Source: Microcoleus sp. FACHB-1515 (GTDB lineage Bacteria > Cyanobacteriota > Cyanobacteriia > Elainellales > Elainellaceae). From it: DNA of 64,000 nt. Position numbers and translations under genes: made by a program. Shown in pieces: positions 1 to 64,000 of this stretch. The notes beneath the pieces were generated by a model. It did no database searches and was not told the origin of the DNA. It worked only from the letters and a program-made list of their open reading frames with translations. Location of the stretch: positions 62,001 through 126,000 of the forward strand of contig NZ_JACJPO010000066.1 of the NCBI RefSeq assembly GCF_014696105.1, read 5' to 3'. How positions within the stretch are numbered: the first letter of the stretch is position 1; every line of letters starts with the position of its first letter.

Positions 1-2
1 GC

Positions 3-776
3 CGCGCTCAAAGTATGGATGCGCTGTCGTCCCAAGCGGGGATCGCTGGATACAAAGCGACGCTGATTGCTGCTGCCGCGCTGCCGAAGTTCTTCCCGAT
101 GCTGACGACCGCTGCGGGCACGATTGCCCCCGCCAAAGTGTTTGTGATGGGCGCAGGCGTGGCGGGATTGCAGGCGATCGCCACTGCTCGCCGTTTGGGA
201 GCGGTTGTCGAAGCCTTTGATATCCGGCCTGCGGTGAAAGAAGAAGTGCAAAGCTTGGGCGCGAAGTTTGTCGATGTCTCACTGGATGAGGACACCGTTG
301 CGGCGAACGGCTACGCGAAGGAATTGTCGGAGGCGGCAAAGGAGCGATCGCGCCAAATCGTCACCGAACACGTGAAGGCGGCAGACGTGATTATCACAAC
401 CGCGCAAGTTCCCGGCAGAAAAGCCCCGCTGCTCGTCACTGAAGAAATGGTCGCCCAGATGAAGCCGGGATCGGTGATTGTCGATCTCGCTGCTGATCAG
501 GGCGGCAACTGTGCCTGCACCGAAGCGGGCAAAGACATCGTTGCACATGGCGTTACGGTAATTGGTCCCATCAACCTGCCCGCCACGCTGCCCGTTCATG
601 CCAGCCAAATGTTTGCCAAAAATGTTTTAACGCTGGTGCAGTATCTGGTGAAAGAAGGCAACTTGCAGCTTAATTTTGCCGATGACATTATCGACAGCGC
701 TTGCGTGACGCATGAAGGCGAAATTCGCAGCGATCGCGTTCGTCAGGCTCTCGAAGCGCTGACGGTGAAAAGCTAG
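3..776 (+). CDS. pntA: NAD(P) transhydrogenase subunit alpha part 1 (5' truncated by window edge)
   Basis: Proton-translocating transhydrogenase, NAD(H)-binding domain I. It moves hydride between NADH and NADP+ at the membrane, driven by proton flux. The reading frame is open from base 3, and the first visible residues (RAQSMDALSSQA) are internal to the domain, so the N-terminus lies outside the window. The GAGVAGLQA dinucleotide-binding loop follows, then conserved segments such as GRKAPLLVTEEMV and VDLAADQGGN. The subunit is split, as is usual in cyanobacteria: the membrane part is the next gene, and pntB follows. The in-frame ATG at 15 is not the true start. Confidence 0.95.
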   Translation, partial: RAQSMDALSSQAGIAGYKATLIAAAALPKFFPMLTTAAGTIAPAKVFVMGAGVAGLQAIATARRLGAVVEAFDIRPAVKEEVQSLGAKFVDVSLDEDTVAANGYAKELSEAAKERSRQIVTEHVKAADVIITTAQVPGRKAPLLVTEEMVAQMKPGSVIVDLAADQGGNCACTEAGKDIVAHGVTVIGPINLPATLPVHASQMFAKNVLTLVQYLVKEGNLQLNFADDIIDSACVTHEGEIRSDRVRQALEALTVKS

Positions 777-820
777 AGCAATTCCCCAAGTTGTCTACTT
801 ATGCATTTGCTGTGAACTAA

Positions 821-922
821 AGTTCCAGCTTAAAGCTGAAACCCATTGAAATGGGTTGATGAATCAGTTTGAGTCAGTTTTAACTGACTTCAGCTTTCAG
901 CCAGGAAATTAATTTCCTGGAC
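821..922. repeat. Dispersed palindromic repeat, copy 1
   Basis: Three consecutive hairpins fill the gap between the two pntA genes. AACCCATT pairs with AATGGGTT (840-857), a 7-bp stem sits at 873-888, and there is a perfect 20-bp palindrome at 901-920. A clearly diverged copy with the same order of elements lies at 37711-37808, so this is a repeat family and not a private terminator. Because it lies inside an operon it may attenuate or process the pnt transcript; that is inference. Confidence 0.7.
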
Positions 923-943
923 AACTACAAAGAGGTTTTCCGC

Positions 944-1237
944 ATGGCAGAAGGATTAATTGCCGGACTGGTGGTGTTTACGTTGGCTTCGTTTGTTGGC
1001 TTTGAAGTGATTAACAAAGTGCCGCCAACTTTGCACACGCCTTTGATGTCTGGCTCGAATGCGATCTCTGGGATCGCTGTTGTGGGTGCACTTTTGGTGG
1101 CGGGCGATCGCGACTGGAATATCACCGTCATCCTCGGATTTATTGCTGTGATTTTGGCAATGATCAACGTCGTGGGCGGATTTTTGGTCACCGATCGAAT
1201 GCTGCAAATGTTTAAGAAAAAAGAGGTGAAAGCATGA
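944..1237 (+). CDS. pntA2: NAD(P) transhydrogenase subunit alpha part 2
   Basis: Membrane domain of the alpha subunit, about 97 residues with three to four hydrophobic segments ([16 protein letters not shown], then a segment after [16 protein letters not shown], then a [21 protein letters not shown]-like stretch), ending in a short basic tail. Together with PntB it forms the proton channel. The start ATG follows an AGAGG-type ribosome site. The stop codon overlaps the pntB start by four bases (ATGA), which implies translational coupling. Confidence 0.95.
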
Positions 1238-2637
1238 GCGATTTTTTGCCAACTGGAATTGAGCTTAGCTACCTCGTGGCTTCTGCCCTGTTCATTGTCG
1301 GTCTGAAGAAGCTGGGATCGCCTGCGACTGCAAGAAACGGCAATTTGCTGGCGGCGATCGGAATGCTCGTGGCGATCGTGGCAACGCTGCTCGATCAGCA
1401 GGTTTTGAACTACGAAATGATTTTGCTGGGGATCGCGATCGGCTCAGTTTTGGGCGCGATCATGGCCTACAAAGTCGAAATGACCGCGATGCCGCAAATG
1501 GTCGGTTTGCTCAACGGCTTGGGCGGCGGCGCATCTACCTTAGTCGCGATGGGCGAATTTTGGCGCTTGCTGGGCAGCGGCGAATCTGTGCCGATCGACA
1601 ACACGATCACGATGATCTTGAGCGTTCTGATCGGCGGCGTAACGCTGACCGGAAGCCTGCTCGCCTTTGCCAAACTGCAAGAGCTAATTGGCGGATCTCC
1701 GATTACCTTTCCGTTTCAGCGATCGTTCAACATTTCGCTGGTTCTCATCTTTTTGGCCGGAAGCGCTTACCTGGTGAGCGATCCCCACAATCTGACGATC
1801 TTTTTGGCACTGACTGCAATCTCGCTTGTGCTGGGCGTTCTGTTCGTGATTCCGATCGGCGGCGCGGATATGCCCGTTGTGATTTCGCTGCTGAACTCGT
1901 TTTCCGGTTTGGCCGCCAGTGCAGCCGGATTCGTGCTGATGAACAACATGCTGATCATTTCCGGCGCACTGGTCGGCGCATCGGGGATCATCCTGACGCA
2001 GATTATGTGTAAGGCGATGAATCGATCGATCACCAACGTTCTGTTTAGCGCCTTCAGCAAAGCCAAAGCCAAATCGGGCGCGACATCTGGCGCGATCGAA
2101 GAACGAGTCGCCAAATCGATCGATCCCGAAGAAGGCGCCATGATGTTGGGCTATGCGCGATCGGTCGTGATCGTTCCGGGCTACGGGATGGCGGTCGCAC
2201 AGGCACAACACGCCGTCCGCGAACTCGCTGACCAGCTTGAGCGCTTAGGTGTCGATGTCAAGTACGCGATTCATCCGGTTGCGGGTCGGATGCCGGGACA
2301 CATGAACGTCTTGCTAGCTGAGGCGAACGTGCCCTATCCACAGCTTTACGACATGGACGACATCAACCCGGAATTCGATCGCACCGATGTCGCCCTCGTA
2401 ATCGGCGCAAACGATGTGGTTAATCCTGCTGCCCGCACGAGTACCGACAGCCCGATCTATGGAATGCCGATTCTGGAAGTGGACAAGGCGCAGCATACGA
2501 TCGTGATCAAGCGCGGCATGAGCAAAGGCTTTGCCGGAGTTGAAAACGATCTATTCTTCCACGACAAAACGATGATGATGTTTGGCAGTGCCCGCGATGT
2601 CGTGGCGCAGCTTGTTTCAGAAGTGAAGCAGCTTTAA
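1234..2637 (+). CDS. pntB: NAD(P) transhydrogenase subunit beta
   Basis: 467 residues, the full family length. The N-terminal two thirds hold eight to nine membrane segments, including the glycine-rich [12 protein letters not shown] loop. The C-terminal NADP(H)-binding domain III starts with [14 protein letters not shown] and contains the [18 protein letters not shown] and [10 protein letters not shown] signatures. It supplies NADPH/NADH balance in the thylakoid or plasma membrane. It is the last gene of the pnt operon and is followed by a strong terminator hairpin. Confidence 0.96.
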
Positions 2638-2656
2638 GTCAGCCAAATTCGATGAG

Positions 2657-2690
2657 GCGGGGAAGTTCATTACGGCTTTCCCGCTTTTTT
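2657..2690 (+). terminator. Intrinsic terminator of the pnt operon
   Basis: GCGGGGAAG (2657-2665) pairs with CTTTCCCGC (2676-2684) through nine pairs including one G-U, and is followed directly by six T residues. It lies 20 bases after the pntB stop. Confidence 0.8.
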
Positions 2691-2776
2691 GTCGTGCGAT
2701 CGCCCTCATCCAAACCTCCGAAGTTCGCGTATAAAAAAGGTATCGTTTGTCTTTGTGCGATACAGGAGCTTGAGTG

Positions 2777-3385
2777 ATGGGCGATCTAATCAGTTGGCAG
2801 ACCCTTTTGGAAGTCATGTTGGGCATTACCCTTAGTGCTGCCGCTGGGTTCCGCGTGTTTGTGCCGCTGCTTGCTCTCAGTGCCGTTTCCGTGCTGGGAC
2901 ATTTCGATTTGCCCGCCGATTTTGACTGGATCGAAACTTCTCCCGCCCTGATCATGTTTGCGATCGCCTGCCTCTTGGAAATCAGCGGCTACTTCATTCC
3001 CTGGCTCGATCATGCCCTCGATCTAGTGGCAACGCCCGCCGCAATTTTGGCAGGAACGCTAATGTCTGCCTCGCTTGCGCCCGCCGATATGAGTCCGCTG
3101 ATCCAGTGGACATTAGCGCTAGTGGCAGGTGGCGGCACGGCGGGGATCACCAAGCTGCTGACCAACTTAGTGCGCGGAACTTCAACGGCTACATCGGGCG
3201 GCTTGGCAAATCCGATCTGGGCGCTGATCGAGCTAGCGGGCGCGATCGCCCTTTCCGTTCTCGCCTTCACCGTGCCCGTTTTGGCGGGCTTCCTGGTAAT
3301 TGGCCTGATCGGATTGGGTTTCTTCAAACTCTGGCAGTTTCTCTCTGGAAGGACGGCTCAAACAAATTCCACGCTGACAGAGTAG
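2777..3385 (+). CDS. DUF4126 family membrane protein
   Basis: About 202 residues, mostly hydrophobic, of the DUF4126 family, which is widespread in cyanobacteria but has no assigned function. Visible features: a first membrane segment with TLSAAAGFRVFVPLLAL, a central LDLVATPAAILAGTLMSAS segment, a glycine-rich GGGTAGITKLLTNLVRG loop, and two C-terminal membrane helices. The ATG at 2777 was preferred over the GTG at 2774 because the CAGGAG ribosome site lies eight bases upstream. A glycosyltransferase gene begins 16 bases after the stop, so the two are probably co-transcribed. Confidence 0.85.
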   Translation: MGDLISWQTLLEVMLGITLSAAAGFRVFVPLLALSAVSVLGHFDLPADFDWIETSPALIMFAIACLLEISGYFIPWLDHALDLVATPAAILAGTLMSASLAPADMSPLIQWTLALVAGGGTAGITKLLTNLVRGTSTATSGGLANPIWALIELAGAIALSVLAFTVPVLAGFLVIGLIGLGFFKLWQFLSGRTAQTNSTLTE

Positions 3386-3401
3386 CCCACTCTAAATCAT
3401 C

Positions 3402-4142
3402 ATGACCGTCTCGATCGTCATTCCCACGCTCAACGAATCGACCAGCCTGGAGCGCACTTTGCGGCAGCTAGCTTACTTGAATCCTGCCGCTGCGGAAGTG
3501 ATTGTGGTGGACGGGGGAAGTCGTGATGAGACGGTTGCGATCGCGGAGCAACTCTTCCAATCGCAACCCGGACAAGTGCTGCGCTGCGATCGAGCAGGTC
3601 GCTCCGTGCAGATGAATGCGGGAGCAAAAATCGCGACGAGTGAAATTTTGTGTTTCCTTCATGCTGATACGCGCTTGCCGGATGATGCGATCGCCATTAT
3701 GGAAAGAGTTTTAAGCGATCGCCAAACGGCTTGCGCTGGCTTCATCTCCCTCATGTCCGGTGCAGACCGGACGCGCTGGGGCATCTCCCTCCACAACTTT
3801 CTCAAAACATACTACGCGCCCTTACTGTTTCGGCCTCACCGCTTTGTGCGCGGATTGCGCTTGCTGTTTGGCGATCAGGTGATGTTTTGTCGGCGCGAGG
3901 ATTTCTGGAACTGTGGTGGATTTACGGAAGCGCTGCCGATTATGGAGGATGGCGACTTGTGCCTGAAGCTGATGCACTACGGGCGGATTCGGCAGGTGAA
4001 TCGCGTGGTGGAAAGCAGCGATCGCCGTGTCGCCCGCTGGGGATTCCTCAAAGCGACGGGAATTTACCTGTACATCGGCTTCTTGTGGGGCATCGGTGTT
4101 TCCCCTGAATACCTGAAGCGATTTTATGAAGATATTCGGTGA
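3402..4142 (+). CDS. TIGR04283-type family 2 glycosyltransferase
   Basis: 246-residue GT-A fold glycosyltransferase. The nucleotide-sugar binding start SIVIPTLNES, the VVDGGSRDET motif and the FLHADTRLP segment (DXD-like acidic site) are all present. The sequence matches the subgroup annotated as rSAM/selenodomain-associated transferase 2, whose substrates are mostly unknown. There is no membrane anchor except a hydrophobic stretch near the C-terminus (GIYLYIGFLWGIGVSPEYL). It follows the DUF4126 gene closely, which suggests a shared envelope role. Confidence 0.88.
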   Translation: MTVSIVIPTLNESTSLERTLRQLAYLNPAAAEVIVVDGGSRDETVAIAEQLFQSQPGQVLRCDRAGRSVQMNAGAKIATSEILCFLHADTRLPDDAIAIMERVLSDRQTACAGFISLMSGADRTRWGISLHNFLKTYYAPLLFRPHRFVRGLRLLFGDQVMFCRREDFWNCGGFTEALPIMEDGDLCLKLMHYGRIRQVNRVVESSDRRVARWGFLKATGIYLYIGFLWGIGVSPEYLKRFYEDIR

Positions 4143-4168
4143 ATTTGTGCGATGTGCAACAAAACTCC

Positions 4169-4262
4169 GCCCTCATCCCCCAGCCCCTTCTCCCCAAGGA
4201 GAAGGGGAGCAGGAAAAATTCAAAGTCCCTCTCGCTTGGGGAGAGGGATTTAGGGTGAGGGC
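4169..4262. repeat. GC-rich palindromic intergenic repeat
   Basis: A 94-bp element starting GCCCTCATCCCCCAGCCCC and ending GGGTGAGGGC, with internal hairpins (CTTCTCCCC/GGAGAAGGGG and CCCTCTC/GAGAGGG). Its outer ends are complementary, so it can fold as one cruciform. Near-identical elements are common between genes in many bacterial genomes. Here it separates two convergent genes and may serve as a bidirectional transcript end. Confidence 0.7.
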
Positions 4263-4281
4263 GATCGGAAATCGCGTGAAT

Positions 4282-5547
4282 CTAATTGGCAGGTAGAGCG
4301 ATCGCCACTGCTGCCTGATCGGGTCGGAGATAGTCGGCGGCAAGCTGTTGAAGTTCGTCCGGCTCAAACTGCGAAATCGTTTGCGGATAGGTAACGGCGA
4401 CTTCGGCCTGCGCGATCGTGTTGTAGTAGCCGTAGAGTCCGGCAATTTGGCTGGCGGTCTCGGTTGAAAAGGCATAGTCGTTGCGTAAAAGCCGCTGATG
4501 ACGTTGCAGTTCGATCGCATCGATCGCAGTGGTGGCAAGAGCTTGGAGGCGAGCGCAAATTCGCGCTTCCACCTGTTCGATGTCTTCCGGTTCCAGCCAT
4601 GCGCTGACCGTAATTACACTGGCATCGCGCTGAAGCGAAAAGCTGCTGCCGATCGCCTGCACAAGCTGTTCTTCTTCGCGCAGTTGCCACACCAGTCGCG
4701 AGGACTGCCCGCCCGCCAGCACCATCGACAGCAAATCCAGCCCGTAAGCCGTTTCAAGCTGAGCGACACCCGGAGCCGTCCAGGTCATCAGCAGTCGGGC
4801 TTGCTCCAGTCGAGGCAGTTGCAGAATTTGGCGCTGAGCGGCGCAGGGCTGGATGGTTCCGCGATCGCTGATTGGGCAAGACTGTGCGGGTGCGAAATTG
4901 CCAAAAGCGCGATTGACCAGTTCCAAAGCCGTTTCGCGATCGACATCACCGACAATGGCGATCGTTAAATTTTCCGGCTGATAGTAGGTCTGATGAAACT
5001 GCCGCATCGCAGCGGGCGACATTGCCATCAGCGTGTCAGGACTGCCCAAGACCGATCGCCCGTAGGCATGATTCGGAAACACGCTTTCCATCTGCGCCTG
5101 ATAGATCACCGAATCCGGATCATCGTCGGTCTGCCGCAGTTCTTCGAGGACAACCAGCCGTTCGCGATCGAATTCTTCATCGGGGATCGCCGCATTCAGC
5201 AGCAGTTCGGCTAAGGCGGGCAGCGTCACCGATAGATCGCGGGGCGTGGTGTGAATGAAGTAGTGAGCGTAGTCGTGGCTCGTTGCAGCGTTCGTGACAC
5301 CGCCGCGATTTTCGATTAGCGCATCGAACGCTCCGGGCGGCAGGCGATCGCTGCCCTTGAAGATCATGTGTTCCAGAAAATGCGCCATGCCCGCCCAGGC
5401 TGCGGGTTCTGCTGCTGCTCCGGCTCGCGCCCAAACATCCACCACAACGACGGGAGCGGTAGTGATTTGCTGATGAATCACGGTCAATCCGCTCGGCAGA
5501 AAATGGCGCTGAGCAGGAAAGGAAGAAGGAATCAGAAGTGCAGTCAA
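4282..5547 (-). CDS. M16 family zinc peptidase
   Basis: 421 residues, related to mitochondrial processing peptidase and PqqL. The inverted zinc motif HFLEH is at residues 56-60, and the third ligand Glu lies 76 residues on, inside LVVLEELRQ, so the active site looks intact. The second, non-catalytic half follows (LNTIAIVGD-like NLTIAIVGDVDRE, then the SRLVWQLREEEQLVQ region). Cyanobacteria usually carry two M16 genes in tandem; only one is seen here. The listed start is a TTG without a clear ribosome site and no nearby ATG exists, so the exact N-terminus is uncertain. Confidence 0.9.
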   Translation of the reverse strand: MTALLIPSSFPAQRHFLPSGLTVIHQQITTAPVVVVDVWARAGAAAEPAAWAGMAHFLEHMIFKGSDRLPPGAFDALIENRGGVTNAATSHDYAHYFIHTTPRDLSVTLPALAELLLNAAIPDEEFDRERLVVLEELRQTDDDPDSVIYQAQMESVFPNHAYGRSVLGSPDTLMAMSPAAMRQFHQTYYQPENLTIAIVGDVDRETALELVNRAFGNFAPAQSCPISDRGTIQPCAAQRQILQLPRLEQARLLMTWTAPGVAQLETAYGLDLLSMVLAGGQSSRLVWQLREEEQLVQAIGSSFSLQRDASVITVSAWLEPEDIEQVEARICARLQALATTAIDAIELQRHQRLLRNDYAFSTETASQIAGLYGYYNTIAQAEVAVTYPQTISQFEPDELQQLAADYLRPDQAAVAIALPAN

Positions 5548-5740
5548 GCCGCTGGAGGAAGGAAGAAATTGATTTCTCTTATCCTATCGTCTTCTAGAGC
5601 ACAATTGCGGAATGCACGGAAGCCGAAGCGCATTTGCAGCAAGCATTTGCAACGAAATATTGCAGACATCCGTAATTCCTCAGGAGGCCGTTGATAGACT
5701 CTAGACAATTGCTCTAAAAAACTGCGCTCTCGGCTGCACA

Positions 5741-7153
5741 ATGGATCAATTCATCAATTCGGTGTTTCACGATCGCTATCAGGTGCAATCGCTGCTCGGT
5801 CGCAAAACGGGTCGCCGCACGTTTTTGGCAATTGATCTCGAAACCGATTCGATCGTTGTCCTGAAGCTGCTGCTGTTTGCGCCAGATTTCACTTGGGAAG
5901 ATTTGAAGCTATTTGAGCGCGAGGCCGAAACATTAAAATCGCTCGACCATCCGGCCATTCCCAAATATTTAGACTACTTTGAAACCGATACAGAATTAGG
6001 CAAAGGTTTCGCCCTTGTGCAAAGCTACATTGAGGCGCGATCGCTTCAGCAGTGGACACAATCAGGTCGCACTTTTAGCGAAGTTGACCTGAGAGAAATC
6101 GCCAAGCAGCTATTAGCAATTCTCGCTTATCTGCACGATCGAAATCCACCAATCATTCATCGCGATATCAAGCCGAGCAATGTTTTATTGGGCGATCGAT
6201 CGGGCAATTCCGTCGGGCCAATTTATCTAGTTGATTTTGGTTCTGTTCAAACAGTGGCGCATGGCGGAACGGTGACCGTTGTGGGCACGTATGGCTACAT
6301 GCCGCCGGAACAATTTGGGGGGCGATCGCTGCCCGCCTCCGATTTGTTCAGCTTGGGCGCAACTTTAATTTATCTGGCGACAGGTCAGCATCCCGCCGAT
6401 TTGCCGCAGGCGGATTTGCGAATCGAATTTGAGAAATCTGCGAATCTCAGCAAGTCGTTTAGCCAGTGGATTCACTATTTAATTGAGCCGAGTTTGTCCA
6501 AAAGAGCGACATCGGTTCAGGAGGCGATCGATCGATTGCAAAAACCACAGCAGAACCAGCGGTTTTCGCTGCTGCGGCGTCCCACTTCTGACATTCAGCT
6601 TCAGGCCACTCCAACTACTTTAGAAATTCTAATTCCCAAGGATCAAATTCAATTTCAAAGTCAGTCTTCAACTAGCCTGATTTGGCTTTACAGTTCATTG
6701 GCGATCGCCGCCGTTCTGATGGCAACTGGCCTGATGATAACCGTGCTAAGCATCGTGATATTCATCCTTCTGCTCGTTGTTTTTCCAGTCTTGGCATTGG
6801 TGAGTGTGTTTTTCTGGTTGGTTGCTAGGTTGTTTCCTTCCAGCGAAATTGCTCAAACTCAAATTGCGCCGCGCCAGGTTAAATTTGAGTTGCAAAATGG
6901 CTCGGCCTTTGTTTCGCTGGCATTTGACGACTCTGAGAAGCTACTCTTAATTCCTCGACAAAAGTTGCGATCGATCACCGTTGATTCTTACAGATTGCCT
7001 CACTACCGATTGAATGTTGAGTGTCAAGCCGAAAATGGTCAGCGACACAAACTGCAAATCATGGGCGATCGATCTGAAATTCAATGGCTTTGCGATGAGC
7101 TAATCGAGTGGGGTGATTTTAAGATCGAATATCGAGAAGCTAGCGGCGTTTAG
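5741..7153 (+). CDS. Ser/Thr protein kinase with C-terminal membrane segments
   Basis: 470-residue Hanks-type kinase. The nucleotide loop is atypical (LGRKTGRRT, with glycines missing). The ATP-binding lysine is near residue 42 (VVLKLL), the catalytic loop HRDIKPSN has Asp141, and the metal motif is DFG at about 165. GTYGYMPPEQ marks the P+1 region. The kinase domain ends near 270. Two strongly hydrophobic segments (about 313-365) are followed by a roughly 100-residue cytoplasmic-looking tail that resembles no domain I know. It stands alone between divergent and convergent neighbours. Confidence 0.9.
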   Translation: MDQFINSVFHDRYQVQSLLGRKTGRRTFLAIDLETDSIVVLKLLLFAPDFTWEDLKLFEREAETLKSLDHPAIPKYLDYFETDTELGKGFALVQSYIEARSLQQWTQSGRTFSEVDLREIAKQLLAILAYLHDRNPPIIHRDIKPSNVLLGDRSGNSVGPIYLVDFGSVQTVAHGGTVTVVGTYGYMPPEQFGGRSLPASDLFSLGATLIYLATGQHPADLPQADLRIEFEKSANLSKSFSQWIHYLIEPSLSKRATSVQEAIDRLQKPQQNQRFSLLRRPTSDIQLQATPTTLEILIPKDQIQFQSQSSTSLIWLYSSLAIAAVLMATGLMITVLSIVIFILLLVVFPVLALVSVFFWLVARLFPSSEIAQTQIAPRQVKFELQNGSAFVSLAFDDSEKLLLIPRQKLRSITVDSYRLPHYRLNVECQAENGQRHKLQIMGDRSEIQWLCDELIEWGDFKIEYREASGV

Positions 7154-7168
7154 GGAACGAAAACAGAG

Positions 7169-7206
7169 AAGGATGACAAGGTTTGAACCTTTGATGCTGC
7201 ATCCTT
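7169..7206 (+). terminator. Nested hairpin 3' of the kinase gene
   Basis: AAGGATG (7169-7175) pairs with CATCCTT (7200-7206), and inside it AAGGTT pairs with AACCTT (7178-7191). It lies between convergent stop codons (kinase and aspartate aminotransferase). No U-tract follows. Confidence 0.5.
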
Positions 7207-7231
7207 CCACCATCCATACAGCACCCTTGTT

Positions 7232-8395
7232 TCAGAGCGACTGCACAAATTTCGACAGCCGCTCTATGCCTTTTTGAATCGTTTGGGTGTCGGTTGCATA
7301 GGACATCCGAATGCAGTCATCCGCCCCAAACGCGATTCCCGGAACCACCGCTACCTGATGAGCATCGAGCAAGGCTTCGCAAAATTCGATCGATTTCATG
7401 CCCGTTTTACTAATATTGGCAAACACGTAGAATGCGCCGTTCGGTGTGGGACACGTAAGCTGGGGAATCGATCGCACCGCATCAAGAATCACCTGTCTAC
7501 GCTGAGCAAACACCTCAACCATTTCGCGCACGCAGTCTTGTGATCCTGCATAAGCGGCGATCGCGCCATATTGAGCAAAGGTGCAAACGTTCGAGGTGCT
7601 GTGGCTTTGAATCGTGGCAACCGCTTGAATAATCTGCGGCGGCGCGGCCAAAAAGCCAACCCGCCATCCGGTCATCGCGTAGGTTTTGGCAAAACCACTG
7701 CTGACGATCGTGCGCTCGTAGATTTCCGGATTCACCGCGCCAATGCTGAGATGTTCCGCTCCGTCATAGAGAATTTTCTCGTAGATTTCATCCGCAACAA
7801 CCCAGATGCCCGCCTCGGTGATCACGTCCGCGATCGCTCGCACTTCATCCGGCGTGTAGACCATCCCGGTTGGATTGGAGGGTGAGTTGAAGATGAACAT
7901 TTTTGTTCGAGACGTGATGGCCGATCGCAACTGGTCGGGCGAAATTTTGAAGTCGCTTTCGAGTGTCGTTGGCACGATCACGGGCGTTCCCTCGGCCAGC
8001 TTCACCATTTGCGGATAGCTCAGCCAGTAGGGAGCCGGAATGATCACTTCGTCTCCCGGTTCGATCGTCGCCATCATCAGGTTATAAAGCGACTGTTTGC
8101 CGCCATTGGTGACGACGACATTTTCAACGCCGTAGCAAAGGTTGTTGTCTTTTTGCAGCTTTTGGGCGATCGCTTCTCGCAGCTTCAGTTCTCCGACTGC
8201 CGCACCATACCGAGTTTTGCCCGCCTCGATCGCTTGGTGACAAGCTTCGCGAATATGAGCAGGCGTCTCGAAATCCGGCTCGCCCACGCTAAAGCTACAG
8301 ACATCTAGCCCCTCGGCCTTCATTGCCTTAGCTTTTGAGTCGATCGCCAGTGTCAGCGATGGCTTCACCTGTCCGAGTCGTGCTGCCAGTTTCAT
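7232..8395 (-). CDS. aspC: Pyridoxal phosphate-dependent aspartate aminotransferase
   Basis: Class I/II aminotransferase, type Ib, transferring the amino group between aspartate and 2-oxoglutarate. The protein starts [13 protein letters not shown] and has [13 protein letters not shown], the [12 protein letters not shown] substrate segment, and the PLP Schiff-base lysine in [15 protein letters not shown]. The frame is open for 40 more codons upstream (to 8515), but that extension is unlike the family and crosses the aldolase terminator hairpin, so the internal ATG at 8395 is chosen. It lies downstream of the aldolase gene on the same strand. Confidence 0.93.
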
Positions 8396-8486
8396 AATTC
8401 GTAATTCAACGTTGCGGTAGAAACCATTGTCTACCGAAATTTTGAATTTGACTGTGACAAATCGATCGATTCTGGGGCGATCGATT

Positions 8487-8512
8487 TTGGGGCACGGCGC
8501 ACCATGCCCCAA
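8487..8512 (-). terminator. Hairpin 3' of the aldolase gene
   Basis: TTGGGGCA (8487-8494) pairs with TGCCCCAA (8505-8512), extended inside by GG/CC. It begins 14 bases beyond the aldolase stop codon and is one of several GGGGCA/TGCCCC hairpins at gene ends here. Confidence 0.6.
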
Positions 8513-8525
8513 CAAGATGCGGAAA

Positions 8526-9611
<1,086 letters not shown>

Positions 9612-9729
9612 AGCGATTGATCCTCAATTCCTTAGAAATTGATCCTATCGAGCGCCGATTAAAATCCGCTGTGAAATCACGTTCTTTTCAGACGCTGCGA
9701 TCGAGAATCTATCAAAAGGTAGAGCATCA

Positions 9730-10098
9730 CTACGGTTGAGCGGGCAAAGTTCCTGACTGGATTTGATTTTGTTGAATCGGCTCAGACGGCAAAATTGAAG
9801 GTTGGATAGGCTGCTGGACAGACTGTTGCTGAACAGGCTGCTGAGCGATCGGCTGAACGCGATCGTTCGACTGGGCAGGCAGCGGCGAAGGTTGCGCCTG
9901 TTGCAGCGATTGCTCGGTCGCTTCGCTGGCGAACGTTTCGACTTGACGATTTGGATTGGGAACTGATAAAGCAGAACCAACAGCCAGGATCGTTGCCATA
10001 ATCATGGCGAGCATCACGCCGTTTGTGCCCTTTTCGGCGGCGCTCTCGTCGGCGTTGGCTGAGGCTTTCTTCGCTCGCTCTTTTGTTTCTTGAGACAT
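9730..10098 (-). CDS. Hypothetical protein, one membrane helix plus Gln/Pro-rich tail
   Basis: 122 residues. A charged N-terminus (MSQETKERAKKASANADES) leads into one membrane helix (about 33-50, VMLAMIMATILAVGSALSV) and a low-complexity tail built from Q, P, S and V (repeated QQPVQQQSVQQPIQP units). The tail would lie outside the membrane if the charged end is cytoplasmic. The ATG at 10098 has an AGGA ribosome site eight bases upstream, so the 14-codon upstream extension is rejected. Function not recognised. Confidence 0.7.
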   Translation of the reverse strand: MSQETKERAKKASANADESAAEKGTNGVMLAMIMATILAVGSALSVPNPNRQVETFASEATEQSLQQAQPSPLPAQSNDRVQPIAQQPVQQQSVQQPIQPSILPSEPIQQNQIQSGTLPAQP

Positions 10099-10210
10099 TG
10101 CTAATTTCCTGATTTGAAACTTGTTTTTATGTAGTTTCACATTAGTTTGAAAGAAGGCGCGATCGATCTATCACGAGTCGGAATGCGCCTTCTTTCATTG
10201 GAGTGAGTTC

Positions 10211-10576
10211 ATGTCATTTCGTCGCCAAACGGCATTTGTTGCGATCGCTGCCGTCAACTTCACACAAGTTCAAGAATTCTATCAGCGGCTACTCAATCAA
10301 TCTCCGACTCAAGAAATACAAAGTGTCTACGCAGAATTTGAACTCGCAAATCTGCGCTTAGGAATTTTTCGACCCAAAACTGATGCGGAATTTAGCGGTG
10401 CAGGAACAATGAGCTTGTGTATCGAAGTAGACAATTTGGATGAGGCGATCGCGCATCTCCAATCGCTTGATCTGCCGCTGCCTGAAAAGATGATGACCGC
10501 TTCACATGGACGGGAAATCTACATCTACGATCCGGCAGGCAGTCGAATTATTCTGCACGAGTCGATCGCAGTTTAG
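10211..10576 (+). CDS. VOC family (glyoxalase-like) protein
   Basis: 121 residues forming one vicinal-oxygen-chelate module: FVAIAAVNFTQVQEFYQRLL start, a middle MSLCIEVDNLDEAIAHLQ strand-helix, and IYIYDPAGSRIILHE at the end. The family includes glyoxalases, dioxygenases and resistance proteins; nothing here fixes the substrate. A GGAG ribosome site precedes the ATG. The last 29 bases overlap the convergent hydroxylase gene. Confidence 0.8.
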   Translation: MSFRRQTAFVAIAAVNFTQVQEFYQRLLNQSPTQEIQSVYAEFELANLRLGIFRPKTDAEFSGAGTMSLCIEVDNLDEAIAHLQSLDLPLPEKMMTASHGREIYIYDPAGSRIILHESIAV

Positions 10577-11843
10577 TACCGATTGATTGCTTCGCTAGGC
10601 TTGGGTGTCTGCCGCTCAAGCCAGTCATCAAACGCAGCGCGATCGATCGCAGCGGTCGCAGTTGCCGCATCAGCCGCAAGCCCAAACGCCGAAGCAGGAC
10701 GATCGGCCACCAGCGATTGGAAAAGAAGCGATCGAGCAAATCCGTAAATCCCAAAATGACTAAATTTTCCAGCTTGCGCCAGCGTTCATAGCGGTGGAGG
10801 ACACGAAGATCACCAATGTCTTCGTGGCGATCGTGTGCCTTCAAAATCACCTGTGCCAAGGCAGCAGCGTCACGAATGCCCAAATTCAAGCCTTGTCCGC
10901 CGACCGGATGGCAGCAGTGAGCTGCATCGCCAATCAGCGCGAGTCGAGCTTGCGTGTAGCGATCGCTGTGCATCAACTGGACGGGAAACAGCAAGCGATT
11001 TCCTTCCAGCGTCAGTTGGCCGAGCTTTCCCTGATAGCGGCGATCGAGTTCGGCTAAAAATGCGCGATCGTCAATCTGCATCAAGGCTTGCGCTTCGGCA
11101 TGAGGAGCGGTCAACACGATCTGACAGCGATTGTCGGGAAGCGGCAGGGTAGCAAACGGGCCACTTGACCAGAAATGTTCACGGGCGATCGAGCCGTGCG
11201 ATTTTTCAGGACGAATCACAGCGGTAATGCAGGATTGCCAGTACTGCCAGCCGTGCGTTGCAATTCCCGCTGCGGTGCGAATTGGCGATCGCGCTCCATC
11301 CGCAGCCACCAGCAGACGCGAGGCAATCTGGATTTTTTGCCCGTCCGCGTTGAGTGTCAGCCGAGTACGGTCAGGGTTGTAGTTCGCGTCGAGGACAGTT
11401 GCCGGACACAGCCACTCGACGTTTTCAGCATTCAAGAGCGCCTGTTGCAGCGCTTGCAGTAAAACGCAGTGTTCTGCGACGTAACCGAGTGCTGGCGTTC
11501 CTAAATCACGGGGTTGCAGCGCGACGACAGCGGGACAATCGGCATCCGCCAGATCGATCTGCTCAAAGGTGGTGATCTGCGGCAGAATTTGATTCCACAC
11601 GCCCAATCCGGCGAGAATGCGACCAGACATCAGCGAGATGTGATAGGCGCGACGCTGACTCAACCCGATCGAGCGCGGCTTCGCTTCAATTAAGGCAATC
11701 CGCAGGCCAGATTCTTTGAGCGCACAGGCCAACGTCAAGCCGACAATGCCCGCACCGACGATCGCCACATCGTAAGTTTGCACGTCAGGTCGCACGCCTG
11801 AAGGAGAAAGCTGCTGATCAAGCACCGTTTTTATACTTAACAA
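10548..11843 (-). CDS. FAD-dependent hydroxylase, UbiH/Coq6 family
   Basis: 431 residues. FAD-binding start YDVAIVGAGIVGLTLACAL, the middle LLVAADGARSPIRTAAG (DG motif), and the FAD ribityl motif ALIGDAAHCCHPVGGQGLNLGIRDA are intact. Homologues hydroxylate quinone rings; cyanobacteria make plastoquinone and no ubiquinone, so the real substrate is open. The C-terminus is arginine-rich (RRLGLRLMRQLRPLRS). The start is uncertain: the frame opens with TTG at 11843, a GTG lies at 11825, and neither has a clear ribosome site. Confidence 0.88.
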   Translation of the reverse strand: MLSIKTVLDQQLSPSGVRPDVQTYDVAIVGAGIVGLTLACALKESGLRIALIEAKPRSIGLSQRRAYHISLMSGRILAGLGVWNQILPQITTFEQIDLADADCPAVVALQPRDLGTPALGYVAEHCVLLQALQQALLNAENVEWLCPATVLDANYNPDRTRLTLNADGQKIQIASRLLVAADGARSPIRTAAGIATHGWQYWQSCITAVIRPEKSHGSIAREHFWSSGPFATLPLPDNRCQIVLTAPHAEAQALMQIDDRAFLAELDRRYQGKLGQLTLEGNRLLFPVQLMHSDRYTQARLALIGDAAHCCHPVGGQGLNLGIRDAAALAQVILKAHDRHEDIGDLRVLHRYERWRKLENLVILGFTDLLDRFFSNRWWPIVLLRRLGLRLMRQLRPLRSIALRLMTGLSGRHPSLAKQSIGTKLRSTRAE

Positions 11844-11925
11844 ATTGCAACAGATATTTTCATTCTGCCGCGATCGCCTGCTCTAAGCAACCTCCATCAA
11901 GTTGTAGAGGCGATCGCGGCAGTCG

Positions 11926-12942
11926 CTAACCGATTGCTTCAAAGCGCGTGCGAATGATGCGTTCTCCCGGTTGGCGATCGACTGCTGACAAGCCCAAATC
12001 CCGCACGACAAACGATCGTTGCAGCCAGCGATCGAAGCCGTCATAGCGCGGCGTGAACGAACTGCGACCGTGAACCGTGCGGCGATTGTCGATGCAGAGC
12101 AGATCTCCGGTGTCAAGCTTGATGCCGCGATAGACCGAGGCGATCGCCGCTTGCAGGGCAGCCAGTGCTGCTTCTGCGGCGGGCGTCATCGCTTCCATCA
12201 AGTCTTCGTCATAGTTCAAAAACGGATCGTGGCGATTGCCATAAAGGACGGGCAGCACTTTTCCGTTCGCTTTGGTGCCCTGCACGTTACCAAACGAGTA
12301 GTCGATTCCCGTGCGGTAGAGCGGCTGAAACAGCAAGTCGCGATGCTCATCAGACAGCAGCGGTAGGGCGTGAGCGATGCTGGCGTAGGTCGTTTCAGCT
12401 AGGCGATCGTGGTCAGGCCGCAGGCAAAACAGCAGCAGAAATTCTGGCGGGTAAGGATGAAAAACAGTTTCCCGATGAAACTGCAAGCGCGTCTGAGAAC
12501 CGCCCGACGACTGAACGCGCTCACTGCCTTTCACTGGGGCGAGGCTTTGAAACAAATCGCCGTTTTTTTCTTGAATGTAGGACACCAAATGGCCTAATCG
12601 ACTGCCGACCATTGCCAAACAGCGTTCGCTCACATACGTCGTTTTGTGAATCGATCGCCTACCGTCCAGCGGCGTTTGTGTGCGGTACAAACCGGGATCG
12701 ATCGGCAGGCCGCGCAAGAGCAAAACGCCTTCGGCATTCGATCGCACCTGAAATTCCAGCAGCGATCGCCGCACGGCTCTGGGCATCTCGTCCGCCCGCA
12801 TTTCACAGTCAAACAAAAACGCTTCGGTTTCGCGGTAAGGATTTGGTCCCGGTGCAAGAAACAAATCCATTGTTTCTGACTCAAACCCGCTACAGTCGAT
12901 GATTTGCACGTCCGCAGTCGGCATCGTTGTTGCTTGCAGCAC
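11926..12942 (-). CDS. Fe(II)/2-oxoglutarate oxygenase, clavaminate synthase/AsnO-VioC-like
   Basis: About 338 residues of the TauD/TfdA superfamily. Iron ligands: His156 and Glu158 in QFHRETVFH, and distal His291 in RRTVHGRSSF; Arg305 in FDRWLQR should bind 2-oxoglutarate. The H-x-E triad (not H-x-D) and the C-terminal DRWLQR block are typical of amino-acid beta-hydroxylases such as asparagine oxygenase and arginine hydroxylases used in peptide natural products. No peptide synthetase gene is near. The GTG at 12942 is chosen because an AGAAGGGGGG ribosome site lies six bases upstream; an ATG 18 bases further in (12924) is the alternative. Confidence 0.8.
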   Translation of the reverse strand: MLQATTMPTADVQIIDCSGFESETMDLFLAPGPNPYRETEAFLFDCEMRADEMPRAVRRSLLEFQVRSNAEGVLLLRGLPIDPGLYRTQTPLDGRRSIHKTTYVSERCLAMVGSRLGHLVSYIQEKNGDLFQSLAPVKGSERVQSSGGSQTRLQFHRETVFHPYPPEFLLLFCLRPDHDRLAETTYASIAHALPLLSDEHRDLLFQPLYRTGIDYSFGNVQGTKANGKVLPVLYGNRHDPFLNYDEDLMEAMTPAAEAALAALQAAIASVYRGIKLDTGDLLCIDNRRTVHGRSSFTPRYDGFDRWLQRSFVVRDLGLSAVDRQPGERIIRTRFEAIG

Positions 12943-13200
12943 GGTTTTCCCCCCTTCTATCAACTTTTAAGAATCTGCACCCAAAGGCGCAAGATCATCC
13001 TAGCGATTTCCCCCGGACGGCGATCGCAGTGAACGGCGCGATCGGCCTTCGCTGCCAGGATTAATGCTCGAATTCCTTGATCCCCGCTTGTTTGCAAATA
13101 CCAAATTGACAAAGCAGTCCTGCGCCACAGATGCAGATTGAAGAAATACGCTGCTGCATTTTTGCTCAAGCGTTGAAGAGTATTGAATTGCAAAAACGAG

Positions 13201-15099
13201 CTACTGTGGCTGAGCATTTGCCGGATCGGTGACGGTCACGCCCAGCGTAAAATTCGTTTCGCGATCGGCAATGACTTCGACAATGTATCGACCTGTCTCA
13301 GACGTGCTTCCCTGCCAGAATCCAATATTGGATGCATCCTCCACTAGATCGCCGTTGGGATAGCGAATGTTGAGACTGGCCTGTCCGGGTTCTACAAGTT
13401 CGGCAGAAAGAATTTGCCCCTCTTGAACGTTGACCAAATAGCGACGAACCAGCAGCGGATCGACCCGATTGGAAATTTGGACTCCTTGATCGCCGGGAAC
13501 AACATTAAGCTGCGTCGTGTCGATTTGCGGCTCTGGCTCTGGTGATGGCGTGGGTGTCGGGGTGGGACTGGGATCTGGAGCGGGATCAAGGCTGACGCTG
13601 AGCCTATAGTCGCTTTGCTCCACACCGCGCACGGGTTGCAGCCGAATCGTATAGTCTCCTGTAAAGTCCAAGGGGCCTGACCAGCGCTGGACGCGATCGC
13701 TGTTTTCTCCCGCCGGACTGCCATCAGGCGCAATTACCGTCATCAACACACCTTCACCTTGAATCGCTGCCGTCAGCACCTCATTTTGCTGACCTGTGAC
13801 CACGAAGTTTGCGGTTTCATTCGATCGCAACGCACCATTCACATTTGTGCTGTCTCCTGCCGTCAAGTTCAACGCCTGCGTAAATTCGCTGGGCGTTGGA
13901 GAAGCCGTCGGCGTCGGGCTGGGTGTCGGCGTTATTGTTGCGCTGGGCGTCGGCGTGGGAGTGGTGCGATCGCTTGTCCGCACGCCGCTGACAACGGCAT
14001 ACGCGCCAATCAACGTGACGATCGCCAGCCCCAACCCGATCATGAATACGGCCAGCGGATTTTCCCAAATCGAAGGAGCGGGCGTTGGCACAATGGGATC
14101 GAGCGATCGCGGCGCCTGCTGCGTGGGTGGATTTGGATCGGGGCGGCGACCAACTGCAACCGTTGCCATCTGCGACCCGACCGTTGGCGGCGTTGGCGTG
14201 GGGGTGGGCAGCGGTTGCGGCGCGGCTGGGGGGGCGATCGTTGGCGGTGTGGCAGCGGGATTAGTCAATGCTTGCAGGGCTTGCGCCAGTTCGCTGACGT
14301 TTTGATAGCGCTGATCGGGGCGATAGTTGAGCATTCGATCGAGAATTTGCCCGAAGCCCGGACTGACAGTGGCATAGGGTCGCCAGTTCCAGGAGAAAGT
14401 GCGATCGTCATACATTTGATTCGGTTCGCGTCCGGTCAGCAGCACCAGACAGGTGACGGCCAAGGCGTATAGATCGCTACTGGGAAAAGCGTTTCCGGTC
14501 TGCATCTGTTCGCTGGGCGCGTAGCCCAATTTGCCGACTGTGGTGTGCTGTGGCACGGTTTCGAGCGACTGGACGCGGGTGACAATTTCTTTAACGACGC
14601 CAAAGTCGATCAGGACAGGAAGATGGTCGCGCCGCCTGAGCATGATGTTGTCGGGCGCGATGTCGCGGTGAATAATGCCTCTGGCGTGGATGTGGGCAAG
14701 GACGGGCAAAAGCTGCTGGACAAGCTGCAAAACTTCGGCTTCGCTGAAGGTTGAACCTGCGGCTTTGCGATCGTTCAACAGTTCGCGATAGGTTTTTCCT
14801 TCAACGTAATCTTGCACCAAAAATAGACGCTGATTTTCCTCAAAGGTGGCGCGAAATTGAGGAATTTGTGGATGCTGAATTTGATAGAGAATTGCAGCTT
14901 CGCGCTGAAATAATTCTTTCGATTTATCGATCGCATACGCACCCGTTTGAATGGGGATAAATTCTTTCAGGGCGCACAGTTCATTAAAGCGGCCTTGGTC
15001 TTCTGCCAGGTAGGTGCGCCCAAATCCGCCCTGACCGAGGACGCGACTGATGCGATAGCGATTTTGTAAAACAGATCCGGCAGGAATAGGAGATTGCAT
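13201..15099 (-). CDS. Ser/Thr protein kinase with transmembrane helix and two PPC-like domains
   Basis: 632 residues. Kinase domain 14-280: glycine loop LGQGGFGRTYLAED, Lys in CALKEF, catalytic Asp146 and DFG at about 165. The catalytic loop reads HRDIAPDN, so the usual lysine two residues after the aspartate is alanine. A Pro-rich linker (about 280-345) leads to one membrane helix (about 350-372), then Thr/Pro repeats, then two beta-rich domains (about 405-507 and 530-625) ending in SDYRLSV and TNFTLGV blocks typical of bacterial pre-peptidase C-terminal domains. It is divergent from an FHA-bearing penicillin-binding protein. Confidence 0.9.
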   Translation of the reverse strand: MQSPIPAGSVLQNRYRISRVLGQGGFGRTYLAEDQGRFNELCALKEFIPIQTGAYAIDKSKELFQREAAILYQIQHPQIPQFRATFEENQRLFLVQDYVEGKTYRELLNDRKAAGSTFSEAEVLQLVQQLLPVLAHIHARGIIHRDIAPDNIMLRRRDHLPVLIDFGVVKEIVTRVQSLETVPQHTTVGKLGYAPSEQMQTGNAFPSSDLYALAVTCLVLLTGREPNQMYDDRTFSWNWRPYATVSPGFGQILDRMLNYRPDQRYQNVSELAQALQALTNPAATPPTIAPPAAPQPLPTPTPTPPTVGSQMATVAVGRRPDPNPPTQQAPRSLDPIVPTPAPSIWENPLAVFMIGLGLAIVTLIGAYAVVSGVRTSDRTTPTPTPSATITPTPSPTPTASPTPSEFTQALNLTAGDSTNVNGALRSNETANFVVTGQQNEVLTAAIQGEGVLMTVIAPDGSPAGENSDRVQRWSGPLDFTGDYTIRLQPVRGVEQSDYRLSVSLDPAPDPSPTPTPTPSPEPEPQIDTTQLNVVPGDQGVQISNRVDPLLVRRYLVNVQEGQILSAELVEPGQASLNIRYPNGDLVEDASNIGFWQGSTSETGRYIVEVIADRETNFTLGVTVTDPANAQPQ

Positions 15100-15548
15100 A
15101 GCAGCGTGATTTAACTGTCCTCACAGTTGATTTTAGAGTTGCCGTTCGCTTTTTGGGCAGTTGCCAAAAATTCGTGCCGCTTTGAGCGAACGTGACCTGA
15201 GCAAGCGTCCGAGTCGGATGGCCGCGATCGATTGTTGCTCCTGCAAAAGTTGAAGCGGGATTGTTCGCTTTGTTCCCTTTTGCCGCCAGCCTGCAAAGTC
15301 AAATCATCTCGCAAAATTAAGCCAAACTCTCTACGTTCGGATTGAAGAAACAGCAAAAACCAATGTCAATTCGGAAAATAAGTAAAATTTTGATGCAATC
15401 TTGCGCTGTTCAGGTTGCAAGCGCGATCGTGCGAATTTTCCTGAGCGAAAGTGGACGCTATGAGTAGAATAGTGGCTAACAGATTGCGGAATTTGTTCAA
15501 GCCGCTGTGTTTCCTATCTGTTGAGCCTTTTGCACCTGCACCGGACGC
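15100..15548. other. Divergent intergenic region between kinase and PBP genes
   Basis: 449 bases without a credible gene. It must hold the promoters of both divergent genes. A TAGAAT box near 15464 could be the -10 of the PBP gene. The middle part (15230-15330) is rich in short direct similarity but shows no convincing hairpin or operator. Confidence 0.5.
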
Positions 15549-17822
15549 ATGACACCTTCGCCGCCTTCGCCGCCCACTCCGCCACCGAATCGCCCCAAAA
15601 CCATCATGGGCGCACTCACGCAAGCTGTTCAAACCGTGCAGGCGCGGGTGGACTTCTCAAAGCTCGCTTTGAAGCCAAACGCCAAAGTGCCGGAACTTTG
15701 GGTGCAAGAAGCAGACGCGCCCAAAGCCGAAGTTTATCCGCTGCTGGGCGATCGCTACGTCGTCGGTCGCAGTTCCAAATCCAGCGATATCGTCGTTCGC
15801 AATCCGGTCGTCAGTCAGGTTCACGCTTCGCTCGTCCGCGACCCCAAGCGTCCCGACACCTTCATTCTCAAAGACGAAAATTCCACAAACGGCATTTATC
15901 GCGGCAAGCGCAGGCTCGATCGCCTACCGCTGCGACATGGCGACGTGCTGACTTTGGGGCCGCCCGATCTCGCTGCTGCCGTGCGCGTTCAATATCACTA
16001 TCCGCCGCCCTGGTACGTGAAAGGAGCGCAGTACGGGCTGTATGGCTTTACGGGACTGACGGCGATCGCTGCTTTGTGGGTGGGTGTGCAGTGGCAGCGC
16101 TTTTCGGTTCGGCCTTTGCCGCAGTCGGTGCAGGGACCCGTGATTGTGACGGCACGCGATAACGAGACGTTGTTGCGATCGAACGAAAACCGCAGCCATC
16201 AAGAACTCGAAAATCTCAGCGAGTTCTCGCCCTATCTGGCTGATGCCGTAATTGCCTCGGAAGATTCGCGCTACTACTGGCATTTGGGCGTCGATCCGAT
16301 CGGCATTACTCGCGCTTTGGTGACAAACATTCAAACCAGCAGTTTGCGCGAAGGCGGCAGTACGCTCACTCAGCAGCTTGCCCGCAGCATTTTCCGCGAA
16401 TATGTCGGCACAGAAGATTCGGCAGGCCGCAAGCTGCGCGAAGCCGTTGCCGCCCTCAAGCTCGAAACGTTTTACAGCAAAGATTATTTGCTGCTGACCT
16501 ACCTGAATCGCGTCTACTTGGGCAACGGGGCGTATGGCTTCGAGGATGCCGCCCAGTTCTATTTCGGCAAATCGGCTCGCGACCTTGACCTGTCTGAAGC
16601 CGCAACGCTAGCTGGAATTTTGCCCGCCCCCAACGCTTTTAATCCTGTCCGCGACTATCAAACCGCAGTGGAATATCGCGATCGCGTCCTCACTCGCATG
16701 GCGGCTCAGGGCAGAATTTCCCAAGAAGAAGCGCAGCGTGCCCGTCGATCGCGCATTGTCATCAATCCCGATGCGATCGAAGAACTCCGCAGTACGATCG
16801 CCCCGTATTTCTACAGTCAAGTTTTCAACGAACTCGAAGAACTGCTTGGCACGCAGTTGGCGAACGAAGGCAACTTCATCGTCCAAAGCAGCCTCAACCC
16901 GCAAATGCAGCAAAAGGCCGAAAGTTCGCTGCGGCAGGCGATCGACTCGGACGGCGCGGCGGTCGGATTTTCGCAGGGCGCGATCGCTACAATCGACCCG
17001 ACAACCGGAGAGGTGTTAGCGCTCGTCGGTGGCTATGACTATGAGCAAAGCCAGTTCAATCGAGCAACGCAGGCGTATCGGCAACCCGGATCGACCTTCA
17101 AAGTGTTTGCCTACACCAGAGCGATCGAGCAGGGCATTTCTCCGGGCGAATCGTTCTCCTGTGCGCCTTTGGATTGGGAAGGACAAACGTTTGCAGGCTG
17201 TCGATCGGGTGGTGGCAGCGTGTCGATGGCGACCGGACTAGCGCAGTCTGAGAACGTCGTCGCGTTGCGCGTGGCGCAAGAGGTTGGGCTAGACAACGTA
17301 GCGCAAGAAGCAAGACGCATGGGCATCACTTCAGAACTCAGCATCAATCCTGGTTTGATTTTGGGGCAAAGTGAAGTGACGCTGCTGGAGATGACTGGAG
17401 CATTCGGCGTTCTTGCCAATCAAGGCGTTCGCAACAAGCCACACACAATCAACCGCATTTTCGACAGCAGCGATTGCGAAAATCCGCAAGATGTCAACAC
17501 CTGCCGTGTAATTTACGATGCTGGGCAAGACCCGCAGACAAACGTGGCAACTTTGCCGCCGGAAGTGGCTGCAACCATGACGGACTTGCTGCAAGGTGTA
17601 GTTGCGGGGGGAACGGGTCGCAGGGCTGCGATCGGACTGGGTGAAGCAGGCAAAACCGGAACGACAAATGACAACGTAGATTTGTGGTTCATCGGCTATG
17701 TTCCGCGCGATAACCTGGTGACAGGCATTTGGCTGGGCAATGATGACAACTCACCGACTGATGGCAGCAGCGGCAACGCCGCACAGCTTTGGGGTGACTA
17801 CATGCGGCAAGTCGTGCGCTGA
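15549..17822 (+). CDS. Class A penicillin-binding protein with N-terminal FHA domain
   Basis: 757 residues. A forkhead-associated domain (about 62-145: YVVGRSSKSSDIVVRNP, SQVHASL, ENSTNGIYRG) reads phosphothreonine. One membrane helix follows (about 163-182), then a GT51 transglycosylase domain (catalytic Glu near 238 in ASEDSRYYWH; GGSTLTQQLAR) and a transpeptidase domain with STFK (Ser515), SEN and KTGTT motifs. It polymerises and cross-links peptidoglycan in the periplasm, with the FHA domain in the cytoplasm. FHA-PBP1 fusions are known in cyanobacteria. The Pro-rich start could instead begin at Met20. Confidence 0.94.
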   Translation: MTPSPPSPPTPPPNRPKTIMGALTQAVQTVQARVDFSKLALKPNAKVPELWVQEADAPKAEVYPLLGDRYVVGRSSKSSDIVVRNPVVSQVHASLVRDPKRPDTFILKDENSTNGIYRGKRRLDRLPLRHGDVLTLGPPDLAAAVRVQYHYPPPWYVKGAQYGLYGFTGLTAIAALWVGVQWQRFSVRPLPQSVQGPVIVTARDNETLLRSNENRSHQELENLSEFSPYLADAVIASEDSRYYWHLGVDPIGITRALVTNIQTSSLREGGSTLTQQLARSIFREYVGTEDSAGRKLREAVAALKLETFYSKDYLLLTYLNRVYLGNGAYGFEDAAQFYFGKSARDLDLSEAATLAGILPAPNAFNPVRDYQTAVEYRDRVLTRMAAQGRISQEEAQRARRSRIVINPDAIEELRSTIAPYFYSQVFNELEELLGTQLANEGNFIVQSSLNPQMQQKAESSLRQAIDSDGAAVGFSQGAIATIDPTTGEVLALVGGYDYEQSQFNRATQAYRQPGSTFKVFAYTRAIEQGISPGESFSCAPLDWEGQTFAGCRSGGGSVSMATGLAQSENVVALRVAQEVGLDNVAQEARRMGITSELSINPGLILGQSEVTLLEMTGAFGVLANQGVRNKPHTINRIFDSSDCENPQDVNTCRVIYDAGQDPQTNVATLPPEVAATMTDLLQGVVAGGTGRRAAIGLGEAGKTGTTNDNVDLWFIGYVPRDNLVTGIWLGNDDNSPTDGSSGNAAQLWGDYMRQVVR

Positions 17823-17945
17823 CGCCATTACGAATTGTGCTTTTGATGAACGATTATTAAAAATTAATGAAAAAATTTAGCTAGAATCTGCGGTCTTTGG
17901 CGTTTTGTAGCTGCCATTTTGCGGTAGATCGGATATGATCACAGC

Positions 17946-18037
17946 GAAACGAGTTCGCGTAGCGCTCCTTTGAGGAAGATGCTTCCTCCCTAGGGTCGAA
18001 CCGGACTAGCCCCTAATCATTTGGCTTGGAGAGGATC
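17946..18037 (+). promoter_or_regulatory. Structured 5' leader of the RNA-binding protein gene
   Basis: A TATGAT box (17934-17939) predicts a start near 17946 and a leader of about 90 bases. It holds GCGAA/TTCGC, a perfect GAGGAAG-ATG-CTTCCTC hairpin (about 17975-17991), then a TAGGG/CCCTA pairing just before the ribosome site. Cyanobacterial rbp genes are cold-induced and have conserved leaders; a role here as a cold-responsive switch is inference. Confidence 0.55.
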
Positions 18038-18343
18038 GTGACTATTTACATTGGCAACCTGTCGTTTCAGGCTACCGAAGAAGATCTGCGTGAAGTATTT
18101 GCTGAATACGGCAAGGTGAGCCGCATCAGCCTCCCCACCGATCGCGAAACGGGCAGAAAGCGCGGCTTCGCATTTGTCGAGATGGAAGACGAAGCCAAAG
18201 AAGATTTGGCGATCGCTGAACTCGATGGGGCAGAATGGCTCGGTCGTGAAATTCGCGTCAACAAAGCCAAACCCCGCGAAAGTGCAGGCGGTGGCGGTGG
18301 TGGCGGTGGTCGTCGCAATGGCGGCGGCTTCCCCAGAGGCTAA
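18038..18343 (+). CDS. rbp: RRM-type RNA-binding protein (Rbp)
   Basis: About 101 residues: one RNA recognition motif with RNP2 (IYIGNL) and RNP1 (KRGFAFVEM), followed by a glycine-rich tail (GGGGGGGGRRNGGG). Cyanobacterial Rbp proteins of this kind bind mRNA, respond to cold and help localise photosystem mRNAs. The GTG at 18038 is chosen because GGAGAGG lies just upstream; the TTG at 18026 would place the ribosome site inside the gene. Confidence 0.92.
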   Translation: MTIYIGNLSFQATEEDLREVFAEYGKVSRISLPTDRETGRKRGFAFVEMEDEAKEDLAIAELDGAEWLGREIRVNKAKPRESAGGGGGGGGRRNGGGFPRG

Positions 18344-18555
18344 ACAGTTGATTCTCCCTCTCTAACCCGTTGAAATTAGCGCAGTCAAGATGATTGATCG
18401 GCCTGTGTAGGATATCTACGCGGGCTAATGCTGCATGTGGTGAGGCAGGTTATGTGAAAAGGCGCGGCATCGAGTTTGTCGCGATCGCGCAGAGCAGCAA
18501 AGTATAATGCTCAAATTAGGCGATCGCTGCACTCGTTGTTAATTTTTTATAGCCT

Positions 18556-19143
18556 TTGAAACTTTCTGCTCCCACCGAACTGCTCTGGGCTTTAATCGGC
18601 CTGATTTTGACGATCGGTGGAACCTTTCTGGAAGGCTTCATCTTGAATGCGCCTTGGGACTGGAGCCGTCACGGACTGCAAGCCTACGCGATCGGCGTCA
18701 CGTTTCAAATTGGTGCAGTTTTGTTTGTTGGCTTTCTAGGCGGACGCAATGCAGCAGCAATTTCACAAATTGCCTACGTCCTAATTGGGCTGACTTGGCG
18801 CGATGTATTCGGTCAAGGCGGCGGTTTTGACTACATTCATCATCCTTCGTTTGGTTATTTGCTGGGCTTTATTCCGGGTGCTTGGCTGTGCGGCCATTTG
18901 GCCTTTCGTTTGCCGTCGCGCCTCGAATCGCTTGCTTTTAGTGGCCTAGCCGGACTGGTTGTGATTCACGCGATCGGTCTCACCTACCTGTTGATCGGTT
19001 CTGTAACGGGCTGGGTGCAGTCGCCATTGTCCTTGTGGCAGGCGATTTTGACCTACTCGGTGTATCCAATTCCTGCTCAGTTGGCGATCGTCTGCGCTGC
19101 TACCGTTCTCGCTTTCGGACTCAGACTGCTGCTGTTTTACTAA
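18556..19143 (+). CDS. bioY: BioY-type biotin transporter subunit
   Basis: 195 residues with about six membrane helices. The BioY pattern is visible: an early helix, then FLGGRNAAAISQIAYVLIGL, GFDYIHHPSFGYLLGFIPGAW, and a final set of helices. It is the substrate-binding membrane subunit of an energy-coupling-factor biotin importer, with ATPase subunits elsewhere. The only usable start is a TTG at 18556, because a stop codon (TAG, 18550) precedes it in frame. lspA follows after seven bases. Confidence 0.85.
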   Translation: MKLSAPTELLWALIGLILTIGGTFLEGFILNAPWDWSRHGLQAYAIGVTFQIGAVLFVGFLGGRNAAAISQIAYVLIGLTWRDVFGQGGGFDYIHHPSFGYLLGFIPGAWLCGHLAFRLPSRLESLAFSGLAGLVVIHAIGLTYLLIGSVTGWVQSPLSLWQAILTYSVYPIPAQLAIVCAATVLAFGLRLLLFY

Positions 19144-19150
19144 CCTTCCC

Positions 19151-19630
19151 ATGCCGCTTCGCAATCAGACTTTTTGGATCATTGCCTTTGTCTGCATCAT
19201 GCTTGACCAGTTGACGAAGTACTGGACGGTGCAGGCAATGCAGCTTGGGCAATCGATTCCCGTCTGGCCGGGGGTACTGAACTTTACCTACGTCCTCAAT
19301 CCCGGTGCAGCGTGGGGATTATTTAGCGAGTTTCCGCTGCTGCTGCGATCGCTCTCTTTAATCGTCAGTCTGGGGTTGATGTGGATGGGCGCATTCAGTC
19401 GGCTCAACCGCTGGGAGCAAGTGAGTTTTGGCTTTTTGCTCGGCGGAGCACTTGGGAATGGCATCGATCGCTTCGTCGCCGGAGAAGTTGTGGATTTTCT
19501 GCAATTTGCCTTCATCAACTTTCCGGTTTTCAATTTGGCGGATGTGTTCATTAACATCGGCGTTGGCTGTCTGCTCGTGGTTTTGTTTCGCAAGCCGCCC
19601 GCCACAAACGGCAAGCGATCGAACAGCTAG
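19151..19630 (+). CDS. lspA: Lipoprotein signal peptidase (signal peptidase II)
   Basis: 159 residues, four membrane helices. It cleaves the signal peptide from diacylglyceryl-modified prolipoproteins. The family blocks LDQLTKYW, NPGAAWGLFSE, GNGIDRF (Asp106) and FNLADVFINIG (Asp131) are all present; the two aspartates are the catalytic pair. It is seven bases after bioY and likely co-transcribed. Ycf48, encoded 0.5 kb downstream, is a predicted lipoprotein substrate. Confidence 0.95.
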   Translation: MPLRNQTFWIIAFVCIMLDQLTKYWTVQAMQLGQSIPVWPGVLNFTYVLNPGAAWGLFSEFPLLLRSLSLIVSLGLMWMGAFSRLNRWEQVSFGFLLGGALGNGIDRFVAGEVVDFLQFAFINFPVFNLADVFINIGVGCLLVVLFRKPPATNGKRSNS

Positions 19631-19727
19631 CCGCAATAGGCAGTAGCAAATTCCGTCTGAAGGAACACTTTATGTCATAATCTTTTACAGAGATTTAAGG
19701 AAAGGACGCAACTGTCCTTTAGGAATC

Positions 19728-20060
19728 ATGAGTGTAGAAGCGGTTGATCCAGCCACGCTCGATCGATATGAGTGTTCTGCGTGCGGCTACATCTATGAGC
19801 CAGCCAAAGGCGACGGCAAGCAAATTGCGCCGGGAACACCGTTTGAAGAACTGCCTGAAAGCTGGCGCTGTCCGGTCTGCGGCGTTAAAACCAAGCTGTT
19901 TTCCAATATTGGCCCGACTGGAAATCCGTCAGGCTTCAAGTCCAACTTGGGCTATGGCTTTGGGGTCAACAGTTTGACCCCCGGACAAAAGAACATTCTC
20001 ATCTTTGGAGCGCTGGCCTTGGGATTTCTCATGTTTCTCAGCCTCTACGGTCTGCAATAG
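19728..20060 (+). CDS. rubA: Membrane-anchored rubredoxin RubA
   Basis: 110 residues. The N-terminal rubredoxin fold has two Cys pairs, CSACGY and CPVCGV, binding one iron, with the family [16 protein letters not shown] spacing. A C-terminal helix ([18 protein letters not shown]) anchors it in the thylakoid. RubA is needed for photosystem assembly in cyanobacteria and algae. Gene order rubA-ycf48-psbEFLJ is conserved in cyanobacteria, which supports the call. Confidence 0.95.
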
Positions 20061-20103
20061 ATTTCGATCGCGATTATTTTTGGATTTTGGACCTGGAACG
20101 TTT

Positions 20104-21099
20104 ATGCTCAAGCCGCTCAAACAACTTGTGATTTTGGCAGTTGCCCTACTGTTTTGTAGCGGCTGCGCCAACGCCTATCTACCCAGCCTGAGCAACAATC
20201 CCTGGCAACCCGTCTCGCTGCCCACTGAATCGACGCTACTTGATGTCGGCTTCACGGGAAATCCGCAGCACGGTTGGCTCGTTGGCAAAGCCGCCACGCT
20301 GCTCGAAACGATTGATGGCGGCGATACTTGGCAAGAGCGATCGCTCAATCTCGACAGCGAAAACTACAATCTCACCTCGGTCAGCTTCAGCGGAGATGAA
20401 GGCTGGATTGTGGGTCAGCCTGCGATTTTGCTGCACACGACGGATGGTGGAAAGAAATGGCAGCAAGTGCCGTTGAGCGACAAACTGCCCGGACAGCCCA
20501 ATACAATTACTGCCCTGGGTAAGCGATCGGCAGAAATGACGACAGACATCGGCGCAATCTACCGGACGCAAGACGGCGGCATGAACTGGAAAGCGTTAGT
20601 GCAAGAAGCTTTGGGCGTGACTCGCAACTTGGCGCGATCGAGCGACGGCAAATATGTCGCAGTTTCGGCTCGCGGCAACTTCTACTCCACCTGGGAACCC
20701 GGACAGGAAGCGTGGGTGCAGCACAACCGCACCAGTTCGCGCAAGCTGCAAAACATGGGCTTTGGCACAGATGGGCGACTGTGGCTGTTGGCACGAGGTG
20801 GCTCGATGCAGTTCAGCGAGCCGAACAGCGTGGAAGAGTGGGGCGAAGCGACCAATCCCGAATTCTCAACAAGCTGGGGTCTTTTGGATCTGGCCTATCG
20901 GACACCAGAAGAAATTTGGGTGGCTGGTGGCAGCGGCAATCTGTTGGTGAGTACGGATGGTGGTAATACTTGGCAGAAGGATCGAGCGATCGAAGACACG
21001 CCTTCAAACCTGTATAAAATTGTGTTTTTGTCGCCCGATCGCGGCTTCATTTTGGGTCAGGGCGGAACATTGCTCAAATATAAGCCGCAGGCGGCATAA
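20104..21099 (+). CDS. ycf48: Photosystem II assembly factor Ycf48 (HCF136)
   Basis: 331 residues. A signal peptide with a lipobox-like FCSGC indicates a lumenal lipoprotein. The rest is a seven-bladed beta-propeller made of repeats with the TxDGGxxW signature ([28 protein letters not shown]). It binds precursor D1 during early photosystem II assembly and repair. The ATG at 20104 begins directly before the signal peptide; a 33-codon upstream extension runs back into rubA and is rejected. Confidence 0.95.
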
Positions 21100-21204
21100 T
21101 TTGCAGATCAAGCTAGTAGTAAATACCGAGTGAGCTTGATAAGAGAAAGGCGATCGAATGGGGAAATTCTGTTAGTTTGACTTGTGAGTCTTGGCTCACT
21201 CCCG

Positions 21205-21210
21205 TATGAT
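21205..21210 (+). promoter_or_regulatory. Candidate -10 box of the psbEFLJ operon
   Basis: TATGAT lies about 40 bases before the psbE start, just after a GTGAG/CTCAC hairpin (21184-21199). No other promoter-like box is closer to the operon. Confidence 0.45.
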
Positions 21211-21250
21211 AGAAAGTAAACCGATTGTTGTGATTGTGGGAGAACATTAG

Positions 21251-21496
21251 ATGGCAGGTACAACCGGAGAGCGTCCGTTTTCAGATATTGTCACGAGCGT
21301 CCGCTACTGGGTGATTCACAGCATCACCATTCCCGCTTTGTTCATTGCGGGCTGGCTGTTTGTCGCCACTGGCCTTGCTTACGACGTATTCGGTACGCCG
21401 CGCCCGAACGAGTATTTCACTCAAGAACGGCAAGAGCTGCCGATCGTTCAAGACCGTTTTGATGCAAAGCAACAGATCAACGAGTACCTTAAATAG
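21251..21496 (+). CDS. psbE: Cytochrome b559 alpha subunit
   Basis: 81 residues, standard length. The single membrane helix carries the heme-ligand His23 ([14 protein letters not shown]), and the C-terminal [11 protein letters not shown] block is conserved. It forms cytochrome b559 with PsbF in photosystem II. GGGAGA precedes the ATG. It is the first gene of psbEFLJ. Confidence 0.98.
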
Positions 21497-21505
21497 TTCC
21501 AACCC

Positions 21506-21640
21506 ATGACAACTAATTCTCCAAATCAACCTGTTACCTATCCAATTTTCACGGTTCGCTGGCTGGCCGTTCACACGCTGGCTGTTCCCACAGTTTTCTT
21601 CCTGGGAGCGATCGCGTCAATGCAGTTTATTCACCGCTAG
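21506..21640 (+). CDS. psbF: Cytochrome b559 beta subunit
   Basis: 44 residues: [15 protein letters not shown], then the membrane helix with heme-ligand His23 ([17 protein letters not shown]) and the C-terminal SMQFIHR ending typical of PsbF. It starts nine bases after psbE. Confidence 0.98.
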
Positions 21641-21649
21641 GAGGCGATT

Positions 21650-21775
21650 ATGGCAATTCGTGGTCCCGTTAATCCCAACAAGCAGCCTGTTGAACTGAAC
21701 CGGACTTCTTTATATCTGGGCTTGCTGCTGGTGTTCGTGCTTGGTATTTTGTTCTCAAGCTATTTCTTCAACTAA
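21650..21775 (+). CDS. psbL: Photosystem II protein L
   Basis: 41 residues: [17 protein letters not shown] followed by one helix ending FSSYFFN, the PsbL signature. It sits at the photosystem II monomer interface. Start ATG with AGGAGG just upstream. Confidence 0.97.
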
Positions 21776-21820
21776 ATACTGTTTGACTTGTTTTTGCTGC
21801 GTGAATTAGGAGGTAAAACT

Positions 21821-21940
21821 GTGTCTGGAAGTGGCAGAATTCCGCTTTGGATTGTAGGAACCGTTGCAGGGCTGGGTGCTCTGGCAATTTTGGGACTGTT
21901 CTTCTACGGCGCTTACGCTGGTCTTGGTTCATCCATCTAA
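21821..21940 (+). CDS. psbJ: Photosystem II protein J
   Basis: 39 residues beginning at [21 protein letters not shown], then one helix with [14 protein letters not shown] strong AGGAGG ribosome site lies seven bases before the GTG. Last gene of the psbEFLJ operon. Confidence 0.97.
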
Positions 21941-22041
21941 GTGTGTTTAACCGGAAGGCGAATCAATCGCCTGTTTGGGTGGGCTGTCGGCGATCGCTGA
22001 CGGCTCACTTTTTTATTGACCCAAGCAGTTGATTGACATGA

Positions 22042-22073
22042 AAAAGCTGGAGCGGTGAAACTCCAGCTTTTTT
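22042..22073. terminator. Bidirectional terminator between psbJ and psaL
   Basis: AAAGCTGGAG pairs with CTCCAGCTTT around a short loop, with A-rich bases on the left and six T on the right. It can therefore end both the psbEFLJ transcript and the converging psaI-psaL transcript. Confidence 0.85.
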
Positions 22074-22090
22074 GATTGAGCAGGTTGGAT

Positions 22091-22582
22091 CTAGACCAGG
22101 TTGCCGAAGGTGTCGAACACGCCGGACTTGAACACCTGATACACGAAGTAGGCGATCACCGCACCGCCAACGCCGCCAATCAGGAAGCCGCCTGCAAATT
22201 CGCTCCAGCCTTCTTCGGTGGCGTAGGTTTGGGGCGGACTTTGGGCGGGAACGGTTGCCACAGGCTTTTGAGCACCAACGCTGGCATAGAGCGAGAGCGC
22301 AAGCGTGAGAACCACGATCGACACGACCGCTTCAAACAAACCGACCACATCAGAAACGGTGGAGTTGCGGAACTGGCTGGCGACCGTGTAGGGACCAAAT
22401 AGCCAGTAGCCGTGCGCCATGCCGATTTCGAGGCCGCGACGCTGGGCAGAAATGTTTTTGCGGTAGGCAGGCAGAGCGTTGATGTATGCCCGTGCGAGGC
22501 CAGAGGAATTAATCGGAGTTTCTAAATTGCCAACTTGAGGGTCGCCACTAACCGGCTGAATTTCGTCTTTACGTCCCGACAT
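22091..22582 (-). CDS. psaL: Photosystem I subunit XI
   Basis: 163 residues with membrane helices near 75-100 and 130-150. The conserved ETPINSSGLARAYINALPAYR start and the HGYWLFGPYT block identify PsaL, which holds photosystem I trimers or tetramers together. The internal loop (VGAQKPVATVPAQSPPQTY) is proline-rich. It follows psaI on the same strand. Confidence 0.96.
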   Translation of the reverse strand: MSGRKDEIQPVSGDPQVGNLETPINSSGLARAYINALPAYRKNISAQRRGLEIGMAHGYWLFGPYTVASQFRNSTVSDVVGLFEAVVSIVVLTLALSLYASVGAQKPVATVPAQSPPQTYATEEGWSEFAGGFLIGGVGGAVIAYFVYQVFKSGVFDTFGNLV

Positions 22583-22665
22583 AACAAATTCTTCTCCAAG
22601 AAATCAAAGGATGAGCGATCGAGCAAGTGCGAGTTGCTGCCTGAAGATGGCGAGCGACAACGGAA

Positions 22666-22800
22666 TTAGATGCCGCTGGGATCTTCGCGCTCGATGTAGA
22701 TGAACAAGAAAGCTGAGGCGACTAGGGGAAAGACCAAGCCGACGATCGGCACGAGGATCGTTGGCAAAATTGAAGCGGAGTATGAAACTTCCAACAGCAT
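22666..22800 (-). CDS. psaI: Photosystem I subunit VIII
   Basis: 44 residues: MLLEVSYSASILPTILVP, then a single helix and the FLFIYIEREDPSGI tail typical of PsaI. It lies 83 bases upstream of psaL and contacts PsaL in the complex. It is shorter than common ORF cut-offs. Confidence 0.95.
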   Translation of the reverse strand: MLLEVSYSASILPTILVPIVGLVFPLVASAFLFIYIEREDPSGI

Positions 22801-23346
22801 GACGAATAATGTCCTACATAGAATGACAAGTCATTGAACCGAATTTACTGCGAATTGGGAACCAATTGCGAAGTACAAAGATTATTTAACAAAACTAGAG
22901 GATTATGTTGAGTCGCGCATTGATCTAGCAACGTAGTTCTTGCAACCTAGCTCTCGCAACGTATGTCGATCGAGGGGATCGCTCCAGTCTGGACAGACAA
23001 ACTCGATTGTCAAGACCCTTCAAGTCAGCAAGAGCAAACTGCGGCTCAACCGAACGTTGTGGCAATGGCTCGTAGGCTCGGTGCAGCATTTGCAGGATGC
23101 TAATGGACAGAGACACGCTTAGGCAGTCTCAGGGGCATCTGCTGCCGTCCCTAGAACGTGAGCTTAGATAGTAGAACGAAGGAGGGGCATAACATCGCTG
23201 TGCCCCTGCCAGGATTTACCCAAAACGCAATGTGATTGAACCGGGACGATCGCCGCCGTGCAACGCGATCGCCTAAAATTCTCTTCGCAGAATCATGCAA
23301 ATTCCAATGAATAAGAGAGAATAAGCGGAAACCGACTGTAACCGAA
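22801..23346. other. 545-bp gap between psaI and the ABC ATPase gene
   Basis: Divergent spacer. It includes the psaI promoter region, three imperfect GCAACSTAG-type direct repeats at 22929-22963, a foldable stretch at 23113-23160 (CACG/CGTG enclosing CTTAG/CTAG and GCAG/CTGC), and a terminator-like AGGGGCA/TGCCCCT hairpin at 23183-23207. A terminator-like hairpin with no gene before it on the plus strand hints at an unannotated small transcript. Confidence 0.4.
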
Positions 23347-24594
23347 ATGGCGCAAGTTGTTCTCGAAAACGTTTACAAAAGCTTTAGTCGATCGACTCAG
23401 CGCGAGGTCAAGCAAACGGCCAACGCTGCCGCCCTACCAATTGATCGATCCCTGACCGAGACCGATTCTGCCACCACTGTCAGCGTGTTGCGGCGGATCA
23501 ATCTCACGGTTGACGACGGCGAATTTATGGTGCTGGTGGGGCCATCTGGCTGCGGCAAAAGTACGCTGCTGCGCTTGATTGCCGGACTCGAAGCGATCAC
23601 GGGCGGCAACATTTGGGTGGGCGATCGACTCGTCAACGATCTACCCCCAAAGCAGCGCGACATCGCAATGGTGTTTCAAAGCTACGCGCTCTATCCGCAT
23701 CTGAGCGTTTACAACAATCTCGCCTTTGGGCTACGCCGGACTGGAGAAGATGTTAACTGGCGCGATCGCCTGCTGGTTGGCCTGACGCGCCCGCTCCCCA
23801 AAGGTCTGCGCTATCTTTCTGCGCCGGAAAAAGCGATCGCCCAGCGCGTCAACACGGTCGCCCAAATGCTGCAAATTGAGCCGCTGCTCGATCGACTGCC
23901 CAAGCAGCTATCCGGCGGCCAAAAGCAGCGCGTCGCCCTCGGTCGGGCAATGGCTCGCAATCCGCAGGTGTTTCTGATGGATGAGCCGCTGTCGAATCTG
24001 GATGCCAAACTGCGAACGGAAACTCGCGCCCAAATCGTCAACCTCCAGCGCAAACTCGGCACGACGACGATCTACGTCACGCACGACCAGACCGAAGCGA
24101 TGACGATGGGCGATCGCATTGCGGTGATGAATCAAGGCGTCATCCAGCAAATTGCGCGTCCGCTAGAGCTTTATCACGCTCCGGCCAACCGCTTTGTCGC
24201 GGAATTTATCGGGTCGCCGCCGATGAACTTTTTGCCCGTGCAGGTGAAAGCCCCCTTACTGATTTCGCATCCGCAGTTTCGCATGACGCTTCCCGACAGT
24301 TGGACAAACGCGCTGCGACTGTATGATGGTCGATCGCTCACTCTGGGCATCCGCCCCGAACACTTCAGCATCAGCGTCCCCGCCCCGAAAAATCTACCCG
24401 TCACGGTCGATCGCGTCGAAGCCTTGGGCAGCGAAACCTATATTACCGTCCGCCTCGATGACCGATCGGAGTTGCAGGCTAGAATCGAACCGGATCGATC
24501 GATTTTTGTCGGTGAAAAGCTGTGGCTGTCGATCGCGCCCGAAAAAATTCACCTGTTCGATTCAGACAGCGGCGCAGCCATCCGATTCAGCTAA
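23347..24594 (+). CDS. ugpC: ABC transporter ATP-binding protein, MalK/UgpC family
   Basis: 415 residues. Walker A GPSGCGKST, Q-loop FQSYALYPH, signature LSGGQKQR, Walker B VFLMDEPLS and the H-loop THDQTEAM are all intact. A MOBE/TOBE-type regulatory region follows (LGIRPEHFSI). It energises import of a sugar, polyol or glycerol phosphate and may serve several permeases. Two insertions lengthen it: about 30 residues after the first strand and about 40 after the Q-loop (around PLPKGLRYLSAPEK). A damaged duplicate of its last 170 bases lies at 27051-27220. Confidence 0.92.
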   Translation: MAQVVLENVYKSFSRSTQREVKQTANAAALPIDRSLTETDSATTVSVLRRINLTVDDGEFMVLVGPSGCGKSTLLRLIAGLEAITGGNIWVGDRLVNDLPPKQRDIAMVFQSYALYPHLSVYNNLAFGLRRTGEDVNWRDRLLVGLTRPLPKGLRYLSAPEKAIAQRVNTVAQMLQIEPLLDRLPKQLSGGQKQRVALGRAMARNPQVFLMDEPLSNLDAKLRTETRAQIVNLQRKLGTTTIYVTHDQTEAMTMGDRIAVMNQGVIQQIARPLELYHAPANRFVAEFIGSPPMNFLPVQVKAPLLISHPQFRMTLPDSWTNALRLYDGRSLTLGIRPEHFSISVPAPKNLPVTVDRVEALGSETYITVRLDDRSELQARIEPDRSIFVGEKLWLSIAPEKIHLFDSDSGAAIRFS

Positions 24595-24640
24595 GCGGCA
24601 CTAGAGGAGCGATCGAGGGTGGATCGATCGCCCCACTGGT

Positions 24641-24919
24641 CTACTGGAATCGCAAATAGCGCACCAGCAAGCTAATCACGTCACCCGGATCGGGCACGAT
24701 GTTGAGCGGCGCATCGAGTTCCAGCGGTTGCGCCCATTCGATCGCCTGTGCGTATCCGGCCTGCTCTAGCCGCCTCGTCGTGAACTGCACAATCTGCGGT
24801 GTGCCAATCAGAATGTGCTTGATTGGGGTGCGATTGTCGCCCGGAATTTTGGGGATTGACTGAATTTGCGGCGTGGGCAAATCGTTCCGCTCTGAGGCGG
24901 AATTATCAGAAGTATTCAT
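24641..24919 (-). CDS. Hypothetical protein, 92 residues
   Basis: A short hydrophilic N-terminus (MNTSDNSASERND) is followed by a more conserved-looking region: IKHILIGTPQIVQFTTRRLEQ and NIVPDPGDVISLLVRYL. I recall similar small proteins in cyanobacteria but know no function. The ATG at 24919 has AGGA at the right distance. It converges on the ATPase gene. Confidence 0.65.
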   Translation of the reverse strand: MNTSDNSASERNDLPTPQIQSIPKIPGDNRTPIKHILIGTPQIVQFTTRRLEQAGYAQAIEWAQPLELDAPLNIVPDPGDVISLLVRYLRFQ

Positions 24920-24984
24920 GAGTTTTCCTGTGTTGTGTTGGGTAGGAAAACCCAAAAGCCTAGCCGCCCCGACGCAAGACAAAG

Positions 24985-25150
24985 CAATCGAGACGGCTAG
25001 GAGGGTATGATCCCAGTTAGCCTATCAACTGCCCGATTCAGTTTGGTGGGTCAGCGGCCTGAAGTCTGTTGGAACCAGCTTCGGGTCGCGTGGCTAGACC
25101 TTGGGTTACAGTTTCCTGTGGTCTAACAATCGATCGATGCTGTGATTGAG
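24985..25150 (+). ncRNA. Candidate structured small RNA (6S-like rod)
   Basis: A TATGAT box at 25006-25011 predicts a start near 25017. From there GTTAGCC (25016-25022) pairs with GG-CTAAC (25120-25127), AACTG (25027-25031) with CAGTT (25109-25113), and CCC with GGG. After a large asymmetric bubble, GGTC-AGC (25049-25055) pairs with GCT-A-GACC (25093-25100), and GGCCTGAAG (25056-25064) with CTTCGGGTC (25079-25087). Two pairs in the last helix are G-U on the plus strand and would be A-C on the minus strand, which favours a plus-strand RNA. A rod with a central bubble, and GGGTTACAG in the 3' strand as in E. coli 6S RNA, suggest 6S RNA. An ATGCTG/CAGCAT hairpin follows (25137-25156). Not confirmed by homology. 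Confidence 0.45.
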
Positions 25151-25278
25151 CAGCATTAGCAAGCAACACTAACGGAATTATTCGGCAAAGTCAAGCAGTT
25201 TTTTTAACCATCCAGCAACCCCGCACCTGCCGCGATCGAGAACATACGTATAAATCACGGAAAATAGACGGAACTTTG

Positions 25279-25395
25279 CTGTGTAACACCCTGTAGCAGG
25301 GCGATTATACAGATTACTCGCTGTTCAACTGCCTCGATCGGGTGATTCGGCAGCGAGCAGTCTGCATAACTCCCCGTAACGGGTGATTAGGCAGA
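25279..25395. repeat. Three tandem palindromic repeats
   Basis: Units at 25279-25312, 25319-25355 and 25361-25395 share one plan: an outer stem (CTGT/ACAG, CGCTG/CAGCG, TCTGC/GCAGA), then AAC-N-CCC, a small loop, GGG-Y-GATT, and the closing arm. Spacing is about 40 bases. They lie directly upstream of the GNAT gene and its cassette-like border. Confidence 0.65.
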
Positions 25396-25416
25396 TTGGA
25401 TCTCTAGAATAAATTG

Positions 25417-25999
25417 TTATACGGAATTCTTTCATAAAGAGATGGAGTGAATTTGTGAGAATCAAACTCCGCACAGCAGGTTTGGATGACCTTACCTCCA
25501 TCTATGCGATTCGTCGAGATTCCATTCTTGGAGTTCCATCTGAGGCTAGTTTAAGTGATCGTCAGGCTTGGGCAGACAAGCGATCACCTAATTACTACCA
25601 AGATCGCATTACTGCTGCTCATGTCGTTATTGCCAGTTTTGAAGAAGACAATATCGGTTGGGGGAGTAGTTCCGACGATTGTATTACTGGACTATACGTT
25701 TGCTCATCATGGTGTCGCAGAGGTATTGGTCGTATAATTATGGACAGTCTTGAAATGGAAATCTTGAGACGTGGGTATACGTGCGCGAGACTAGGATCGA
25801 GTCCGGATGCTGTCGGCTTCTACACTAAGCTCGGTTATGAATCAGTTGGATTTCCGGATGAAGATAGAGCAGTTCCAATGAAGAAACATCTTAGAATAAC
25901 TGATTCTAAATCTATGGCTGTATAACAACCCTGTTGCAACGGGCAGTTTGAGAATCTTGGTTACAGTTCAAGGTTGTCTGCCGCCGTTGAACAGGGTTG
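25417..25999 (+). mobile_element. Integron gene-cassette-like element carrying a GNAT gene
   Basis: Both borders fit integron cassette rules. The left border is GTTATAC (25416-25422). The right side is a folded attC-like site ending GTTAGAG (25999-26005). Joining G25999 to TTATAC gives GTTATAC, the exact reverse complement of GTATAAC (25920-25926) at the start of the attC-like site, as expected for an excised circle. The single gene fills the element, its stop codon lies in the inverse core, and there are no GCGATCGC octamers inside. No integrase gene is in the window. Confidence 0.5.
25455..25925 (+). CDS. GNAT family N-acetyltransferase
   Basis: 156 residues with one GNAT domain: IRLRTAGLDD-like start, TGLYVCSSWCRRGIGRIIMDSLE (acetyl-CoA binding RRGIG loop), and the closing FYTKLGYESVG. 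The substrate cannot be read from the sequence. GTG start with GGAG seven bases upstream. Base composition is more AT-rich than its neighbours, and the gene sits between cassette-like borders, both signs of transfer. Confidence 0.85.
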   Translation: MRIKLRTAGLDDLTSIYAIRRDSILGVPSEASLSDRQAWADKRSPNYYQDRITAAHVVIASFEEDNIGWGSSSDDCITGLYVCSSWCRRGIGRIIMDSLEMEILRRGYTCARLGSSPDAVGFYTKLGYESVGFPDEDRAVPMKKHLRITDSKSMAV

Positions 26000-26005
26000 T
26001 TAGAG
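25920..26005. repeat. attC-like recombination site / long hairpin
   Basis: Whole-site hairpin of 86 bases. TAACAACCCTGTT (25923-25935) pairs perfectly with 25990-26002. After one unpaired G (25936), CAACGG pairs with CCGTTG. After a two-base bulge on the other arm, GCAG pairs with CTGC. AATCTTG pairs with CAAGGTT at the tip. The ends read GTATAAC and GTTAGAG, close to the RYYYAAC/GTTRRRY cores; the unpaired G resembles an extrahelical base. The two spacers are fully complementary, which is unusual for attC. Confidence 0.5.
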
Positions 26006-26257
26006 CCTCATGTGTTCACGAAAGTTCTGTCTTGGTGTATGAATCTTCAAGTCCGATCGCAAGTCGAAAGCAATCAGAATAGCGGCGATCGACATTGGCA
26101 CTGATTAGAAATGGATAATTTCGATCGTAGAACGCGATCGCTGAAAGCTTGCATCTTCTCGGAAGTGAACAAGATTTAATCTTCAGTTCAATCAGGCCAC
26201 AAAAACTTAACATGGCTCATACTGAAGGTTAAACCTCTTTGAGTATGGGAGCCTTTT
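26006..26257. other. Spacer before the toxin-antitoxin pair, with operator-like palindrome
   Basis: No supported gene; a 65-codon minus-strand frame (26016-26213) has no recognisable motif. Just before the antitoxin start, CATACT (26218-26223) and AGTATG (26242-26247) form an inverted repeat enclosing a second one, AGGTT-A-AACCT (26226-26236). This is a good candidate for the autoregulatory operator of the downstream pair. Confidence 0.45.
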
Positions 26258-26488
26258 ATGTTGTCCCAAGAACTGAAAGCGCAAATCTTCAAACTGTCTC
26301 CCAGCGATCGCCTCGCACTCATTACGATTATCGTTGAATCCCTACAAGAAACAACGGTTGCCCAGCCTGACCGCTCTGGCGCAATTCGACGCATGAGGGG
26401 TCTATTAAAAACAGAGCAACCTGCACCAACTGATGAAGAAGTGGCAGCAATGTTGGAAGAGCGGCGATTGGAGAAATATCTCCAGTGA
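26258..26488 (+). CDS. Antitoxin of a PIN-domain toxin-antitoxin pair
   Basis: 76 residues: MLSQELKAQIFKLSPSDRLALITIIVESLQ, a helical start seen in cyanobacterial antitoxins, then a charged helix (TDEEVAAMLEERRLEKYL) likely to wrap the toxin. GGGAG lies six bases upstream of the ATG. The stop overlaps the toxin start by four bases (GTGA), so the two are coupled. Confidence 0.8.
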   Translation: MLSQELKAQIFKLSPSDRLALITIIVESLQETTVAQPDRSGAIRRMRGLLKTEQPAPTDEEVAAMLEERRLEKYLQ

Positions 26489-26913
26489 GAACTTTAATTG
26501 ATACTAATATCGTCCTAGATTTCCTGTTACAGCGAGAGCCATTTTTTCAAGATGCAGAACTGTTGTTTCAAGCGATCGATGAGGGGGAGATTACTGGATA
26601 TGTTACAGCAACAACACTGACGGATATTTTCTACATCTCACGCAGACATACTCGCAGCATTGAACAAGCACGGCAAGCAGTCTCGGAAACACTGACCGCT
26701 ATGGTGATTTGCCCGGTTGATCGAGCTGTTTTGGAATTAGCCTTTGACTCCGGTCTGCCTGATTTTGAAGATGCTGTTCAGATCTCTAGTGCAGTTGCTC
26801 AAGGCTTAGAAGCGATCGTGACTCGCGATGCTCAAGGTTTTTCAAGTTCGTCTATCCCTGTTTTATCGATTCAGGATTTGTTGCGGCAGGTCAGACAGCA
26901 AACTAGTGGCTAA
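26485..26913 (+). CDS. PIN-domain toxin (VapC-like ribonuclease)
   Basis: 142 residues. The acidic active site of a PIN nuclease is present: Asp in LIDTNIVLDFLL, an acidic residue in ATTLTDIFYI, and the aspartates of LPDFEDAVQISSA and IVTRDAQGF. It would cut RNA when not held by the antitoxin encoded just upstream. The GTG start overlaps the antitoxin stop. Confidence 0.85.
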   Translation: MRTLIDTNIVLDFLLQREPFFQDAELLFQAIDEGEITGYVTATTLTDIFYISRRHTRSIEQARQAVSETLTAMVICPVDRAVLELAFDSGLPDFEDAVQISSAVAQGLEAIVTRDAQGFSSSSIPVLSIQDLLRQVRQQTSG

Positions 26914-27050
26914 TTTGATTAGATGGCGTAGATTGCGATCGTATTGCAAGCTTGTCGAAAATGCTGCATGGCGATCCCGTTGCACTCGACCATTCAGAGA
27001 TGGTTGGTCAAGTTCGAGAAGTTGTTAGCGGCGAGTGAACGCAATCGTTA

Positions 27051-27220
27051 TGCAGTGAAACCTATATTACCGTCCGCCTCGACGAGCGAACGGAATTGCA
27101 GACCAAAATCGAACCGGATCGATTTCAGTGGGTAAAAAGCTGTGGCTGTCGATCGCGCCCGAAAAAATTCACCTGTTCGATTCAGACAGCGGCGCAGCGA
27201 TTGGACGGGTCGATCGCTAA
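27051..27220 (+). pseudogene. Frameshifted 3' fragment of a MalK/UgpC-type ATPase gene
   Basis: Nearly identical to the last 170 bases of the ATPase gene at 23347-24594 (compare with about 24427-24595). The first part reads SETYITVRLDERTELQ in one frame; a four-base deletion near 27118-27135 moves the rest (LWLSIAPEKIHLFDSDSG) to another frame. It ends AAIGRVDR-stop instead of AAIRFS-stop, so it came from a paralogue or diverged after copying. Its last bases overlap the 3' end of the convergent gene. Confidence 0.85.
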
Positions 27221-27963
27221 GACACATCGCGCATTTCGTGAAGCTGGTCAGCAGCTTCGGCATAAAGATTGGTGGTACGCAATGCGATCGAATGATTCCA
27301 CAAATCCACAAAGTCTTCAACCGCAAACGGCAGCGGCGATCGCGGCGTGGTCAGATTGACATCTTCGAGGTCATAAAAGTGCAGGCGATCGATCGATTCG
27401 GCACTTTGTGGTTCTAAAATATTGGCGCGATAGCTGCCTTTTTCATCCAGGGCAGAAAAACAGTAAACCTGATAGTAATTGCTGCCCAAAATGTCGCGAA
27501 ACTGAATCAGCGCATAGAGATCAACCGGGCGCAGCGGCAAGCTCAGCGCGATCGACAACCGCTTTTGAAACGGCAAAATCGCACAGCGCGAACTGCTGCG
27601 TAAGCCGTAATAGCCAACCTTATCGACCTGAAGCGGAATTTTGCGATGGCGCGGCTGAATGTGCGATCGCATGAAGCTGGGAATATCAATACTTTCTTCG
27701 GTGTAAGCGGCAATAAAGCTGAGATGCAAATCGTGCGCGGCAACACTGCCCACATTAAACAGTTCCAGCTTAAAGTTGGTGTCATCATCGGCCTGCATAT
27801 CGCAATACAAATGCGGAAAAGACAAAACCTTGAGCTGCCGATCGATGGCGTGGCGATACATCACGTTTTCTTGTTTCGTCTGCTTGAAATTGCGAAACAA
27901 CAGCCAGGAATAAAAACCAACAATTCCAAGCAAACAAATATTTCCAACAATGAGCCATTCCAT
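27217..27963 (-). CDS. Hypothetical protein with N-terminal membrane anchor
   Basis: 248 residues. One N-terminal helix (MEWLIVGNICLLGIVGFYSW) is followed by a soluble domain with many beta-strand-like segments (FKLELFNVGSVAAHDLHLSF). I do not recognise the family. The final bases overlap the ATPase-gene fragment, so the original 3' end may have been altered by that rearrangement. Confidence 0.6.
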   Translation of the reverse strand: MEWLIVGNICLLGIVGFYSWLLFRNFKQTKQENVMYRHAIDRQLKVLSFPHLYCDMQADDDTNFKLELFNVGSVAAHDLHLSFIAAYTEESIDIPSFMRSHIQPRHRKIPLQVDKVGYYGLRSSSRCAILPFQKRLSIALSLPLRPVDLYALIQFRDILGSNYYQVYCFSALDEKGSYRANILEPQSAESIDRLHFYDLEDVNLTTPRSPLPFAVEDFVDLWNHSIALRTTNLYAEAADQLHEMRDVS

Positions 27964-28044
27964 AACTGCTTTGCGATCGCGTGTCTTTCAACTATATTTC
28001 AAGTGCGATCGCGATTCGGGAGTTAGCAGTTCGCTGTAGCTGTT

Positions 28045-28515
28045 TTAGGCGGCATCAGGATTGAGATCGATCATTTGGCGCGTCGTGAGCGTGCCGATCG
28101 GACTCCAGAGCAGATAGGGAATCAAGAGCCACGTCGCGCTGCGGGCAGTCGGCCAAACAGCGATCGCCAACCCAATCCCGGTTAAAAATCCGATCGCGCC
28201 CAGAATCGTGCCGACGGCGAGGCTGCGGGTGCGGAGCGTTGCCGGAATGTAAGCGGTCGTGATGACCTCTAGGAGAAGATACAGACCCATGAGCAGCCAG
28301 GTTTTTGTGCTGCCCGGATCGTGGCTCCAAACTTGATTGGCGGAAATTGCGCCGCAGGTAAAAATGACCGTCCAAATGACCGGAATGGCGGGTTCAAAGA
28401 CAAGCCAGCGGGGGCGATCGAGCTTCGCACCCCATTTGATATCGCGCGGTCGAATCGCGAAGCCGCCCAAGGCCACAAGAAACGTAACGGCAGCAATTAT
28501 CATCCAGGGTTGCAT
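28045..28515 (-). CDS. tspO: TspO/MBR family protein
   Basis: 156 residues with five membrane helices and the tryptophan-rich pattern of TspO (PRWLVFEPAIPVIWTVIF, ATWLLIPYLLWSPIGTL). Bacterial TspO proteins bind porphyrins and modulate tetrapyrrole and stress responses. Tryptophans are somewhat fewer than in the best-known members, so this may be the divergent cyanobacterial subgroup. Confidence 0.8.
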   Translation of the reverse strand: MQPWMIIAAVTFLVALGGFAIRPRDIKWGAKLDRPRWLVFEPAIPVIWTVIFTCGAISANQVWSHDPGSTKTWLLMGLYLLLEVITTAYIPATLRTRSLAVGTILGAIGFLTGIGLAIAVWPTARSATWLLIPYLLWSPIGTLTTRQMIDLNPDAA

Positions 28516-28570
28516 GGCGGCTTCTTCGTAAGGTCTACTGTTATTCTGGCGAGCCGAAGAAAAAGCGAAA

Positions 28571-28711
28571 TCAATCTGGGGAGCGATCGCCCTGCGCTAC
28601 ATCACCCAGATAGAGCTGCACAAACGCTTCAGCAGCGATCGGACTGCTCTCTCGAATCACCCTGACAATTTCAGCAACCGTTTCAGCCGTCGGATCGCGA
28701 AGTTCACGCAT
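28571..28711 (-). CDS. 46-residue protein coupled to the ABC permease gene
   Basis: Its ATG shares one base with the permease stop codon (TAATG), a classic coupling arrangement. The product starts MRELRDPTAETVAEIVRVI and is an acidic, helix-forming peptide (ESSPIAAEAFVQLYLGDV) ending GDRSPD. Codon choice and composition look coding. Function unknown; it could be a small accessory subunit or regulator of the transporter. It is below usual ORF cut-offs. Confidence 0.6.
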   Translation of the reverse strand: MRELRDPTAETVAEIVRVIRESSPIAAEAFVQLYLGDVAQGDRSPD

Positions 28712-29820
28712 TAGACTTGTTCGGCTTTGGCGATCGATTCGCTAGTTTGCGTCGGATAGTTGCCCAAATTGCGCGGATCAAGTGCGTCGCGTAGGCCATC
28801 GCCCAGCAGGTTAAAGGCGAGAATCGTCAGGACAATCAAAATGGCAGGCGACCAAACCAGCCAAGGCTGAAGCACCAAAATTGACGCATTCGTTGCCAGC
28901 GAAAGCATATTGCCCCAAGACGGATCGGGCTGCTGAATACCCAGCCCAATCAGACTCAAGACCGCTTCCGCCAAGATGAAGCTGGGAACCGTCAGCGTGG
29001 CGGAAATAATTAGATAGGTAGCCGTCTGCGGCAAAATGTGGCGCAAGATAATATACAGCGGTTCACCACCCATCACCTTGGCCGCCTGCACGAAACTTTG
29101 CTCTTTGAGCGAAAGCACCTGACCCCGAATCACCCGCGCCAAGCCTGCCCAACTGACAAATGAGGTAATCAGCACAATCATCAAAAATCGCTGCGTGCTG
29201 TCCCACTCTGGCAGCATTCCCGCCAAGGTGATCAGCAGATAGATCGTTGGCAGGGTCATCAGCACTTCCACGACGCGCATCAGTATGCTGTCGGTGAAGC
29301 CGCCAAAGTAGCCGGAAATGCCGCCAACAATCATGCCGATCGGATAGGAAATCGCGATGCCCACCAGCCCGATGAACAAACTCACCCGTCCGCCATACAC
29401 CAAGCGACTCAGTTGATCGCGGGCTTGGTCGTCAGTGCCCAACAGGTTCAATTTGCCGTCGCCCGCTGTGCCAAACAGATGAATGTTGCCAGGAATGAAG
29501 CCAAACAATCTGTAGTCAGAACCTCGTGCAAAGAGGCGAATCGGTGACGGTTTGCTGCGATCGACTCTCAGTTCCCGCTCTCCGGTTTCCATATCCACAG
29601 GCCCTTGCGTGGTCGGATAGACATGCGGTCCGATGAACTGCCCTTGCGCGTTGCGCCAAAAAATCTGCGTCGGCGGCAACAGCGAGCCGTCAAGCTGCTG
29701 ATCGTAGGGACTGTAGGGCGCAACGAACTCCGCAAACGTCACGACCACATAAAAAGTCAGCAGCAGGATGACTGCAAATCTTGCCAAGGAGTTTTCTTTC
29801 AGCTTTCGCCACCAGTTCAT
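28711..29820 (-). CDS. Peptide/nickel-type ABC transporter permease (DppC/OppC)
   Basis: 369 residues: an N-terminal helix, a long periplasmic insertion (about 45-130, rich in Pro/Gly), then five further helices. The permease EAA loop is visible (AKVMGGEPLYIILRHILP, preceded by SWAGLARVIRGQVLSL). It forms half of an oligopeptide-type import channel; the partner permease, binding protein and ATPases are not in the window. The insertion resembles that of the long cyanobacterial and YejE-like permeases. Confidence 0.92.
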   Translation of the reverse strand: MNWWRKLKENSLARFAVILLLTFYVVVTFAEFVAPYSPYDQQLDGSLLPPTQIFWRNAQGQFIGPHVYPTTQGPVDMETGERELRVDRSKPSPIRLFARGSDYRLFGFIPGNIHLFGTAGDGKLNLLGTDDQARDQLSRLVYGGRVSLFIGLVGIAISYPIGMIVGGISGYFGGFTDSILMRVVEVLMTLPTIYLLITLAGMLPEWDSTQRFLMIVLITSFVSWAGLARVIRGQVLSLKEQSFVQAAKVMGGEPLYIILRHILPQTATYLIISATLTVPSFILAEAVLSLIGLGIQQPDPSWGNMLSLATNASILVLQPWLVWSPAILIVLTILAFNLLGDGLRDALDPRNLGNYPTQTSESIAKAEQV

Positions 29821-30036
29821 AAGCCTGATTTAACCGCGCAGTTTTGTGAATTGATCATAGACGATGGGCGCAAAAGGTTAACGACTGGTGCAGCGCAGAA
29901 GTGCATACTCAGTCCGCGATCGCCCTCCTTCTAGAGATGTAGCGTAATCTACTTCATTGGAATGAGGTTAAAGAAAATCTAAAGTGAGACGATCAGCAAA
30001 AATCTGTATTCCATTGTGCTGATAAATTCTGACTCC

Positions 30037-31158
30037 ATGACTGCGTACAGAGGATCTGCCAAAGTCGATCGCATCCTAGTTGTGGACGATACGCCCGATA
30101 ACTTATTTCTGACGCAGGCAATTCTCGAAGAAGAAGGCTATCACATTGAAACGTTTGAAAACGGTGCAGACGCGCTTGCCGAAATCGAAGCCGAGCCGCC
30201 GGATCTGGTTCTGCTAGATGTGATGATGCCGGGAATTGATGGCTTTGAGGTGACGCGCCGGATTCGCCAAAACGAAAAGCTACCGTTCATCCCGATTTTA
30301 TTGATCACCGCGCACGACCAGCCCAGCGTCGCACAAGGTCTGGATACGGGAGCGGATGACTTTATCCGCAAGCCCGTCAACTTTGATGAACTGCTGGCGC
30401 GGGTGCGATCGCTGCTCAAGCTCAAGCATAGCGTTGATGAGCGTGATTTAATTGCTCGTCAGCGTGAAGATTTCGTGTCGCGTTTGACGCACGATCTGCG
30501 GACACCCATGGTCGCAGCCGATCGAATGCTGGCGCTCATTCAGCAAGGCGCATTTGGCGAACTGCCAGAAGGCATGGGCGAAGCCGTGTCGATCATGATT
30601 CGCAGCAACAAAAACTTGCTGGAAATGGTGAATATGCTGCTGGAAGTGTATCGCTATGAAGCGGGACGCAAAACGCTCAGCATGATTCCGGTTGCGCTGT
30701 GTGAACTGCTGGCCGAAGTGCTAGAAGGCATTTCGCCCATTGCGATCGACAAAGGCTTATCGCTTGAATCAAACCTGGATGAATTCACCGATAAGCAAAT
30801 TGTCGTGATAGGCGATCGACTTGAACTGCATCGCGTCTTCACCAATCTAATTGGCAATGCCGTCAAATTCACCGAATCCGGCTCGGTATGCGTGCATCTC
30901 AGTCTGAAAGGCGATGCCGTTCCAGGACGCCACGATCGCGTTCAGATTGCCATCAAAGACACGGGACCGGGAATTCCACCGGAACAGCTTGACTTGCTGT
31001 TTCAGCCGTTTTGGGCAGGCAAGCACCAGCGATCGGGCAGCGGCTTGGGGCTGCATCTGTCTCGCCAAATTGTCACGGCGCACTCTGGTTTGATTCAGGT
31101 CGAGTCGGAAGTCGATCGCGGCAGCACGTTTACGATCGAACTACCGATTGGGAATTGA
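30037..31158 (+). CDS. Response regulator-histidine kinase hybrid (REC-HisKA-HATPase)
   Basis: About 373 residues. N-terminal receiver with VVDDTPDN and phospho-acceptor Asp61 in LVLLDVMMPG, followed by a HisKA domain with His152 (SRLTHDLRTP) and an ATP-binding domain with N box (NLIGNAVKFTES), DTGPGIPPE and GSGLGLHLSR. There is no sensor domain, so input must come by phosphotransfer to the receiver. The ATG at 30037 is preferred; a GTG at 30016 is possible. Neither has a clear ribosome site. Confidence 0.9.
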   Translation: MTAYRGSAKVDRILVVDDTPDNLFLTQAILEEEGYHIETFENGADALAEIEAEPPDLVLLDVMMPGIDGFEVTRRIRQNEKLPFIPILLITAHDQPSVAQGLDTGADDFIRKPVNFDELLARVRSLLKLKHSVDERDLIARQREDFVSRLTHDLRTPMVAADRMLALIQQGAFGELPEGMGEAVSIMIRSNKNLLEMVNMLLEVYRYEAGRKTLSMIPVALCELLAEVLEGISPIAIDKGLSLESNLDEFTDKQIVVIGDRLELHRVFTNLIGNAVKFTESGSVCVHLSLKGDAVPGRHDRVQIAIKDTGPGIPPEQLDLLFQPFWAGKHQRSGSGLGLHLSRQIVTAHSGLIQVESEVDRGSTFTIELPIGN

Positions 31159-31230
31159 GGATTGAATTGGGCTGCGCTTTGGGCTATTTCTGTGCCTACA
31201 GTAAGAAGTAGCAAGTTTGAGGCGTCACGA

Positions 31231-32613
31231 ATGGTACAGCAAGCGAGTCGGATCGACATTGGCGCGATCGTGCAGCGACAGCGCGACTTTTTTCGCAGCG
31301 GACAAACGCAACCGCTCGACTTTCGCCTTCAGCAGCTTCAAAAGCTTCAGCAGGCGATCGCCGACTCCAAAGCGGAAATTCTCGCCGCCCTGCAAGCCGA
31401 CTTGGGCAAACCTGAATTTGAAGCTTACGCGACTGAAATCGGCGTTTTGCGCGAATTTGACTATGTGCTGCGCCGCCTCCGCAAATGGACAAAGCCGCAG
31501 CGAGTTTCGGTTGGTTTCGAGCAGTTTCCCGCCCGTGCCGAAATTCGCCCAGAACCCTTGGGTGTCGTGCTGATTGTGGGGCCTTGGAACTATCCGTTTC
31601 AACTGCTGATTTGGCCGCTGGTTGGAGCGATCGCAGCGGGAAACTGCATCCTCCTCAAGCCGTCTGAACTCGCGCCCCACACCTCCGCCTTTGTCGCCAA
31701 GCTGATCGGCCAACTGTTCGATCCGGCCTATATTACCGTTGTTGAAGGCGGGGTCGAAACGAGTCAGGCCATTTTGGAAGAACGATTCGACCATATTTTC
31801 TTCACGGGCGGCACGGCGATCGGCAAAATTGTCATGTCTGCCGCTGCTAAACATCTCACGCCCGTCACGCTGGAACTGGGCGGCAAAAGTCCCTGCATTG
31901 TCGATGCGGATGTTCAAGTGGAATATGCTGCCAAGCGGATTGTTTGGGGCAAATTTCTCAACTGCGGTCAGACCTGCATCGCGCCCGATTATTTGCTGGT
32001 CGATCGCCGCGTCAAGCCTGCCTTACTCGCCGCCATCCAAACGGCCATCCGCGAATTTTATGGTGATGATCCGGCCAAAAGTCCTGACTATGGGCGAATT
32101 GTCAGCGATCGCCACTTCGATCGCCTCGCCGCCTTGCTAGACGGCGACATCATCACAGGCGGACAGATCGATCGCGCCAACCGCTACATCGCGCCAACCG
32201 TGATCGATCGCGTCACGTGGAATGATGCCGTCATGCAGGACGAAATTTTTGGCCCAATTTTGCCAATTTTGGCCTATGACGATTTGGACGAGGCGATCGC
32301 CTGGGTGAGCGATCGACCCAAACCGCTTGCCCTCTATTTCTTTTCCCGCAATGCTGACTTTCAGCAGCGGATCTTGAACCAAACCTCGTCGGGCAGCGTT
32401 TGCATCAACGATACGGTTATGCAGGTTGGCATTCCCGATTTACCGTTCGGCGGCGTCGGCGCAAGCGGCATGGGACGCTATCACGGCAAAGCCAGCTTCG
32501 ACACCTTCACCCACTTCAAAAGCGTCCTGGTCAAATCGTTTCGCCTCGATCTGAAGTGGCGCTATCCGCCGTATGCCGACAAGCTGGACTTCCTCAAGCG
32601 CATCATTGGCTAG
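31231..32613 (+). CDS. Aldehyde dehydrogenase (class 3-like)
   Basis: 460 residues. Nucleotide-binding VGPWNYPFQLLIWPL, FTGGTAIGK, general-base Glu in LELGGKSPCIVD, and catalytic Cys in NCGQTCIAPDYLL are intact, and the end PFGGVGASGMGRYHGKASFDTF is typical. It oxidises aldehydes, probably fatty aldehydes as in the cyanobacterial AldE group, to acids. The chosen ATG begins MVQQASRIDIG; a 23-codon extension to 31162 overlaps no ribosome site and is rejected. Confidence 0.92.
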   Translation: MVQQASRIDIGAIVQRQRDFFRSGQTQPLDFRLQQLQKLQQAIADSKAEILAALQADLGKPEFEAYATEIGVLREFDYVLRRLRKWTKPQRVSVGFEQFPARAEIRPEPLGVVLIVGPWNYPFQLLIWPLVGAIAAGNCILLKPSELAPHTSAFVAKLIGQLFDPAYITVVEGGVETSQAILEERFDHIFFTGGTAIGKIVMSAAAKHLTPVTLELGGKSPCIVDADVQVEYAAKRIVWGKFLNCGQTCIAPDYLLVDRRVKPALLAAIQTAIREFYGDDPAKSPDYGRIVSDRHFDRLAALLDGDIITGGQIDRANRYIAPTVIDRVTWNDAVMQDEIFGPILPILAYDDLDEAIAWVSDRPKPLALYFFSRNADFQQRILNQTSSGSVCINDTVMQVGIPDLPFGGVGASGMGRYHGKASFDTFTHFKSVLVKSFRLDLKWRYPPYADKLDFLKRIIG

Positions 32614-32626
32614 AAAGAATTCAGCC

Positions 32627-32648
32627 GGGGCGGTTCACAAACCGCCCC
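32627..32648. terminator. Perfect hairpin between convergent genes
   Basis: GGGGCGGTT (32627-32635) and AACCGCCCC (32640-32648) with a four-base loop, placed between the aldehyde dehydrogenase and kinase stops. Confidence 0.7.
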
Positions 32649-32663
32649 GATCGTAAACCAGGA

Positions 32664-35075
32664 TTACACCGTTGATTGCAGCACGGGCGCAGCGGCATGG
32701 CGAGCGGGCTGAAGCGGAATCTCGATCGAAAATTCTGTGCCTTCACCCTCGATCGATCGGCAGGCGATCGCGCCACCGTGTTTTTCGACGATGATCTGAT
32801 GGCTGATTGACATGCCTAGTCCTGTGCCTTTGCCTACAGGCTTGGTCGTGAAAAACGGATCAAACACGCGCTGGCAGATCAATTCATTCATGCCCGAACC
32901 GTTGTCTGCAATGCGGATGACCACGCGACCCGATTCATCTGCCACCTCGCCCTCGTCTGCTTTGATCTCGGTTGAGATGCTGATTGTAGGTTCAACGTTT
33001 GGGCGATTGCGTCCTGCTGCTTCGATCGCATCGATCGCGTTGCCCAGCACGTTCATGAACACCTGATTGAGCTGTCCGGCGTAGCATTTGACGGAGGGCA
33101 AATTGCCGTAGTTTTTGACTACGTTAATTGCGGGTGTCGTTTGCGATTCGGACTTGAGGCGATGCTGGAGAATCATTAAGCTGCTTTCGATGCCTTCATG
33201 CAGATCGACTACTTTCAGTTCGGCTCCGTCGAGTCGAGAAAAGCTTTGCAGCGATCGCACAATTTCGCGAATCCGCTCGGCTCCGACGCGCATCGAGTTC
33301 ATCAGCTTGGGCAGATCGGCCTGAAGGAAGTCCAGATCGATCGCTTCGATTTGCGCTTTCAACGTCGGGTCGGGGTCGGGCGTGGCCTGCTGATAAAGCT
33401 GCAACAGATCGAGCAGTTCTTTGGTGTAGCGCGAGGCATAAACCAAATTGCCGTAGATGAAATTGACCGGATTGTTGATCTCGTGTGCCACGCCTGCCAC
33501 CAACTGACCGAGGCTCGACATCTTTTCGGACTGCACAAGCTGGGTTTGTGCCTGCTTGAGCTGTTGCAGGGTTTGGGCAAGTTCCTGTGATTTCTCGCGC
33601 TCTTTCGCTTCCGAGAGCCGCATTGCTTCTTCGGCCTGCTTGCGCTGCGTGATGTCTCGCGCCACCCAAATGACGCGATTGTCCGGCAGAGGCGAGATGT
33701 TTGCGACAAACCAAGCTTGTGCAGCGTCGGGCGATCGCGGCCTGCTCACAGGCAGAAAGTACTCTAGGCTCACGGTTTGTTTGGTATTGAGCGCTCGCTG
33801 AATGTGGCTGACAAACAGTGCGGCTTGTTCGGGCGGCAGCACTTCGTAAACCGTTTTGCCAACGCGATCGACTTCGGGCAAATAGGGAAGCTCGGAATTC
33901 GGCGTCACCATATTGAGATAGCGGCCTTGGGCATCAAAGACCGTGATCACATCGGTCATCGCGCTAAACAACGCCCGCAGTTCGGTTTCCGACGTGCGTA
34001 AGGCGGTTTCGACGCGCTGCCGCTCGTTGATTTCCAGCATCAAGCGGCGGTTGAGTTCTTTCAGGGCAGTCGTGCGTTCTTCGACGCGATGTTCGAGTTC
34101 TTCCGTGACGCGCCGCAGCGTTTCTTCGGCGCGTTTGCGCTCGGTGATGTCTTCGACCGACCCTTCATAGCAAACGATGTTGCCCTGCTCATCGTAGACG
34201 GCGCGAGCTTTTTCGGAAATCCAGATCAGCGAGCCGTTGGTGTGATAAACCTGCGACTCAAAATTAATTACCGCACCGTCCGCATTGAGTCGATCGACAA
34301 ATTCGCGGCGGCGATCGGGATTCACATAAAGCTGCTGCTGCACATCGGTGATGCTGGCGATCAAATCTTCCGGCGAATCGTAGCCGTAGATCGCGGCTAA
34401 TCGAGGGTTGGCGCTGAGATAGCGACCTTCGATCGAGGTTTGAAAAATGCCCTCAGTGGAATTCTCGAAAATGCTGCGGTATTTGATTTCGGCTTCGCGC
34501 AGGGCAGCTTCGGCCTGATGGCGCTCGGTGATGTCGATGCCGACAATTAAGGCGGCGCGATTGTCGTCATATTTTTGTACGACCAAAAGATAGTTGCGCG
34601 GAATGCCGTTGACCAGTGCTGTAATTTCGCGAAAGTCATCTTGAGCAGGGCTAGCAAAAAATTCGCGAATGAAATCTTTGAACTCGCTGCTGCTGTTGAG
34701 AAAGCCAATGTCTTGCCCAACAAATACATCTGGTGTCAGGCCGTAATTTTGCGCGAGTCGTCGATTGACGCCCAAATAGCGCAGGTCTGCTCCAATCCAA
34801 GAGACAATACCCGGAACTGCTTCGATCATGGCGCGAAGCTGGTCTTGGGCGTTGCGTAGCGCAGCTTCGGCAAATTCGCGTTCAGCCGTTTCCAGGGCAA
34901 GCTGTTCGTGCGAATTTGCCAGGGCGCTTTCTAATGTGGAGGAGCGCTGCACTTGCTGCTGCAAAGCTTCTCCCATCGAACAGGCTTGCGCTGCAAGCGC
35001 TGCTTCGGAAAGCTGCTGACGCAGCAGGGCAATCTCCTCGATCAGTTGCTCTTTGGTTTTCTCTTGGTCTTGCAT
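32664..35075 (-). CDS. Three-PAS sensor histidine kinase
   Basis: 803 residues. An N-terminal coiled coil (1-75) is followed by PAS domains at about 80-185, 200-310 and 360-478, each ending in a PAC-type DITER/EDITERK/DITQRK motif, and a coiled coil at 315-355. The phospho-acceptor is His531 (GVAHEINNPVNFIYGNL), of the HPK4-like class. The ATPase domain has QVFMNVLGNAIDAI, IADNGSGM and GKGTGLGMSISHQI. No membrane segment, so it senses cytosolic signals. No cognate regulator is adjacent. Confidence 0.92.
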   Translation of the reverse strand: MQDQEKTKEQLIEEIALLRQQLSEAALAAQACSMGEALQQQVQRSSTLESALANSHEQLALETAEREFAEAALRNAQDQLRAMIEAVPGIVSWIGADLRYLGVNRRLAQNYGLTPDVFVGQDIGFLNSSSEFKDFIREFFASPAQDDFREITALVNGIPRNYLLVVQKYDDNRAALIVGIDITERHQAEAALREAEIKYRSIFENSTEGIFQTSIEGRYLSANPRLAAIYGYDSPEDLIASITDVQQQLYVNPDRRREFVDRLNADGAVINFESQVYHTNGSLIWISEKARAVYDEQGNIVCYEGSVEDITERKRAEETLRRVTEELEHRVEERTTALKELNRRLMLEINERQRVETALRTSETELRALFSAMTDVITVFDAQGRYLNMVTPNSELPYLPEVDRVGKTVYEVLPPEQAALFVSHIQRALNTKQTVSLEYFLPVSRPRSPDAAQAWFVANISPLPDNRVIWVARDITQRKQAEEAMRLSEAKEREKSQELAQTLQQLKQAQTQLVQSEKMSSLGQLVAGVAHEINNPVNFIYGNLVYASRYTKELLDLLQLYQQATPDPDPTLKAQIEAIDLDFLQADLPKLMNSMRVGAERIREIVRSLQSFSRLDGAELKVVDLHEGIESSLMILQHRLKSESQTTPAINVVKNYGNLPSVKCYAGQLNQVFMNVLGNAIDAIEAAGRNRPNVEPTISISTEIKADEGEVADESGRVVIRIADNGSGMNELICQRVFDPFFTTKPVGKGTGLGMSISHQIIVEKHGGAIACRSIEGEGTEFSIEIPLQPARHAAAPVLQSTV

Positions 35076-35732
35076 GGAGGCCGTCTTCTATCAGGGGAAG
35101 TCAGGAAATCGCTGGGGTGAAAGCGAGAACCGAGTCACAAAGCGAGGGAGAAACACAACGCTGGTTACTGAACCGAAACGGGGCGCACTTAAAATCGAAA
35201 CTGAACCTGCTTGAGCCGTGATAGAAGACCCTGTTAACTGCGATCGCCACTCAAAAACGCGACGCCCACTTCACTATAAAGAATATATTCAGCGAATTCG
35301 GCGATGGGCAGTATGATTCTTCACATTTTGTCGCTCGATCGCCAGTGTAGTCAAGCTTGAAAAACCCAAATAGATCACCGTTGATCTGGTCTTCAGCGAT
35401 ACAGAAGCTATCTGTAGAAACGCGGAATCGCGCACCAAAAAGCGACTTGAATTGAGGGATTGTTAGTTTTTTGAATCGAAATGAGCTTTTTGTGGCGATT
35501 TTTCCGCTGGTCGATCTTGCACCGTTTAACTCGGCTGATCGAGTTCTATTTTTACACGAATTCTATTAGAAATGTGGGCAGCTTGTTGTGATTGGTTTGC
35601 GGCGATCGATCGCTGCTTTTGTGAAAGCGTTTTGGCAGATGTCGATGATGTTGATCACTGGCGATCGCAGCCTCATCACTGTCATTGAACCGTTCGCTAG
35701 ACTCAAAGCAGCAATTTAAACAGGATAGATTG
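35076..35732. other. 657-bp divergent intergenic region
   Basis: Lies between the three-PAS kinase and the DUF427 gene. It is AT-rich in its right half. The only coding candidate is a 36-codon frame at 35481-35591 (starting MSFLWRFFRWSIL), cationic and hydrophobic but without a ribosome site. Otherwise I see only scattered short inverted repeats. Confidence 0.4.
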
Positions 35733-36251
35733 ATGAATCGCGATCGCATTGTTCCGGCTCCCGGTCAAGAATCGGTGTGGGATTATCCACGTCCGCCGCG
35801 CCTAGAGAATTCTCCACGCCGCATTCGGATTGTGTTCAACGGCGAAACGATCGTTGATACCACTGCGGCCAAGCGCGTCCTCGAAACGAGCCATCCGCCC
35901 ACCTACTACATTCCGCCTGTTGATATTCGGATGGAATTTCTGACTCGAACAGGGCGATCGACTTTCTGTGAATGGAAAGGACAGGCGGCCTACTACACGA
36001 TTACGGTGGGCGATCGCGAAGCGCTCCCGGAACGGTATCGATCTGCCGAAAATGCCGCTTGGTTTTATCCAGATCCAACCGCAAACTTTCGAGATTTGAA
36101 GGATTATGTCGCCTTTTATCCGAGCCGGATGGATGCTTGCTATGTAGATGATGAACGGGTGCAGGCGCAGCCCGGAGATTTTTACGGCGGTTGGGTCACC
36201 AGTGACATTGTTGGCCCGTTTAAAGGAGGCATGGGAACTTGGGGCTGGTAG
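35733..36251 (+). CDS. DUF427 domain protein
   Basis: 172 residues. The DUF427 core is visible: RRIRIVFNGETIVDTTAAKRVLE, PTYYIPPVDIRMEFL, FCEWKGQAAYYTI, NAAWFYPDP and DYVAFYPSRMDACYVDDERV. The family is a small beta fold without a known reaction. The ATG at 35733 follows an AGGA ribosome site; a 16-codon extension is rejected. It ends in GGWVTSDIVGPFKGG, as usual for the long form. Confidence 0.88.
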   Translation: MNRDRIVPAPGQESVWDYPRPPRLENSPRRIRIVFNGETIVDTTAAKRVLETSHPPTYYIPPVDIRMEFLTRTGRSTFCEWKGQAAYYTITVGDREALPERYRSAENAAWFYPDPTANFRDLKDYVAFYPSRMDACYVDDERVQAQPGDFYGGWVTSDIVGPFKGGMGTWGW

Positions 36252-36262
36252 CTCCACAATTG

Positions 36263-36303
36263 GACGGGGGCACGACCTTCGTGATTCTGGTCATGCCCCC
36301 GTC
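36263..36303. terminator. Hairpin between DUF427 and padR genes
   Basis: GACGGGGGCA-GACC pairs with GGTC-TGCCCCCGTC around an 11-base loop. It separates two convergent genes and belongs to the same hairpin type seen elsewhere in the window. Confidence 0.65.
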
Positions 36304-36345
36304 AGAAATTCTTGCGTTTAACCGTCTTTAGCGTTGGCGATCGCG

Positions 36346-36717
36346 CTACCCTTGTGCCTGGGAGGGCGACACGACCGAATTGCCTGCATAGTCATACCAG
36401 AGGCGAGCAAATTCCTGCGCCTGTGATTTCCATTCCGGCACAATCTGATACATGCGGCGGGGACGCCCCCGGCCTTCTACTTTTTTCCAGTAGCCTGCGA
36501 TCGCGCTTTTGTCTTCGAGGAACTTCAACGCACCGTAGAGGACGGTGTCTGAGAGTCGATAGGTGGGATATTCATGTTCAAGGAGTGAAATCAGTTCTGT
36601 GCCGTAGGAATCTTGTCGCAGCAGCACGGCCACCACGTAGCATACGGCCAGTTCTTTATTGAGATAGAACGGGGGCGGATTGCGAAAGAACTGATGAATT
36701 TCTTCAAATGTGGTCAT
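36346..36717 (-). CDS. PadR family transcriptional regulator (Pex-like)
   Basis: 123 residues. Winged-helix PadR domain: YVVAVLLRQDSYGTELISLLEHEY, YRLSDTVLYGALKFLEDKSAIAGYWKK and GRGRPRRMYQIVP. The start MTTFEEIHQFFRNPPPFYLNKEL is like the cyanobacterial PadR group that includes the circadian period extender Pex, but I cannot prove orthology. The ATG at 36717 is chosen; an upstream extension to 36813 has no family support. An 18-bp palindrome lies about 200 bases upstream. Confidence 0.8.
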   Translation of the reverse strand: MTTFEEIHQFFRNPPPFYLNKELAVCYVVAVLLRQDSYGTELISLLEHEYPTYRLSDTVLYGALKFLEDKSAIAGYWKKVEGRGRPRRMYQIVPEWKSQAQEFARLWYDYAGNSVVSPSQAQG

Positions 36718-36912
36718 GACGTTGCAACCAACAATGGATCTGATCGGTGTGAGTCGGCGTGAAGCAGTGTAGATGCAGACAAGCTGACCTAATAGACGCG
36801 GTTTCGCTTCCAAAGGTCGCCAGCGGAATTGGGGGCTGATGGTGAAGAAATTCCGGTTGAGTCGAGCAGGAATATCGGTGAAGCTGGCGATCGCGAATTG
36901 ATGCAGTGAGCT

Positions 36913-36930
36913 GACACCCTATAGAGTATC
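36913..36930. promoter_or_regulatory. 18-bp imperfect palindrome upstream of padR
   Basis: GACACCCTATAGAGTATC is symmetrical except at three mirrored A/C positions. It is the clearest operator-like site in the 405-bp gap (36718-37122), which otherwise shows no gene. PadR genes are often self-regulated, which makes it a candidate binding site. Confidence 0.35.
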
Positions 36931-37122
36931 AAAACTGACTCAGTAATGAATTTGCGAATCGTAAGCTATCGAATGAAACCGCTTAAAATAAACTTGCAGT
37001 GAATATGTAGATGCGGTCAATTGCTGCCGATCGATGTACGTCTTCATTCTAGACATTGCGCTTTGCGATCGTCTCTACTTAAACTTGCTGAGTTCGCAAC
37101 GCAACAATTACGCAAATTGCGA

Positions 37123-37629
37123 TCATTCTTTGGAAAGAAAGGGGAAGAAGTTAGCGATCGGATCTTTCACCTCGATTTTCTGCTGCTGTGCCCAAAATTG
37201 GCTCAAAAAGTGAATTTGCCGCAAGCCCACAATCAGATTCAATCCGGGAACGACAATCCACCAAACTGTCAGGGGTGCTTTCATGCCCGCTTCGACATAC
37301 AGCCGATTCACAGTGCGATACAGCCGAAACTGCACAATGTAGATCCACAAAACTCCCAGGAGGGAAAACCAGCCAAAGCTGTCGGGCACATCGGGATCAA
37401 ATAGTCGCAGCGCTTGTGGCACGGCGACGCCCAGGACGAACGGCAACAAGCAAAGCGTCCCCGACCAGCCAAAGCCGTTGTAGCGACGCAGTTCTTCTTG
37501 AATAATCCACTTGTACCAGCCGTAATAGAGCAGCAGCGTTACGCCGGACAGCAAAATGACGCGCCACAAAGGGCGAGGTGTGCCGATCGATCGCGTTTCG
37601 GCAGGTGCAAGTGAATTCACCGCAGACAT
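37123..37629 (-). CDS. Hypothetical membrane protein (DUF4234-like)
   Basis: 168 residues with four hydrophobic segments (WRVILLSGVTLLLYYGWYKW, then one near GTLCLLPFVLGVAV, one near FSLLGVLWIYIVQF, and one near VWWIVVPGLNLIVGL). The TLLLYYGWYKWIIQEELRRYN block resembles DUF4234 proteins, whose role is unknown. The ATG at 37629 is preferred to a GTG at 37638. The two genes on its flanks face away or are separated by long gaps. Confidence 0.6.
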   Translation of the reverse strand: MSAVNSLAPAETRSIGTPRPLWRVILLSGVTLLLYYGWYKWIIQEELRRYNGFGWSGTLCLLPFVLGVAVPQALRLFDPDVPDSFGWFSLLGVLWIYIVQFRLYRTVNRLYVEAGMKAPLTVWWIVVPGLNLIVGLRQIHFLSQFWAQQQKIEVKDPIANFFPFLSKE

Positions 37630-37710
37630 AGGCAGCACTCAATCCAAACCTTATTCTCTTATTTTATTCACATTTCTTTATCTACAGACAGGTTCAGCAG
37701 AAGCCGTGTC

Positions 37711-37808
37711 AATTTCTGGCTGAAAGCGAAAACTCATTCAAATGGGTTGGTTGTACAGGTTGAGTTCGTTAAAGCGGACTTGAGCTTTGGAGATTCATTT
37801 CCTGCTGC
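37711..37808. repeat. Dispersed palindromic repeat, copy 2 (decayed)
   Basis: Matches the repeat at 821-922 in order and sequence: a CTGAAAGC arm, ACTCATT-ATGGGTT hairpin, a GAGTTCGTTAAAGCGGACTT stretch in place of the GTCAGTT/AACTGAC hairpin, then GAGCTTT and a broken TTTCCTG palindrome. It lies between the DUF4234-like gene and fbp. Confidence 0.6.
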
Positions 37809-37914
37809 CCATGCGTTAGTCCTAATTGCGATCTTACATTCCGGCGATCGCTCATTTCTGCAACGATCGCGCTTCTGCACATTGACCACCGCATATTGAT
37901 TGGCTTGTCAATGG

Positions 37915-37928
37915 GTATTGCAGACTAC
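37915..37928 (+). promoter_or_regulatory. Candidate NtcA site upstream of fbp
   Basis: GTATTGCAGACTAC fits the GTA-N8-TAC consensus exactly and lies in the 490-bp leader of the fbp-tal-zwf-opcA cluster, known to respond to nitrogen status in some cyanobacteria. The consensus has only six fixed bases, so several chance matches are expected in a window this long. Confidence 0.35.
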
Positions 37929-38119
37929 TAGGCAGCTTTGCTACAGCACCCTGAGAACTTGCGATCGCCGCTCCTTTCTATAGATGGCCTAAAGTTCAAC
38001 CCCCATCCTGAAATGCCTCCTTAAGATGGAAGAAGCAGGCAGAACAATCTCGTCATATTTGTCAAGAGATAAATGACTGACGATCGCCACATCACACCTG
38101 CTTGGGGAGGAACCGCAAC

Positions 38120-39193
38120 ATGCAAGCATCGGAAGCGCAAGAACTCAACTCTGATTTAGCGCTCGATCGAGACTGCACGACGCTCGATCGTCACGTCCTT
38201 CAGCAGCTCCACAGCTTTTCGCCCGAAGCACAAGACCTCAGCGCGATTATGAACCGGATTGCGCTGGCCGGAAAACTGATTGCGCGACGACTGACAAAAG
38301 CCGGACTGGTTGACGACGCGCTGGGATTCACAGGCAGCACGAACGTTCAGGGCGAAGCCGTCAAGAAGATGGATCTCTACGCCAATCAGGTGTTTATCTC
38401 GGCCTTTGAGCAGAGCGGTTTGATTTGCCGACTGGCTTCTGAGGAAATGGAAAAGCCTTACTACATCTCGGAGAACTGCCCGACCAGCCGCTACACGCTG
38501 CTATACGACCCGATCGACGGCTCCTCAAATCTCGACATCAATCTCAACGTCGGGGCAATTTTCGCGATTCGCAAGCAAGAAGGCGAAGACCTTGACGGAA
38601 CCGCGCAAGACTTGATGCAGGACGGACACAAGCAAATCGCAGCGGGATACATCTTATTTGGCCCCAGCACAATGCTCGTGTATTCGATCGGGCGGGGCGT
38701 TCACGCTTTCACGCTCGATCCCAGTTTGGGTGAATTTATTCTCTCGAATGAGAATATTCGCGTTCCTGAACATGGTCCAATTTACAGCGTGAATGAGGGA
38801 AATTTCTGGCAGTGGGATGAGTCGATTCGCGATTATATTCGCTATGTTCATCGGCATGAGGGCTACACGGCTCGCTATGGCGGTGCGCTAGTGGGAGATT
38901 TTCACCGGATTCTGTTTCAAGGCGGCGTATTTCTCTATCCAGGTACGGTGAAAAAACCCGAAGGGAAGCTGCGGCTGCTGTATGAATCTGCACCTTTGGC
39001 CTATTTGATTGAGCAAGCCGGAGGACGGGCAAGCACGGGGACGCAAGATATTCTCGATGTTGTGCCCGATCGCGTCCACACTCGCACTCCGCTGATCATC
39101 GGCAGCACAGAAGATGTCGCCCTTGTCGAATCGTTTATCAAAGACCGCGCCCGCGAACAGCAAGAAAAGGACTTGATGGCCTCGCAAAATTAA
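38120..39193 (+). CDS. fbp: Class I fructose-1,6-bisphosphatase
   Basis: 357 residues. It removes the 1-phosphate from fructose-1,6-bisphosphate. Metal-binding [11 protein letters not shown], the [11 protein letters not shown] acidic site and the C-terminal [20 protein letters not shown] are intact. The ATG at 38120 follows a GGGAGG ribosome site; the upstream TTG would include that site inside the gene. First gene of a cluster with tal, zwf and opcA, linking hexose phosphate recycling to the oxidative pentose phosphate pathway. Confidence 0.96.
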
Positions 39194-39216
39194 AACGCAG
39201 TTTTAGGAGATCAGCC

Positions 39217-40359
39217 GTGACAAATCATCTACTCGAAATTAAGCAGTACGGTCAGAGTATCTGGATGGATAACCTGACCCGCGATCTCATTCAGTCCGGT
39301 GAACTGAAGAAGATGGTCGAAGAGCAAGGCATCTGCGGGATTACGTCGAATCCGGCCATTTTTGAGAAAGCGATAGTGGGAAACGCCATCTACGACCAAG
39401 ACATCGAAGCCGGAATTCGTCAGGGACTCCCAACCTACGAAATCTACGAATCGCTGGTTTTTGACGACATCCGCCACGCCTGCGATATTTTGCGTCCCGT
39501 CTACGATTCCTCGAACGGATTGGATGGCTATGTGAGTATCGAAGTGCCACCGACGATCGCCCACGATACCGAAGCGACGATCAAAGAAGCGCAGCGGTAC
39601 TATGAGGCGATCGGCAAAGAAAACGTGATGATCAAAATTCCCGGTACGGAAGCGGGACTTCCGGCTGTGGAGGCGACGATCGCGGCGGGGATCAACGTCA
39701 ACGTCACCTTACTTTTCTCCGTCGAGAGCTACATCAATTGCGCTTGGGCATACATTCGCGGCCTGGAAGCGCGGGTCGCAGAAGGCAAAGACATCAGCAA
39801 GCTTTCCTCGGTTGCCAGCTTTTTCCTCAGCCGCATTGACAACCACATCGACGCACAGCTTGACGAGAAAATTAAAGTTGCTGATCTGCCGGAAGTGCAA
39901 GCCAAACTGGTTGCGCTGAAAGGCAAAGTCGCGATCGCCAACGCTAAAATCGCCTACCAGAAGTACAAGGAAATTGTCGGTAGCGATCGCTGGAAAGCAC
40001 TGGCCGAGAAGAACGCCAACGTTCAGCGGCTTCTCTGGGCAAGCACCAGTACCAAAAATCCGGCCTACAGCGACGTGATGTATGTCGATGAACTGGTCGG
40101 ACAGGAGACAGTCAACACCTTGCCGCCACAGACGATCGAAGCCTGCGCCGATCACTGCGACGTGGCCGATCGCGTCGAGTCGAATTTGGATGAAGCGTAT
40201 CAAACGATCGAATCGCTCAAAGATCCAGACGTTAATATTGACCTCGATCGAGTGATGGCTGACCTGCTCACTGAGGGGATCGATAAGTTTGTGCAGCCGT
40301 TCCAATCGCTGATGGATTCGCTCGAAGAAAAAGTCAAAAAGCTCCAGCCTGTTTCATAG
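39217..40359 (+). CDS. tal: Transaldolase
   Basis: 380 residues, the long TalB-like form found with zwf in cyanobacteria. [17 protein letters not shown] and [14 protein letters not shown] at the N-terminus, the Schiff-base Lys in [12 protein letters not shown], and [15 protein letters not shown] are diagnostic. It exchanges a dihydroxyacetone unit between sugar phosphates. GTG start with TAGGAGA upstream, 23 bases after fbp. Confidence 0.95.
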
Positions 40360-40367
40360 TTCGTTTC

Positions 40368-40392
40368 AAGGGGACGGCTCGATCGTCCCCTT
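40368..40392 (+). terminator. Hairpin between tal and zwf
   Basis: AAGGGGACG (40368-40376) pairs perfectly with CGTCCCCTT (40384-40392). It may partly end transcription after tal or protect the 3' end of a fbp-tal transcript; zwf starts 33 bases on. Confidence 0.6.
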
Positions 40393-40424
40393 TCACCATC
40401 CACCTAAACCTGCAACAAAGCCCT

Positions 40425-41951
40425 ATGGTGACTCTGCTCGAAAATCCGCTCCGCATCGGCCTCCAGCAAGACCGCATCCCCGAACCGCAAATTCTCGTCA
40501 TTTTTGGCGGTACGGGTGATCTAACCCAGCGCAAAATCGTTCCCGCGCTCTACAAGATGAAGATGGAGCGGAAGCTGCCGCCGGAACTGACGATCGTAGG
40601 TGTCGCTCGTCGCGAGTGGAGCGATGATTTCTTCCGCGAACATATGCGCGAAGGCGTGGAGGAATTTGGCGGCGGCATCGGCAGCGATCGACTTTGGGAA
40701 GATTTCGCCAAAGGCTTGTTCTACCTGCCCGGAGACATCGACAAACCCGACGACTACACCAAGCTAAAGGAATTCTTAGCCGATCTCGACGAAAAGCGCG
40801 GTACACGCGGAAATCGCGTCTTTTACCTTTCGGTTGCGCCTCGTTTCTTTGGAGAAGCCGCCCAGCAGCTAGGCCGCGCCGGAATGCTCGATGATCCCCG
40901 TAAACAAAGATTGGTGATCGAAAAGCCGTTCGGTCGCGATCTCGCCTCCGCTCAGCAGCTTAACAAGATCGTGCGCGATGTTTGCCGCGAAGAGCAAATC
41001 TACCGCATCGATCACTATTTGGGTAAGGAAACGGTTCAAAACCTCTTGGTTTTCCGGTTTGCGAATGCGATCTTTGAGCCGCTGTGGAATCGTCAGTTTG
41101 TCGATCACGTCCAGATCACCGCTGCCGAAACGGTCGGACTGGAAGGACGAGCGGGCTATTACGAATCGTCGGGCGCGTTGCGCGACATGGTGCAAAATCA
41201 CCTGATGCAGCTATTTTGTCTGACGGCGATGGAGCCGCCGAACTCCTTGGATGCGGACTCGCTGCGGACAGAAAAGGTGAAGGTGATTCAGGCGACGCAC
41301 TTGGCGGATTTGGAGAATATCGATCGATCTGCCGTCCGAGGTCAATACACAAACGGCTGGATGGGCGGCAAGCAGGTTCCGGGCTACCGCGAAGAAGAAG
41401 GCGCAGCCCCAAACTCGACCACGCCAACTTATGCCGCCTTGAAGCTGTATGTCGATAACTGGCGCTGGCAGGGCGTTCCGTTCTACCTGCGGACGGGCAA
41501 GCGGTTGGCGAAGCGCGAATCGGAAATTGCCATTCAGTTTCGCCAAGTGCCGTATCTGATGTTTCAGTCGGCAGCCAAGCAGGTGAATAATAACGTGCTG
41601 GCTCTGCGGATTCAGCCGGATGAAGGCATTTCGATGCGCTTTGAGGTGAAAACGCCGGGAAATTCACTCAGGACGCGATCGGTCGATATGGATTTCCGCT
41701 ACGCCAGCGCCTTTGGTCAGGCCAACGCCGACGCCTACGGACGCCTGCTAATCGACTGTATGTTAGGCGATCAGTCACTATTCACCAGGGGCGATGAAGT
41801 CGAAGCCTCCTGGCGCATTCTCACTCCGGTTCTGGAAGCGTGGGACGCGCCTGCCGCGCCTGATGCGATCCCGCTTTACGAGGCGGGAACCTGGGGACCT
41901 GTCGAAGCTGAATCGCTGTTCGACAAAGGCCGCTACTGGCGCAGACTGTAA
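40425..41951 (+). CDS. zwf: Glucose-6-phosphate 1-dehydrogenase
   Basis: 508 residues. NADP-binding start [15 protein letters not shown], catalytic [14 protein letters not shown], and [13 protein letters not shown] are intact. It is the first oxidative step of the pentose phosphate pathway and the main dark NADPH source. In cyanobacteria it is redox-regulated and activated by OpcA, the next gene. Confidence 0.97.
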
Positions 41952-41990
41952 GCTTCAATTCATTTTTTCTATCTTCTAAAATCCGAACTC

Positions 41991-43328
41991 ATGATTACCA
42001 CACCCCTCGTTGCCTTACAGAAACCAAAAGACATTTCGCTTGACGAAATCGAATCGGAACTCGGCAAAATTTGGTTTGACCAGACTGGCGATCGCAAAGC
42101 GGCCACCCGCGCCACGACCTTCAGCATGGTGATTTACGAGCCGGAAGAATTTCAGCAGCTTTTGGCAGCACTGGGGTTTTATCAGGGGCCGATCGACGGC
42201 ATTCACGGCCCGCAAACCAAACAGGCGATCGTCCAGGCTCAGCAAACCTTCGGCCTTTCGATCACAGGTCGCGTTGATCCCCAAACGCGCGATCGCCTGC
42301 GGGAAGAATTCGCCAAACAGCCTGCCGATCGCGTTCAGGTGAACAACCCGAACAATCGCGGCTTTACCGTCAGCGATGCGATCGCCGTCCAAAATCCCTG
42401 CCGCATCATCACCCTTTGCCCCGAACTCGGTGAAGATACAGGCGTAACGGCTCAAGTGTCGGCCTACTGCCCTGTCCAGCGCAGCAGCACCAACTTGATC
42501 TGCTGCGAGTACATCACCCTGCGCGGCACGAAGGAAGCCCTAGAGCGCGTTGGCGATGTCGTCACCTCGCTGCTAATTGGCGACCTCCCGAAGTTCGTTT
42601 GGTGGAAGGCAACGCCGAATCCAGAGCAAGAACTGTTTCGGCGGCTGTCACATGAATGTGATTGCATGATCATGGACTCGTGCTACTTCAGCGAACCGGA
42701 ATCGGAATTCCTCAAAATCCGCGATCTAATCGAAGGTGACACATACATCGCTGATCTCAACTGGCATCGCATCCAGCCTTGGCTGGAACTAACCGCAGCG
42801 GCTTTTGATCCTCCAGAACGGCGGGAAGCCTTAGTGGATGTCGATCGAGTCGCCATTGACTTCGAGAAAGGCAACGCCGCCCAAGCCTTGATGTATCTCG
42901 GCTGGCTGGCAAGCCGCCTCAAGTGGGAACCGACTGCGATGATTCAAACGGGCGGCGACTACAATTTGCGTCACGTTCACTTTACCGGAGCGAACGGACG
43001 ATCGATCGAAGTCGAACTCGCGGCGATCCCGATGGCCGACTGGGGCGAAATCCCTGGTGATCTCGTCGGTTTGCGGCTCACTTCGACTAACGAGAAAGCC
43101 AACTGCTGCACGATCCTCTGCTCCGAAGCAATGGGCTGTATGCGGATGGAAGCAGGCGGCAGCGCCCAAGCTTGTCGCATGGAGCAGGTGAGCGCCTTGA
43201 CCGACCAAAAAGCCGAATTCCTCCTGGGGCAACAGCTTCAGCGCTGGGGTCAAGATGTCTTGTACGAAGAAAGCTTGGCCGTCGCCGCTCAGATTATCCA
43301 AACTGAGAAGGTGCAGGCTGCGGCTTAG
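41991..43328 (+). CDS. opcA: Glucose-6-phosphate dehydrogenase assembly/activator protein OpcA
   Basis: 445 residues. Starts TTPLVALQKPKDISLDEIESEL and ends with the conserved C-terminal half (ADWGEIPGDLVGLRLTS, ILCSEAMGCMRMEAGGSAQACRM), which is cysteine-bearing and fits redox control of Zwf. The N-terminal half holds a peptidoglycan-binding-like module (FQQLLAALGFYQGPIDGIHG, TKQAIVQAQQTFGL). The stop codon overlaps the next gene (TAGTG). Confidence 0.95.
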   Translation: MITTPLVALQKPKDISLDEIESELGKIWFDQTGDRKAATRATTFSMVIYEPEEFQQLLAALGFYQGPIDGIHGPQTKQAIVQAQQTFGLSITGRVDPQTRDRLREEFAKQPADRVQVNNPNNRGFTVSDAIAVQNPCRIITLCPELGEDTGVTAQVSAYCPVQRSSTNLICCEYITLRGTKEALERVGDVVTSLLIGDLPKFVWWKATPNPEQELFRRLSHECDCMIMDSCYFSEPESEFLKIRDLIEGDTYIADLNWHRIQPWLELTAAAFDPPERREALVDVDRVAIDFEKGNAAQALMYLGWLASRLKWEPTAMIQTGGDYNLRHVHFTGANGRSIEVELAAIPMADWGEIPGDLVGLRLTSTNEKANCCTILCSEAMGCMRMEAGGSAQACRMEQVSALTDQKAEFLLGQQLQRWGQDVLYEESLAVAAQIIQTEKVQAAA

Positions 43329-44683
43329 TGGCGATCGTCCTGGCAGGCACAAGCAGCGGCGTCGGCAAAACCACGATCGCGATCGCGATGCTGGCCTACC
43401 TGCGGCAGCATCGCGTCCAGTCGTTCAAGGTCGGCCCTGACTACATCGACCCGATGTTTCATACCTACGTGACGGGTCGCCCCTGCCGCAACCTCGATCC
43501 GCTACTCACCGCACCGCAATATCTGCAAGATTGCTTTGCCCATCACAGCTTTGGCATGGAGTACGCTCTGGTCGAAGGCGTGATGGGCTTATTTGATGGC
43601 GCAGGCGGAACAGAAACCGCAAGTACCGCGCAGGTCGCCAAACTGCTGAATCTGCCTGTCGTTTTGGTTGTGGACTGTGGGCGACTGTCTCGATCGATCG
43701 CCGCGATCGTTCACGGCTACCGCACCTTTGATCCCGCTGTGAATCTAGCAGGCGTGATTCTCAATCGGGTTGCCAGCGATCGTCACCTCGAAATTCTTCA
43801 ATCCGCGCTCGAACCGCTCGAAACTCCAATTCTCGGAGTTGTGCGGCGACAGGATGATATTGTGATCCCCGATCGCCACCTCGGACTGATCCCCACCGAA
43901 GAACTTCCGCAACTGGCGGACGTAATCGATCGATTAGCAAATTTGGCGCGATCGAGCTTCGATTGGTCACGCCTCCTCCCATTGCTGACCCCCATTCCCC
44001 GATCCCCGACCTCCCAACCCTCAACCTCCCAGCCCTCATCTCCCATCCGCCTCGGTATTGCTCGCGATCGCGCCTTCAACTTCTACTACGCTGACAACCT
44101 CGATTTACTCAAACAGCAAGGCGCGGAACTTGTTTTTTGGAGTCCGATCGCAGAATCCCTACCGCCAAACCTCCAGGGACTTTACTTGGGGGGTGGATTT
44201 CCCGAAGTGTTCGCCGCAGAACTAGCTGAGAATCAAGCTGCGATCGATTCCGTCCGGCGTGCGATCGCAGCAGGAATGCCGACCTATGCCGAATGCGGCG
44301 GACTCATGTATCTAGCCGAGGCGATCGAAGATTTTGACGGCGCAGTTTGGCCGCTGGTCGGCGCACTGCCGACGAAAGCCATGATGTCCGCGCGATTAAC
44401 GCTGGGATATCGGCAGGCGATTGCACTGCAAGACACGGTGGCGATCGCCGCAGGTCAGCAAGTGTGGGGACACGAGTTTCATCGATCGCGCCTCAGCATC
44501 CAATCCGAGCAAGCAATTTATCAGCTAGAAAGCTATTTAAGCGATCAGCCACCGCAATTTGACGGCTGGCAGACGCGATCGATTCATGCTTCGTATGTGC
44601 ATTTGCATTGGGGCGCATCGCCTGAAATTCCTGCCCGATTTTTGCACTCTTGTCGGCAGTTTGAGCGCGATCGAAACGGTTGA
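43328..44683 (+). CDS. cbiA: Cobyrinate a,c-diamide synthase
   Basis: 451 residues. The ATP-binding domain has GTSSGVGKTT and the C-terminal glutaminase domain has its Cys in TYAECGGLMYL. It amidates side chains a and c during corrin synthesis. The GTG start shares a base with the opcA stop, so it is translationally coupled to a gene of unrelated function. Between the domains (about residues 219-240) lies an unusual linker, PRSPTSQPSTSQPSSP, encoded by a pyrimidine-rich simple repeat. Confidence 0.93.
   Translation: MAIVLAGTSSGVGKTTIAIAMLAYLRQHRVQSFKVGPDYIDPMFHTYVTGRPCRNLDPLLTAPQYLQDCFAHHSFGMEYALVEGVMGLFDGAGGTETASTAQVAKLLNLPVVLVVDCGRLSRSIAAIVHGYRTFDPAVNLAGVILNRVASDRHLEILQSALEPLETPILGVVRRQDDIVIPDRHLGLIPTEELPQLADVIDRLANLARSSFDWSRLLPLLTPIPRSPTSQPSTSQPSSPIRLGIARDRAFNFYYADNLDLLKQQGAELVFWSPIAESLPPNLQGLYLGGGFPEVFAAELAENQAAIDSVRRAIAAGMPTYAECGGLMYLAEAIEDFDGAVWPLVGALPTKAMMSARLTLGYRQAIALQDTVAIAAGQQVWGHEFHRSRLSIQSEQAIYQLESYLSDQPPQFDGWQTRSIHASYVHLHWGASPEIPARFLHSCRQFERDRNG
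43982..44044 (+). repeat. Pyrimidine-rich short repeat inside cbiA
   Basis: About 63 bases of CCCC/CTCCCA-type units (ACCTCCCA and close variants recur five times) lie in frame in cbiA. Such heptamer-like repeats usually sit between genes in cyanobacteria. Here they encode a Ser/Pro/Gln linker between the two catalytic domains. Confidence 0.6.
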
Positions 44684-46447
44684 TTACTTGCTGGTTGGGC
44701 GAACGGGAATTTTCACGCTGAACGTTGTTCCCGCTGCTGAAGACGCGCAGTCGATCGAGCCATTGTGCTTTTCAACCACAATTTGATAGCTAATTGAAAG
44801 CCCCATTCCCGTTCCTTTTCCAAGCGGCTTCGTTGTGAAGAATGGATCAAACAGGCGTTGTCGAACCGACTCTGGAATTCCTAATCCATTGTCGGTAATT
44901 TCGATCGCCACAAATCGATCGATTAACTTGGTTTGAATGGTAATGGTCGGAATCAAATCTGCATTGACTTTCAGCGCATCTTCCAAAGCGTCGATCGCAT
45001 TGCTAAGCAGATTCATAAATACCTGATTAAGCTGTCCAGCATAACATTCGATCGACGGCAAATCGGCATAGTCTTTGACAATCTTGATCACTGTTCGATC
45101 GTCTCTTTTCTTAATGCGATGCTGCAAAATCAGCAGCGTGCTATCAATTCCTTCGTGAATGTTCACCGACTTCACTTCTGCCTCATCCATCCGCGAAAAA
45201 GTGCGTAAAGAAGCCACAATTTTTTGAATGCGATTCGCGCCGACTTTCATCGAATTTAATAGTTTAGGCAGGTCAGCAATTAAAAAATCAAGATCGATCG
45301 CTTCGACCTGTGCTGTAATTGCGGCAGCAGGTTGAGGATACTGTTGCTGATAAAGTTTTATCAGTTCCAACAAATCTGCAATGTAGTCGCTGGCGTAGTT
45401 CAAATTGCCGTAGATAAAGTTGACTGGATTGTTAATTTCATGCGCTACACCTGCCACAAGTTGACCCAAGCTCGACATTTTTTCGCTTTGCAGCATTTGC
45501 GCTTGCGTCCGCTGAAGCTGGTGTAGCGTCTGCTCTAGTTCATGCGCTTTGGCACGGCTTTGGGCATAGAGATCTGCTTGATTGAGGGCGATCGCCAACT
45601 GCCCCATCACCGCTTCAAGCAATTCAATTTCGTCAGCTTGCCAGTCGTGCGGTTCACTACTGTGACTACAGCTAATCACTCCAATTATTCCAGACTGCAT
45701 CTGCATTGGAATAATCAGCACCGATCGCATTTGAAGCGACTGCACAAACGCTTTCCAAACCGGATCGGTGACTGTTTCAACATCAACAACGCACAGCATT
45801 TCTAGCTGCAAAAGCTTGGTTGCCAATAGCCCAACGGTCGCAGCAGGATAGCGTCCGGTGAAGTCAGGCAAACCGGAATGACGAACTTCTTTAATAATGT
45901 CCCAATATGGCTCTTCTGCATTTGGATAATACCAGGCAAAGTGGCAGCGATCGACGCCAAGAATTGCTTGAGTTTCTGTTATTGCCGTTGATAAAGCAAT
46001 ATCAAAATCGAGCGAGTTACGAATCTGCTGCGTTAGCTGATTGAGTAGGCGTTCGCGTTGTGCTTGTTCACGCAGTTGGTGTTCCGATTCGCGCAGGGCA
46101 ATTTCTGCTCGTTTGCGATCGCTCACATCGGTTAAAAATCCATCCCAGACAATATCGCCATTTGCTAATCTTTTGGGCTGAGAATGACCTTGCAGCCACT
46201 TCAATTTTCCAGACGGTGTAATGATGCGATATTCCTGCTGCCAGCCTTTGAGCGATCGAGCACTTTGAGCGATCGAGCGAAGAAATTGTGCTTTATCATC
46301 AGGATGAAGCACTGCAAGTCCAATATTGTGATTTTGCATAAAAGTTTCGGCAGAAACTTCATGCAGATCCAAACAGCCCGGACTGACATAAGTAAAGCGC
46401 TGAGAACCATTTGTTCCCTGCCAAAACTGATAGATCATTCCCGGCAA
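44684..46447 (-). CDS. C-terminal part of a PAS-GAF histidine kinase, separated by a frameshift
   Basis: 587 residues as listed, starting at an unlikely TTG. Contents: the rest of a PAS domain (YVSPGCLDLHEVSAETF), a GAF domain (about 150-295), a coiled coil, the phospho-acceptor His in GVAHEINNPVNFIYGNL, and an ATPase domain (QVFMNLLSNAIDAL, ITDNGLGI, GKGTGMGLSISYQI). The frame remains coding upstream of the TTG (LSNPLCDREGRVHRV... SEARFQELATNLPGM) and continues the gene at 46578-47768, so the two are halves of one kinase of about 1,000 residues. Confidence 0.85.
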   Translation of the reverse strand: MPGMIYQFWQGTNGSQRFTYVSPGCLDLHEVSAETFMQNHNIGLAVLHPDDKAQFLRSIAQSARSLKGWQQEYRIITPSGKLKWLQGHSQPKRLANGDIVWDGFLTDVSDRKRAEIALRESEHQLREQAQRERLLNQLTQQIRNSLDFDIALSTAITETQAILGVDRCHFAWYYPNAEEPYWDIIKEVRHSGLPDFTGRYPAATVGLLATKLLQLEMLCVVDVETVTDPVWKAFVQSLQMRSVLIIPMQMQSGIIGVISCSHSSEPHDWQADEIELLEAVMGQLAIALNQADLYAQSRAKAHELEQTLHQLQRTQAQMLQSEKMSSLGQLVAGVAHEINNPVNFIYGNLNYASDYIADLLELIKLYQQQYPQPAAAITAQVEAIDLDFLIADLPKLLNSMKVGANRIQKIVASLRTFSRMDEAEVKSVNIHEGIDSTLLILQHRIKKRDDRTVIKIVKDYADLPSIECYAGQLNQVFMNLLSNAIDALEDALKVNADLIPTITIQTKLIDRFVAIEITDNGLGIPESVRQRLFDPFFTTKPLGKGTGMGLSISYQIVVEKHNGSIDCASSAAGTTFSVKIPVRPTSK

Positions 46448-46577
46448 ATTTGTCGCCAGTTCTTGAAAGCGAGCTTCACTTTGTCTGAGCGCTTCTTCGG
46501 TACGTTTGCGATCGCTAATGTTAAATGAAGTGCCAACAACGCGATGAACGCGACCCTCTCGATCGCAAAGCGGATTG

Positions 46578-47768
46578 CTAAGTTGTAATCCACCAGGTTG
46601 ATTGACCGTTAAACGTTAAATTTTCTTCAACGGTGAGCGCGCACTTTTGCTGAACACACTGTGCAAGTCGCTGTCGATCGCCTGCTCCTTCAATTTTGCC
46701 AAACACTTCTTCGGGTGTTTTTCCGGAAATTTCCTCGCTGCTTAAACCGCTGCCCCGTTCGCCTGCGGCATTCCAGCCCACATAGTGAAAATTGCCGTCT
46801 GGTAAAACATCCACCACAAAAATAAAATTTCCAACGTTGTCATAGATGCTGCGAAGAAACTGTTCTTGTTCGCGCAAAATCGTTTCGGCTTGGAGGCGTT
46901 CGGCTTCCGCATGTTTGCGATCGCTCACATCTCGCGCTTCAGGAATCAACATTACCACTTCGCCATTTGCGTTTGTAATCGGCTTGATAGAAAATTCCAG
47001 TGCCATCATTTTGCCATTGGCAGTGGGCGCGTCATATTCAAATGAAGTCGCTTTTCCGGCTTTTGCCTGTGCGATCGCCTGCCGCAATTTCTGCTGCACA
47101 GAAGGGGAATGCGTCCACCAAGGCGTTTCCCAAAACAGCTTGCCAATCACGTCTTCTGGCTGTGCCGCAATCACATCTAATGAAGTTTGATTTGCTTCCA
47201 AAAGAACGCCATCGGGCGATAAAATTCCGGCAAGCTGAAAGGTTTGATTAAAAATAGCTTGAAAGCGTCTTTCACCTTCGCGTAGCTTTGCTTCATTTTG
47301 CTTGCGATCGCGAATATCGCGGACGGTTGTGTATTGAATCGGCTTGCCGTCTAGCTCAATTTGCGTGAGCAATATTTCAGTCCAAAAATCTTTTCCGTCG
47401 CGCTGCTGATGCATCCACTCAAAGCGGTGATTGCCGTTTTGCTGAGCGAGGGCGATCATGTCGGCAGCTTTTTCAAACGATGCGCGACCATCAGGCTGAT
47501 ATTTGGGCGAAAGCTCAGCGGCATGAAGAGGAAGAAATTCGGTTTTGTCTTGCCAGCCAAATAGCTCGACTGCTGCCTGATTGCAATCAAAAATAACGCC
47601 GTTTTCGGCCAGCATTAATGCATCTGCCGACTGCTCAAATAGCGATCGAAATTTCGCTTCCTCTCGTTGATGCGAGTGTTCAATTTGATTCAGCGTTTGT
47701 TCGATCTGCCGAAAAATAATTTGAAAGCAATCAAGCAGCAGGCATTGGGGCGGTTGAGAAGCAGCCAT
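46578..47768 (-). CDS. N-terminal PAS part of the frameshifted histidine kinase
   Basis: 396 residues with three PAS domains (about 38-155, 165-290 and 305-396), the first two ending in VRDIRDRK and ARDVSDRK. The last PAS stops short at NGQSTWWITT, exactly where a one-base shift would join it to LSNPLCDREGR of the downstream half. It therefore has no kinase domain of its own. Upstream, coding-like sequence continues in two frames to about 47908, so the real start may be further 5'. Confidence 0.8.
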   Translation of the reverse strand: MAASQPPQCLLLDCFQIIFRQIEQTLNQIEHSHQREEAKFRSLFEQSADALMLAENGVIFDCNQAAVELFGWQDKTEFLPLHAAELSPKYQPDGRASFEKAADMIALAQQNGNHRFEWMHQQRDGKDFWTEILLTQIELDGKPIQYTTVRDIRDRKQNEAKLREGERRFQAIFNQTFQLAGILSPDGVLLEANQTSLDVIAAQPEDVIGKLFWETPWWTHSPSVQQKLRQAIAQAKAGKATSFEYDAPTANGKMMALEFSIKPITNANGEVVMLIPEARDVSDRKHAEAERLQAETILREQEQFLRSIYDNVGNFIFVVDVLPDGNFHYVGWNAAGERGSGLSSEEISGKTPEEVFGKIEGAGDRQRLAQCVQQKCALTVEENLTFNGQSTWWITT

Positions 47769-48132
47769 AAGCGCAAAAATCGTTGAGGTGGCGATTTGCC
47801 AGTTTTGTTTTGAGTGTTCCCGTTCCGTTTGTCTAACTGTCGAACGATCGCCAGCACCCGATAAGATCGTTGCCCTTCATACAGCCGCCCTTCAGTTTGG
47901 ATGAGCATCGCTGATCTGTTCTTTAATGTAGTGCGCTGAACTTGTTTTGCTTGAGGCTGACCGCAAAATCGATCGCATCTAGCAAAACCGCATTCATATA
48001 TTTAGCGTTCTTGTGGCTGAAAATTAGAGCGATCGCGCTATATTTTGAATTACACCGTGAATCGGCTAGCTCGGTATATCATACAGGTGTACTAGCTTGC
48101 TTGACGGCTTCCTTCTCCTACGGCCACCCACT
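47769..48132. other. 364-bp gap between kinase and CobO-like gene
   Basis: The left third (to 47908) reads as protein in two frames on the minus strand (MLIQTEGRLYEGQRSYRV, then AGDRSTVRQTEREHSKQNW), perhaps the original kinase N-terminus with a second frameshift. The right part must hold the promoter of the CobO-like gene. GGTATATCATACAGGTGTAC near 48073 is the only symmetrical-looking site. Confidence 0.35.
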
Positions 48133-48672
48133 ATGGTTTCCCAACTTGAAACCTCCACCCTCGCCGCTACGCCCCATGCGATCGAAGGCTTGGTTCAGGT
48201 TTTTACTTGTTCACACCGCAGCTTTTTCACCAACGTGATCGCGCAGGCGTTGCGGCTTGCAGGTCAAGGCACGCCTGTCTTGATCGTGCAGTTTCTCAAA
48301 GGCGGCATCGCGCAAGGACATGAGCGTCCTGTGCAGCTTGGGCAAAATCTCCACTGGCTCCGGTGCAATTTGCCGCGCTGCATCGATTCAGCGGAACTGG
48401 ATGCGATCGAACGGCAAGCGTTGCAAACCCTGTGGCAGCACACCAAAACCGTTGTCAATCGCGATGACTATGCGCTGGTTGTTTTGGATGAATTGAGCTT
48501 GGCGATCGAGTTTGGCTTGATTGCCGAGTCGGACGTGCTGGAATTTTTGCGCGATCGTCCCAGTCAGGTGGATGTGATTCTGACCGGGCCACGAATGCCT
48601 GAAGCAATTTTGGAGATTGCCGACCAAATTACGGAACTGCGACGAAGCCAGCGATCGAACTATCGGCTGTGA
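48133..48672 (+). CDS. CobO-like P-loop-fold protein with degenerate Walker A
   Basis: 179 residues similar to cob(I)yrinate a,c-diamide adenosyltransferase CobO/CobA: VLIVQFLKGG, the NRDDYALVVLDELSLAIEFGL Walker B-like block and DVILTGPRMPEAILEIADQITEL. The usual GxGKGKTT loop is replaced by FTCSHRSFFTN, so normal ATP binding is doubtful. This cyanobacterial variant may have a different role. The ATG at 48133 is chosen over a 12-codon extension. Confidence 0.8.
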   Translation: MVSQLETSTLAATPHAIEGLVQVFTCSHRSFFTNVIAQALRLAGQGTPVLIVQFLKGGIAQGHERPVQLGQNLHWLRCNLPRCIDSAELDAIERQALQTLWQHTKTVVNRDDYALVVLDELSLAIEFGLIAESDVLEFLRDRPSQVDVILTGPRMPEAILEIADQITELRRSQRSNYRL

Positions 48673-48841
48673 GGCGGGTTGGCAATTGAATCGATGTATT
48701 CGATTGCCAAGATTGCACATCGATCCACTTCCTATTAAAAACCTTACGTCTGGCGTTCGGGCACAGTCTGACAAGATACGATAGTCGCTTGGGAGGAAAG
48801 CGCGGCTGCCCGATCCCCCTTCGTTTCTGTCAGTTTTGCTC

Positions 48842-50857
48842 ATGTCCACCTCTCCAACCGCTGTGCGGCAACCTTTGTCGATCGCTCAGTTTGAAAAGCT
48901 GCACACACTTCTTCAGCAGTTTTCGCAATCGATCGATGCGCCTACACTGGTTTTGACAGAGGCAGAATGTCCAGCCAGCAGCGATCGCTTTGTGGTTGTG
49001 GTGTCTTCGGTTTTTTGTGCGCTGCTGACTGGCAAATTGATGCCAGAGGCAATGGCCTATCGAGTCAGCTTGCAGTTTGAGCTTGAAGCGATCGCCCGCT
49101 TTCTCGACACTTTGTCTGCCGACTGGTCGATCGCTCCGCCTGCGCTGCCCAACAGTGCTGCCGTGCAGAGCGACTTTACACGCCAACTGCTCGAAACGCT
49201 CGGTAGTTCTGCTTTGCTCGATCGAATCATGCAGCAGTTGCGCGAACAAATCGATTTGCCGATGATTTTGCAAACGAGCATCGAATCGATTCGGACAACG
49301 CTGCAAGTCGATCGCGTCGTTCTCTATCAGCTTCACAGCCCTCAGTCGAACGGGACGCTGCTGCCCGGAGGCATTGTGGCCTACGAAGCGCGATCGCCGC
49401 AACAAATTTCGGTTTTGAATTTGCTGGAAGTTTGCAGTGTGCTGGAGCATCCGCAGCGGCTCGATCGCTTTTTGCAAGGCGAAGTGCTGGCAGTGACGGA
49501 TATTGAGCAGCGCTACGCTGCCGCACCTTGTTTGTTGCAGTTTTTGCGATCGGCACAGGTGCGATCGAAGCTGGTCGCGCCGATTGTGGTGCGGCGGCAG
49601 CTTTGGGGCTTGCTGATTGCCCATGACTGTCAGCAGATGCGATCGTGGTCGCCAGTCGATCGCGACTGCTTGAGGCAAAGCGGCGAGTATTTGGCAATGG
49701 CAATCGCGCAAATGCCGATCGCGCTGCCGACGCCCAGCTTGGAAGCAGCACTGATTGCGGCTGAGTCGGCTAGTCGAGCCAAAAGTGAATTTCTCGCCAA
49801 CATCAGCCACGAACTGCGGACGCCGCTGACAATGGTGATCGGCATGTCTGCCACGCTGCTGCGCTGGTCGATTGGTGAACTGAATGCGCGGCAGCGGCAG
49901 TATTTGCAGACCATTCACGACAGCGGCGATCGCCTGCTGCAACTGATCAATGACATTTTGGACTTGTCGCAGTTTGAGTCGGGCAAGGCGGCTTTAGCCC
50001 TGAGTGATTTTTCGCTGACTCATTTGGCGCAGCAGAGTTTGCAGCTTATGCAAGAAAGCGCGATCGCCAGCAAAGTTGCGCTCAAGCTCGATTCAACCAT
50101 TGATCCGCAGTGGGACAGCTTCCGCGCCGATCCGCGTCGGGTGCAGCAAATTGTGCTCAATCTGCTGAGCAACGCCATTAAGTTCACGCCTGCTGAAGGT
50201 CGCGTGACGCTGCGCCTGTTTGCCGATGAGCGGATGGCGGTGCTGCAAGTGCAAGACACGGGCATTGGCATTGCCGAAGCGCAAAAGTCGCTGCTGTTTC
50301 ATAAATTTCAGCAGCTTGATAGCTCCTATCAGCGGCAATACACTGGGGCGGGCGTGGGACTGGCGCTGACCAAACAGCTTGTGGAACTGCATGGCGGCTC
50401 GATCGCCGTTGAATCGACGTTGGGCGTTGGGTCGGTCTTTACCGTGCGACTGCCGCGATCGCTGGCGAAATCCACACCGAAAGTTAGCGAAAGTCCAAGG
50501 AGCGCAGGTCGCATTGTGCTGATCGAAGCGCATGAAGAAACGGCTGAACTGATCTGCGATTTGCTGACTGCTGCCGGATATCAGGTGATTTGGCTGCTGG
50601 ATGGAACCAGCGCGATCGAACAAATTGAAATTCTTCAGCCAGTCGCCGTCATTGCAGCAGAACAAGCGGGGAGCGAAGGCGATCGGCTGATTGCCGCAAT
50701 CAAGCAAAATCCGCTGACCAAATCGATCAAAACCATTTTGCTCACCAGCGATTTGCCCTCCGGCACGCTAGCAGATTTGCACTTGGGCAAACCGATCGCG
50801 CCCGATCAGCTTTTGCAGAGCGTGCTTAGCTTGACGGCAGCGGCACCGTTGGCTTGA
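48842..50857 (+). CDS. GAF-domain hybrid histidine kinase with degenerate receiver
   Basis: 671 residues. An unassigned N-terminal domain (1-120), a phytochrome-type GAF domain (about 130-290) with Cys230 ([10 protein letters not shown]) at the position where cyanobacteriochromes bind bilin, but Leu in place of the following His. HisKA has His323 ([10 protein letters not shown]) and the ATPase has [16 protein letters not shown] and GAGVGLAL. The C-terminal receiver (557-660) lacks its aspartate: the usual LLDxxMP reads [11 protein letters not shown]. It overlaps the convergent phosphatase gene by 32 bases. Confidence 0.9.
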
Positions 50858-51413
50858 AGGAAATGTTGCGCTCGGCAAATGCTTGCACAAACGCTTCTTG
50901 CTCAGCCGTTTCGATCGTGCCCGGACGCGATCGCCGCACGAGTTGAAATGCCTCTGCGGGCGTTGATCCCAGCGCGACCAAACAAGAAGCTGCAACCAGT
51001 CCGCTGCGTCCCAATCCGGCTTTGCAGTGAATCACGATCGTTTTGCCTGCCGCCGCCGTCGCCAGAATGTTTTGCACCAGCAGCGTGAACTGATCCATCG
51101 ATCGCGGCACGCTAAAGTCGGGAATTGGGAAATGACGAATCTGCATTCCTCGCGCTTGAGCTTGCTCAAACAAATCGGGAATTTGCAGAAATTCCAGTTC
51201 GTGCGGCTCAAGCAGCGAAACCAGCCAATCTGGTTGGTAGCAGTCGCGCAGGCGATCGAGGTCAACTGCCAAGTCGCGCTGCCAGTGCGCCGTCATGCCC
51301 ATGTTGCGCTTGCCGGGAGCTAGCGTCAGGCCAATGCGACCCGCGATCGGCACGGGCGTAATCAAAAAATCAACAAACAGTGGATGTGAGTTGGAAGTGG
51401 CGATCGGCAGCAC
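50826..51413 (-). CDS. Dual-specificity / tyrosine protein phosphatase (CDKN3-like)
   Basis: 195 residues. The Cys-phosphatase P-loop HCKAGLGRSG has the CX5R motif, and the general acid is likely the Asp in IPDFSVPRS. The fold resembles cyclin-dependent kinase inhibitor 3-type phosphatases found in cyanobacteria. It may oppose one of the Ser/Thr kinases in this genome; no direct link is seen. It converges on the GAF kinase gene. Confidence 0.85.
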   Translation of the reverse strand: MLPIATSNSHPLFVDFLITPVPIAGRIGLTLAPGKRNMGMTAHWQRDLAVDLDRLRDCYQPDWLVSLLEPHELEFLQIPDLFEQAQARGMQIRHFPIPDFSVPRSMDQFTLLVQNILATAAAGKTIVIHCKAGLGRSGLVAASCLVALGSTPAEAFQLVRRSRPGTIETAEQEAFVQAFAERNISFKPTVPLPSS

Positions 51414-51634
51414 AAGTTAAGAAAATTGAAGAATTGGTCATATTCTGGCAAACCGAAGCCGAAACGACACCCGCACAAAGAAATCGGTCGATCGGAAGGC
51501 AGAAATAGCTGTGATGCAATTCTTGCATTCGTTCATTGCCGTCATCGATCGCGATTGATGATTGTCATGTATATTACCTTTTGGTTTGGACATCGATCGA
51601 TATGATGACGATGCCACAAGTTTCGCAAGCCTAA

Positions 51635-52933
<1,299 letters not shown>

Positions 52934-52960
52934 CGATCGTGGTAGAAGCCACAACTCTTT

Positions 52961-52991
52961 GATGGGGGCACGATCTGTTGTGCCCCTATCA
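52961..52991 (+). terminator. Hairpin 3' of enolase
   Basis: GATGGGGGCAC pairs with GTGCCCCTATC (one G-U) around eight bases, 27 bases after the enolase stop. Confidence 0.65.
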
Positions 52992-53110
52992 TAATCTTGC
53001 CGATCCATCGCCTCAGCGCGGAACAACCTGTTGCAAAAAGCGATCGCCCCAACACCGCACTGCCAGAAGTACAGTAGGCTGTATCTGAACTGGATGATTC
53101 CTAAATCGAA

Positions 53111-54553
53111 ATGACCACCGGGCTGGTCTTAATTGTGGCAATTTTGGTATTGGGCGGCGTCATTGCCACAGTCGGCGATCGCTTGGGGATGCGCGTGGGC
53201 AAAGCGCGTCTGACGCTGTTTCGCCTGCGCCCGCGTCAAACGGCGACTGTGATCACGATTTTGACAGGCAGCATTATTTCCGCTTCGACATTTGCAATTT
53301 TGTTTGCCGTCAGCGACCAGCTAAGAACGGGCGTGTTTGAACTGAGTGAAATTCAAGATGATCTGCGTGATGCGCGGCGCGATTTGCAAGACACGACGAC
53401 CGAAAACCGCCAGATCGAGCGACAACTGAATCAGTCGCGCCGTCAGCAGCAAGCCGCCGATCGCCAGCTATCCCGCGCTCAACGCGCCCTCCGCAACACG
53501 CGCGAACGCCAAGCCGAAACCGAAGATCAGCTCGATCGATCGCAGACGCGCCTGAGCCAAACGCAAACTCGCCTCAGTCAAATTCAAACCAACTTTGAGC
53601 AGGCACAAGACCGCCTGCGATCGGTGTCTGGTCAAGCTGACGAACTGCGCGGCGAAATCGAGCAGTTGCAAAGCGAACGGCAAATTTTGCTGGCTCAGCA
53701 GCAGGCGGTGCGCGAGCAGATTGATCAGCGCGATGCCGAAATTGCCGATCGCGAACGAGCGATTGCCGAACGCGATCGCGCCCTTGCCGACCGCAATCAG
53801 GAAATTGCCAGTCGCGAATCGGCTTTGCAGGATTTGGAAAGCCAGCGATCGATTTTAGAGCAGGAAGTGCAGCGATTTGAGCGCGAACTGCAAGGCTTGC
53901 GGCAAGGCAATGTTGCCCTGTCGCGCAATCAGCCGTTGGCCGCTGGCATTGTGCGGATTGTGAATCCAAATGCGGCTCCGCAGGCGATCGATCGCTTGAT
54001 TTTGGAAGCGAACGAAACCGCCCGGCAACGCATTCTGCCCGGTTCCGAAGACAGCAATCAGCAGGTGATTCAAATTACCAATGCCGAAGTGGAGCAGTTG
54101 CGGAGCCAGATTCAAGACGGACGCGATTATGTTGTGCGAATTTTGGCGGCGAGCAACTATTTTGTGGGCGAGCCTTGCGTGCTGGCAGGAGAAGCCTGCG
54201 TGAATGTCTACGGCTCGGTTGTTCTCAATCAGCGGGTGTTTGTTCAAGGTCAGGTAATTGCAACCACAACGGTTGACCCCACCACCATGTCAAACGCTCG
54301 CTTGATTGAACGAATTCAACTGCTTGTTGCTCAAGCTCGATTTCGCGCTCAGCAGGCGGGAATTTCGATCGAATCAATTCAAGTGGCCGACAATCGATCG
54401 GAAACGATCGTCAATTTCTTCAACCAAATTAAGCAGTACAATCAGCCGCTTGATCTTCAGGCGGTTGCTGCTAGCGCAACCAACACAGGCGATCCTCTGA
54501 CGATCGAACTGTATGCTTCACAAAACAATCAGGTGCTTTTTGGAACGCAATAA
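53111..54553 (+). CDS. DUF3084 coiled-coil membrane protein
   Basis: 480 residues. N-terminal membrane segment (LVLIVAILVLGGVIATV), a basic stretch (GKARLTLFRLRPRQTA), a second hydrophobic segment (ITILTGSIISASTFAILFAV), then a long coiled coil (about 75-255) made of Glu/Gln/Arg heptads with ADRERAIAERDRALADR repeats. The C-terminal half is globular (VVRILAASNYFVGEPCVLAGE). The family is near-universal in cyanobacteria and of unknown function. Confidence 0.9.
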   Translation: MTTGLVLIVAILVLGGVIATVGDRLGMRVGKARLTLFRLRPRQTATVITILTGSIISASTFAILFAVSDQLRTGVFELSEIQDDLRDARRDLQDTTTENRQIERQLNQSRRQQQAADRQLSRAQRALRNTRERQAETEDQLDRSQTRLSQTQTRLSQIQTNFEQAQDRLRSVSGQADELRGEIEQLQSERQILLAQQQAVREQIDQRDAEIADRERAIAERDRALADRNQEIASRESALQDLESQRSILEQEVQRFERELQGLRQGNVALSRNQPLAAGIVRIVNPNAAPQAIDRLILEANETARQRILPGSEDSNQQVIQITNAEVEQLRSQIQDGRDYVVRILAASNYFVGEPCVLAGEACVNVYGSVVLNQRVFVQGQVIATTTVDPTTMSNARLIERIQLLVAQARFRAQQAGISIESIQVADNRSETIVNFFNQIKQYNQPLDLQAVAASATNTGDPLTIELYASQNNQVLFGTQ

Positions 54554-54836
54554 AGCGGGCGGCGATCGCTACAGTGTCATCGGCGCGATCGGCTCAATGG
54601 CCGAATCATCTCCGCCAATTTGATGGGTTCGCAAAATCTAAACCGCAGCATCGACTTGTCTAGCTAGTTGTGTAGCAAATCAAACTTTACAAAGGGTGGA
54701 AGCGCTGAAAGAGATTGAAAAGGAATCAAAGATTCAGTTCTCATTTCCGTAATGCTGCAAGCGTTCTTTCAATTCAAGCCCATCCTCAACAAGTTCAATC
54801 CTTAGAAAGTGCTGAAGACTGAGTTAGGTTTGAGCC

Positions 54837-55514
54837 TCAATCCTTCTCACTGACTTTGAGGACGGCATCGCGCAGTTTCAGCAAACCGCGATCGCGAATG
54901 CCGCATTCTGCCAAGCCTGCGATCGTTTGCAGCAAATAGTCTTTACACGAGCCAAGTGCGCCTGCTGCCGTTGCGATCGTTTCGGCGGTTTCGGTGAGCG
55001 ACAGTTTCGGCACGTAGAGCGGATGCTGCGGATTGATCGTAAAGGCGATGGCAAAGCGTTCCTCTGTAGCCAAAGATGTGCCGGAAAAAACTTTCACCCA
55101 GCGCGGAATGTATGAGCCGACGACCATTTCGCGCCGCCACAGCAGCAGCAGTTCCGCCAGTTGGTCGGGCGCGTCAAGCTGATAAATCACGCCCTGGCAA
55201 CTGCCGCCGCGATCGAGCGCCAGCGTCAATCCGGGATGTTCGGGTGTGCCGCGTCCGCCCGGAGTGCGAAGGCAATAGCGGCGATGCCAGCCGTAAATCG
55301 TTCCGATGCGGCGATCGCTGTGCTGAATAATCGGATTCCAAATCAAAGAACCGTAAGCAAAAATCCAGATTTCCGTTTGGTTGGGGTGCTGACTTAGAAC
55401 CGAGGCGATCGATGCTTGGAGTTCTTCATCCGTCAGCACTTTTAAGCCCAAATTTGCCTGCCGAACCATTTGCTGGATGCGCTGAGCTTCAAGATCGCTT
55501 CGGGTCAAAGACAT
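54837..55514 (-). CDS. ChaC-like gamma-glutamylcyclotransferase
   Basis: 225 residues. YGSLIWNP is the substrate-binding loop of the gamma-glutamylcyclotransferase fold, followed by RYCLRTPGGRGTPEHPGLTLALDRGGSCQGV and YIPRWVKV. ChaC enzymes split glutathione into 5-oxoproline and Cys-Gly. The C-terminal half (ETIATAAGALGSCKDYLLQT) is as in the bacterial family. Stands alone between two intergenic stretches of about 300 bases. Confidence 0.88.
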   Translation of the reverse strand: MSLTRSDLEAQRIQQMVRQANLGLKVLTDEELQASIASVLSQHPNQTEIWIFAYGSLIWNPIIQHSDRRIGTIYGWHRRYCLRTPGGRGTPEHPGLTLALDRGGSCQGVIYQLDAPDQLAELLLLWRREMVVGSYIPRWVKVFSGTSLATEERFAIAFTINPQHPLYVPKLSLTETAETIATAAGALGSCKDYLLQTIAGLAECGIRDRGLLKLRDAVLKVSEKD

Positions 55515-55824
55515 TTAGAATATTGAGCAGCGTAGAAGTTAAGCAATTCAATTCGGATCGCGCTGCGACTGGGAGTGCATCTTTGTGAAAAAAGCGCGAT
55601 CGCAGTGCGTTAATTTTATCATTTAATTTGGCTTGAAATTCGTAGTAGACGTTACTGAACTGTTATATTGCAAGCGATCGATTTGCGATTTACAGTGAAG
55701 TAATTAAGAAATAATAAGCAACAAGTCTAAACGTTAACTTTAGAGTGACTTAATTCGCTTTTACTTGCAGTAATTCTTCGATCGAGGATAAATGTAAGAA
55801 AAGTTTTTAAGCACAATTCAAGCC
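55515..55824. other. 310-bp AT-rich gap
   Basis: Divergent spacer between the ChaC-like and desaturase-family genes. AT-rich, with TTATAT near 55662 as a possible promoter box. No gene or repeat seen. Confidence 0.4.
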
Positions 55825-56790
55825 ATGAGCAAGCGGTTCTTTGAAATCCTGATTCTGGCAATTTTACTGACGATCGTTGTAGGTCTGCTAACGCACTATT
55901 GGACAAGCATTCCTTTCAAAGAAACTGCTCAAGTGATGACCCAGCGTTTGAATCGAGCGCTGTTTCTACTAGTAATTGTTGTGCCGATGTTTGCCCTGAT
56001 AGAGCGCTTTTGGCCGAGCATTGCCAATCAGCCTAAACTGCGTCCGGGTGTTTGGACGGATGTAGTGTATTGGTTCTTTACGCCAATGGTGATTCAGACA
56101 ATGAGCATTATCTCGATCGTGCTGTTTCTTTTGCCGATCTATCTGTTCATTGGCCGAGTTTCGATCGAAAATGGCACGCTGATTCTAGACTGGAGCAAAA
56201 TTCTCGCAGGCTATGGCCTTGTGTCGCACTGGCCGCTGTGGGTGCAGGGGGCGATCGCAATCATACTCGGCGATTTTCTCGGCTATTGGACACATCGAAT
56301 GAATCATTCGCGGCTGCTTTGGGACTATCATGCCGTCCATCACAGCGGCGAAATTATCGATTGGCTTTCGGCAGTTCGACAGCATCCAATTAACGATATG
56401 CTGTCTCGCGTGATTACCGCTTCTCCTGTCATGCTGCTTGGTTTTTCGCCGATCGCCGTCGAAGCCTACGTTCCATTTTTATCCGTATACATTGCCCTCA
56501 TTCATGCAAATATATTTTGGGATTATGGTGCATTTCGCTCTGTATTTGCCAGTCCGGTTTTTCACCGCTGGCATCACACAACGGATGAAGCGGGACTAGG
56601 CAAAAACTTTAGTGGACTGTTCCCAATTTTTGATGTGATCTTCGGGACGTTTTACATGCCTCGCCATCAGCAACCGCGCAACTTTGGCATTTCCGAGGCA
56701 ATGCCCAATTCGCTGTGGGGACAGATGACTTATCCGTTCCGCCGCTGGAAACTGTTTGGCAGCGATCGAAGACAGAGACTAGAAGGATGA
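55825..56790 (+). CDS. Sterol desaturase / fatty acid hydroxylase family protein
   Basis: 321 residues with at least five membrane helices. The di-iron His boxes are present: HRMNH, HAVHH and HRWHHTT. The family hydroxylates or desaturates lipids or carotenoids; the substrate is not evident. The gene ends 109 bases before the IPP isomerase gene, which is compatible with a role in isoprenoid-derived lipids such as carotenoids, but that is inference. Confidence 0.88.
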   Translation: MSKRFFEILILAILLTIVVGLLTHYWTSIPFKETAQVMTQRLNRALFLLVIVVPMFALIERFWPSIANQPKLRPGVWTDVVYWFFTPMVIQTMSIISIVLFLLPIYLFIGRVSIENGTLILDWSKILAGYGLVSHWPLWVQGAIAIILGDFLGYWTHRMNHSRLLWDYHAVHHSGEIIDWLSAVRQHPINDMLSRVITASPVMLLGFSPIAVEAYVPFLSVYIALIHANIFWDYGAFRSVFASPVFHRWHHTTDEAGLGKNFSGLFPIFDVIFGTFYMPRHQQPRNFGISEAMPNSLWGQMTYPFRRWKLFGSDRRQRLEG

Positions 56791-56899
56791 TGCAAAACCT
56801 TTTGCCTCCTGCGTACCTTTTCAGAATTGTGAACCGCGATTTTCCGGTGCGGCGATCGTGCGAAACTAGGTCGATATCAACTTTTTTCGTCAATCGCCC

Positions 56900-57958
56900 G
56901 TGAATTCCTCGATCGAAACACCGTTCAATTCTGCTGCCGTCACCCAGTCGCGCAAAGCTGACCATTTGCGCGTTTGTCTGGAAGAAGACGTGCAGTTTGC
57001 CCAAACGACCGGACTGGAGCGCTATCGATTCGCGCACTGCTGTCTGCCAGAACTCGATCGCGCCGATGTCAATCTCACCACGACATTTCTTGGCAAATCT
57101 CTGGCTGCACCGCTCTTGATTTCTTCAATGACCGGAGGAACCGAACTGGCACAGACGATTAACTTTCGCTTGGCAGAGGCGGCGCAGGCGCACGGATTGG
57201 CGATGGGCGTCGGGTCGCAGCGGGTGGCGATCGAAAATCCTGAAGTTACGGCCACGTTCAACGTTCGATCGGTTGCGCCAAACATTTTGCTGTTCGCCAA
57301 TTTGGGTGCGGTGCAGTTGAACTATGACTATGGCCTTGAAGAATGTCGGCGGGCGATCGATTCGCTCCAAGCCGATGCGCTCGTCCTGCACCTCAATCCG
57401 CTGCAAGAAGCCGTGCAGACGAAGGGCGATACGAATTTTCGCGGACTGCTCGGTAAAATTGCCGTGCTGTGTCGGCAGTTGCCCGTCCCCGTGATCGCCA
57501 AGGAAGTCGGCAACGGCATCTCGGCAGCAATGGCACAGAAGCTGATCGACGCGGGCGTGACGGCGATCGACGTGGCCGGAGCGGGCGGTACATCCTGGGC
57601 AAAAGTCGAAGGCGAACGCGCCAAAGATCCGCTTCAGCGCAGGCTGGGCGAAACTTTTGCCAGCTGGGGTATTCCGACAGCCGAGTGTGTCAAGACGATT
57701 CGGGCGATCGCGCCTGACCTACCGCTGATTGCCTCTGGCGGCTTGCGGAATGGGTTGGATGCGGCAAAGGCGATCGCGCTGGGCGCAGATCTGGCAGGTC
57801 TAGCGCTTCCCTTCTTGCAAGCAGCATTTGAATCGGAAGCCGCTTTGCATGAGTTGATTCACGCGCTGAAAGTGGAACTCTCAACCGTTTTGTTTTGTAC
57901 GGGAAGCGCGGCAATTGCAGATTTGCGTCGGCCTGAAGTGTTAGAACAGGTCAAGTAG
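56900..57958 (+). CDS. fni: Type 2 isopentenyl-diphosphate delta-isomerase
   Basis: 352 residues, FMN- and NADPH-dependent. Conserved [62 protein letters not shown] and [20 protein letters not shown]. It interconverts IPP and DMAPP for carotenoids, phytol and quinones. GTG start at 56900. The next gene begins 27 bases after the stop. Confidence 0.95.
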
Positions 57959-57985
57959 CTTTGTTTGAACGAGGGCGATCGCCTC

Positions 57986-58798
57986 ATGCAAATTCCCAAG
58001 GCATTGCAATCAAGACAAGAAGAACTGCTTGCAACTAAAGTGCCGTATGTGCATATCGAGCCGTTTGAAACAGATGAAGTTTTAGAGCCTTGGGCAAGCA
58101 AATATCGGGGTATTCCTTACTTGCCCAAAGGCACACCGTATCCACAGGGTACAAGCGGTAGGCCATTAGCATTGCTTGCCCAAATTAATTTCTCAGAAGT
58201 TCCAAAGCTTGAGCATTATCCCACTTCCGGTATCCTCCAGTTTTTCATTTGGGACAATGATTTGATGGGGCTTGAATTCACTGAGCCGTACAACGAATCT
58301 GACCAGTTTCAGCTTCAACAACAACAAAATAATTTTCGAGTCATTTACTACCCAGAAGTTTTTCAAGATTTAGATTTACTCGAAACTTCTTTTGAATTTC
58401 TGCCGCAGTTCGAGTTCTTACCTGTTGATCGTCCTTGTAGGTTGGATTTTTCTTTGAGAGAAGAATTGATTCACTCAGACGATTATAGATTTGAACAAAT
58501 CTTTGGAAATAACTTTCCTGACTACTCAAATCTCAGCGAAGAAGAGAGAATGGAGCATTTGCTGTATGATGTTGCTCATCAAGTCAGCAAGATTGGTGGA
58601 TATGCTTCCTTTACCCAGGTAGATATTCGGACTCTAGCTCCACCCGATGAGAACTGGCTACTTCTCTTACAAATTGCAGGGTCAGATCAAGGTGACATCA
58701 TGTGGGGAGATGCAGGAGTGGGCAATTTTTTCATTGAGGAAAAAGCACTGCAAACCCTGGATTTTTCTAAGGTTCTTTATAATTGGGACTGCGGCTAA
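57986..58798 (+). CDS. DUF1963 (YwqG-like) protein
   Basis: 270 residues. YwqG-type motifs: ASKYRGIPYLPKGTPYP, LALLAQINFSEVP, GILQFFIWDNDLMG, a HQVSKIGGYASFTQ segment and the end LLLQIAGSDQGDIMWGDAGVGNFFI. Function unknown; some members are linked to polymorphic toxin immunity (inference for this one). Base composition is clearly lower in GC than both neighbours and only one HIP1-like octamer occurs (before the start), suggesting acquisition. ATG at 57986 preferred over TTG at 57965. Confidence 0.85.
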   Translation: MQIPKALQSRQEELLATKVPYVHIEPFETDEVLEPWASKYRGIPYLPKGTPYPQGTSGRPLALLAQINFSEVPKLEHYPTSGILQFFIWDNDLMGLEFTEPYNESDQFQLQQQQNNFRVIYYPEVFQDLDLLETSFEFLPQFEFLPVDRPCRLDFSLREELIHSDDYRFEQIFGNNFPDYSNLSEEERMEHLLYDVAHQVSKIGGYASFTQVDIRTLAPPDENWLLLLQIAGSDQGDIMWGDAGVGNFFIEEKALQTLDFSKVLYNWDCG

Positions 58799-58873
58799 AA
58801 ATGATACATTTGTTGTCAGCTTGAGCGCCACCTAATTCTTCTCAATCGCCCACTCCTCACCCTTCACTTCTCC

Positions 58874-60643
58874 ATGCGTAGTTTTTTCAAATCAGTCCTA
58901 GCGAGCTTTGTTGCGTTGCTGCTGTTTGTGGGTTTGGGCGTCGGCGGATTTGCCTTACTGATTGCCGCGCTGACTGCGATCGGCAGCAGCAAACCTGCGA
59001 TCAAAGACGACACGATTCTTGCTTTTGATCTCTCGCTCAACATTGCCGATGCGAGCAGTACGCCCGGAGTCAGTTCGCTGATTACAGGTAGCACACCTAA
59101 TACGATCGCTTTGCGAACGGTGACGCGAGCGATTGACCAAGCAGCGAAAGACGATCGCATTAGCGGCCTTTATCTTTCTGGCGATTTAACGAGCGGACTG
59201 GGCTGGGCAAGTTTACGCGAACTGCGGCAATCTTTAGAAGCGTTTCGAGCGGCAGGAAAGCCAATTTTTGCGTATGAAACGCAGGGCAGCGAGCGCGAAT
59301 ACTATTTGAATTCGGTGGCAAATACCGTACTGGTGAATCCGAGTGGGGCGATCGAATTTAACGGGTTGCGATCGGAGACGGCTTATTATGCCAATGCGCT
59401 GCAAAAGTTTGGAATTGGCGTGCAGATTTTGCGAGTTGGGCGGTTTAAATCGGCGGTCGAGCCGTTCATCCGCCCGAATAGTAGTCCCGAAAGTCGTCAG
59501 CAAACGCAGCAGCTTCTCAACGATATTTGGGGCGAATTTCTTGCCAGCGTCGGCAAAAGTCGGACGCTAACCACGCGCCAACTCACGACGATCGCCAATA
59601 CGCAAGGACTGCTGCTGGCCGACCAAGCCGTCCAAGCCGGACTTGCAGATGACGTTGCTCACCCGGATGAAGTTGCTGCTCAGCTTCGCGCCGTGACCGG
59701 AGAAGACAAGCCGGATGGCGAGGAAGCGTTTCGGCAAATCAGCGTGCCCAATTACCTGGCGGCGATCGACCCGGAGCGTAGTTCTGGCAATCGAATTGCG
59801 GTAATTTATGCCGAAGGCAACATCGTCGATCGCGAGGGCGGCAGCGGACAAATTGGCGGCGATGCGCTGGCCGAGCAGATTCGCAAACTGCGCGAAGATG
59901 ACGACGTGAAGGCGATCGTGATTCGCGTCAACTCTCCAGGCGGCAGTGCCAGCGCGTCTGACGTGATTGCCCGCGAAGTCAAACTGAGCGCCGATCGCAA
60001 ACCCGTAATCATCTCAATGGGCGACACCGCAGCATCGGGCGGCTACTTGATGTCCACTTTCGCCACCGAGATTTTTGCCTCGCCCAACACGATTACCGGA
60101 TCGATCGGCGTGTTCGGACTGCTGCCCAACGTGCAGAGACTCGCCAACAACAACGGCATCACCTGGGATACTGTCGAAACCAATCCGTTTGCCGACAGTC
60201 AAACGATCGCGCGTCCCAAAACGCCGCAAGAATTAGCAATTGGTCAGCGCGTCGTCAATCAAATCTACGATCGCTTCGTTAGCGATGTGTCAACAGGCCG
60301 CAAGCTCGATCGCAATCGCGTTAATGAAATCGCGCAGGGTCGGGTTTGGTCTGGCATTCAAGCGGAGAAAATCGGGCTGGTTGATCAACTGGGTGGGCTG
60401 AATGCCGCAATTCAATCTGCTGCCGATCGCGCCAAGCTTGGAGAAGATTTTGAAATTGATTCCTATCCTCGATCGCGCAGCTTCCGCGAACAGTTTTTCC
60501 GAGATTTGTTCAGCAATCAGGAACAAGGCGATCCGTTTTCAGTCGAGCTTCAGCAGCTTCAAAGCCAATTAGAAACATTGCGATCGCTCAATGATCCCCA
60601 AGGAACCTATATGCGATTGCCGATTAACTTTGAGATTGATTAG
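58874..60643 (+). CDS. sppA: Signal peptide peptidase SppA (67 kDa type)
   Basis: 589 residues: an N-terminal membrane anchor (SVLASFVALLLFVGLGVGGFALL) and two tandem peptidase S49 domains. The nucleophile Ser is in SMGDTAASGGYLMST, and the general-base Lys would be expected in the N-terminal domain. It removes remnant signal peptides in the membrane. In cyanobacteria an SppA takes part in light acclimation of antenna proteins. Confidence 0.93.
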   Translation: MRSFFKSVLASFVALLLFVGLGVGGFALLIAALTAIGSSKPAIKDDTILAFDLSLNIADASSTPGVSSLITGSTPNTIALRTVTRAIDQAAKDDRISGLYLSGDLTSGLGWASLRELRQSLEAFRAAGKPIFAYETQGSEREYYLNSVANTVLVNPSGAIEFNGLRSETAYYANALQKFGIGVQILRVGRFKSAVEPFIRPNSSPESRQQTQQLLNDIWGEFLASVGKSRTLTTRQLTTIANTQGLLLADQAVQAGLADDVAHPDEVAAQLRAVTGEDKPDGEEAFRQISVPNYLAAIDPERSSGNRIAVIYAEGNIVDREGGSGQIGGDALAEQIRKLREDDDVKAIVIRVNSPGGSASASDVIAREVKLSADRKPVIISMGDTAASGGYLMSTFATEIFASPNTITGSIGVFGLLPNVQRLANNNGITWDTVETNPFADSQTIARPKTPQELAIGQRVVNQIYDRFVSDVSTGRKLDRNRVNEIAQGRVWSGIQAEKIGLVDQLGGLNAAIQSAADRAKLGEDFEIDSYPRSRSFREQFFRDLFSNQEQGDPFSVELQQLQSQLETLRSLNDPQGTYMRLPINFEID

Positions 60644-60849
60644 ATCGCTACTGCTTCAAGCTTCGCTGATTCACTGATTTGGAGCATTCAAAGCCGTTTC
60701 AATCTGCTCAACAATCGAAGGTTTATTTTCATATCGACAATTACAAGACGATTTGCTGAAAGTCAATTCACTGCACTTGGTTTTCTCGCCTCAAGAACAA
60801 CTCAGTAGAAGGATGCCCAAAAGCCAAAATGTCTAACCGAAGATGAAAC

Positions 60850-62199
60850 TTATGTCAGTGGCAGCAAAATTTCAAACTCTTTGCCGCGATCGTTCAATCT
60901 CAACTGTCCGCCGTGCTTTGCCGTCACAATTTGATAGCTTAACGCGAGACTTGTTTCTTTTGCAGCCCGCTGTTCGATCGAAAATGAATTGAGAATTTGC
61001 TGATGCTGAGCGGGCGTTAGCTCTGTTCCATTGTTGGCAATCCGAATCGATATCCAGCGTTTGTTGCTGTTAGATAATCGATCGCGCTCTAGACAACAAA
61101 CTTGCGTTGTAATTGTAATTTGCGGCGAATCAGACGGCAGTGGAAAGCTGCTCATTGTTGTGCCAATATCTCGCTGGACAGCTTGATTGAGCAAAAGTTC
61201 AATCGTATGGATCAAAATATTTATAAAAACCTGAGAAAGCTGTCCGGCGTAGCAGGTAACAGGCGGCAGATGGCTGTAGTTTTTGACTACGTGAATGCTG
61301 CCGCTCAGCCGACTTTTCAACAGAAGCAAAATGCTGTCTAGACAGTCATGCAGATCGGCTGGCTTGGGATAAACCTCATCAACATGACAAAAGTTTTGGA
61401 GGCTAGCTGCGAGAATTTTAAGCCGATCGGCTCCTGTTTTGATGCTAGCGATCGATCTGGGCAAATCCTGACGCAAATAATCGAGTTCAATAGCTTCGCG
61501 CAGTTGAGCGATCGCCTCTGGCAGCTTGGCTTGCTCATACGCCTGAACAAGCTGCAAAAGCTGTTCGACATAGCTTGAAACATGCGTCAAATTGCCCCAA
61601 ATAAAGCCGACCGGATCAAGAATTTCATGCGCCACACCGTCAACCAGCCGTCCCAAACTCGCCATTTTTTCGATTTGAATCATCTGCATCTGCATCCGTT
61701 CACAGCGCACCTGCATTTCGATTCCACGCAGCATCCAGTGAGCAATATTCAGTTCATGCACGTCGAGCAGGCGAAAGGTTTGTGCGTCAAACTGCACGAG
61801 GATTGGTTCTGCTTGCTGGTCGCGATCGCGCCGGAGTGCCCGCTGTGCGGCAGCGAGAATTGGCATCGTGTGCGGCACAATCAAGCTAGAGCGGCGAGCG
61901 TAGCTGTGCAAAACGGCGATCGGCTGCATCAAAGCCATTTCGATTCCGCCCGGACGCAAGAAAAACTCTAGCCAGCGCGATCGCGAAATCATGCCGCAAA
62001 ATTTGCCCTGCGTCGTCACAATCACGCCAGGTATCGCCGGATATTGCTCGAACAGTCGGGCTATCTCTCGACCATTGCAGGTCGATTCCACCTCAAACTG
62101 ATGCAGTGTCAGGGCGGCGAGTGTCGAGTCAAGATTGAGCGGCTGACTGCTCGCTTCATCGGTCAGCGGTGGCAAGATGTTCGATCGCAGCGGTGGCAT
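60850..62199 (-). CDS. Degenerate histidine kinase with CBS-like N-terminus
   Basis: 449 residues. The N-terminal part (about 20-150) reads like a pair of CBS modules (PAIPGVIVTTQGKFCGMISR; EPILVQFDAQTFRLLDV). The dimerisation region retains His191 (LVDGVAHEILDPVGFIWGNL). In the ATPase domain the N box is changed (Asn to His in INILIHTIEL), the G1 box reads ANNGTEL and the G2 box reads ETSLALSYQI, all lacking key glycines. ATP use is therefore doubtful; it may act as a scaffold or phosphotransfer partner. Confidence 0.85.
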   Translation of the reverse strand: MPPLRSNILPPLTDEASSQPLNLDSTLAALTLHQFEVESTCNGREIARLFEQYPAIPGVIVTTQGKFCGMISRSRWLEFFLRPGGIEMALMQPIAVLHSYARRSSLIVPHTMPILAAAQRALRRDRDQQAEPILVQFDAQTFRLLDVHELNIAHWMLRGIEMQVRCERMQMQMIQIEKMASLGRLVDGVAHEILDPVGFIWGNLTHVSSYVEQLLQLVQAYEQAKLPEAIAQLREAIELDYLRQDLPRSIASIKTGADRLKILAASLQNFCHVDEVYPKPADLHDCLDSILLLLKSRLSGSIHVVKNYSHLPPVTCYAGQLSQVFINILIHTIELLLNQAVQRDIGTTMSSFPLPSDSPQITITTQVCCLERDRLSNSNKRWISIRIANNGTELTPAQHQQILNSFSIEQRAAKETSLALSYQIVTAKHGGQLRLNDRGKEFEILLPLT

Positions 62200-62593
62200 G
62201 GGTATAGCAGTAACAAACCGATGCGGCTAGAATGCCCGCCTTGCGGCGATCGATACCGCTACGGCTCGTTCTGCTCAGTTGCGATCGTCAAACTGTTCAT
62301 CCAATTCTTCATCAAAGGTAAAGTCAAAGCAGGGTTTGAAATCCCGCAATCATGAGCAGGGCTTCAACAAATCTTTACAAGACCGTAATATTACTGAAAG
62401 CTCGATCGACGCAGCGTCTCGATCGTTGCGATCTTTTGCCAAACTGGTTGCAGCTCTCTGAAAACGACGGCTTTCGTTTTCCGCAGTGACAAAATTATCT
62501 ACCGAATGTTAGAACTCAATGCGCGATCGTACTGGAAACGCCAGCCTCGCGCTAGTATTAGCCTAGGGTAATCAAATCTCCCTCTCCCTCTCC
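62200..62593. other. 394-bp divergent gap
   Basis: Lies between the degenerate kinase and the third Ser/Thr kinase. A short acidic frame on the minus strand (about 62278-62352, TTG start) is too short to support. GTATTAGCCTAGGGTAAT near 62560 may be promoter sequence. Confidence 0.35.
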
Positions 62594-63697
62594 ATGCACG
62601 GCTCTGTGGCAACGCTGTCATCTCTTCGGTCTTCGCCTCAGCATCAAACGCAGTTGGGTCAACTGTGCGGCTCAAAGCAGCTTTTTCGCGATCGCTACAA
62701 GATCATCAAAGCGTTGGGTCGGGGTGGATTTGGTGTCACTTTCTTAGCTCGCGATGCTACGTTGCCCAGTGCGCCGCTGTGCGTCATCAAGCAGCTTTGT
62801 CCAAAAGTTCACAATCCCGTAATTTTACAGAAAGCCTGCGAGCGGTTTGAGCGAGAAGCCAAAACGCTCAGTCAGCTTGGCAGCCACGCCCAAATTCCGC
62901 AACTGCTTGACTACTTCCAGATGGACGGCGAGTTTTATCTGGTGCAGGAATATGTGCGCGGCTCAACCTTGGTTAAAGAAATCAAAAATCACGGTCCTCA
63001 GCCGGAATTTGCCGTCAAGCGCTTTTTGCGCGAAATTCTTCCGGTCGTAGACTACATTCACCAAAACCAAGTTATCCACCGCGACATCAAGCCGCCAAAC
63101 ATCATTCGCTGCCAGGATGACAATCGCCTCGTTCTCATTGATTTTGGAGCCGTCAAAGAGCAAATTGCCGAACTGGGCGAAGGCAGCCAGAAAGTACCGA
63201 CAACGCATTTTGTGGGCACAGTGGGCTTTGCTCCGCCCGAACAGCTTGCCCTGCGCCCGATCTATGCTAGCGACATCTATGCGATCGGTGTCACCTGCCT
63301 GTATTTGCTGACCGGACGCACACCGATGGAGTTTGACTATGATGCGGCGACGGGCGAAATCAACTGGCAAGACATGGTGCAGGTGAGCGACCACTTTGGC
63401 AAGATTTTGACAAAGATGATCAAGATTTCGCCGCGCGATCGCTACCAGTCGGTTGCCCAAGTGCAGCGTGCTCTCGACCTTGAAGCGCATCTAGACAATC
63501 TTGCAGACTGTATGCACACGACGCGCCATCGATCGATCGAAGACGAAAGTGCTGGTGATGGCTATGTGCCGCCGATTTCCCGCACCGCTTCGGCCATTCG
63601 CGATTGGCGTGAGCGCCTCGAACTGCGCCGCAAGCGGCAGGCCAACAAACCCGACGATTTTTCAACTCTATTTACCGCTGATTTTCTCGGCCACTAA
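62594..63697 (+). CDS. Ser/Thr protein kinase (cytoplasmic)
   Basis: 367 residues. Intact kinase motifs: LGRGGFGVTFLARD, Lys66 in CVIKQL, catalytic Asp164 in HRDIKPPN, DFG at about 184, GTVGFAPPEQ. The C-terminal tail (about 300-367) is charged and has no membrane segment. This is the SpkB/C-like cyanobacterial group, which often begins with a cysteine motif; here only one Cys (GQLCGS) precedes the kinase domain. Confidence 0.92.
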   Translation: MHGSVATLSSLRSSPQHQTQLGQLCGSKQLFRDRYKIIKALGRGGFGVTFLARDATLPSAPLCVIKQLCPKVHNPVILQKACERFEREAKTLSQLGSHAQIPQLLDYFQMDGEFYLVQEYVRGSTLVKEIKNHGPQPEFAVKRFLREILPVVDYIHQNQVIHRDIKPPNIIRCQDDNRLVLIDFGAVKEQIAELGEGSQKVPTTHFVGTVGFAPPEQLALRPIYASDIYAIGVTCLYLLTGRTPMEFDYDAATGEINWQDMVQVSDHFGKILTKMIKISPRDRYQSVAQVQRALDLEAHLDNLADCMHTTRHRSIEDESAGDGYVPPISRTASAIRDWRERLELRRKRQANKPDDFSTLFTADFLGH

Positions 63698-63779
63698 AGT
63701 TCGCTCGTCATTCGCTTAGTGAGCTTGCAGCAGTCGATCGCTTCTACAATCGTTGGCAGCGGTTTTTCGAGTTTGATTT

Positions 63780-64000
63780 ATGCCTCAAGTCACACTGGCT
63801 GAATGGATTGCGGCAGCGCAGCAGGGCGATAGTTTGCTGAGCTTTCCGACCGATACCGTTCCTGCCCTTGCCGTCCGACCCGATCGCGCTGAACTGATCT
63901 TTGCGGCGAAACAGCGCAGTCAGACCAAGCCGCTGATTTTAATGGGCGCAACGGCAAATGATCTGTGGCCGTTTGTGCAGCCGCTTGAACCCCAGTGGCA
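63780..64000 (+). CDS. tsaC: Threonylcarbamoyl-AMP synthase (TsaC/Sua5), 3' truncated by window edge
   Basis: First 73 residues: MPQVTLAEWIAAAQQG, SFPTDTVPALAVRPD, IFAAKQRSQTKPLILMGA. The TDTV and K-x-R...KPL motifs match the YrdC/Sua5 family, which makes threonylcarbamoyl-AMP for the t6A modification of tRNA. The gene runs off the end of the window. Confidence 0.9.
   Translation, partial: MPQVTLAEWIAAAQQGDSLLSFPTDTVPALAVRPDRAELIFAAKQRSQTKPLILMGATANDLWPFVQPLEPQW

Follow-up and report, generated by a model that had tools for sequence, protein, structure and literature searches.

The minus strand of the window (the whole 64,000-nt stretch of DNA analysed here) carries a conserved, structured RNA of 190 nt whose 3' end falls on the ATG of a small downstream ORF. 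Judging from sequence comparisons, this leader appears to represent a new class of structured cis-regulatory RNA, and is most likely a riboswitch-like switch.

A structured leader RNA precedes the gene of a small protein

Aligned upstream stretches share the same order of elements: a promoter (-35/-10) comes first, then a small 5' hairpin followed by the conserved structure, and finally a last hairpin and the ATG. The 3' arm of this last hairpin is the Shine-Dalgarno sequence, directly before the ATG. Homologues were searched with R1, a covariance model derived from a MAFFT alignment of 30 leaders (A1) and a hand-drawn fold in which P1 closes a junction containing P2 to P5 and is followed by P6, and with R2. 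The parts of the unit in the window are as follows.

25189..25194, minus strand: -35 element TTGACT; upstream promoter pattern found in 85/108 units
25166..25171, minus strand: -10 element TAGTGT, after a 17-nt spacer from the -35 element
25137..25156, minus strand: 5' hairpin P0, ATGCTGCTCAATCACAGCAT, read from the sequence; similar hairpins seen by eye in several homologues
24917..25106, minus strand: conserved leader RNA, 190 nt; R1 189.5 bits, R2 163.2 bits
25092..25106, minus strand: closing stem P1, 5' arm; partner 24951-24965
25054..25089, minus strand: hairpin P2; 10/11 pairs change on both sides
25024..25046, minus strand: hairpin P3; CUG/CAG 100% paired
24995..25022, minus strand: hairpin P4; GGCU/AGCC base and conserved loop AUCAUA (25006-25011)
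24966..24994, minus strand: hairpin P5; 95.2% paired
24951..24965, minus strand: closing stem P1, 3' arm; contains GGCU (24962-24965), a U run and GGG
24920..24952, minus strand: hairpin P6, pairing the Shine-Dalgarno sequence; 5/5 modelled pairs change on both sides
24926..24929, minus strand: Shine-Dalgarno sequence AGGA, read from the sequence; 2% unpaired in the window
24641..24919 including the stop codon, minus strand: small orphan protein, 92 aa; recurs beyond nearly every RNA copy

The pattern TTGAC-N17..19-TAnnnT occurred at most 160 nt upstream of the RNA in those 85 units, whereas shuffled sequences gave 0.66 on average and never more than 4. TAGTGT is a poor match to the -10 consensus, and a simple scan of 24600-25460 called neither a promoter nor a terminator. 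From the position of these elements, we infer a transcription start near 25159 on the minus strand.

Inverted-repeat sites at 25285-25420 and 25923-26010 surround an ORF for a GNAT acetyltransferase (25455-25925), and include the pair TAACAACCCTGTT / AACAGGGTTGTTA with 54 nt between its halves, which we take to resemble the attC recombination site of a gene cassette. A small ORF overlapping a PIN-domain ORF (PF13470, E 1.1e-24) at 26258-26913 is arranged like a toxin-antitoxin pair. By eye, the 3' end of the ABC ATPase gene (23347-24594) recurs in diverged form at 27058-27215, so that what lies between the two may have been inserted or duplicated.

Covariation supports the multibranched fold

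In A1, which is free of bias towards the model, 17 of 51 pairs changed on both sides, with a covariation score of 0.218 versus 0.155 when shuffled. Among 81 matches, 43 of 51 pairs did so, and the score was 0.355 versus 0.194. Alignments A3, A6 and A9 were made to the model and are biased towards its structure: in A6 (27 loci from another family), 31 of 51 pairs changed on both sides (0.428 versus 0.191 shuffled), and in A9 (98 matches, built from 96 chosen sources) 45 of 51 pairs did so in 624 cells, while 89.5% of cells were paired compared to 77.4% after shuffling. The covariation score of A9 was 0.419, against 0.203 when shuffled and at most 0.102 when partners were slid. Furthermore, a structure-blind MAFFT realignment of the 98 sequences placed 10 of the top 20 covarying pairs, and 12 of the top 40, within the structure, where chance predicts 0.0032 per pair.

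The strength of this signal was not uniform along the RNA. The closing stem was well paired, as 14 of the 15 P1 pairs changed on both sides in A9 and 95.6-96.5% of cells were paired. The lower part of P3 was the weakest element; it is weakly modelled, and 61.1% of its cells were paired. This strong covariation supports both the multibranched fold and the hairpin predicted to bury the Shine-Dalgarno sequence. As expected for a riboswitch, the leader thus contains a conserved covarying structure in a 5' position. The first-pass annotation, which had proposed a structured RNA in this part of the window, had held that a lack of covariation among homologues would speak against it; the covariation proved strong.

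The leader recurs in many cyanobacterial genomes

A DNA search of the window's own genome found the sequence at 13 places, and close copies are also present in related genomes. With R1, the leader recurs about 20 times in this genome (21 matches, 20 of them listed). R1 matches were found in 28 of the 36 genomes of the window's cyanobacterial family (251 matches summed) and in 9 of the 40 genomes of another cyanobacterial family; R2 matches occurred in 33 of the 39 genomes of a further cyanobacterial family (422 summed, up to 62 per genome), it being understood that all these per-genome counts may contain weak mirror-image matches. Among 386 evenly drawn cyanobacterial genomes, with six candidates scored in each, at least 13 carry the RNA. 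Comparison of 16 other homologous loci with Rfam returned only real tRNA and chance matches in place of a known leader family, and no relatives of the RNA/protein unit were matched in the viral collections.

The leader is closely paired with one family of small proteins

The proteins encoded downstream share the kernel LIGSPxxVxxTIxxLxxLGYAExxxWSxxL...GxVMSxLxR. An ATG-initiated ORF of at least 40 aa was found at or near the RNA end for 78 of 83 matches, family membership being judged by eye for such RNA-end counts and by profile for the genome-wide protein counts. The five exceptions include L116, which encodes the same family from a TTG start, and the weak matches L080 and L127 (21-23 bits, no ORF), both omitted from A3. 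In the second cyanobacterial family, 25 of 27 RNA matches were followed by an ATG ORF, and one of the remaining two starts with GTG. In the window's genome, 19 of the 20 listed RNAs are followed, at a distance of -4 to 171 nt, by a match to the protein. The exception, on contig C24 (G000:C24; L173, 395-1199), precedes an unrelated ORF of 203 codons for which no family was accepted. For 18 additional RNA matches without a listed protein, the small ORF lies at the RNA end in 10; the other 8 show no recognisable small ORF, some of them being at contig ends.

The pairing also holds when the search starts from the protein. A protein-only search yielded 28 cyanobacterial loci, 26 with the RNA directly upstream, and one of the two others is cut by a contig edge. 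Among 40 loci fetched mostly as protein without a listed RNA, 25 contained an RNA match at E<=2.2e-7. Of the 36 genomes of the window's family, the 28 RNA carriers all have the protein as well, 5 have the protein only and 3 have neither. Homologues of the small protein are also encoded by 13 plasmid records, nearly all from Nostocales, and none of the 8 plasmid loci examined carries the leader RNA, indicating that the protein family extends beyond the RNA. In three of these plasmid homologues from Nostocales (L231, L229 and L234), tyrosine recombinase/integrase genes lie within 3 kb. Four homologues lacking the leader RNA (L232, L233, L235 and L236) have, as judged by eye, another kind of hairpin, rich in GC, immediately ahead of the Shine-Dalgarno sequence, which is perhaps a further regulatory leader. 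In one genome (G030), the protein was matched about 70 times, and in many of these cases a stop interrupts the match to the profile.

The small protein resembles no family that we searched. The protein of the window had no match in Pfam or NCBIfam, no family was found in PHROGs or among PDB sequences, and an alignment of 64 of the 76 distinct proteins (A4) gave only isolated chance matches to known protein families. PADLOC returned nothing over 42 members of A8. Structure models of two members predict a small beta-alpha-beta core, with a pLDDT above 90 in the second; Foldseek, at E<=0.001, matched these models to nothing in the PDB, and VIA-align gave no hit with Z>=5. A fold match to DUF1737 in the viral library (E 0.13) is a lead only. 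A conserved leader peptide was considered as well and dropped by eye.

The near one-to-one association of a single RNA with a single protein family is what would be expected if the small protein, or another protein, bound the leader and repressed its own family, the RNA then being a protein operator instead of a metabolite aptamer. The type of core predicted by the models also occurs in nucleic-acid-binding domains, a likeness not accompanied by any significant fold match. However, some protein homologues lack the RNA, one copy of the RNA stands before an unrelated ORF, and most operator hairpins are smaller and less branched than the conserved core of the leader. We therefore regard autogenous control as unlikely, although it is the alternative to a riboswitch-like switch that best withstands the evidence.

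Paralogous units form a dispersed family

The units stand alone: a same-strand ORF of at least 90 aa lies within 120 bp in only 6 of 100 units, and an operon partner for the small gene was rejected on this count. In three genomes, paralogous units have about 485-540 bp in common, and the homology breaks off abruptly at its ends; a fourth genome shows longer, more variable blocks. In the three, the common stretch begins at about the -35 element and stops shortly after the ORF, a pattern that fits a dispersed gene family.

Abrupt ends in several genomes, together with up to 62 RNA and about 70 protein matches per genome, could also be read as the traces of a small mobile unit made of promoter, RNA and ORF, in which the structure would serve spread and not gene control. 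We find this improbable, as the common stretch is confined to the region from about -35 to just past the ORF, as in a gene family under selection, no common ends were seen beyond it, and the viral collections held no match. Furthermore, Shine-Dalgarno pairing and the promoter are conserved, as control of the gene predicts.

The leader is predicted to switch between two exclusive states

Each of the three segments of the P1 3' arm (GGCU, U run and GGG) has a second possible partner. The GGCU is at least 90% conserved, and its partners in P1 are C or U, about half each. P5 can be extended by pairing AGCC with GGCU (24995-24998 with 24962-24965), producing a terminator-like stem followed by the U run, and these alternative pairs can form in 93.6% of cells. 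When the P1+P4 and extended P5 conformations were each forced on 81 sequences, their energies lay a median of 2.2 kcal/mol apart (-81.1 versus -81.2 in the window); like the conservation of GGCU, this near-equality is a computed result that may have other causes. The mean unpaired probability of the Shine-Dalgarno sequence was 0.19, compared to 0.33 with shuffled leaders in which it was kept. The U run after the extended P5 is only 4-5 long, and the whole resembles an intrinsic terminator, although the scan calls none. The conserved GGCU, its alternative pairing, the near-equal energies and the burial of the Shine-Dalgarno sequence together suggest two states.

We propose that the minus-strand promoter, of sigma-70 type, would produce a message made of a folded leader of ~190 nt and one small protein, the leader consisting of two parts, P1-P5 as a multi-branched domain and an expression platform. 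State A would have P1 and P4 formed, with P1 occupying the U run and the GGG beside the Shine-Dalgarno hairpin. State B would instead have AGCC from P4 paired with GGCU from P1, thereby extending P5 into a GC-rich stem followed by the U run and allowing P6 its full length. State B would be OFF, because transcription stops early, the ribosome site is blocked, or both, and state A would be ON. A signal from the cell would set the balance between them, most probably in the form of a small molecule or ion bound in the conserved junction. As the switch is repeated before most paralogues, one signal would govern the whole family.

The position of the RNA, its covariation, its strand and its promoter all favor a cis-regulatory leader, while the copy that precedes an unrelated ORF and the proteins that lack the RNA count against a switch. 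On balance, we consider it probable that a riboswitch-like, two-state leader controls the small-protein family in cis. A bolder version is that the leader is a new riboswitch class sensing a signal new to RNA sensing, such that one metabolite doses a battery of small proteins in filamentous cyanobacteria; this is possible, and we hold it only tentatively.

Since P6 buries the Shine-Dalgarno sequence and covaries at all five of its modelled pairs, the leader might instead act as an RNA thermometer or another purely physical sensor. Such a sensor would need the hairpin alone, whereas conservation here reaches other helices too, as well as unpaired bases (91-100% identity), which makes this explanation, too, a poor candidate beside a two-state riboswitch-like leader.

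The RNA is assigned to the minus strand and is not 6S RNA

The first-pass annotation had placed at 24985-25156 a rod-shaped RNA of the plus strand, identified from its plan as 6S RNA or, failing that, as a new small RNA. The strong structure itself was confirmed, as folding surpassed shuffled sequences on either strand: -68.8 kcal/mol on the plus strand (z -3.45, 2 of 200 shuffles equally good) and -57.8 kcal/mol on the minus strand (z -3.42, 0 of 200). Both strands thus fold unusually well, and single-sequence folding cannot decide between them. The homologues do: over 81 of them, 370 G-U versus 182 A-C cells were counted on the minus strand and the reverse on the plus strand, which overturns the view that wobble pairs favour the latter. 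R1 scored 34-190 bits on the minus strand and 17-27 bits on the mirror image, and the -35/-10 promoter, in register with the RNA, likewise points to the minus strand. The TATGAT box noted on the plus strand is complementary to the P4 loop, the best conserved of the loops in this RNA, in which A25011, T25010, T25007 and A25006 are conserved at 96-100%. The fold is a multi-branched junction with a 15-bp closing stem and no simple rod, and the conserved element extends over 24917-25106, with promoter and 5' hairpin reaching ~25194. What stands of the earlier fallback is a new structured RNA; it lies on the opposite strand, and would be a cis-acting mRNA leader and not a free RNA.

No family reached the gathering threshold in an Rfam scan of the whole window, and a scan of 24600-25600 at E<=10 gave chance matches only, with none to 6S RNA (RF00013), which was rejected. 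The true 6S gene of this genome is on a separate contig (G000:C72:22398-22583, 87.1 bits). The leader is comparable to 6S RNA in length and in being a long paired element in one strand, but it differs in sequence and fold, and the 6S covariance model misses it. By sequence, the element is no free transcript, as it ends on the ATG of a conserved ORF. Plus-strand folding as unusual as that of the minus strand in the single sequence speaks for a plus-strand 6S or other free RNA, but wobble bias, model scores, promoter and the location of the real 6S gene are all opposed, and this reading is extremely improbable. This case is a caution that a palindrome-rich leader can be misread on the wrong strand.

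Comparison with known systems

ROSE thermometers, found upstream of small heat-shock genes, resemble the leader in holding the Shine-Dalgarno sequence in a hairpin before small genes present in multiple copies; the leader differs by its additional large conserved domain, and it has no Rfam match. The downstream-peptide and glnA motifs are much shorter than ~190 nt. These two glutamine riboswitches (RF01704 and RF01739) gave no match in 24600-25600 or in 16 homologous loci. The downstream-peptide motif is the closest described case that we encountered. In passages of PMC2864571 it is a structured leader found before cyanobacterial ORFs that are 17-100 aa long and belong to no known family, and the likeness of both motifs to our RNA is that of a leader before small cyanobacterial orphan ORFs. 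In contrast, our leader of ~190 nt is multi-branched, covers the Shine-Dalgarno sequence and accompanies, in its tens of copies, a single protein family.

We recognised no description of the leader RNA or of the small protein in the literature searched or in Rfam 15, and the passages of PMC8632094 that we considered name neither. With riboswitches as a class, the leader shares a conserved fold in a 5' position, and it would also share exclusive alternative pairings and an output through the Shine-Dalgarno sequence or a terminator. It differs in that its ligand is putative and that it is reiterated in front of tens of genes, all paralogues within one orphan family. To our knowledge, it is uncommon for a cis-regulatory RNA to stand before one gene in so many copies per genome. 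Two undescribed families, a covarying leader RNA and a set of orphan small proteins, are thus joined in one unit, and their close pairing makes both testable, as the ligand would give a clue to what the protein does, and vice versa.

Follow-up and report, generated by a model that had tools for sequence, protein, structure and literature searches.

The locus described here lies in a 64-kb stretch of DNA, which was analysed as a whole and is referred to as the window. It contains a small-protein gene, an attI region and two gene cassettes, each of which ends in an attC site (Table 1). The first cassette carries a gene for a GNAT-family N-acetyltransferase, the second a putative toxin–antitoxin module of the PIN type.

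Table 1. Features of the cassette array and its left flank (positions refer to the window)
Feature	Position	Strand	Remarks
Small-protein gene	24641..24919	-	92 aa; multicopy family, often on the intI side of attI
attI region	25256..25418	+	Three tandem imperfect palindromes (25279-25312, 25320-25354, 25361-25395), then AATAAATTG^TT; BLAST homology to attI repeats
Gene cassette 1 (GNAT cassette)	25417..25999	+	583 bp; copies 97-98% identical in Pleurocapsa sp. CCALA 161 (L093) and Aliterella atlantica CENA595 (L094), edges at G^TT
GNAT-family N-acetyltransferase ORF	25455..25925	+	156 aa, GTG start; Pfam PF13673 E 8e-9, PF13508 E 2e-8
attC1	25920..26005	+	R'' GTATAAC, extrahelical G25936, R' GTTAGAG; R1 model 61.8 bits, E 3.4e-14, model positions 1-87
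Gene cassette 2 (toxin–antitoxin module)	26000..27047	+	1048 bp; from R' of attC1 to R' of attC2
Putative antitoxin ORF	26258..26488	+	76 aa, overlaps the PIN gene; named antitoxin by position; no Pfam match
PIN-domain toxin ORF	26485..26913	+	142 aa; Pfam PF13470 (PIN_3) E 1e-24
attC2	26966..27053	+	R' (GTTATGC) is intact, R'' (now GCATGGC) has decayed; R1 model 56.4 bits, E 1.2e-12

Against NCBIfam the GNAT protein gave an acetyltransferase match below threshold only, and the best solved structure is that of a distant GNAT protein (2fiw, E 1e-4). A search of the GNAT gene's strand within 25180-26300 gave no sigma-70-like promoter, in agreement with the initial annotation, which had described the gene as promoterless.

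The family of the small protein (~92 aa, conserved pattern LIGxPxxV...RL...EW...PG) matched no Pfam or NCBIfam entry. In the cyanobacterial family of the window up to 34 copies per genome are present, and the copies are under purifying selection (dN/dS 0.07-0.33). Members lie beside integron platforms and solo attI sites in the window and at eight further loci. Near attI sites, 18 of 19 copies are situated on the integrase side. The association of the gene with attI is somewhat inflated, since loci of this kind supplied part of the seed for the family alignment. The small protein may be a passenger of a repeated module. The 3' end of an ABC-transporter gene is duplicated (24428-24578 and 27052-27198, 89% identical) and brackets the whole module of small gene, attI and cassettes; the same-genus genome G386 has one shorter copy only, beside the same downstream gene.

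Cassette ends and attC sites

The ends that had been claimed for the GNAT unit were confirmed: GTTATAC is found at 25416-25422, GTATAAC at 25920-25926 and GTTAGAG at 25999-26005. When G25999 is joined to T25417, GTTATAC is restored, which is the exact reverse complement of GTATAAC; the start of cassette 1 is complementary to R'' at 7/7 bases, and the core would be reconstituted in the circle. The GNAT reading frame terminates within attC1, as had also been claimed.

The 86 bases of attC1 had been described as a folded site with one unpaired G. Together with its flanks (96 nt), the site gave folding z-scores of -5.6 and -6.0 on the two strands versus shuffled sequences, and the single unpaired G of the left arm is G25936. 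By an arm scan, attC1 was the only R-type arm pair in the 64 kb with at least 13/14 complementary positions, and no such pair was present in 20 mononucleotide-shuffled windows; this home-made scanner overlooked several attC sites that were later caught by the covariance model, attC2 included.

The covariance model R1 was built from 18 cyanobacterial attC sites, which were drawn from arrays in integrase-bearing and related genomes, the genome of the window contributing none. It recognised attC1 with a high score (Table 1), the opposite strand scoring just 24.5 bits. One training site (L092) comes from a genome that was first reached by a DNA match to the attC2 region, so the attC2 match is less independent than that of attC1. 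The alignment of the 18 sites contains compensatory changes at 12 of the 18 consensus pairs, and their R''/L''/L'/R' layout with an extrahelical base is the same as in attC1. Fully complementary spacers, which the initial annotation had regarded as atypical for attC, are normal among these cyanobacterial sites.

It was considered whether the hairpin could be a REP- or MITE-like repeat or a terminator that has nothing to do with cassettes. A strong hairpin immediately 3' of the GNAT gene is what this explanation would predict, but the model match comprises the full attC architecture, the cores are complementary and the unit has been transferred with exact ends. Moreover, of 12 cyanobacterial genomes in which no integrase match was found, six gave no R1 match at E<=1e-6; the remaining six have 1-11 matches each, which may be real integrase-less clusters. 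An Rfam scan matched no attC family and returned one chance snoRNA match. The hairpin is not a free-standing repeat and its borders are exact, so the possibility of a widespread REP element, raised at the outset, was decided in favour of the cassette, and we give a repeat or terminator virtually no credence.

The GNAT protein was searched across 84,980 species genomes. Two close relatives were found, both 96% identical, in Pleurocapsa sp. CCALA 161 and Aliterella atlantica CENA595, and in these genomes the match extends to the DNA of the complete cassette. In Aliterella it spans exactly G to GTT, and another attC directly precedes the cassette. The Pleurocapsa copy has the identical right end, and its left side runs on into a related attI-like site. 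Cassette 1 is one 583-bp unit that occurs in three genomes and three contexts with ends at G^TT, and the comparison with other genomes gave the clean junctions that a cassette predicts. Judged by sequence, the acetyltransferase gene with its folded recombination site is a genuine mobile gene cassette. Distant cyanobacteria share cassettes with exact ends. A further cassette is common to G409 and Aliterella atlantica (L078:5043 onward and L094:1719 onward; 95% over 733 bp), its first base being exactly the core G.

The attC model, the complementary core and the exact unit in three genomes uphold the integron-cassette reading of the initial annotation. The GNAT unit is not a lone cassette as had been supposed, since a second cassette follows and an attI lies at its left. 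The start of cassette 2 does not match the decayed R'' of attC2, and with this R'' lost, cassette 2 may no longer be excisable. A PIN module with 79% identity is found in G409 (L037) between two attC matches, one of which is degenerate.

The attI region and the missing integrase

About 160 bp left of cassette 1 recur in three other genomes, G396, G388 and G409, and partly on contig C53 of the own genome (BLAST, E down to 6e-25). Similarity among these copies stops at or a few bases from GTT and the DNA beyond differs; in the window the insertion point is between G25416 and T25417. Mean identity in the attI alignment is 81%, and the window site scores 35.8 bits with the attI model R2. In G396 (L076) 32 bp separate the attI copy from the open reading frame of an intact 333-codon intI. 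Two attC are situated on the opposite side, and each R'' of this array complements the core before it exactly. Tandem palindromes of a related kind, closing with a related core and G^TT, are found at seven more platforms whose intI is intact; the platforms of three other genomes are without this layout. For the crossover-proximal palindrome 98.6% of the cells are paired and two of the eight pairs show compensatory changes, a pattern that would fit a hairpin and inverted protein-binding sites in double-stranded DNA equally well. By homology, the array of the window begins at an attI related to sites beside intact intI. At five more loci of the own genome (L125, L127, L128, L129, L135) an attI-like end precedes a cassette with a start that agrees with R'' at 7/7 bases (6/7 in L128); the L125 cassette carries an SMI1/KNR4-type gene.

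Insertion of the cassette off-target, at a non-integron, attG-like site, would agree with the lack of a nearby integrase and has been proposed as one source of integrase-less attC clusters (PMC8618304). However, ~160 bp of the left flank are homologous to attI sites that adjoin intact intI and are used by different cassettes. On account of this homology off-target insertion was rejected as highly improbable.

No complete intI was found in the window or in the assembly. Fragments only are present, elsewhere in the genome: an N-terminal piece on contig C53 (L001:1459-1779) and a stop-ridden piece on C83 (L003:1501-1740). The earlier remark that no integrase is near thus holds for the entire window, and the genome-wide look-up for IntI added these degenerate pieces. 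Integrase-model matches on C45 and C37 were set aside as ordinary tyrosine recombinases, since the model is matched partially within long open frames. The assembly consists of 96 contigs and several attI lie close to contig ends, so an intI may be situated in an assembly gap. On C53 the order is small-protein gene, N-terminal intI piece, attI, and the same order is found in G386, where the intI remnant breaks off near residue 65. In the window no intI remnant was found between this gene and attI; the case for loss of intI in cis at the window therefore comes from these sister loci.

We conclude that the window very probably holds an integron platform without its integrase, in the order small gene, (lost intI), attI, GNAT cassette, attC1, PIN cassette, attC2. 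At the level of sequence this conclusion draws on the cassette boundaries, the homology of attC and attI, the exact GNAT unit in three genomes and the lack of a complete intI in the assembly. The array could be either an integron relic or a solo attI that is served in trans. Each cassette would have arrived as a circle; by analogy with known integrons, an integron integrase would have cleaved attC on its folded bottom strand and linked this strand to the double-stranded attI at G25416^T25417, and the junction would have been resolved by replication. The intI gene would formerly have been located between the small gene and attI, and its loss is the simplest reading of a small gene and an attI without intI. 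Transcription of the GNAT gene probably starts at a promoter within attI or to its left, and the array would now be immobile unless an integrase acts in trans.

An alternative explanation agrees with this on the cassette and on attI and differs only in how intI came to be absent. The attI may never have been beside its own integrase; solo attI sites would then be dispersed docking sites that are disseminated together with the small-protein module and receive their cassettes in trans, through an integrase present, or present in the past, elsewhere. Copies of attI without intI are frequent. In the complete genome G011 a single intI is accompanied by six attI matches, and four of its five solo attI have same-strand attC downstream. 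Aliterella, Pleurocapsa and G409 contain 4-6 attI matches each and no intI; among the solo attI that were inspected, attC often lies downstream. In total, 19 of 39 attI matches have a small-gene copy no more than 2.5 kb away, where 0.6 would be expected; in these counts the sites used for building R2, which come from several of these genomes, match by construction, the extra copies are outside the training, and some of the weaker matches may be due to chance. Against docking in trans, truncated intI adjoins attI at seven loci, among them C53, so at least some attI have lost their intI in cis. Docking in trans is conceivable for the window, but we are inclined to doubt it. With the same reserve we put forward that integrons in this family are possibly distributed, with many solo tandem-palindrome attI sites that have spread around the chromosome together with a small accessory gene and are served in trans by a single or transient integrase, instead of a single array beside a single integrase. 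The palindromic attI provides a searchable signature for attI sites and makes the origin of integrase-less attC clusters, by intI loss or by docking in trans, testable.

Distribution and comparison with known systems

Integrons are best known for collecting antibiotic-resistance genes in proteobacteria. An integron integrase above the TIGR02249 cut-off was found in 22 of 386 sampled cyanobacterial genomes. In the family of the window, attC matches are present in all 36 genomes searched (median 23) and an integrase above cut-off in 17 of them. The initial annotation had called integrons rare in cyanobacteria, which does not apply to this lineage: in the sampled family cassette sites are universal and about half of the genomes have a recognisable integrase. 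In the complete genome G014 (one contig) 11 attC matches are scattered around the chromosome, and no integrase was matched at E<=1e-30.

Integrons in Cyanobacteria are already known (PMC2426708, PMC8618304), and a cyanobacterial attC model already exists (PMC8352920). The GNAT unit is a true integron cassette of the ordinary kind, one of two at an integrase-less attI; what looks new is the layout and the dispersal of attI, and the multicopy small-protein gene that frequently adjoins attI on its integrase side. The attI sites outside class 1 have been described as poorly known (PMC9024848). The open-access literature searched gave no account of palindromic or dispersed attI in cyanobacteria; being confined to open access, this result is weak evidence of novelty.

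Cyanobacterial attC sites, for which a model has been reported (PMC8352920), comprise 86-87 bp with an extrahelical G in the left arm and paired spacers. From these attC1 shows no important difference, and in attC2 the R'' is decayed. Toxin–antitoxin cassettes of chromosomal integrons (PMC8618304) likewise consist of two genes inside an array; unlike those, cassette 2 is of the PIN_3 type and is found in a cyanobacterium.

As in the class 1 site attI1, the first cassette of the window has its integrase-side insertion point at G^TT, and extra repeats lie beside the core (DR1 and DR2 in attI1, PMC8946536). The cyanobacterial attI differs in having one to several tandem imperfect palindromes of ~35-40 bp that end in TAATAA..G^TT, a layout that looks new and is set apart from attI1 by description. 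An intact intI adjoining attI, which defines a complete integron, is absent from the window; attC1 and attC2, ~1 kb apart, correspond to a CALIN, that is, at least two nearby attC without intI. With chromosomal integrons and CALINs the array has in common the tandem cassettes with attC on one strand, with intI absent alongside. In contrast to a CALIN, which is defined by attC alone, the window keeps a recognisable attI, and several such sites are scattered in one genome.
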